Origin: a virus
DNA: 25,027 nt
Virus record (IMG/VR): IMGVR_UViG_3300042895_000135
Coordinates: 1 to 25,027 of that record
Direction: 5' to 3' (one strand)
Positions 1-25,027 of the stretch are shown piece after piece; positions within the stretch are counted from its first letter, which is position 1; every line of letters begins with the position of its first letter. Both the position numbers and the translations under genes were made by a program. Below the pieces are notes generated by a model, which saw only the letters and a list, made by a program, of their open reading frames with translations, did not search any database and had not been told where the DNA came from.

Positions 1-78
1 CTTCTTCCACTGCTCCCTGTCGAGGAGGGCGCAGAGCCTCTCAACAAGAGCCAGCAGAGACGACAGGAGCCGTATCAC
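1..78 (-). CDS. Possible spanin-like lysis protein (5' part only)
   Basis: Partial gene running off the left edge; 26 codons are visible. It would start at a GTG that overlaps the stop codon of the holin-like gene (GTGA). The visible N-terminus has a short hydrophobic, leucine-rich stretch (about residues 3-17) followed by a charged segment with DREQWKK. A short membrane anchor followed by a charged helix is common in small phage inner-membrane spanins or Rz-like proteins, and the place directly after holin and endolysin genes fits that. No strong Shine-Dalgarno is visible, so expression would rely on coupling to the holin gene. It could also be a chance extension; the sequence left of the window decides. 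Confidence 0.45.
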   Translation of the reverse strand, partial: MIRLLSSLLALVERLCALLDREQWKK

Positions 79-248
79 TTGGCGCGTTCTGCCAGCAGGA
101 CGGCGGCCAGCCCGGCGACGCCGGCGATGGCAGTCGAGATGGCGCTGTACAGCTCGCCGGAGACGCCGAGCGCCAGTGCGATGACCGACAGGCCGGCGTA
201 GGTCGACGGCTCTTTCAGGCGCGTCAGAATGAAGTTCACGGTGGACAT
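75..248 (-). CDS. Holin-like small membrane protein (57 aa)
   Basis: A 57-residue protein starting MSTVNFILTRLKEPSTYAGL. It has two short hydrophobic stretches (about residues 18-29 and 36-52, rich in Ala, Gly, Leu and Val) and a basic end, ERAK. Size, hydrophobicity and position directly after the endolysin gene suggest a holin or holin-like pore former that lets endolysin reach the wall. The R-L-K-E-P-S-T-Y-A-G-L N-terminus resembles short phage holins annotated in proteobacterial phages, from memory and not searched. The start is well supported by TAGGAGG seven bases upstream of the ATG. It is the second small membrane protein in the lysis block, the other being at 1796-1963. Confidence 0.72.
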   Translation of the reverse strand: MSTVNFILTRLKEPSTYAGLSVIALALGVSGELYSAISTAIAGVAGLAAVLLAERAK

Positions 249-257
249 ATGAGCCTC

Positions 258-746
258 CTATTGCTCGTTGGTGGAAACGGTGCCGATCTTCAGCTGCACG
301 GGCTTGCCCAGCACAGGCTCACCCCTCGGCCAGCGCGACGCGAGCAGGCGCGTCTTGCCTAGCTTCATGACGCTGACCTCGTTGTTCTGGTTGCCGCCAA
401 GGACGAAATAGTGGCCGGCATCCTCGCCGGCGTAGAAGCCGACGTGGCCGCCGCCTTCCCGGTCAAAGACGAGGATGGCGCCCGGCGAGAGCGCGTCGGG
501 GCGGAGCAGCGCACCATAGTCGCTCCACGCCTTCGCGCGCATATACAGCTTGGGATACGGAAGACCCGCCTCCTTGATGCAGTACGCCACGAACACGCCG
601 CACCACGGCGTCTCGTCTTCGCGCCACCACGCCTTCAGCGTCCCCAGCCATCCGAGGATCGTCGGGTTATGGCGCGGGCCGGGGACTTCCTTGAGGCCGC
701 GAAACAACGTGGCGGTCTTCATCCAACGGGGGAGGGGTGCCGTCAT
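258..746 (-). CDS. Endolysin-like cysteine peptidase/amidase (TIGR02594-like, CHAP/NlpC-P60 superfamily)
   Basis: A 162-residue protein with the layout of phage TIGR02594-family proteins, which are papain-like peptidoglycan hydrolases. The probable nucleophile is Cys49 in PWCGVFVAYC, and the probable catalytic histidine is His101 in GGGHVGFY; a GGNQNNEVS segment (about 118-126) follows, where the family often carries an Asn. There is no signal peptide, so export would need the neighbouring holin. The ATG is preceded by AAGGAATAG inside the end of the metallophosphoesterase gene, whose stop lies three bases upstream of the ATG. Role inferred: cell-wall cleavage at lysis. A virion-associated wall hydrolase is the alternative, but the holin-like neighbour favours lysis. 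Confidence 0.85.
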   Translation of the reverse strand: MTAPLPRWMKTATLFRGLKEVPGPRHNPTILGWLGTLKAWWREDETPWCGVFVAYCIKEAGLPYPKLYMRAKAWSDYGALLRPDALSPGAILVFDREGGGHVGFYAGEDAGHYFVLGGNQNNEVSVMKLGKTRLLASRWPRGEPVLGKPVQLKIGTVSTNEQ

Positions 747-749
747 CAG

Positions 750-1796
750 CTATTCCTTCTGCCGCAGGAACGTGAGAAAGTCCGCCGCCATCTCGACGTT
801 GTCGAACGCCTGCACCAGCGGGCGCTGGCCGACGCGGGGCGTCACGATTGTCACGACGGACTGCCCATCACGCTGCTCCGTGAACTGCCCCTTGAGGGCG
901 TAATCGTCAGCGTCCTTATACCCTCTCGCGCGCACAAGGCAAGCGCGGCGACCGCCGGGCAGCTCGACATTGCCGGTGGCAAACGTGTGAATGTGAAAAG
1001 CGGCGTAGATGTCCGCATGTTCGTCCATCATTGCCGCACGCTTGAGGCCGTGCAGTTCGTTGTAGATCGACGAGCCTTTGAAGTTGTGACGCGCCCACAC
1101 CGTGGCGTCCGCGCCGTCCGGCGACACTAGTTTCAGTTTGGCGTCCCAGTCGCGCATCAGGATGCGGTTGGTGTTGAGGCCCTCGAAGATGCGCTTGCCG
1201 GTATTCCACGTGTCGTGGTTGCCGAGTAGCCAGAGCAGCCACCGGACACCCAGACCCTTGAGCAGCCACTCGACCAGTTCCCAGCCCTCGGACACCGTGG
1301 CAGACTGCTCGCCGTAGAGGCGCTCAAGCCGCCCGACCCAGTTGTTGATGCTGTCGCCGCCGTTCGCGCCGTACATGCCATCGGTCTCGGCGCAGATGCG
1401 CGCGTGGCGCTCAACGCTGTCGAGGTCGCAGAACGGGTCGTCGAGGTGCGGGTCGCCGAACCAGCAGATGCCGTACGGCCCGGAGATCGGCACGCGCACA
1501 GTCTGCCACGACGCCGCGCGGGCGTGGACAATGCGCAGGTTGTTGCGCGTCTTCATCGTTGCCAGCCGCTCGTCGAATGGCAGATCGGACGGCGGAAGCT
1601 CTTCGGCTACCGTCTCTTGGTGCGCCAAACCGGCGGATAGGTAAGCATGCCCGAAGGTGCGGCGAACGGCCTTGACGATGGCGTCGCGGGAGCAGTTCAA
1701 TCTGGCAGCCGCTGCGGTTTGATTGCGGCCACACGCCTCCCACACAGCGATCCGCTCGGCGTCGATGGCCGTGAGGTCGGTGTTTTGATTGGCCAT
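750..1796 (-). CDS. Calcineurin-like metallophosphoesterase with N-terminal HTH
   Basis: A 348-residue protein with the motif set of two-metal phosphoesterases: GDPHLDD (114-120), GGDSINNW (146-153), GNHDTW (192-197) and HIHT (268-271). These supply the expected Asp, His and Asn metal ligands. Residues about 24-45 (RNQTAAAARLNCSRDAI) look like a helix-turn-helix, as in small terminases and other DNA-binding phage proteins. Substrate is unknown; nucleic acid is plausible given the HTH, but that is inference. I chose the ATG at 1796 because it overlaps the upstream stop (TGATG) and because the longer open frame has an atypical Arg/His-rich N-terminus. It lies between a small membrane protein and the endolysin gene, an unusual place for a DNA enzyme. 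Confidence 0.85.
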   Translation of the reverse strand: MANQNTDLTAIDAERIAVWEACGRNQTAAAARLNCSRDAIVKAVRRTFGHAYLSAGLAHQETVAEELPPSDLPFDERLATMKTRNNLRIVHARAASWQTVRVPISGPYGICWFGDPHLDDPFCDLDSVERHARICAETDGMYGANGGDSINNWVGRLERLYGEQSATVSEGWELVEWLLKGLGVRWLLWLLGNHDTWNTGKRIFEGLNTNRILMRDWDAKLKLVSPDGADATVWARHNFKGSSIYNELHGLKRAAMMDEHADIYAAFHIHTFATGNVELPGGRRACLVRARGYKDADDYALKGQFTEQRDGQSVVTIVTPRVGQRPLVQAFDNVEMAADFLTFLRQKE

Positions 1797-1963
1797 CAGT
1801 TTAGCTTCAGAACGATGGCCAGCAGCAGTGCGATGATGAAACCCGCGACGCCCAAGCTGACGGCCTCCAGCCGCTTCAGGCGGGCGCACAGCCCCTCGTA
1901 GCGCAGCGCACACACTTCCTCATGGGTCTGGAGGCGCGCCTTCGTCTCGTCGATCTCGGCCAT
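1796..1963 (-). CDS. Small one-helix membrane protein, possibly holin/XhlA-like (55 aa)
   Basis: A 55-residue protein. Residues 1-34 are charged and helical (MAEIDETKARLQTHEEVCAL, then RLKRLEA), and residues about 35-53 form one hydrophobic segment (VSLGVAGFIIALLLAIVL). A soluble N-terminal helix with a C-terminal membrane anchor is the layout of haemolysin XhlA-type proteins that assist phage lysis, so a lysis accessory role is plausible; the family call is by architecture only. The ATG at 1963 is preferred over a longer frame whose N-terminus is Arg/Pro/His-rich. Its stop overlaps the metallophosphoesterase start. The Shine-Dalgarno is weak (GGA). Confidence 0.65.
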   Translation of the reverse strand: MAEIDETKARLQTHEEVCALRYEGLCARLKRLEAVSLGVAGFIIALLLAIVLKLN

Positions 1964-1974
1964 GTTGTGGTCCG

Positions 1975-2337
1975 TTACTTGAGATTGCGGAGTTTGTAGA
2001 TCGCCGACAGGTAGACGCCCGTCAGCGTGTCGATGAGGTTTGCCACGGCGCGGTTGCCTCGGCAGATGCCCTCGTGGTTCTCCTCGATCCACGCGGCGTC
2101 GACCTCGAGCAGCTTCAGGACGTCGCCCTTCGGCGTCTCCGGTCCCGGGATGTTGCCGATCAGTTCGAACGCGCCCTGATACGCCTCGACGAGGGGGTCC
2201 ACGGCGTCGATGACGCCGTCGTAGAACTCACCCAGCGCGATGTGCTTGGCGAAGCTGCCGTCGCCCTTGGCGCGCCAGTGCGCGAAGTGTGCGGCGTTGC
2301 GGGCGTAAAAGACGCGGCTGATGAGCTGTTCGATCAT
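1975..2337 (-). CDS. Small helical protein with Dps/ferritin-like pattern (possibly DUF5856)
   Basis: A 120-residue, almost wholly helical protein. Its N-terminal half reads ARNAAHFAHWRAKGDGSF, then HIALGEFYDGVIDAVDPLVE, a pattern that recalls Dps-type ferritin-like bundles (His-Trp, a glycine-rich turn, then H-x6-Y-D and a D-x2-D helix). I recall phage proteins of this kind being placed in DUF5856, but could not search. Whether it binds metal or has ferroxidase or DNA-binding activity is unknown, because several usual ligands cannot be assigned by eye. The start overlaps the S74 fibre stop (ATGA), which couples it translationally to the fibre. Confidence 0.7.
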   Translation of the reverse strand: MIEQLISRVFYARNAAHFAHWRAKGDGSFAKHIALGEFYDGVIDAVDPLVEAYQGAFELIGNIPGPETPKGDVLKLLEVDAAWIEENHEGICRGNRAVANLIDTLTGVYLSAIYKLRNLK

Positions 2338-3584
2338 GCGATGCCTCTCGCGGCTTTGAGGGTGGCGACCTCTGCGCTCAATTCCTGAATAGCCCTGACC
2401 AACACGGGCAGCAGCTTGCCGTAACCCGCCTCGAGCTTGTCGGGGTTAATGTCGTAGACGAGGCCCGGCAGATCGACGCCGGTGCTGGCCATGGCCGCCT
2501 GCAGATCCTGCGCAATGAAGCCGGTGTCAGCCTCACCAACCTTGCCGCCGTCGCGCATGTCCCACGTGAAACGAACCGGACGCAGCGCATTGACGAAAGC
2601 CAGACCAGCGTCAAGATCAGCTACGTCGCTCTTGTCTCGCGCGTCAGACAGACTGGTGATCGTCGTGACTTGGCAGCGCAGCGTCGCGATGCTGCTGTTG
2701 CCGATGGTAGCTTCATTGTTGACGTTGTTAGCGGTGGCGTCTGCGGTGTTACCGATGACAATGTTATTGCTGCCCGTGGTGATGCTATAGCCTGCCTGAT
2801 AACCGATAGTCGTGTTGCCTGCGCCCGTGCTGTTAAAACGCGATGCATCGTTGCCTACGGCCGTGCAGTTCGCGCCTGTTGCAGTGGTAAGCGCGTACCC
2901 GCCTACGGCAGTATTGTAGTTCCCGCTGACATTGTTAAACAAGGCAGAAATGCCGATGGCGATGTTACTGAGGCCGGTGGTGTTCCCAAACAATGCGCTG
3001 GCACCAATGGCGGTGTTATCGCCGCCGGTTGTGTTGCTGCCTAGCGCATTTGAGCCAACAGATGAGTTGGCCGCACCAGTAGTGTTGGCGTCGAGCGATC
3101 CCCTCCCAACAGCAGTGTTGCTGGCGCCTGTCGTGTTGGCTTTGCCCGACTGATATCCGACGAAGGTATTACTCGCGCCAGTCGTATTGAGGCCAGCTTC
3201 AAAGCCAAGCGACGTTTCAAACGGGGTTGTTGACTGCGTGACGCCGGACAGTGACACGCCGGCAGCGGCGCTTGTCCACGTCGTCCCGTTCGATGTCAGG
3301 ATGTTGCCATTGGTTCCGGGCGCGACAAACTGCACCGCGCTGGTGCCATTGCCGAGGATGACGTTGTTGGCCGTAAGCGTCGTGGCTCCAGTCCCACCCC
3401 TAGCAACGGTCAGCGTGCCGCCGGGGCCGATAGACACGACGCTGCCGGTGGAGTTCTTGAAGTACAGTTTCTCGTCGGCGGTATTGAGCGCCAACTCGCC
3501 AACGGCCAGATCACCAGCCAAAGGAACGACGCCCGGCGTAGCCGAGCGGTAGAGTTGTATGGGCGTAAAGCCACTGGCCGCCAT
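2334..3584 (-). CDS. Tail fibre/adhesin with YadA-like repeats and C-terminal S74 chaperone
   Basis: A 416-residue fibre protein. Residues 1-132 form an N-terminal part with ARGGTGATTLTANNVILGNG, a motif shared by many phage fibres. Residues about 133-284 contain nine repeats of about 17 residues (NTTGxxNTAVGxxAL), the pattern of YadA-like trimeric beta-roll heads. Residues about 307-416 match an intramolecular chaperone/peptidase S74 domain: LSDARDKSDV at 312-321 holds the expected self-cleavage serine (about Ser313), followed by ALRPVRFTWD, TGFIAQDLQ and YGKLLPVLVRAIQEL. Known S74 domains direct trimerisation and then cut themselves off. AACGGAGGAATATTCTA before the ATG is a strong ribosome site. 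Likely role: host-receptor binding as a trimer. Confidence 0.88.
   Translation of the reverse strand: MAASGFTPIQLYRSATPGVVPLAGDLAVGELALNTADEKLYFKNSTGSVVSIGPGGTLTVARGGTGATTLTANNVILGNGTSAVQFVAPGTNGNILTSNGTTWTSAAAGVSLSGVTQSTTPFETSLGFEAGLNTTGASNTFVGYQSGKANTTGASNTAVGRGSLDANTTGAANSSVGSNALGSNTTGGDNTAIGASALFGNTTGLSNIAIGISALFNNVSGNYNTAVGGYALTTATGANCTAVGNDASRFNSTGAGNTTIGYQAGYSITTGSNNIVIGNTADATANNVNNEATIGNSSIATLRCQVTTITSLSDARDKSDVADLDAGLAFVNALRPVRFTWDMRDGGKVGEADTGFIAQDLQAAMASTGVDLPGLVYDINPDKLEAGYGKLLPVLVRAIQELSAEVATLKAARGIA
2733..3188 (-). repeat. Nine ~51-bp coding repeats (YadA-like 17-residue units)
   Basis: The fibre gene contains about nine tandem units of 17 codons (one of 16), each beginning near NTTG and containing NTAVG or NTAIG. 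At DNA level the units are clearly diverged, so this is an old amplified array, unlike the near-identical propeller repeats at 4333-5172. The pattern fits a trimeric beta-roll. Confidence 0.75.
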
Positions 3585-3658
3585 TAGAATATTCCTCCGT
3601 TAGCGCGGCGGACCATAGCCGAAGATCGGTGCGGCGGCAATGATAGTGCGGCGTTCAT
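3584..3658 (-). CDS. Very small possible ORF between chaperone and fibre (24 aa)
   Basis: A 24-codon frame starting with an ATG that overlaps the tail-chaperone stop (ATGA) and ending in TAA that overlaps the fibre ATG (TAATG). The overlaps match the coupling seen elsewhere here. The encoded peptide is basic and does not resemble a family I know. An alternative frame through the same bases reads IIAAAPIFGYGPPR before a stop, which looks more protein-like but lacks a start codon. It may be a decayed or frameshifted small gene, or only a coupling leader for the fibre. Confidence 0.25.
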   Translation of the reverse strand: MNAALSLPPHRSSAMVRRANGGIF

Positions 3659-4089
3659 GGCTGCTCGGGCCACACGATGTTGAACGGATCGGTTTGCGTC
3701 GGGACATTCCTCAACGCCTGCCGGTAAACAGCCCATGCTACTTGGTCAACAGGTGCGTCGGCTACCTGCGTCCAGTCGCAGGCTGCGAGGCGTGCGTTGC
3801 GGTCGCCTCGGACAGCACCCCACTGCTGGTCAATGTCCTGCTGCGTATACGGGGTAAGTGCCCAGCGTTCCTGCCACACGCCGTCCACCAGTTCGGGCGC
3901 AATGCGCTGCGCCACCATGCCAGTGGCCTCCGGCGGCGTCGTGTCCTGCACCGGGTAGCAATACCAGTCGCTGCCGTCGAAGCCTGCCATGTCACGCGGG
4001 AACGACGTGCCGGGGTTGGCGCGCGTCAGGTCAGTGAGCGTGTAGGGGTAGACCGGATCTTCACCCGGTACGGTCAGGATGTAGAACAT
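3655..4089 (-). CDS. Phage tail fibre assembly chaperone-like protein
   Basis: A 144-residue protein. Its C-terminal third reads RGDRNARLAACDWTQVADAP, then WAVYRQALRNVPTQ and a tail ending VWPEQP. This is the pattern of the phage tail assembly chaperone family (Pfam Phage_tail_APC-like): an R-N-x-L-L-x-x-x-D-W-T core, an A-W-x-x-Y-R-Q-A-L-R helix and a W-P end. Such proteins are encoded beside fibres and help fold or attach them. The N-terminal part (1-85) has a YCYPVQDTTPPEA segment of unknown role. The start overlaps the upstream stop (TGATG). Its place beside the S74 fibre fits a dedicated fibre chaperone. Confidence 0.78.
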   Translation of the reverse strand: MFYILTVPGEDPVYPYTLTDLTRANPGTSFPRDMAGFDGSDWYCYPVQDTTPPEATGMVAQRIAPELVDGVWQERWALTPYTQQDIDQQWGAVRGDRNARLAACDWTQVADAPVDQVAWAVYRQALRNVPTQTDPFNIVWPEQP

Positions 4090-4328
4090 CAGCCCTCCAA
4101 CTGCTTGGCGATCACGTCGCGCATGATGATTTCCTTGCGCTGTTCGATGATGGACGAGGCCAGCAGGTCAGCGAGACGGGCGCGGAACTCTTGGATGGCC
4201 GCGTCGTCTGCGTAGTTGGTGTCAATCTCCGCAATCGCCAGCGTGTAGTTGTCGATATTGATCTGATGCTGGAACACCTCGGCTTCACGGTGAGCGAGGG
4301 CGGGGGTGAGGATTTCTATTTTGTTCAT
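4089..4328 (-). CDS. Small helical protein of the fibre block (79 aa), function unknown
   Basis: A 79-residue acidic, mostly helical protein (MNKIEILTPALAHREAEVFQ then a segment rich in Ile, Asp and Glu). No catalytic motif or membrane segment is visible, and I do not recognise the family. Its place between the propeller protein and the tail chaperone suggests an accessory part in fibre assembly, which is inference. The ATG at 4328 is preferred, with GGAG nine bases upstream; an in-frame TTG at 4343 would remove that ribosome site. The stop overlaps the next ATG (TGATG). Confidence 0.65.
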   Translation of the reverse strand: MNKIEILTPALAHREAEVFQHQINIDNYTLAIAEIDTNYADDAAIQEFRARLADLLASSIIEQRKEIIMRDVIAKQLEG

Positions 4329-4329
4329 G

Positions 4330-5220
4330 TTATATTGCTCCAAAAGCTACGCTGTTACATTGGAACGGCGGCAGCGTTGCCGGATCAGTAAACTTAGTTC
4401 CAAAGCCACTGCCGCTCCACGGGTAGGCCGTGACAAATGGGGACACTTCGTGCCCTACGGCGATGGCGTCGCCAGCGGGGGAGAACGCTACGCCACGGCC
4501 ATTGCCAGTTGGCAGCGTTGCCGGATCAGTAAACTTAGTTCCAAAGCCGCTGCCGCTCCACGGATATGCTGTGATGAACGGCGTAGAGGTGTGCGCTACG
4601 GCAATAGCATCTCCAGAAGGAGAAAAGGCCACGCCGTCGCCTTGCCCGGCAGGCAACGTCGCTGGGTTGGAGAACTTCGTTCCAAAGCCGCTGCCGCTCC
4701 ACGGATAAGCGGTTATGAATGGGGATGTGCTGTGCGCCACGGCGATGGCATTACCGGAGGGACTGAACGCTACGCCACGGCCAGTGCTTGCAGGCAACGT
4801 TGCTGGATTGCCATACCTTGCAATAAAACCACTGGCCCAAAGATAGGTTGAGATGAATGGGGATGTGTTGTGTGCCACGGCGATGGCATTACCGGAGGGA
4901 CTGAACGCTACGGCGTTGCCAGTGTTAGTCGGCAACGTTGTTGGGTTGGAGAACTTAGTTCCAAAGCCGCTGCCGCTCCACGGGTAGGCCGTTACGAATG
5001 GCGTCGTACTGTGCGCTACAGCAATGGCGTTGCCAGCGGGGGAGAACGCTACGCCACGGCTATTGCCAGTTGGCAGCGTTGCCGGATCAGTAAACTTCGT
5101 TCCAAAGCCACTGCCGCTCCACGGATATGCTGTGATGAGTGGGGTGCTGACGTGCGCAACTGCTATATACTGCGCCGCAGTCGGCGTGGCAGTTGCCCCT
5201 TTGAGTCTCTGTGACAGCAT
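4330..5220 (-). CDS. Six-repeat beta-propeller-like (WD40-like) protein, probable adhesin
   Basis: A 296-residue protein made almost wholly of six repeats of about 47 residues (residues 17-296). Each has the order AIAVAH, PFITAYPWSGSGFGTKF, an ATLP turn and VAFSPSGD. The xVAFSPSGxAIAVAH core is typical of WD40-like propeller blades, so six blades closing into a ring is likely, though the closing pattern is not provable by eye. Repeat 3 is the divergent one (TYLWASGFIARYG). The N-terminal 16 residues may anchor it. It lies directly after the 1147-residue fibre gene (TGATG overlap) and before fibre-assembly genes, so a virion-surface, host-binding or glycan-binding role is the best inference. 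No enzyme motif is seen. Confidence 0.72.
   Translation of the reverse strand: MLSQRLKGATATPTAAQYIAVAHVSTPLITAYPWSGSGFGTKFTDPATLPTGNSRGVAFSPAGNAIAVAHSTTPFVTAYPWSGSGFGTKFSNPTTLPTNTGNAVAFSPSGNAIAVAHNTSPFISTYLWASGFIARYGNPATLPASTGRGVAFSPSGNAIAVAHSTSPFITAYPWSGSGFGTKFSNPATLPAGQGDGVAFSPSGDAIAVAHTSTPFITAYPWSGSGFGTKFTDPATLPTGNGRGVAFSPAGDAIAVGHEVSPFVTAYPWSGSGFGTKFTDPATLPPFQCNSVAFGAI
4333..5172 (-). repeat. Six tandem ~141-bp repeats inside the propeller gene
   Basis: The array has a period close to 141 bases (47 codons). The segment ccgctgccgctccacgg or its one-base variant recurs near 4408, 4549, 4690, 4973 and 5114; the unit near 4832 is degenerate. Several units are nearly identical over more than 80 bases, implying recent duplication or gene conversion, and the array could change copy number by recombination. 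Confidence 0.85.
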
Positions 5221-8200
5221 CAGGCGTCACCCACTCGCGCGCCGTAGATCGTCGTGCCAACCTTCCACAGAACGATAACCGTATAGCCCGTAGTCGCCAG
5301 CGTCGGCGCTACACCGCCGTTGGTTTCCCAGACCACGCCAAGCGTCGTCCACGTCACCGTGTACGCCGTGCCGTCATCGATCATCAATGTGATCGACTGC
5401 CCTGCGGCCCAGTTCGCTTGCGTGGGAGTGCGGCTTGCGCCCAGCGTCCATGTCTGAATGCTACCATTATTTGGGTCAAGGACGGCACCCGCAGCGTCAA
5501 CAACAGCAAAAACGGTCTCGGTGTAGCTGGTCAATGTCTTGTTCGTGAGGGTCTGCGTGTCAGTGGTGCCGACAAAGTCTCCGGTCGGATTGGTCTTGAC
5601 CGTGAACGCCGAGGTGCCATTGCCAATAACGACGCCGGTCAGCGTTGTTGCGCCCGTGCCGCCGTTTGCCACAGGCAGCGTGCCAGACACTTGCGATGTC
5701 AGTGAGACACCCGACAGCGTACCGCCGAGCGTGAGACTGCCGCTGCTGGTGACGGTGCCGGTCAGCGTGATGCCGTTGACCGTACCCGTGCCGCCGACAG
5801 ACGTGACGGTGCCGACACCTTTGCCGTTAAATGTCGCCCAGTCAGTGCTGGTCAGGTAGCCGCTAACGAGCGCGGTCGCCGCTGCCATGCTGATCGCTGG
5901 CGTTGAGCCGCCGCTCGACACGACGGGCGCGGTGCCGGTGACGCTGGTCACAGTGCCTGTGGTCGGCGTTGTCCATGTCGGAGCACCTGCCCCGGCGGAT
6001 GTGAGCACTTGGCCAGACGTTCCCGCTGTGTTTACCGCGTAAGCCGTCCCAGTGCCGTAAGCCACGCCGCCCGCTGTTGGGGTGGCAGTGCTATTGGTGC
6101 CGCCGTTAGCGACGGGCAGCGTGCCACTGACGTGCGTCGTGAGACCGATCTTGCCGTAAGCCGGCGCAACGCCCACGCCGCCAGAGATCAGCGCATTGCC
6201 CGTGGCGACATCTGCCAGCTTGGACAACGCCGTCGTCGTCGAGGCGTACAGCAGGTCGCCGACGGCGTAGCTGGCCTGTCCCGTGCCGCCGTTGACCGCG
6301 ACAAGCGTCCCCGCCAGTGAGATTGCGCCGGCCGTGGGCGTCGAGGGCGTCAGGCCCGTCGAGTTACCAGAGAACGATGTCACGCCGCCCACGCTGCCCG
6401 TCAGGGTGACGAACCACGCCGTGTAGGTGCCGGAACCCGCCGTGCCATCGACGAGGACGGTCATGCTCGTGCCGCTGTACGCGGTGATCACGCCATCCAT
6501 GTAATTCACGGAGCTGTTGACCAGCCGCACGCGATTGCCGACGATGAAGGCCGTGTCGGTGGCGTTCGTGTTGACCGTGAATGTCCTCGACCCGGTGCCG
6601 ACCGTCAGCGAAGTTAAACTCTCGACGCCGGCATAGCCGAGGCCCACCGGAGCCGCAGCCACGGCAGTGAAGATGATGCTCGGCACAACCGGGCTGACGG
6701 GCGTCGTGCCTGCGGGGAAAGATGCCACGGCCAGTGACGTATCATCCGCCGACCAGATAAGCTCAATGTAGTCACTTGCAGCGAGAGGCAGCACAAAGTT
6801 CACAGTGCCGATTATCGCACCCTGCACTGAGCCAAACTTGCCCGGCACCGTAAACTTGCTGTCCGTGGCGGTAACATCTGCGCCGTTCTTGCGTATCCAT
6901 ATATTTGCTATGTGCGCGGTATTTGAGTTGTCCGTGTTCGTAAGCTGCGCGGAGAATGTTAGGCTGTAGACGCCCGCGTGAATGAACGTCACTTGCGAGC
7001 CGCTGACGACAGTTACGCCGTTATTTTCCACGTCGGCGCTGTTCAATGTCAGCGTGTACGCGGTGTTGATAGCTGCCGCAGTCTGCGTCGTGGTATCCCA
7101 GAACGAACCCCAGTACGCCTCAGTGCCAACCGCCAGCGACGCCACGGGCGTCCACACAGGAGGCGCTGCGCCGCCCGAGGTGAGGACGTAGCCCGCCGGC
7201 CCGGCGGCGTTGACGACGATGGCCGTGCCGGTGCCGTAAGCCACGCCGCCGGCAGTTGCCGTGGACGTGCTGTTGGTGCCGCCGTTGGCCACGGCCAGCG
7301 TGCCGCCAAGCGTGAAGGTGCCGGACGTCGTAATGGGGTTCGTCGTGTCGGACGTGGCTGTGAGGCCCGTGGTGCCGCCGGAGAGGCCGACACTCGTCAC
7401 CGTGCCTGTGCCCCCGCCGCCGCCAGTGGCGGCGATAGTGACGCTGCCGGGGCCGTTGGTGATCGTGATGCCCGAACCTGCCGTCAGCGTCGCCTTGGCC
7501 AGCGTGTTGCCCGTCGTGTTGCCGACTAGCAGTTGCCCGTCCGTGTAGCTGGTCTGGCCTGTGCCGCCGTTTGCCACCGCCACGGTGCCGGTCACGTTGG
7601 CCGCTGTTCCGGTCGTGTTCTGGTTTAGCGTCGGCACGTCCGCCGCAACAATGGCGCGGAATGTTGGAGCACCCGCGACGCCATTCGGAGCCGCAAGGAA
7701 CGTGTTCGCCGTCTGCGAGGCAAAGTTTGCTGGTGTGACTGCGAGCGTACCGCCCAGCGTGAGACTGCCGCTAGTAGTGACGGTGCCGGTCAGCGTCAGG
7801 CCGCTAACCGTGCCGGTGCCGCTGACGCTGGTAACGGTGCCACCGCCACCACCGCCGCCAGTGGCGTTGATCGTGATTGTGCCGCTGCCCTGCGATATGG
7901 TGATGTTGCTGCCGGCCACCAACGTTTGCCAGAACGGCGCGCCCGAGCCGCCGGCCGAGGTGAGCAGTTGCCCGGCATTACCTGCCGTGGTCTGGTTCAG
8001 GCTGTCGTTATCGGCGTAGATAACGGCACCGACGACGGGGGAGATTGCGTCGCCGGTGCCACCACGGCCCAAGGGGAGCACTCCTTGGGTTTCCGTGGTA
8101 TCGGTCAGGTCCACCGCAGGGTGGACGTGATCTTCCCGCGCAGCCAGCAAACCGATCCCGGCAGAGGCAGCACCCAAGGGTTCTGGCGTCGCGTTCGACG

Positions 8201-8663
8201 GGTCGAGCGCGAGCGTAATGTTGCTGTTGAGTTGCCCGCCGCCGGTCAGGCCGGCCCCGGCAGACACCGTGCGGCTGGACGGCACGTAGTTGGCCAGCAC
8301 GACGGGCGTGTCGACAATGGCCGTGACGCGCCCAGTGGCGTCAATAGTGACGGCCGGGATCGTGTCCGCGCCGCCGTAGGTGTTGGCGACGACGCCCGTG
8401 AAGTCCAACTGCGCAAAGCCCACGCCGTGCGGGATGATCGACAGCGTGCGGTCTTGACTGAGGTCACCGCCGCCCTGAAGACCGTCACCAGTGCCGATGA
8501 CGCGCGTGGACGGCACCGCGCCGACGGCGGCGATGTTGGTGAACTGCACCTTGTACGTGCGCCCGTCGATGACGTACGGCATGTAGCCCAGTGTGCTGGT
8601 ACCAACGTACTCCGGCAGTTGCGTGATCCGCGTGGGGATCAGGTTTGTGGGGACATTGCTCAC
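5220..8663 (-). CDS. Large low-complexity tail fibre protein (1147 aa)
   Basis: A Gly/Thr/Ser/Val-rich fibre of 1147 residues. Recurrent VANGGTG- and LPVANGGTN-type motifs, GTVTSVxGTGTVxGLTLTGT segments and poly-Gly linkers occur throughout, as in many phage side fibres. Residues about 512-668 form a distinct beta-rich region (WGSFWDTTTQTAA, then VTFIHAGVYSLTFSAQL and ELIWSADD) resembling a C1q/TNF-like jelly roll. The C-terminus (about 1050-1147) has SITLMIDDGTAYTVTW and TTGYTVIVLWKVGTTIYGA, a tip domain I recognise from other phage fibres. The GTG start overlaps the upstream stop (GTGA), with GAGGG nine bases before. Role inferred: structural fibre carrying receptor-binding modules. Confidence 0.85.
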   Translation of the reverse strand: MSNVPTNLIPTRITQLPEYVGTSTLGYMPYVIDGRTYKVQFTNIAAVGAVPSTRVIGTGDGLQGGGDLSQDRTLSIIPHGVGFAQLDFTGVVANTYGGADTIPAVTIDATGRVTAIVDTPVVLANYVPSSRTVSAGAGLTGGGQLNSNITLALDPSNATPEPLGAASAGIGLLAAREDHVHPAVDLTDTTETQGVLPLGRGGTGDAISPVVGAVIYADNDSLNQTTAGNAGQLLTSAGGSGAPFWQTLVAGSNITISQGSGTITINATGGGGGGGTVTSVSGTGTVSGLTLTGTVTTSGSLTLGGTLAVTPANFASQTANTFLAAPNGVAGAPTFRAIVAADVPTLNQNTTGTAANVTGTVAVANGGTGQTSYTDGQLLVGNTTGNTLAKATLTAGSGITITNGPGSVTIAATGGGGGTGTVTSVGLSGGTTGLTATSDTTNPITTSGTFTLGGTLAVANGGTNSTSTATAGGVAYGTGTAIVVNAAGPAGYVLTSGGAAPPVWTPVASLAVGTEAYWGSFWDTTTQTAAAINTAYTLTLNSADVENNGVTVVSGSQVTFIHAGVYSLTFSAQLTNTDNSNTAHIANIWIRKNGADVTATDSKFTVPGKFGSVQGAIIGTVNFVLPLAASDYIELIWSADDTSLAVASFPAGTTPVSPVVPSIIFTAVAAAPVGLGYAGVESLTSLTVGTGSRTFTVNTNATDTAFIVGNRVRLVNSSVNYMDGVITAYSGTSMTVLVDGTAGSGTYTAWFVTLTGSVGGVTSFSGNSTGLTPSTPTAGAISLAGTLVAVNGGTGQASYAVGDLLYASTTTALSKLADVATGNALISGGVGVAPAYGKIGLTTHVSGTLPVANGGTNSTATPTAGGVAYGTGTAYAVNTAGTSGQVLTSAGAGAPTWTTPTTGTVTSVTGTAPVVSSGGSTPAISMAAATALVSGYLTSTDWATFNGKGVGTVTSVGGTGTVNGITLTGTVTSSGSLTLGGTLSGVSLTSQVSGTLPVANGGTGATTLTGVVIGNGTSAFTVKTNPTGDFVGTTDTQTLTNKTLTSYTETVFAVVDAAGAVLDPNNGSIQTWTLGASRTPTQANWAAGQSITLMIDDGTAYTVTWTTLGVVWETNGGVAPTLATTGYTVIVLWKVGTTIYGARVGDA

Positions 8664-8980
8664 GCGCCATTACCCTCGGAAAAAGTGAGGAAGTCGTCGC
8701 TGTCCTCGGTGATTAGGAAGAGGTTGCCGTCCTGCGATATAGCACCGGACGGGTTGGTCGGGATAGCAGTATCTGGCCGCGTGAACGGCAGCACGATGTT
8801 GTCCGTCGGCGGAGGCCCGAGGCGGTACGGGTCAAACTGGTCCATGTCCTTGTCGCAGACGCGCAGGCCGGGGAAGTTCGGGTCGGCGTTCAGCTTGTGT
8901 AGCGGCATCTTGATCGAGCAGCGCGAGCAGATGCCGATGCCGAGCGAGGGGTTGCCTCGGGTGTTGAGGAAGCGCGCCAT
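8660..8980 (-). CDS. Zinc-finger-like mini-protein, copy B (106 aa)
   Basis: A 106-residue protein whose first 75 residues are clearly homologous to the protein encoded immediately upstream. Shared features are FLNTRG, the GIGICSRC CxxC pair (Cys18, Cys21), PNFPGLRVC (Cys42) and a DNIVLPF-RPDT end. Three Cys with nearby Asp or His suggest a small zinc-binding fold, but a complete four-ligand set is not certain. Copy B carries an extra C-terminal tail (about 75-106), acidic and hydrophobic (LFLITEDSDDFLTFSEG). ATG at 8980 overlaps the copy A stop (TGATG). Position between neck adaptor and fibre suggests a virion or assembly part; function unknown. Confidence 0.72.
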   Translation of the reverse strand: MARFLNTRGNPSLGIGICSRCSIKMPLHKLNADPNFPGLRVCDKDMDQFDPYRLGPPPTDNIVLPFTRPDTAIPTNPSGAISQDGNLFLITEDSDDFLTFSEGNGA

Positions 8981-9210
8981 CAGGACAGCGGCGTATCGGG
9001 GCGCGGGTGGCGCAGGACGATGTTGTCCTCGACGTTCGCCGGGATGCGCCACGGGTCGAGGTCGTCGAGGTCATTGACGCACACCTTCAGCCCCGGATTG
9101 TTGCGGTCAGACCACAACTCCTCAAGCGGAAACTTGCGCTTGCAGCGGTCGCAGATGCCGATTGCCAGCCACTGCTTGCCGCGCGTGTCAAGGAAGCCCT
9201 CATTTGGCAT
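8980..9210 (-). CDS. Zinc-finger-like mini-protein, copy A (76 aa)
   Basis: A 76-residue protein with FLDTRG, GICDRCKRKF (Cys20, Cys23), NNPGLKVC (Cys44) and an N-terminal-to-C-terminal plan shared with the next gene. It ends DNIVLRHPRPDT. The spacing C-x2-C-x20-C points to a zinc-ribbon-like structure with an uncertain fourth ligand. ATG at 9210 overlaps the adaptor stop (TGATG), so it is coupled to the neck gene. The pair is a tandem duplication in which both copies have stayed intact. Role unknown; connecting neck to fibre is one possibility from position only. Confidence 0.72.
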   Translation of the reverse strand: MPNEGFLDTRGKQWLAIGICDRCKRKFPLEELWSDRNNPGLKVCVNDLDDLDPWRIPANVEDNIVLRHPRPDTPLS

Positions 9211-10196
9211 CAGCGCGTATAGGGGCCGATGTTCGGCTGAATCATCATCGGCGAGTTGTCGCGCTCTTCCATCTGCGCAATCATCAGCGCCTTGTCGGCC
9301 AGCGCGTTCAGCGTCGGCACGAGTTGCGGGTCAACTTCGAGAACCTCAAGTGCCAGCCGGGTGGCGAGCAGTGCGACGATGGCCTCATACCAACGCTGCG
9401 GGATTTCGATCTCCTGCGTCATCGTGCCGACGTCCATGATGTAACGCTGGCGCCACAGGACGATCTGATACGTGGCGGCGCCGGCGTTCGGCACCGGCCA
9501 CATGTGCATGACCGGCTGGTTGACCTGACGGTCGAACCAGTATTGCAGCGGCCGGTTGGACTGGAAACTCTTGTTCGGCAGGTTCGTGTAATCGTCGCGG
9601 TTGATGCGCGCGAGGGGGATTTCCGTGGGCGTGTTGCCGAGGTAAATCTGGCTAAAGTTCAGCGTGCCGCTGGTGGCCAGCACGCGGAAATACTGCGTCG
9701 CGACGCTGCTGTCGAGGTCGTACCACGTCCACTGCCCGGCGACGGCGCTGGGCGTCTCCGTCTGGATGGTGGTCCACGTCACGCTGTCGTCGCTGCGCTG
9801 TAGCGAGATCGGCACTGACGCGGCCGTCCAGAAGACGCCCACAGTCGTCACGAAGGTGGCGTTGGAGAAGTCCACCTCGCGGAACGTCGGGCCGTCGTAG
9901 TTGGCGCCAGTGACTTCCTGCAACCAGCGCAGGTTGCTGTTCAGGATGTCCACCGTGCCAGTGTCGGTCGTGATGTCGCCGACGCCGTCGTACAGCGGGT
10001 AAATCTGCTTCTCAATGCACCACAGGGGGGTGCCTTGGTTCGCCAGCTCGCCGAAGATCAGATACAGCTGATCCTTGGCGATATCGATGTACTCAGCAGT
10101 GATCATCGCGGCCGGAATGCGGCAGCGCCGGAATGCGTTATCGATAACGCGCCCGGTGTTGAAGACTGTCTGCGATACGGTGTTGGAGAATGCCAT
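9210..10196 (-). CDS. Head-tail adaptor (P22 gp4 / tail-tubular-A-like), with inserted beta-sandwich
   Basis: A 328-residue protein. The N-terminal helical part (1-60: RVIDNAFRRCRIPAAMITAE, then QLYLIFGELANQGTPLWC) and the return segment after about residue 190 (PLARINRDDYTNLPNKSF, then LWRQRYIMDVG and EIPQRWYEAIVALLATRLAL) match the plan of ring-forming neck adaptors that bind below the portal. Residues about 100-188 look like an inserted beta-sandwich of discoidin type (SLQRSDDSVTWTTIQT, then WYDLDSSVATQYFRV). I infer that it seals packaged DNA and docks the tail. The ATG at 10196 has GGCGGGG upstream. A strong hairpin at 10273-10300 precedes it. Confidence 0.75.
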   Translation of the reverse strand: MAFSNTVSQTVFNTGRVIDNAFRRCRIPAAMITAEYIDIAKDQLYLIFGELANQGTPLWCIEKQIYPLYDGVGDITTDTGTVDILNSNLRWLQEVTGANYDGPTFREVDFSNATFVTTVGVFWTAASVPISLQRSDDSVTWTTIQTETPSAVAGQWTWYDLDSSVATQYFRVLATSGTLNFSQIYLGNTPTEIPLARINRDDYTNLPNKSFQSNRPLQYWFDRQVNQPVMHMWPVPNAGAATYQIVLWRQRYIMDVGTMTQEIEIPQRWYEAIVALLATRLALEVLEVDPQLVPTLNALADKALMIAQMEERDNSPMMIQPNIGPYTR

Positions 10197-10272
10197 CAGA
10201 CCCCGCCTGCGTGGTTAGAGCAGCAGCCGGCCACCGAGGGCGGGCATTTCTGGCCAATGTCTTGTATCATGC

Positions 10273-10300
10273 GGGGGCCGAGGCTGCAACCTCGGCCCCC
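10273..10300 (-). terminator. Strong hairpin, candidate transcription terminator
   Basis: A perfect 11-bp stem (gggggccgagg / cctcggccccc) with a six-base loop lies just after the stop of the DUF6496-like gene on the minus strand. It is not followed by a clear U-run, so it may be a weak terminator, an attenuator or an mRNA-end protector. Confidence 0.6.
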
Positions 10301-10307
10301 TCGCGGG

Positions 10308-10886
10308 TCAGCAGCTCTTGCCACCCTTTGGCATAGCGGCAAGGCCACCGCCCTTCTTCGCCATCGCGCCGCCCTTGGCGCGCGGGGTCGTGCGCAGCAC
10401 TGCGGCACGATCAGCGGCGTCCATGAGCGACATGCGCCTGCCGCTGTCTACGCTGGCGCCGATCAGCGGCAGGCGCGGGGCCACCGGGACGCGCTTCTTC
10501 ACTTGGCGCATCTCACGCTCTGACATGGCACCGGCTCCGGGTGCGCGACGCATCAGCTCGCGCATCTCTTTGGCTTCCATTTCCGACATGCGGTTGCCGC
10601 TGGCCACGCTGTCGCCGATCGGCGGCATGCGGTTGACGCGGCCGCCGCCGGCCTTCTTCATGGGCATCTTTGCGCCGGCCTTGCGGGCCTCGCTCATGGC
10701 GATGGCCGTGGCCTGCTTCGGGTTGGTCACCGTCGGGCCGCTCTTGCTGCCGCTGTGCAACTTGCCGGCCTTGAACTCGCCCATGACCTTGCCGACCTTG
10801 GCCGCGCCCTTGACGCTGCCGCCCTTGGCGTAGCAGGAGCCGCCGTCCATGTTCGTCATGCGCGTCGTGTTTTTGAAACCGTCCAT
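10308..10886 (-). CDS. DUF6496-like basic phage protein (192 aa)
   Basis: A 192-residue, Lys/Arg/Gly/Met-rich protein. The segment KVGKVMGEFKAGKLHSGSKS followed by KQATAIAMSEARKAGAKMP is what I know as the DUF6496 signature in phage virion clusters. Residues about 75-165 have two related blocks ending in SVASGNRMSEMEA and SVDSGRRMSLMDA, an internal duplication. The C-terminus is a Gly/Lys tail ending KSC. No enzyme motif. The ATG at 10886 is chosen because it follows AAAGG and the upstream 58-residue gene stops two bases earlier. Basic charge suggests DNA or capsid-interior contact, but function is unknown. Confidence 0.75.
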   Translation of the reverse strand: MDGFKNTTRMTNMDGGSCYAKGGSVKGAAKVGKVMGEFKAGKLHSGSKSGPTVTNPKQATAIAMSEARKAGAKMPMKKAGGGRVNRMPPIGDSVASGNRMSEMEAKEMRELMRRAPGAGAMSEREMRQVKKRVPVAPRLPLIGASVDSGRRMSLMDAADRAAVLRTTPRAKGGAMAKKGGGLAAMPKGGKSC

Positions 10887-10887
10887 G

Positions 10888-11064
10888 TCACTTACCTTTC
10901 TTGCGGGCCGCAGCCAAGTTATCGACGAGATTTGGATAGGGGCGACCCGCTGCCTTCGCCCGACGTTTTGCTGCGGCTTTCCGCTTGACGGAAAGGCTCT
11001 CCGGCTCCCCGAGACCCTTCGGGCGTTTCTTGTCCCACACGGGCTTGACGGCGAAGGCACTCAT
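10888..11064 (-). CDS. Small basic protein (58 aa), unknown function
   Basis: A 58-residue protein starting MSAFAVKPVWDKKRPKGLGE and ending RPYPNLVDNLAAARKKGK. It is extremely basic (about one third Lys plus Arg) with a lysine/arginine/alanine-rich helix at 27-40 (KRKAAAKRRAKAAG). The RPYPNLVDN motif resembles short basic proteins that I recall next to DUF6496 genes in other phages. It is set in a tight run, with stop-to-start spacing TGACATG on both sides, so translation is probably coupled. Likely virion or DNA-associated by charge and context; this is inference. Confidence 0.72.
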   Translation of the reverse strand: MSAFAVKPVWDKKRPKGLGEPESLSVKRKAAAKRRAKAAGRPYPNLVDNLAAARKKGK

Positions 11065-11065
11065 G

Positions 11066-11905
11066 TCAGCAGTCCCACTTGCGCAGAGCCAGCGCCTTGC
11101 GCGTCGGGCGTCCCTTGTCGTCCTTCATCGGCCCCTCCATGCCAGTCATCCGTGCGCAAAATGAGCTGCGCCGGGCGGCAGCCTTGGGTGATTTCTTCGC
11201 CTGCTTGGCGCTGACGGGCGGCTTGATGTCCTGCCCCTGCGCCTTGAGTGACGCGCGACCCTTGGCGTTGAGGCCACCCTCGGGGTTCTTGCCCTCCTTG
11301 CGCGTCCACGCGCCGGCGGTGGCGAGGCCACCCTCCTTGAACTGCCGGCGGACGCCGAGGCTGACGTTAGCGCCGCGCGCCGGGTCGTAGCCGCCGGACA
11401 CGGACACCGGGCCGTCCTCGTAGCGCATCTCGCCACCGAAACCCGCGCCGGGTTCATAGCCGCCGGACACGGACACCGGGCCACGCTGATAGCGCGCCTG
11501 AAGCATCCGCAGCTTCATCTCATTGTCGAGGGCGGCGTTCACGCCGACGTTGCCACCGGCTACGGGCATGCCCGCGCCGCCGCTGGCACCCTGAAAACCG
11601 CCACCGGGTCCAAGTTGACCCTGCACGCCGAGGCTGACCGGGCCAGCTTGGCCCTGCACGCCAGCCTGCATACCTGCGAAGCGGCCTCCCATGGGCTGCT
11701 GGGCGCCCATGGGAGGCGCGCCGAAGGGTGCGCCGGGGTTCGGCGCACCTGCGGGCATCTGCTGCGCCATGGGGCCAGCCTGACCGCGCACAGCCGGCTG
11801 CTGCTGATTGGGCACCGGGCCAAGGGGCTTGAGGCGCTGCGACACGCCGAGGGCGTCGTCGATTTGCTGACGGTCTCTCGCTCGCTTCGCCTCAAAGTTC
11901 GCCAC
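11066..11905 (-). CDS. Gly/Gln/Pro-rich protein with DUF6321-like C-terminus (279 aa)
   Basis: The protein has three parts. Residues 1-30 form a short helical head (VANFEAKRARDRQQIDDALG). Residues about 35-180 are low-complexity Gly/Gln/Pro/Ala-rich, with two GPVSVSGGY repeats (142-150 and 165-173). The C-terminal 70 residues read TRKEGKNPEGGLNAKGRASL, KPPVSAKQAKKS, and SFCARMTGMEGPMKDDKGRP followed by TRKALALRKWDC, which I recognise as a DUF6321-type domain, usually a stand-alone phage protein. The GTG at 11905 is chosen because AAGG lies eight bases upstream and the previous gene stops just before. Probably a virion component; function unknown. Confidence 0.7.
   Translation of the reverse strand: MANFEAKRARDRQQIDDALGVSQRLKPLGPVPNQQQPAVRGQAGPMAQQMPAGAPNPGAPFGAPPMGAQQPMGGRFAGMQAGVQGQAGPVSLGVQGQLGPGGGFQGASGGAGMPVAGGNVGVNAALDNEMKLRMLQARYQRGPVSVSGGYEPGAGFGGEMRYEDGPVSVSGGYDPARGANVSLGVRRQFKEGGLATAGAWTRKEGKNPEGGLNAKGRASLKAQGQDIKPPVSAKQAKKSPKAAARRSSFCARMTGMEGPMKDDKGRPTRKALALRKWDC
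11388..11482 (-). repeat. Direct repeat of 26 bases, 69 bases apart
   Basis: The 26-base segment at 11388-11413 recurs exactly at 11457-11482 (begins tagccgccggacacgg on the plus strand). It encodes the two GPVSVSGGY copies, a 23-codon period, and suggests a recent internal duplication. Confidence 0.85.
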
Positions 11906-11916
11906 GGTGGGTGCCT

Positions 11917-12567
11917 TTACGCGGTGGACTGCTGGACGACGGTGACGCGGAGAGTGCCGCTGCCGCTGGTGACCACTCGCACGGCCCTCATGAGGGTCGT
12001 GGTGAAATGCGTCTGGCTGGTTGTGGCGCCGGTCAACGCGGCGACAGGGTGTGCCACGGCGAGCTGCGTGATCGTCGTGTCGAACGGATCTTCGTTCGTG
12101 TACTCGACGGAGTACGTCACGGCACCGGCCAGCTCGTTGCAGGAAATGTTGGTCACCTGATTGGGCACGTAGATGTCGAGGGGCCACCACGCTCCAGTCC
12201 CAAAGGACGAGCTGTTGGGGTTGCCGACGGAGACCGTCTCGGTCGTGAAGACAGTGACGGTTGCGACAGCCACGGAGGTGACAGTCTGGAATAGCTTGGT
12301 CGTGTTCACGGTCGTGTTGTTCGGCCCGGTCACGTTCTCGTAGATCGTGACGCCCGAGGCATCGGTGCCGTTCACGGTGAACACCACAGTCGACAGGTTC
12401 GATGTGCTGGTGAAGGCGACGATGGTCGCGCCGTAGAAGGTGGCAACGCCAGCGGCGGCGTAGACGCCGTCGATGGTCAGGTTGACGCCGTTGACTGGCG
12501 TCTGCGCAGTGGTCACTCCGGTGGCGCTTGCCGCCTGAAACGAGAGTGTCTTCTGAATGGGCCGCAT
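11917..12567 (-). CDS. Putative virion structural protein (216 aa)
   Basis: A Thr/Val/Ser-rich, beta-strand-like protein of 216 residues with no membrane segment and few charges, typical of phage surface or neck structural proteins. It starts MRPIQKTLSFQAASATGVTT and has a dense beta region at 40-120. No family is recognised. It lies between the 147-residue putative virion protein and the Gly/Gln-rich gene. AAGGA precedes the ATG by about nine bases. A decoration or head-fibre role is possible but not shown. Confidence 0.65.
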   Translation of the reverse strand: MRPIQKTLSFQAASATGVTTAQTPVNGVNLTIDGVYAAAGVATFYGATIVAFTSTSNLSTVVFTVNGTDASGVTIYENVTGPNNTTVNTTKLFQTVTSVAVATVTVFTTETVSVGNPNSSSFGTGAWWPLDIYVPNQVTNISCNELAGAVTYSVEYTNEDPFDTTITQLAVAHPVAALTGATTSQTHFTTTLMRAVRVVTSGSGTLRVTVVQQSTA

Positions 12568-12589
12568 GTTGCGTGGTCCTTGCGAATTA

Positions 12590-12613
12590 GGGGCTGGCTG
12601 TCAAGCCAGCCCC
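12590..12613 (-). terminator. Hairpin between two structural genes, candidate terminator/attenuator
   Basis: A perfect 10-bp stem (ggggctggct / agccagcccc) with a four-base loop lies 32 bases after the stop of the 147-residue gene on the minus strand. It is followed by TAATT, not a U-run. It may trim or attenuate the message between the two genes. Confidence 0.55.
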
Positions 12614-12644
12614 CGTTCTGTATCACCAATCGCGAGGGCAGTCA

Positions 12645-13088
12645 CTAGTCCTGCGCGGTGGTCTGCACGTAGGTGTAGGTGACACGCACCTGACCAGCGG
12701 TAGGCTGGCCTACCGAGGTGACCGTAGCCACCACAGTGCCGTTCGTGCCGATGTTGTCCATGGCAGCAAGCTGGGCCGCAGTGTGCGTGGGATACACGCG
12801 CACGCCGGTCTTCGCATTGACGCCGCTGGCGTACGTCGTGGCCCCAGTGGAGGTGCCGACAGACACAGTCGCCGACGTCGCGCTGTTGTACTGGGTCAGC
12901 ACATCAACGACGATCTCGACGATCTGAGAGTTGTACGGCAGATACACGGTGGCGTTCTGCACAAGCGTAACATCGAAGTCGATCAGCACGGTCTGTGAAA
13001 GAACCGCGAAACCGATATTTGGGCCACCAGTGACGCCGGCGTTTTTGTCGCCGGAGGCAAGTGGGCCAGTCCAAGTCGTCTGAGACAT
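12645..13088 (-). CDS. Putative virion structural protein (147 aa)
   Basis: A 147-residue, Thr/Val-rich protein of mostly beta pattern (SQTVLIDFDVTLVQNATVYL, then VEIVVDVLTQYNSATSATVS). It has no signal, membrane or catalytic motif. In this position, between capsid and neck genes, such proteins are often head decoration or connector parts, but I do not recognise the family. GAAGGAA lies about nine bases before the ATG. It is the first structural gene after the endonuclease insertion. Confidence 0.65.
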   Translation of the reverse strand: MSQTTWTGPLASGDKNAGVTGGPNIGFAVLSQTVLIDFDVTLVQNATVYLPYNSQIVEIVVDVLTQYNSATSATVSVGTSTGATTYASGVNAKTGVRVYPTHTAAQLAAMDNIGTNGTVVATVTSVGQPTAGQVRVTYTYVQTTAQD

Positions 13089-13164
13089 ACGTGAGTTCCT
13101 TCGCGAAGAGGTGCTGCTATAGCGACGGCAGCTTTATCACGTCTCCGGGGCGTTGGCTAGATGC

Positions 13165-14715
13165 TCATGGGCGCCGCCATACCCACCGTTTTTTGCCGCA
13201 ATCGAACATGCGCTGCGCGCCCAAAAGGTACGTCATATCGCGCTCGCTGCGGCCGTCGGTGCTTGGGTCAAAGACCTCGGGGGACCGGAGATCGCGGATG
13301 CGCGCCGGTATCTTGCGGCGCTGCCACGCGGTCTTGGGCAGCAGTCCGGTTTTCGGGTGGTACACCTGATAGTCCGGCGCCGACGTCTCCTCTAACGCAA
13401 AGCCCAGTTGTTCGTACAGGCCGCCTGTGAAGTAGCGATTGTCCGAGAAGGACTTCACGGTCTCCGGGTCGCTATCGGCCACGAACGCGGAGAACAGCCG
13501 CGAGGCTCCGCCGGCCACTGACACGCGCGTGGCGTACCGGCTCAACGTCCACACGCGATCCGCGTGCGCCCCGCGATCATTGCCGCCGAAAGTGAACCGC
13601 ATGCAGGCCACCAGCTTGTCGCGGTGGTACAACCCGTACTGCTCGCCGAAGCCGCCGCCACCCTGCGGGTGGTATGCCTCAAAAAATTGCGCGGCCTCAA
13701 CGTGGCCGACACGCCGCAAGTCGCACTTGCGCGCCATGAGCCGCCCACGCCCCTTGCCGAGTGCGTTGCGCACCAACCGCTTTATGGCGTGCGGCCTGTC
13801 CAGCCACTCGCTCTCGTACACCGTCAGCAGCCGAATGCCCTGCGCCTCGCACGCCAGATGTTTGTCGAGGTGGCGAGTGCGATCCTTGCGCTCCTCCTCG
13901 ACGGAAGACGCCGCGTGCCAGTATTCTCCGCAGTATTCGATCGCCAGCGACGCCGAGGGCGCGTAGATGTCCAATTCCTTTGGCGCTATGGTGGCGCGAT
14001 CTCGCGTCCACGTCTCCGCGTAGATAGACACGAAGCGCAGCAGCGCGGCTTCGCCCTTGGATCGGTGGTGCGAGCACTCCGGACACCCGTGGGCGCGCTT
14101 GAGGTGATGCTCGGGCGTCTGGCTGAACAGCCCGTGCTTGGCACACCGGATGTCAATTTTGCTTTTGGCACCCGCGTATCTGACCTCGTCGTAGCCATAG
14201 ACGTCGCCATGCACCTCACGCGCGTCGCGGGCAAACTTCTCGGCAAAGTTGGCGAGCTTCGTGTCCGCCGTCTTGCGCGCCGCGCCGGCCACGTTGCTGC
14301 GGTGCCCGCGCTTGATGGCACCGCAAGTAGGGCAGCCCTTGCCCCCGGAAAGGTGATTGCCCGGCGCTACGTCAAAAGGTCCGTGCACCGGGCAGGTGAC
14401 GGTGAACTTTGTGGTGTTGTTCACGTAAACCGCGCGCTCGTAAGTGTAGAAGCCGTTGTGTCTCGCGCGAGCCGCCGCGAGGACATCGTCTGGCGACGAC
14501 CGCCGCTTTGACGCGCGCACCTCACCTCCGCACGAGGGGCAGCCCGCGCCGTCCTTGCGCAACTGCGCCGGATACTGGCTGAAGAGGCCATGCTCGTGGC
14601 AACGAATGCCAGAGATGCGCTGCAGGGCGCCGGTGTAGCGCGCGGCCGTGAAATCGTACCGTTCCCGCACTTGCGGGGGAAACTTGGCGATCACGTCGCC
14701 CAGTGTCAGTTGCAT
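13165..14715 (-). CDS. Free-standing homing-endonuclease-like protein (zinc modules + Vsr-like EDxHD nuclease)
   Basis: A 516-residue protein. Three zinc-binding modules lie at 39-62, 108-131 and 191-214, each with the pattern C-x2-H-G-x-F then H/Q-L-x(n)-G-C-P-x-C, likely DNA-recognition ribbons. Residues about 220-305 look like a Vsr-like EDxHD nuclease: Glu222 in KGEAALL, Asp249 in KELDIYAP, Glu260-Tyr261 and His267 in IEYCGEYWH, then DKHLACEAQGIRLLTVYESEW. The C-terminal part (about 338-516) has YGLYHRDKLVACMRF, SVAGGASRLF, SFSDNRYFTGGLYEQLGF and FDCGKKRWVW, an accessory domain seen in many phage endonucleases. I recall I-Bth0305I as a founding EDxHD case. AGGACA precedes the ATG. No intron or coding interruption is visible. 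Confidence 0.82.
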   Translation of the reverse strand: MQLTLGDVIAKFPPQVRERYDFTAARYTGALQRISGIRCHEHGLFSQYPAQLRKDGAGCPSCGGEVRASKRRSSPDDVLAAARARHNGFYTYERAVYVNNTTKFTVTCPVHGPFDVAPGNHLSGGKGCPTCGAIKRGHRSNVAGAARKTADTKLANFAEKFARDAREVHGDVYGYDEVRYAGAKSKIDIRCAKHGLFSQTPEHHLKRAHGCPECSHHRSKGEAALLRFVSIYAETWTRDRATIAPKELDIYAPSASLAIEYCGEYWHAASSVEEERKDRTRHLDKHLACEAQGIRLLTVYESEWLDRPHAIKRLVRNALGKGRGRLMARKCDLRRVGHVEAAQFFEAYHPQGGGGFGEQYGLYHRDKLVACMRFTFGGNDRGAHADRVWTLSRYATRVSVAGGASRLFSAFVADSDPETVKSFSDNRYFTGGLYEQLGFALEETSAPDYQVYHPKTGLLPKTAWQRRKIPARIRDLRSPEVFDPSTDGRSERDMTYLLGAQRMFDCGKKRWVWRRP

Positions 14716-14747
14716 TTTGTGTCCTGTCCAGCCGTTGCAGAGTTTGT

Positions 14748-14776
14748 ATCATACAAAGCCGGTGTCGGAATGGCAA
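14748..14776 (-). promoter_or_regulatory. Near-consensus sigma70 promoter for the endonuclease gene
   Basis: On the minus strand TTGCCA (-35, 14776-14771) and TATGAT (-10, 14753-14748) are separated by exactly 17 bases; each hexamer differs from consensus at one base. Transcription would start near 14741, giving a leader of about 26 bases with AGGACA before the ATG at 14715. The -10 lies inside the 7+7 palindrome tttgtat-c-atacaaa (14743-14757), which could be an operator. Confidence 0.75.
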
Positions 14777-14782
14777 TAGCAC

Positions 14783-14817
14783 AAAGAAAAACGGCCCCCA
14801 GATTTCTCTGGGAGCCG
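14783..14817 (-). terminator. Rho-independent terminator after the major capsid gene
   Basis: On the minus strand an 11-bp stem (cggctcccaga / tctgggggccg, one G-U pair) with a four-base loop is followed by TTTTTCTTT. It lies about 30 bases after the capsid stop codon and is the only textbook terminator in the window. Confidence 0.9.
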
Positions 14818-14846
14818 CTCTTTTCCGTTGTATTTGAGTAGTTTAC

Positions 14847-15761
14847 TCAGATACCCGGCGTCCCGTAAACCCCGCGCGGATCCGTCCAACCGAACGCGTA
14901 ACGCTCGGTGGCTTTGTAGCGCATGCTGTCCGTCTCGAAGTCGCCTTCCATTGACTTCTCGAGGCTGCGACGCATTGCGAGCTTGAGACCCTCGGGCGCA
15001 TCAGTCTGTACCCACCATGCGGTGGTCGAGGTGATACGCGAGAGGTTGGCCTGACCGCCATCCAGCAAACCCATTGATTTGACTGGATTAATATCATTGT
15101 TCGCGGTGCCGGCACGCAGAACAGACTTGAGGAGGACCTCGGCCTGAAACACGTTGCTCGGTCCAACGACCAACTTCTTCGGCGTCAAGCGGATGCGCTT
15201 GCCGTTGTTGTCGACGGCGTTGCGGATCTGCACCAGCAGCTGCTCAAGCGAGGTCTGCGACAGGTTTGCGGCCGTCGAGAGCTTGTTTGAGAAGGTGCCG
15301 TTGGCGATCGGGTGATCCGTGGCAACCAGTTCCTTGCCGTCGCCGCCCGGATAGGCTGCGGTGAACGAGCGGTTCAGGATGTTGGCGCCAAGGGTCTCTT
15401 TGGTTTCGATCAGCGACTGCGCGAGGTGACGCGCGTAGGTCTGACCGATGCGGATGTGATCGCCATCCTCAACAAGAACCTTGGTCAGCGCGAAAGCGAG
15501 ACCGTAGACCTTGTAGACGTAACGCTGGATGAACAGCACGCCACCCGACTGGTAGGTGACGGGCATGCCGTCCGGCAGTTCCGGTGCGGCGCCGAAGCCG
15601 TACAGGACTGGCTCTTCGTGGTAGTTCCGGGGGATGCCCTTGAACTCTTTGAAGACTTGCGACCATTCGTCTGCACGCTGGTCGTAGATGCCGTTGAACT
15701 CTTCATTAAGAATAGGCTCAACGATGGAGCGGAAGTCAGTACTCCGCATTGGCATAGCCAT
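14847..15761 (-). CDS. Major capsid protein (HK97-fold expected)
   Basis: A 304-residue protein in the classic place after scaffold and a decoration-like gene. Motifs resemble capsid proteins of the Mu gpT-like/HK97-fold group: VYGLAFALTKVLVEDGDHIR, then ESLIETKETLG-type helix (SLIETKETLGANILNRSF), KELVATDHPIANGTFSNKL, LTPKKLVVGPSNVFQAEVLL and ITSTTAWWVQTDAPEGLKL. No protease domain is fused and none is seen nearby. AGGAGG nine bases before the ATG predicts high expression, and the terminator just downstream favours an abundant transcript end here. Function: icosahedral shell subunit. Confidence 0.88.
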   Translation of the reverse strand: MAMPMRSTDFRSIVEPILNEEFNGIYDQRADEWSQVFKEFKGIPRNYHEEPVLYGFGAAPELPDGMPVTYQSGGVLFIQRYVYKVYGLAFALTKVLVEDGDHIRIGQTYARHLAQSLIETKETLGANILNRSFTAAYPGGDGKELVATDHPIANGTFSNKLSTAANLSQTSLEQLLVQIRNAVDNNGKRIRLTPKKLVVGPSNVFQAEVLLKSVLRAGTANNDINPVKSMGLLDGGQANLSRITSTTAWWVQTDAPEGLKLAMRRSLEKSMEGDFETDSMRYKATERYAFGWTDPRGVYGTPGI

Positions 15762-15774
15762 GGTTCAAGCCCTC

Positions 15775-16353
15775 CTAGTAGGCGTTCTTGACGGCGACAT
15801 TCTGATGTTCAACGATCTGCACGAGAGCGTTGACATAGGTGTCACCCCAGTTGTTGTCGGGACCGGCGACGATGCCGATCAGGCGGAGCTGTGCGGTGCC
15901 GCTGTCAGTGACGACAGAAGCGACGTTCAGCGACTGGCTCGAGAGGCCAGTGGTCGTGTTCCCGGCGGCTGCCGAGTAGTCGTACTGCTTGCCAATATCA
16001 GCGACCACCAGAGCGGCGTTGCTCTGGATCTGGTAGGTGATGGTGCTGTCAAGCGTGACGTACGCCACGATGTCAGTGCCAGCCTGCGAGGCCGTCCACT
16101 TGTTCGAGACGCGGCGACGGCCGTCGCTGTCGGTGAACTCGACACCCTGAAAGGTGCCGATGAAACCGTCAGTGTCACCGGCAGTGGCGACGACGATGGT
16201 GCCCTCATAGGTCGACGATGGGCCGATCTTGACGGGCGAGTTCTGAAAGATGTTCGACGTATAGCCAGTCACAATGGTCATCGCGAACGGGCGGATGACG
16301 CCCGACGGATGGTTCACTGGGATCAGGCCGTACGGAGATGCGATGCTTGGCAT
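15775..16353 (-). CDS. Probable capsid decoration or head structural protein (192 aa)
   Basis: A 192-residue beta-rich protein: MPSIASPYGLIPVNHPSGVI, then a segment of Thr/Ser/Gly strands (EGTIVVATAGDTDGFIGTFQ, VEFTDSDGRRRVSNKW), ending NAY. It lies directly upstream of the major capsid gene, where decoration or head-stabilising proteins are common, and I recall similar SPYGLIPVN N-termini in other phage head clusters. Assignment rests on place and composition. AAGGACATAGGAT precedes the ATG. The stop codon lies within the capsid ribosome site, so the two are coupled. Confidence 0.68.
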   Translation of the reverse strand: MPSIASPYGLIPVNHPSGVIRPFAMTIVTGYTSNIFQNSPVKIGPSSTYEGTIVVATAGDTDGFIGTFQGVEFTDSDGRRRVSNKWTASQAGTDIVAYVTLDSTITYQIQSNAALVVADIGKQYDYSAAAGNTTTGLSSQSLNVASVVTDSGTAQLRLIGIVAGPDNNWGDTYVNALVQIVEHQNVAVKNAY

Positions 16354-16386
16354 ATCCTATGTCCTTGATGAGAGTTGCGAAACGCC

Positions 16387-16929
16387 TTAGCTGAAATCAT
16401 CCAGCTGCGGCGCGTTGAAACGCATGTCCTCGATGCCATCACCCACGGAGAGCCGACTGCCCGACCGCTCTGCCTGTTCCCGCATAATCTCAGCGGTTTC
16501 GGCGAGCTTGTTCTCTTCGCGCAACGGAGCGTCGTAGTGAGCTTCCTTCATGAAGGCCTGATACAGGCTTTCGGGCAGCTTAAACGCGAGCATCTCGTTG
16601 ACCGCAATGAAACCGACCCATTCGCCGGTCTTCTGCGTTGCGAACTCCAGCCCGGGGACTTCATCCGGCTTCACAGGCTCGTAACCGAGCTGCATACGCC
16701 GATGGATTGGGTCGCGCGGGTTGGTGGTCGTTAGCCAGCACACATGAAATCCCGGTAGTTTCGGCAAATCAGGCAGTGCGTCGTTGTGCATTTGCATGCG
16801 GAACATCTCGAGACGCTCATCGTCGGTCACCGCGCGGTTTTCAGTGACCTGCCGGTCATCCATTGCGCGGGCGCGTCGAGCGACACCCTGTTCCTTCTTG
16901 AGGCGGTCGTCCATACGATCATCATTCAT
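16387..16929 (-). CDS. Conserved phage head-cluster protein of unknown function (180 aa)
   Basis: A 180-residue protein. The N-terminus (1-50) is highly charged (MNDDRMDDRLKKEQGVARRA). The middle reads FHVCWLTTTNPRDPIHRRMQ, LGYEPVKPDEVPGLE and GEWVGFIAVNEMLAFKLPES, a combination I recall from head-gene clusters of other phages with the same neighbours. The C-terminus is helical and charged (LAETAEIMREQAERSGSRL). No catalytic motif is clear. AAAGGAG lies nine bases before the ATG. It lies between scaffold and the decoration-like gene, so a capsid-assembly role is plausible. Confidence 0.65.
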   Translation of the reverse strand: MNDDRMDDRLKKEQGVARRARAMDDRQVTENRAVTDDERLEMFRMQMHNDALPDLPKLPGFHVCWLTTTNPRDPIHRRMQLGYEPVKPDEVPGLEFATQKTGEWVGFIAVNEMLAFKLPESLYQAFMKEAHYDAPLREENKLAETAEIMREQAERSGSRLSVGDGIEDMRFNAPQLDDFS

Positions 16930-16943
16930 GTTGGCTTACTCCT

Positions 16944-17861
16944 TTAGCTAGCCGAACCGTTTTTATCGTAGGCCTGATACGCCTTGAGCATTTGGTTGCG
17001 ACGTGAAACGTCGTCCCATATGCCCGCTTCGATCATAGCCTGCTTACGTTCGGGTGTCACGTAGATTTCTTTGCGGGTGGAAGTCGGCGCATATTCGCGC
17101 GTCTGACCCTGTGGCGGGGCCTTACGGCGCGGTGTGCCGGCGGTCGGTGCATCGTCCGCAGAACCGCCCACGCGGGCAGCCACACGGCGCGTCAGCTCCT
17201 CCCAATAACCACGGCTCGTCGGGTCGTACCCGGCCGCCGTTAGGTTGTTGTCAATCGCCTTGGCAACGGCGCTGTCATCGTCGCGGCCGGACGGGTCGTA
17301 CCACGGATTGGCCGACAGCCACTCCTTGGCGTAGTTGACCGTGCGCGGATCTGGACCCGGGTTGGCGTGCTGCTGGCGGACATGCTCGACCTGCTGCTTC
17401 TGCTGCCAGAGCAGGCCAGCCTCGCGCTGCGCCTCGTCGCGCAGACGCATGGCCGTGGCCACGTCGTCACCGTTACCTGCCTCAACGGCACGGGCGATGA
17501 TCACCTCAGCCTGCCGCACCTCTTGCTGCACCTGATTGAACCGCTGATCGATGGCGCTGACGTTGTTGGCCAGCGTGTTGCCCTCAATGGCGGCCACGCG
17601 GCGCGCCAATTCGCCGTTCTGGTGGCGCAGTGTCTCCAGTTCGCGCTGTGCGTTCTCCTTGGCGCGCTTCTGGATTTCGCGGCGCTTGACGCGGCGCTTG
17701 CGGCTCTGGCTCTCGACCTCGTCGTCAGTGTCGTCGTGACTGGAGGCTAGGCGCTCGTCCTCGCCATCGTCCTCGTCTTCGTCCGCCTCAAGCACGTTTT
17801 CAACGGGCGGCGCGCCCTCGATGATCTCAAACTCGTCTTCGGTATCTGGTGTGTCACTCAT
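16944..17861 (-). CDS. Capsid scaffolding protein
   Basis: A 305-residue hydrophilic protein. Residues 1-50 are very acidic (EDEFEIIEGAPPVENVLEAD, then DEDDGEDE), residues about 53-70 are basic (RKRRVKRREIQKRAKE), and about 66-170 predict long coiled coil (Gln/Glu/Arg-rich with regular hydrophobics). The C-terminal third has YAKEWLSANPWYDPSGRDDD, EYAPTSTRKEIYVTPERKQA and MLKAYQAYD. Acidic head, coiled coil and a short C-terminal capsid-binding part are usual for phage scaffolds. It is encoded just before the capsid genes and follows GroES. AAGGAG precedes the ATG. No protease is fused or adjacent, so the scaffold probably leaves intact. Confidence 0.8.
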   Translation of the reverse strand: MSDTPDTEDEFEIIEGAPPVENVLEADEDEDDGEDERLASSHDDTDDEVESQSRKRRVKRREIQKRAKENAQRELETLRHQNGELARRVAAIEGNTLANNVSAIDQRFNQVQQEVRQAEVIIARAVEAGNGDDVATAMRLRDEAQREAGLLWQQKQQVEHVRQQHANPGPDPRTVNYAKEWLSANPWYDPSGRDDDSAVAKAIDNNLTAAGYDPTSRGYWEELTRRVAARVGGSADDAPTAGTPRRKAPPQGQTREYAPTSTRKEIYVTPERKQAMIEAGIWDDVSRRNQMLKAYQAYDKNGSAS

Positions 17862-17882
17862 GACCGGCTCCTTTCAGCCTTA

Positions 17883-17900
17883 TAGCGACGGGTGTCGCTA
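17883..17900 (-). promoter_or_regulatory. Small perfect hairpin between GroES and scaffold genes
   Basis: TAGCGAC and GTCGCTA form a 7-bp stem with a four-base loop in the 44-base gap between the two genes. It has no U-run, so it may be an mRNA processing or stability element. Function inferred only from structure. Confidence 0.4.
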
Positions 17901-17905
17901 GATCG

Positions 17906-18337
17906 TTAAACAAACGCCTTCACCGTCAGCGGATCACCCGGCACTGCGCCGAGTAAGTCGAGATCGTTGAACAGCACGAACAGCACTTCATCTTCGTTGT
18001 TTGGACCGTGCTTAACTGTCCACTTGTCGCCGCCGTACTTTGGCGTGCGAACGAAGTCTCCCGGCGCGGCCCACGAACCCTCAGGCCACGCTTCCTGTGT
18101 GTTGCGGTTTTTGAACGCGAGGCTGCCCACGGAGATGACCTTGGCCACCTGCGTGTTCCACTGCTCGGTATCCCGAGCATCCTGCGTCAGGATGATGCCG
18201 CCGGCCGTCTTGCGCTTGGCAGAGCGGATCTGCACCAGCACGCGGCTGCCGAACGGCACGAAGTTGGGGTCGACAGACGGGAACGCCTCGTCGAGGTTAC
18301 TGTACGCAAACGATACTTGGTTGATGATGTCAGACAT
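17906..18337 (-). CDS. GroES-like co-chaperonin (Cpn10 family)
   Basis: A 143-residue protein with a Cpn10 pattern: FGSRVLVQIRSAKRKTAGGI (29-48), the IIL triad of the mobile loop (48-50), VAKVISVGSLAF (64-75), then GDFVRTPKYGGDKWTV (93-108) and a C-terminal strand. Cellular GroES is about 97 residues; this one has an N-terminal extension (1-26) and an inserted loop (about 72-92). The mobile loop binds GroEL, so the protein would cap the host chaperonin to fold virion proteins, as T4 gp31 does for its capsid protein. Being set between portal and scaffold genes supports a link to capsid assembly. GGAG lies before the ATG. Capsid as substrate is inference. Confidence 0.85.
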   Translation of the reverse strand: MSDIINQVSFAYSNLDEAFPSVDPNFVPFGSRVLVQIRSAKRKTAGGIILTQDARDTEQWNTQVAKVISVGSLAFKNRNTQEAWPEGSWAAPGDFVRTPKYGGDKWTVKHGPNNEDEVLFVLFNDLDLLGAVPGDPLTVKAFV

Positions 18338-18357
18338 GGGTACTCCATCCGTGTCTA

Positions 18358-18552
18358 TTACAGGTCAAAGCCTCTTTTCTCATGCTCCCTGACCATATCC
18401 AGAAGCACGATCTTGGCGCGCTCGATGCCTGCGTACAGGCCGACAGCGCGTCCGAAGTCGTACGCCTCGCGTCCCGAGGGTTGCGTCAGTGTCTCAACAG
18501 CAAGCGTCGCTTGCTCCTCCTCCAGACGCTGAAGCAACGCCTCGATTTTCAC
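18358..18552 (-). CDS. Small helical protein (64 aa), unknown function
   Basis: A 64-residue protein that is mostly helical (IEALLQRLEEEQATLAVETL, then YDFGRAVGLYAGIERAKIVL and a charged end). I know such helical proteins with F-G-R-x-x-G-x-Y-x-G as common small products in phage head clusters, with no proven role. The GTG start overlaps the stop of the 42-residue gene (GTGA), so it is translationally coupled. It lies between portal and GroES. Confidence 0.65.
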   Translation of the reverse strand: MKIEALLQRLEEEQATLAVETLTQPSGREAYDFGRAVGLYAGIERAKIVLLDMVREHEKRGFDL

Positions 18553-18677
18553 GCGGGCGTCTTTTTGCCCGACGGCACCTTGGGCATGGTGCCCATGGCC
18601 ATCTTTTTGTGCTGCGAGATGGCGTCACCGCTCACGGTGCCGCCCGGCGTTGCGCTCTTTGCGTTGTTCGTTGCCAC
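18549..18677 (-). CDS. Very small Lys/Gly-rich protein (42 aa)
   Basis: A 42-residue protein starting VATNNAKSATPGGTVSGDAI and ending GKKTPA. TAAGGAG, which contains the portal stop codon, lies seven bases before its GTG start, and its stop overlaps the next GTG. These give clear coupling between portal, this gene and the 64-residue gene. The composition (Lys, Gly, Met, Pro) suggests an unstructured or binding peptide. I recall similar tiny proteins after portal genes in other phages. Function unknown. Confidence 0.65.
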   Translation of the reverse strand: MATNNAKSATPGGTVSGDAISQHKKMAMGTMPKVPSGKKTPA

Positions 18678-18687
18678 GTGCTTCTCC

Positions 18688-21318
18688 TTACGGGTTGGGG
18701 TTTATCCCGGTCCCTGTGCTGACCGCGATGCGTTCACCGGACATGATCTCAGCCTGTGCGAGCTGCATCGCCGTCTGGTTATCCTGCTGGTTCATCGTCA
18801 GGCGCGCGTTGAGTTCTGCCGCCTTGCGGGCATCCTCGCGGTCCTGACGCATCGTCTCCAGCTGTTGCTCGATCTGCAGCTTCTGCGCCTGCAGTTGCTG
18901 CTCGACCTGATCTTGCGCGGCCTGTGCCTGCATTTTCTGCCCCTCGAGCTGCATCTGCGCCTGCGCCTTCTGCCCATCGAGCTGCATGCGCTGCCCCTCG
19001 ATCTGCATCTGCGCCTGCGCCTTCTGCGCATCAGCCTGCATCTGCGCCTGATCACGCTGCGTCTGCATCTGCATCTGCGCCTGATCACGCTGCGTCTGCG
19101 CCTGCAGCTTCTGGCTCTCGATGGCCGTGCGCGGATCTTGCGGCGGCTGGGGCGCGTACTGCTGCATCGTCTGCATCGCCTGCGCGATGACGGGCGGCAG
19201 CGAGGCGAAGATGTTGCCGGCCTCAATGACGACGCTCTGCGACGCCTCGGCCAGCATGCGGTCGAAGGCTCGCCGGCTCTCGTGGTCCTTCAGCAGCTTC
19301 ATCTCCTCGCTGATGTCGACGCCGCTCGTGTCTTCGGCCAAGTCCAGCACGGTCGAGGCGTACCACAGGGCGACATGCTCCCTGAGGTGCGTCATGATCA
19401 CCGGCAGGTACTGCGGTGCGATCAGCTCGCTGCCGCCCAGCGCCGGGCTGGTCATGTACGCGAGGTGCGTCTTGAGGTGCGCGATGTGGTCCTGCTCCGG
19501 GAACGCGATGACGGGCTTGCCCATGGTGGCCGTGACGTTCTCGTTGACGGCATTCTGCTGCTTCGGCTCCATCGGCGGGACGAGCAGCTCCTTGTAGTTC
19601 GGCACGCGGAGCGTCTCGAGTAGCCGCTCCTCGACCTTGCGCTGATTGTACAGCTGCGGCATCGCTGCCGCCCGGGCCGACACGGCCTGCACCTGCGCAA
19701 AGCGTTGCGCCTCGCTGAAGATGGCCGGGTCGGACACCGGCACCACGTCCATGGGACCTTGGAAATCGGCGCGCGTGGCCAGCTCTTCGCCGACCTCACG
19801 CTCGGTGTCGTCGTCGTCGAGGTGCATGCCGTTGAGGCGGTGCAGGATGTCCAGCACGCGCGCCATGGCGTCGTGCAGGCGGCCGTGGATGGCCGAGAAC
19901 ACCGTCATGCCCTCTTGGATAAGGGCCAGTGTCGTGCCGACCGGGGCGTTGGGGTTCTGGTCGGCGAGGTTGTCCATCGACGTGCGGACGACACCCTTGC
20001 CGGCGTCGACCACGAAGCCCAGCAGCTGGAACAGCGTCGGGCTGGGCGGGTTGAACGGGATCGGCATGGCGATCTTGCGCACGTCATCGATGTTGATGCC
20101 GCCCTCGATCTCCTCGACCTGCGTCGGCTGGATGTTCAGCGTCTGGCCGCCGCGCGTGCCGCCCTTCAGCTTCAGCATCGTCGGCACGTTCTGGATGTGC
20201 GCGCTGTCCATGAGGGCGCGCAGGGCGCCCGTCGCGGCGGCACTGAGGCCACCGATCATGTGCGGCAGGCCGATCGGGTATGCGCCGCGCCACGGGATGA
20301 ACGGGAACTCCACGAACCACGCCAGTGGCTCGCGGCTCTCGTCGTTCTCGTCCCAGTTGCGGTAGATCGACAGCACCTTGCCGCTCGGCTTGTCGACGGT
20401 GAGGATGTACGGCGCATTGCCGTCGCCCTCGACGTCAGCCACGGCGTGTATCTCGAACACGGTGCGCAGGCCGTCCTCGTTGTAGCTGGTGTCGCTGCGC
20501 CCCTCGATCTTGTCGTTGGCCACGTCTGCAGCCGAACGCTCCGGCTCCATGCCCGGCGGCGTCAGCTCAACGTCGCGGTACATGCCAGACTTTACACGTT
20601 CCTCGTAGTCGAGTTGCGTGAGGTACTGCACGTGCGTTTTGCGTTGCGCGCTGTTGAAATTGGTTGCGGCGAACGGCAGGTACATGTCGTCGATGGCAAC
20701 GAACAGGAAGCCCGGGCGGTTGCGCGCCTCGTCCCACGACATCTTGAGGTACTGCGCGCCGCCGAGTGGCACCTGCGTCAGCATCTGCTCCATCTCGCTG
20801 CGGAACTCTTTGCTCTGCACCGTGAGCTGCCAGTTCATCATGCGCGTCTTGCGCTTGGCCTTCTGCAGCTTCTTGACGGTGACCTCGCCCTCGATCAGGT
20901 CCTTCACCGGACCCTGCGGAGGCAGCAGTTCGCGGATGGCGCGCGACGCGAAGTCGATGCAGGCCTCGGTCATCATCGGGTGCACGACCTTCGACGCGCC
21001 TTGGAACTGCGCGCCGCCGGGCGCGTCGTCGCCCAGCCCGGTGCGGCGGATGCCCTCCTCGTACTGCTCGTCGCGCTTCTTGCGGGCCTCCTTGTCCTTG
21101 CTGATCAGGTCGAGGAAGCGCGTCGACAGGGCGTTCAGCTCGCTGTTTGGCATGTCCTCGGCGAGGTTGGCGTAGAACTCGCTGTCGGCGTCGGTCGCCT
21201 CCTCGCCGAGACGCACGATCGCGCCACCGTCCTCGGTGTCCTCGACGTCGGAGATCTCCTCGTCGTCGATCTCGACCATCTCGCCCTCGGTGTCGATGTC
21301 GTCTTCGTCGTCCATCAT
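18688..21318 (-). CDS. Portal protein (P22-like size, long Gln-rich C-terminal coil)
   Basis: An 876-residue protein directly downstream of the large terminase gene. The acidic N-terminus (1-60) is followed by a core containing GASKVVHPMMTEACIDFASR, RELLPPQGPVK, ARNRPGFLFVAIDDMYLPF, WFVEFPFIPWRGAYPIGLPH and NLADQNPNAPVGTTLALIQE, the pattern of podovirus portals of the P22 or related type. Residues about 734-820 form a repeated Gln-rich helix of 18-residue units (11+7), like the portal barrel of P22 but richer in Gln and Met. Role: twelve-fold DNA channel, terminase docking and neck attachment. GAGG lies eight bases before the first ATG. Two start codons in tandem (MMDD) make the exact start uncertain by one residue. 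Confidence 0.9.
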   Translation of the reverse strand: MMDDEDDIDTEGEMVEIDDEEISDVEDTEDGGAIVRLGEEATDADSEFYANLAEDMPNSELNALSTRFLDLISKDKEARKKRDEQYEEGIRRTGLGDDAPGGAQFQGASKVVHPMMTEACIDFASRAIRELLPPQGPVKDLIEGEVTVKKLQKAKRKTRMMNWQLTVQSKEFRSEMEQMLTQVPLGGAQYLKMSWDEARNRPGFLFVAIDDMYLPFAATNFNSAQRKTHVQYLTQLDYEERVKSGMYRDVELTPPGMEPERSAADVANDKIEGRSDTSYNEDGLRTVFEIHAVADVEGDGNAPYILTVDKPSGKVLSIYRNWDENDESREPLAWFVEFPFIPWRGAYPIGLPHMIGGLSAAATGALRALMDSAHIQNVPTMLKLKGGTRGGQTLNIQPTQVEEIEGGINIDDVRKIAMPIPFNPPSPTLFQLLGFVVDAGKGVVRTSMDNLADQNPNAPVGTTLALIQEGMTVFSAIHGRLHDAMARVLDILHRLNGMHLDDDDTEREVGEELATRADFQGPMDVVPVSDPAIFSEAQRFAQVQAVSARAAAMPQLYNQRKVEERLLETLRVPNYKELLVPPMEPKQQNAVNENVTATMGKPVIAFPEQDHIAHLKTHLAYMTSPALGGSELIAPQYLPVIMTHLREHVALWYASTVLDLAEDTSGVDISEEMKLLKDHESRRAFDRMLAEASQSVVIEAGNIFASLPPVIAQAMQTMQQYAPQPPQDPRTAIESQKLQAQTQRDQAQMQMQTQRDQAQMQADAQKAQAQMQIEGQRMQLDGQKAQAQMQLEGQKMQAQAAQDQVEQQLQAQKLQIEQQLETMRQDREDARKAAELNARLTMNQQDNQTAMQLAQAEIMSGERIAVSTGTGINPNP
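18850..19115 (-). repeat. Internal repeats in the portal C-terminus
   Basis: The Gln-rich coil is encoded by imperfect repeats. A 29-base segment at 19038-19066 recurs exactly at 19071-19099 (33-base shift, 11 codons), and an alternating 11+7 codon period (54 bases) follows toward 18870. The array could vary in length by recombination without breaking the frame. Confidence 0.8.
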
Positions 21319-21328
21319 GCGTCAGTCC

Positions 21329-22834
21329 TCACTGGCTGTACGGGTTGGTGACGACCCGAGGTGGCGGCCGATCGCCAGCCGCCTTGGGCTTGTCTTTTAT
21401 CAGGCGGATGAGGCCCTTGTCCAGACACAGCCGGATGGCCTGCGTGCAGGCGTCGACGTGGTCGTCGTGCTTGATGCTCCCGCCGCCGACGAACGAGCAG
21501 AGTTGGGTCACCACGGCGTCGCACCACGTGCGCGCCTTGCCGGGGAACTTCTCACTCTCGGGCAGCCAGACGCGCTTCTGCGCGAACACCGGGCTGACGA
21601 TGTGGAGGCGGCTCAGCTTGTCGGCGCGCCCCGGGTTGTACGCGTATGCCTCGATGCCGACTTCGGCCAGCATCTGGCGCAGGCTGATGCCGCTGCCCTT
21701 GTCCTCGATCAGCAGGATGTCCGGCTTGCGGCCGCTCGTCATCGGCTTCGACGCGCCGAACAGCGGCTTGATCAGCGCCTGATCCTCGTCGTCGCCGTAC
21801 GCCACGTTCAGCTCTTTCTTGACGCGCTTCATCAGCGCCGGCAGCCCGAGGTGGTCCTCCCAGCAGTCGAGCAGCATGATGTGGCTCATCTGCTTGTAAT
21901 CGAAAACGCCCCACGTCGAGCAGGCCGTCGGATCAGGGTCGCCCTTCTTGTCGACGCTTTTCTCGGTGTACGCCGTGTCGAGGGACATGATGATCCAGTC
22001 GAACCGGGGCAACGCCTTCTTCGCGGGCCACAAGTTGAACCACGATCGCTTGATGATCCCGCTCTCCTCCGGATCGACCAGCTCGCCGTGCAGCTCCTGC
22101 CGGCCGATGACTGTGCCTTCGTACTGCTCGAGTTGCTTGAAGAAGCTGTCCGGCAGGTTCGCCTTGTTGTCGAACGTCGATCCGCGCACGATGATCCGCT
22201 TGTCCTGCGGCGCGGTCAGCTTGCGGATGATCTCGCGCGGCTTGGGCGTCGTGGTCCACAGCACCTGCGGCGCGGAGCCGAGGCGCATGCCCATCATCGC
22301 CATGTCCCACACGTCCTCGGCGTACATCCACGCGGCCAATTCATCGAACCAGCCCCTCGTGTGCTGGGGACCGCGCAACCGCTCGGGCTTCTCGGCCGTG
22401 AAGCCCCGGATCGTGCTGACACCGCCGGCGATGTTCTTGATCTTGACGATCATGTCGCTCTTGTTGTGCTCGATCAGCAGATCAGGCGGCAGCACGGACA
22501 GGATGCCGCTCTCGCCCTCGAAGCACGTGAACTTGACGTCGCTGTACGTCGGCGCGATCACCGCGCTGTCGAAGCCCGACGGGTCCTCATACGCGGCCCG
22601 CGTGATCCACTCGGCACCGACGCGCGTCTTACCGAAGCCGCGCCCGGCGAGGATGCCCGCCTCGGTCCAGTCCGTCTCGGGCAGCAACTGGCTCGGTCGC
22701 GCCGTGGCGCTCCACCGGCGCTGCCAGTCGAGGTACATCTGCATGTCGTGAGGCAGGCCGCTGACGAGCGTGGCGAGGTCGGCGGCGCCGCGTGGCATCG
22801 CCTTCCCGCTCGGCAAGGTCAGCGCCGTGGCCAT
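21329..22834 (-). CDS. terL: Terminase large subunit
   Basis: A 501-residue packaging motor. The ATPase half has Walker A GRGFGKTR (64-71), Walker B GWFDELAA (161-168, Asp164-Glu165), and a probable coupling motif in LWTTTPKPRE (192-201). The nuclease half has Asp286 in IMSLDTAYT, Glu377/Asp378 in LIEDKGSG and the HDDHVDA motif (456-462), the RNase H-like metal set. Length and order match Terminase_6-type large subunits. It cuts and pumps the genome into proheads through the portal encoded next. The ATG overlaps the stop of the coiled-coil mini-protein (TGATG). All key residues are present. Confidence 0.96.
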   Translation of the reverse strand: MATALTLPSGKAMPRGAADLATLVSGLPHDMQMYLDWQRRWSATARPSQLLPETDWTEAGILAGRGFGKTRVGAEWITRAAYEDPSGFDSAVIAPTYSDVKFTCFEGESGILSVLPPDLLIEHNKSDMIVKIKNIAGGVSTIRGFTAEKPERLRGPQHTRGWFDELAAWMYAEDVWDMAMMGMRLGSAPQVLWTTTPKPREIIRKLTAPQDKRIIVRGSTFDNKANLPDSFFKQLEQYEGTVIGRQELHGELVDPEESGIIKRSWFNLWPAKKALPRFDWIIMSLDTAYTEKSVDKKGDPDPTACSTWGVFDYKQMSHIMLLDCWEDHLGLPALMKRVKKELNVAYGDDEDQALIKPLFGASKPMTSGRKPDILLIEDKGSGISLRQMLAEVGIEAYAYNPGRADKLSRLHIVSPVFAQKRVWLPESEKFPGKARTWCDAVVTQLCSFVGGGSIKHDDHVDACTQAIRLCLDKGLIRLIKDKPKAAGDRPPPRVVTNPYSQ

Positions 22835-23055
22835 CAGTGGCGGCGGTGGTCGTCGCGGTACAGGTCGAGGGCGCCGCGCAACTGCTCGTTCGTCACGCGG
22901 ATCTTGTCGTACCGATCGGCGAGCAGGTCGCAGTGACGCTGTATGCTCTCGATGGTGCGCTCGGCGATTACAGCGTCTGCCTCAAGCTGCGCGATGCGCT
23001 CCTGCTGATCTGCGACCCGTGGAGTGCCACGGAGCCAGCCCCAGTTCCAGTTCAT
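22834..23055 (-). CDS. Coiled-coil mini-protein between terminase subunits (73 aa)
   Basis: A 73-residue protein starting MNWNWGWLRG with a Trp-rich head and a predicted coiled coil at about 17-65 (DQQERIAQLEADAVIAERTI and after). Its position between small and large terminase genes, with TGATG overlaps at both ends, suggests an accessory packaging part, but this is only context. A GTG one codon upstream (23058) is an alternative start; GAGGGG upstream serves either. No family recognised. Confidence 0.65.
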   Translation of the reverse strand: MNWNWGWLRGTPRVADQQERIAQLEADAVIAERTIESIQRHCDLLADRYDKIRVTNEQLRGALDLYRDDHRRH

Positions 23056-23498
23056 CACTTGTCGCCCCTCTTTGCGTCACGCATCGCGGCAGCCAGTGAC
23101 GCTGCGATGGCGGCGGTGTCGGCGGTGCCCTCGACCTTGAGGGTCTCGCCTTCCTTGTTCGACAGCTCGGTGCTGAGGCGATCGCCCCAACGCTTCGGGT
23201 TCCACTTGGCGAGGAGCTTCAGACGCATCTCAGCGCGCAGCTTGGCGCGCTGTATCTCCTCGCTCTGCGCCGGCACGCTGTCGATGATCTGCATCACCTC
23301 GTCGGCGATCACGTCCTGTCCGGTCTCCCGCGCCTGCGCATACGCGATGCCGAGGGCTTCGTCTGCGCGACACCACTCGCCCCACGATGTCGGATGAAAC
23401 CCAAGCTCACGACCCAGCGCGGCAAGCGTCTGACCCAGCGCAATGCGCTCGACGACCTCGGCCAACAGCTTGGGGTTCTTCTTCGCCGGATACGGCAT
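23055..23498 (-). CDS. terS: Terminase small subunit
   Basis: A 147-residue DNA-recognition protein. Residues about 15-45 (VERIALGQTLAALGRELGFH, then WGEWCRADEALG) form an HTH, followed by YAQARETGQDVIADEVMQII (53-72) and RAEMRLKLLAKWNPKRWGDR (88-107), the combined signature of many phage small terminases. The C-terminal tail (110-147) is Ala-rich and charged, possibly the site that binds TerL. ATG at 23498 is chosen over a longer frame because GGAG lies 11 bases upstream and the added residues (Cys/Arg/Thr-rich) look non-native. It recognises the pac or cos site and presents DNA to TerL. Confidence 0.88.
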   Translation of the reverse strand: MPYPAKKNPKLLAEVVERIALGQTLAALGRELGFHPTSWGEWCRADEALGIAYAQARETGQDVIADEVMQIIDSVPAQSEEIQRAKLRAEMRLKLLAKWNPKRWGDRLSTELSNKEGETLKVEGTADTAAIAASLAAAMRDAKRGDK

Positions 23499-23584
23499 GA
23501 TCTGCGTGCTCCGCTGCGTGGCAGGACTACCAGTGAGTGACACACAGATAACACCGCAGCGCCGCGTCTGCAACACCCCGCGCT

Positions 23585-23860
23585 TCAGAACACGAAACAG
23601 TCACCCTCAATCTTGAACGGCAGCTTGCCCGCGTCAAGCATCCGGTAGAGCGCGCGGAGGATAGTCTGCCTGCGGATGTCACGCTTCCCCGACCCCCTCG
23701 GCAACTGACCGAAGCAATGCTTGACGAAGTCGGCGTGAGTGACGCGATCTGAGAGCAAGGCAAGAATCGCGCCCTGCTCGATGATGAATGCATCCGTCCA
23801 CGGCTGTGTGGGCGTGACGAGGCGGAAGTCTCTGGGGGTTCGGCGTTTCAGTGCAAGCAT
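23585..23860 (-). CDS. Conserved-looking small protein at the head of the late operon (91 aa)
   Basis: A 91-residue protein that starts MLALKRRTPRDFRLVTPTQP and contains HADFVKHCFGQLPRG, SGKRDIRRQTILRALYRMLD and an end of KIEGDCFVF. It is basic with a helical middle and a winged-helix-like feel (helix, basic helix, C-terminal beta hairpin KLPFKIEGDCFVF), so DNA binding is possible. No family is recognised. Strong AAGGAG before the ATG. It is the first gene of the leftward late block and could be a regulator; this is inference. Confidence 0.65.
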   Translation of the reverse strand: MLALKRRTPRDFRLVTPTQPWTDAFIIEQGAILALLSDRVTHADFVKHCFGQLPRGSGKRDIRRQTILRALYRMLDAGKLPFKIEGDCFVF

Positions 23861-23938
23861 TCTCTGTCTCCTTCTACACCACCGTTAGCATTACATCACG
23901 CACATCACAATACCCCTGACACGCACACCGCCAGACAC

Positions 23939-23980
23939 GCAGCGTCTCGAAATGATGTAGAACGAAAGGTGAGACGCTGC
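23939..23980. repeat. Perfect 10-bp inverted repeat, possible operator
   Basis: Arms gcagcgtctc (23939-23948) and gagacgctgc (23971-23980) are exact complements with a 22-base spacer. The length suits a dimeric HTH repressor site or a long hairpin. It lies about 80 bases before the leftward late start codon. Confidence 0.65.
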
Positions 23981-24035
23981 ACCCCGAAACCTGCATCACA
24001 ACTTACACCGGCTCGGTGCAGCGTGCACCTCCACC

Positions 24036-24060
24036 GGGGGTATACACTTGTATAGCCCCC
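24036..24060. repeat. Near-perfect palindrome GGGGGTATACA-CT-TGTATAGCCCCC
   Basis: Eleven bases pair with one single-base bulge. The symmetric TATACA core in a GC-rich genome suggests an operator; a terminator is less likely since no U-run follows on either strand. Confidence 0.6.
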
Positions 24061-24114
24061 AAACGGTGTAGGGGCGCGCTGCACTCCCACGCCTGCCGCA
24101 GCATACAGCATGAC

Positions 24115-24134
24115 GCGAAACGCTGCGAAACGCT
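24115..24134 (+). repeat. Two adjacent 10-bp direct repeats gcgaaacgct
   Basis: Exact tandem copies at 24115-24124 and 24125-24134, followed by related gtacgct. Iteron-like arrangement near the divergent promoter area; function unknown. Confidence 0.6.
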
Positions 24135-24181
24135 GTACGCTGCACAGCACGCAAAATAATGCACGTGATGCAAAATAACTG

Positions 24182-24210
24182 TTGACGGGCCGCAAGCACC
24201 CGCTTACACA
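24182..24210 (+). promoter_or_regulatory. Candidate early promoter (TTGACG, 17-bp spacer, TACACA)
   Basis: TTGACG (24182-24187) is followed after 17 bases by TACACA (24205-24210), about 34 bases before the first rightward ATG. The -35 is strong, the -10 weak, so an activator or host-specific sigma may be needed. Expected start near 24217. Confidence 0.5.
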
Positions 24211-24243
24211 GAGACATCAGCAACGCACACGGGAGACACCACC

Positions 24244-24477
24244 ATGCGCTTCGGAGACATCACCATCAACAGCGACCGCTTCGGCACCACGCTCACGCAC
24301 CACGCCGAGCGCCGATCGCTCTACTTCCAGCCGGGAGACGAGGCAGGCGACCTGCACGACGCGCTGGAGGCCACTGAGGACGCACTGGAGGCCAGCGGCG
24401 TCACCTACACCTACGCGGACGTCCTCGCGGCCGTGTGGGACGACTACAGGGACGCAGGACAGGAGATCGACACGTGA
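24244..24477 (+). CDS. Small acidic protein, first rightward early gene (77 aa)
   Basis: A 77-residue acidic protein starting MRFGDITINSDRFGTTLTHH, then LYFQPGDEAGDLHDALEATE and TYADVLAAVWDDYRDAGQE. No enzyme motif, membrane segment or family known to me. GGGAG precedes the ATG by eight bases. It leads the plus-strand operon and its stop overlaps the next GTG (GTGA). A small regulator or anti-host protein is conceivable for an early phage gene, but not shown. Confidence 0.65.
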   Translation: MRFGDITINSDRFGTTLTHHAERRSLYFQPGDEAGDLHDALEATEDALEASGVTYTYADVLAAVWDDYRDAGQEIDT

Positions 24478-24680
24478 AGAAAGAAGAACTGAAGCATGAT
24501 CTGTTCGTCGCAAACCTTGCCATCAGGCGGCTGCGCGAGGAGGTGAGCGACTGGGCCAAGCGTTACGACATCCAGAACGCGGCCCTCGTCGATCGCGACG
24601 CCAAGATCAGGGTGCTGATCGACAGCCTCACCCTCGCCACGCGGTCCGCCGCGCAGAACACCACGGAGACACCGACGTGA
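24474..24680 (+). CDS. Small coiled-coil protein of the early operon (68 aa)
   Basis: A 68-residue protein that starts VKKEELKHDLFVANLAIRRL with a long amphipathic helix (to about residue 55) and a Thr-rich end. No family recognised. GTG start with AGGAG eight bases upstream overlaps the previous stop (GTGA), and its own stop overlaps the next GTG, so all three genes are coupled. A longer frame starting at 24435 is less likely since it lacks a ribosome site. Confidence 0.65.
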   Translation: MKKEELKHDLFVANLAIRRLREEVSDWAKRYDIQNAALVDRDAKIRVLIDSLTLATRSAAQNTTETPT

Positions 24681-25027
24681 GCGACTACCGCATCAAGATC
24701 TCGATCAGCAACGGGCGCATCCTCCGACTGATGTCAGATCGCGGCATCCCATCGCAGACCGAGCTGGCGCGCCGCGCTGGCCTCGGCGTGGTGGCCGTCA
24801 ACGCCATCGTCAAGATGCGTCGCATGCCGAAGCGGCACAACGGCGACTGGAGTGACGCCGCCCGCCGCATCGCGACGGTACTGGGCGTGACCCCCGAGGA
24901 GATGTTCACCGACACGCAGGCCAACGGGGTGCTCGAGCAGAACAACTTTGAGGCCGACCTGACCGAGGCGCAGATGAACAGTCTGTGCGGCCCCGACGTC
25001 GCCACACAGCTCGAACACAAGGACACG
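24677..25027 (+). CDS. HTH (XRE-like) regulator, truncated at window end
   Basis: 117 residues are visible before the right edge. SDYRIKISISNGRILRLMSD (2-21) is followed by QTELARRAGLGVVAVNAIVK (27-46), a helix-turn-helix of XRE/Cro type, then AARRIATVLGVTPEEMFTD (61-79), the usual last helix of such domains. A second part (about 85-117) with FEADLTEAQM continues beyond the window. A start at GTG 24677 has GGAG nine bases upstream and overlaps the previous stop. Likely an early transcription regulator, possibly acting on the repeat-rich region; this is inference. Confidence 0.78.
   Translation, partial: MSDYRIKISISNGRILRLMSDRGIPSQTELARRAGLGVVAVNAIVKMRRMPKRHNGDWSDAARRIATVLGVTPEEMFTDTQANGVLEQNNFEADLTEAQMNSLCGPDVATQLEHKDT

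Follow-up and report, generated by a model that had tools for sequence, protein, structure and literature searches.

In phage T4, the endonuclease gene segD is flanked by gene 23, the major capsid gene, and gene 24, and promoters for downstream genes are embedded in endonuclease genes, as described with mobE, segD and segG (PMC2988022). The same source places a terminator within mobE and a promoter between mobE and nrdB, and describes mobE as promoter-less and segD as antisense. I-TevI represses its own expression through an operator that overlaps the endonuclease promoter and resembles the homing site (PMC2988022). According to Sandegren 2005, as relayed in PMC2988022, Hef of T4-related phages replaces the unrelated endonuclease mobE at the same site. 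Two further systems bear on the present case. F-CphI is a homing endonuclease with an Endo VII motif (PMC6083498), and Mom-REase fusions in jumbo phages have been read as modification-restriction systems (PMC7824862).

Here we consider an endonuclease gene that follows the major capsid gene in IMG/VR virus record IMGVR_UViG_3300042895_000135 (positions 1 to 25,027; this whole stretch of 25,027 nucleotides is called the window). The minus strand is the coding side for the capsid gene, the terminator, promoter and palindrome, the endonuclease gene and a 147-aa gene (Table 1). We suggest, with a probability of roughly four in five, that a mobile, free-standing homing-endonuclease cassette occupies positions 14846 to about 13165, where it separates the capsid gene from the gene that follows in the structural operon and carries signals for stop, start and restart.

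Results

Table 1. Features of the capsid junction in the window
Feature	Position	Strand	Basis or remark
Major capsid protein gene, 304 aa	14847..15761	-	Pfam Phage_capsid_4 2.9e-12; PHROG major head proteins
Intrinsic terminator (stem 14787-14822, T-rich tail 14782-14786)	14782..14822	-	Sequence scan, folding energy
-35 hexamer TTGCCA	14771..14776	-	Sequence; position in homologous leaders
-10 hexamer TATGAT	14748..14753	-	Predicted start site near 14741
25-bp interrupted dyad, candidate operator	14738..14762	-	Centre on -10; core 14743-14757 TTTGTATgATACAAA
Shine-Dalgarno AGGA of endonuclease gene	14722..14725	-	Sequence
Predicted Hef-like free-standing homing endonuclease gene, 516 aa	13165..14715	-	PHROG, Pfam, models, fold searches
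Block common to window and L004 Endo VII cassette	13137..13164	-	25/28 bases identical to L004
Exit-promoter candidate TAGCCA-17-TAAAGC, for downstream gene	13131..13159	-	Weak in window, stronger in homologues
Short hairpin CCTcTTCGCGAAGG	13098..13111	-	3' arm carries Shine-Dalgarno of the 147-aa gene; sequence
147-aa gene (d147), function without assignment	12645..13088	-	3' neighbour of cassette; no family match

The state of the junction was compared among capsid relatives in IMG/VR. When it is empty (L006-L008, L011, L013 and others), the 147-aa gene directly follows the capsid gene, about 50 nt from its stop codon; the capsids of L006-L008 and of other empty close relatives are 97% identical to that of the window. 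Empty junctions have a GC hairpin and hardly ever a T-run. A Hef-like gene is present at 25 distinct capsid-linked loci, including the window and Caulobacter phage GB2A, where the label Hef-like reflects PHROG families and behaviour rather than comparison with the Hef sequence of phage U5 and its kin. Endo VII-like genes with zinc fingers are found at the junction in L004, L009, L010, L025-L027, L034, L045, L048 and L062, and GIY-YIG genes in L039, L043, L050, L056 and L065. The isolated Caulobacter phages RW, KcrB, RLK and GB2A carry a related gene in the same location. Three unrelated nuclease families thus use one site, at which close relatives have both filled and empty alleles, and given that relatives are either empty or filled by unrelated nuclease genes, the junction is a much-used landing place for mobile genes. 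The original prediction took the gene for a homing endonuclease that had invaded between structural genes, and the 50-nt gaps beside nearly identical capsids are the empty sites that it anticipated. It also named neck genes as the 3' neighbours, a part that finds no support: the 147-aa gene has no significant match in Pfam or PHROG, and no convincing family was found for the genes after the capsid in relatives. The head-gene cluster of the window also includes a Cpn10/GroES-like gene (17906-18337, minus strand; Pfam 6.4e-9), which is annotated in Caulobacter phage RW as well.

The nearest relative of the window, L004, has an unrelated Endo VII nuclease at precisely the same place. DNA identity between the two is 93% up to the capsid stop and 91.8% from 13165 on, and the intervening segment alone differs. 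The left boundary of the swapped segment is the capsid stop codon, with a blastn breakpoint at 14849 against both L004 and L007, and the right boundary against L004 is 13165. This is an exact exchange of one nuclease cassette for another. The block shared next to the right boundary forms the last codons of the Endo VII gene in L004; in the window it reads HLANAPET* out of context, and it contains the -35 of the exit-promoter candidate. Hairpins similar to the one at 13098..13111 are found in L004, L089 and L111. As read from the alignments, the boundaries agree with transfer plus co-conversion.

In a tree of 77 capsid rows, the junction state changes at least 22 times and sister rows occur in different states. 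Close rows that are unlike include the window (Hef-like), L004 (Endo VII) and L007 (empty); L026 (Endo VII) and L028 (empty); and L093 (Hef-like), L045 (Endo VII) and L041 (empty). Decayed copies occur too: in L046 the Endo VII gene after the capsid gene is down to its two ends, and in L111 a stop codon lies within the Hef-like frame. The identities of Hef-like proteins and capsids correlate (r=0.71), so that vertical descent accounts for a large part of the history in this capsid lineage. Presence and absence, exact allelic replacement and repeated turnover of this intronless cassette are seen directly in the comparisons, and the reading of it as mobile is supported. A separate observation concerns L041, which has no endonuclease at 25-110 nt past the capsid stop; it has a terminator resembling that of the L093 Hef-like cassette and the same 3' flank, which looks like the loss of a cassette that left its terminator behind.

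The endonuclease frame is open for 516 codons, and the full-length protein matches homing-endonuclease families (phrog_559, 1.5e-97; phrog_3339, homing endonuclease, 5e-69) and 1254 phage records, annotated homologues among them. Members of the family are found beside other virion genes elsewhere, for instance in Xanthomonas phage MK21 (tape-measure gene) and Vi II-E1 (tail genes). Treble-clef/CapR repeats (residues ~1-215; Pfam DUF723 twice, CapR) are followed by an EDxHD/Vsr-like nuclease (~216-325) and a Mom-like GNAT domain (329-516), and the AlphaFold model (pLDDT 87.5) consists of small repeated N-terminal modules, the nuclease and the GNAT domain. When the nuclease domain was modelled alone, Foldseek ranked the EDxHD homing endonuclease I-Bth0305I first (E 1.7e-3) and Vsr not far below it; VIA gave Z 10.5-11.6 for these fold matches, and the modelled catalytic domain has a Vsr/REase-like fold. 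A phmmer search of the PDB with the endonuclease gave no match, a profile search of the PDB just a weak match to 3r3p and spurious Pumilio repeats, and PADLOC and NCBIfam no match for it. Among 29 homologues 32 positions are invariant; they include E222, D249, E260, H267, H282 and K285, which in the sequence alignment are candidates for the E..D..xHD catalytic residues, and D425, R427 and Y434 in the GNAT domain. For residues 329-516, which are modelled with a GNAT fold, Mu Mom ranks first in Foldseek (E 1.6e-5); its VIA Z of 13.0 is equalled or exceeded by many other GNATs. The protein also has a Mom-type motif, SFSDNR-G-Y-F (SFSDNR...GxxY...F), where Mom has SFADER-G-Y-F. Based on these matches and models, the gene is predicted to encode a Hef-like, free-standing homing endonuclease of the EDxHD/Vsr fold with a C-terminal Mom-like GNAT domain, which agrees with its first description as homing-endonuclease-like.

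The likeness to Mom in fold and motif could also indicate a single-chain modification-restriction weapon, in which phage adenines would be modified by the GNAT domain and host or rival DNA lacking the modification would be destroyed by the nuclease; the junction would simply tolerate an accessory gene. A system of this sort has been predicted for the Mom-REase fusions of jumbo phages (PMC7824862), and the invariant D425, R427 and Y434 suggest that the GNAT domain may be active. However, to be exchanged exactly, allele for allele, with Endo VII and GIY-YIG nucleases at a single junction is how homing genes behave, and homologues adjoin tape-measure and tail genes elsewhere, and we consider the weapon improbable. 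It is compatible with homing, and the two are not exclusive.

Between the capsid gene and the predicted homing endonuclease, a 16-pair stem (14822-14787) precedes a T-rich tail, with a folding energy of about -27 kcal/mol; it is the longest stem among terminator-like sites in the 19 kb scanned. The promoter begins 6-7 bases beyond the T-run (TTGCCA, 17 bp, TATGAT; 14776-14748) and scores 10/12. Both signals had been predicted, the promoter about 7 bases past the terminator; the terminator is real and strong, and its stem spans 14787-14822, not 14783-14817. The promoter had also been thought to have no equal elsewhere, which does not hold, as GTGACA-17-TATGAT at 17060-17032 (minus strand), inside an open frame, scores the same 10/12. 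Given that the score recurs and that chance would produce about 2.6 sites of at least 9/12 in the 19 kb scanned, the motif is weak evidence by itself, and it falls to comparison with relatives to decide. The best promoter scores at least 9/12 in 9 of the 25 Hef-like leaders (1.3 expected) and in most cases lies a few bases beyond the T-run, 62-71 nt from the capsid stop, so that its position is nearly fixed. No promoter scored in the empty d147 gaps, and the leaders of L094, L095 and L111 have no clear one. It is this positional conservation across homologues that argues for a real promoter, and for the proposal that the endonuclease has its own. The early host-sigma70 expression also entertained in the original prediction is conjecture, as is a repressor acting here.

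A terminator lies ahead of 24 of the 25 Hef-like genes. Empty sites of the d147 sublineage have none, except for a borderline one in L014 and a match in L007 inside the next gene. Other sublineages have terminators after the capsid gene without any endonuclease (13/18 in dAST, 9/9 in dTQF), and L066 has both a terminator and a promoter (TTGACG..TAAACT) without one; the terminator is therefore not a cassette-only part everywhere. The description of the cassette as self-contained suits the d147 sublineage, in which hardly any empty site has these signals, and does not extend to the terminator in the others.

Signals are also found on the far side of the gene. GTGCTA, the core of an extended -10, follows 10 of 25 Hef-like and 6 of 10 Endo VII cassettes (background 0.12 per kb). 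Of 43 empty gaps a single one has it, namely L046, the Endo VII deletion. From this distribution, an exit promoter likely follows many cassettes; the candidate in the window is weak (6/12).

These signals bear on the possibility that the promoter belongs to the structural operon, with the terminator limiting capsid read-through, the promoter restarting the downstream genes and the endonuclease as a passenger. The terminators without endonuclease in dAST and dTQF, and the arrangement in L066, are what such an operon would have. However, the d147 empty sites have no promoter and, apart from L014 and L007, no terminator; promoters lie close to the endonuclease start, and a separate motif, GTGCTA, comes after the gene. 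We regard an operon promoter as quite improbable.

The Endo VII leaders are built differently (L004:3467-3560; L010, L025-L027, L034, L045 and L048). The 3' arm of the terminator hairpin holds the endonuclease Shine-Dalgarno, the start codon comes right after the T-run, and a promoter-like sequence (TTGxxx-17-TAGGxT) reaches into the hairpin. Transcripts starting there would therefore lack the 5' arm, a logic known from T4 I-TevI. We do not claim this promoter, which has a poor -10 and overlaps the stem.

In the Hef-like leader of the window, the palindrome predicted to overlap the -10 is present (7+1+7, TTTGTATgATACAAA, 14743-14757) and is part of a 25-bp dyad, CTGANTTTGTATNATACAAANTCAG, which is centred on the -10 and common to nine leaders including the window. 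The window dyad alone has p=0.018. Across the nine leaders, 83% of cells pair, compared with 78% in shuffled sequences (0/500) and 21-41% in slid controls, and the halves covary, with five pairs changed on both sides (3/500 shuffles) and a covariation of 0.243 vs 0.178 shuffled (2/500); given that the nine rows are related, these shuffle tests overstate the certainty. The dyad is missing in the deeper homologues L097 and L105-L107, and operator-like similarity of the promoter region to the empty target is no better than shuffled. We suspect that the dyad is a candidate operator. That promoter and palindrome are chance, with the endonuclease made from capsid read-through, would fit a promoter score within the shuffled expectation for 19 kb, but is very improbable in view of the covarying dyad and of promoters that are enriched, at a fixed position, among the 25 leaders.

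A different element was observed in many relatives directly upstream of the gene after the capsid, the protein of which starts MASTTFSGP or similar. It is a pseudoknot leader RNA (L041:6026-6095, L093:5587-5656, L080:5970-6047 and about 40 further loci), in which a short P2 lies within P1 (9-10 pairs), together with a strand that forms a helix with the sequence immediately ahead of the Shine-Dalgarno. Across 37 sequences, pairing is found in 87% of cells vs 67% after shuffling; both sides have changed in 17 of the 20 pairs, and covariation is 0.582 vs 0.220 (0/500 shuffles). With a covariance model, 100 sources yielded 45 matches, almost always a single one at each locus, and the window had none. 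The leader has no match in Rfam 15, and Rfam at the gathering threshold has no match in the window or 12 relatives. Two exact-core scans of viral contigs found the leader in more than 200 contigs; among the matches listed, a relative of this capsid lies no more than 3.5 kb upstream at 229 of 240 loci, and ten more are too short to tell. Given that it is present with and without endonuclease genes, the leader belongs to the downstream gene. It is likely a cis-acting translation control element, similar in style to the T4 gene 32 pseudoknot.

Discussion

We propose that, in a mixed infection, the nuclease would cut a cassette-free allele at or near the capsid junction, and that repair of the break would copy in the cassette with some flank. 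The terminator would halt capsid read-through, the adjacent promoter would start the endonuclease mRNA and the promoter after the gene would restart the downstream operon, uses suggested by the conservation of these signals. With such stop, start and restart signals, insertion would cost little. A dimeric protein may keep expression low by binding to the dyad that covers the -10; this protein could be the endonuclease itself, through its CapR-type DNA-binding repeats, and the cassette is possibly autorepressed.

A more tentative idea, which we think unlikely, is that the protein, by combining a homing nuclease with a Mom-like domain that modifies DNA, makes a self-immunising homing element of the cassette, one that would cut rivals at the capsid junction and chemically protect its own genome. 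If true, it would unify homing endonucleases with the Mom-REase fusions that have so far been read as restriction systems.

What matters here is that three unrelated nuclease families trade places, within exact boundaries, at an essential junction right after a capsid gene. The locus also displays the insulation of such parasites: a stop before, a start within and a restart after. With phages RW, KcrB, RLK and GB2A, which have a related gene at this place, laboratory tests become possible for homing, for its control and for what the Mom-like domain does.

I-Bth0305I (3R3P) is the best structural match to the nuclease domain, at an identity of only about 20%. It is treated as an intron-type endonuclease (its PDB name is 'mobile intron protein'), whereas the window gene is free-standing and has a Mom-like domain, none being established for I-Bth0305I. 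Mu Mom shares the fold and short motif of the C-terminal domain, but is a stand-alone modification enzyme without a nuclease. F-CphI offers a precedent for the Endo VII cassettes of L004, L010 and others, and is of a different nuclease family from the window gene. As in I-TevI, the candidate dyad lies over the promoter, although no likeness of operator to homing site was found here. Hef of T4-related phages, in the relayed account, is similarly free-standing and replaces an unrelated endonuclease at one site; the window cassette differs in following a capsid gene, in Caulobacter-type phages. The terminator and downstream promoter at the endonuclease gene, and its location after a capsid gene, recall mobE, segD and segG of T4; compared with mobE and segD, the window endonuclease has its own predicted promoter directly after the terminator. 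The kind of element is thus already known from T4 seg, mob and Hef genes, and the window cassette is a well-insulated variant of it.
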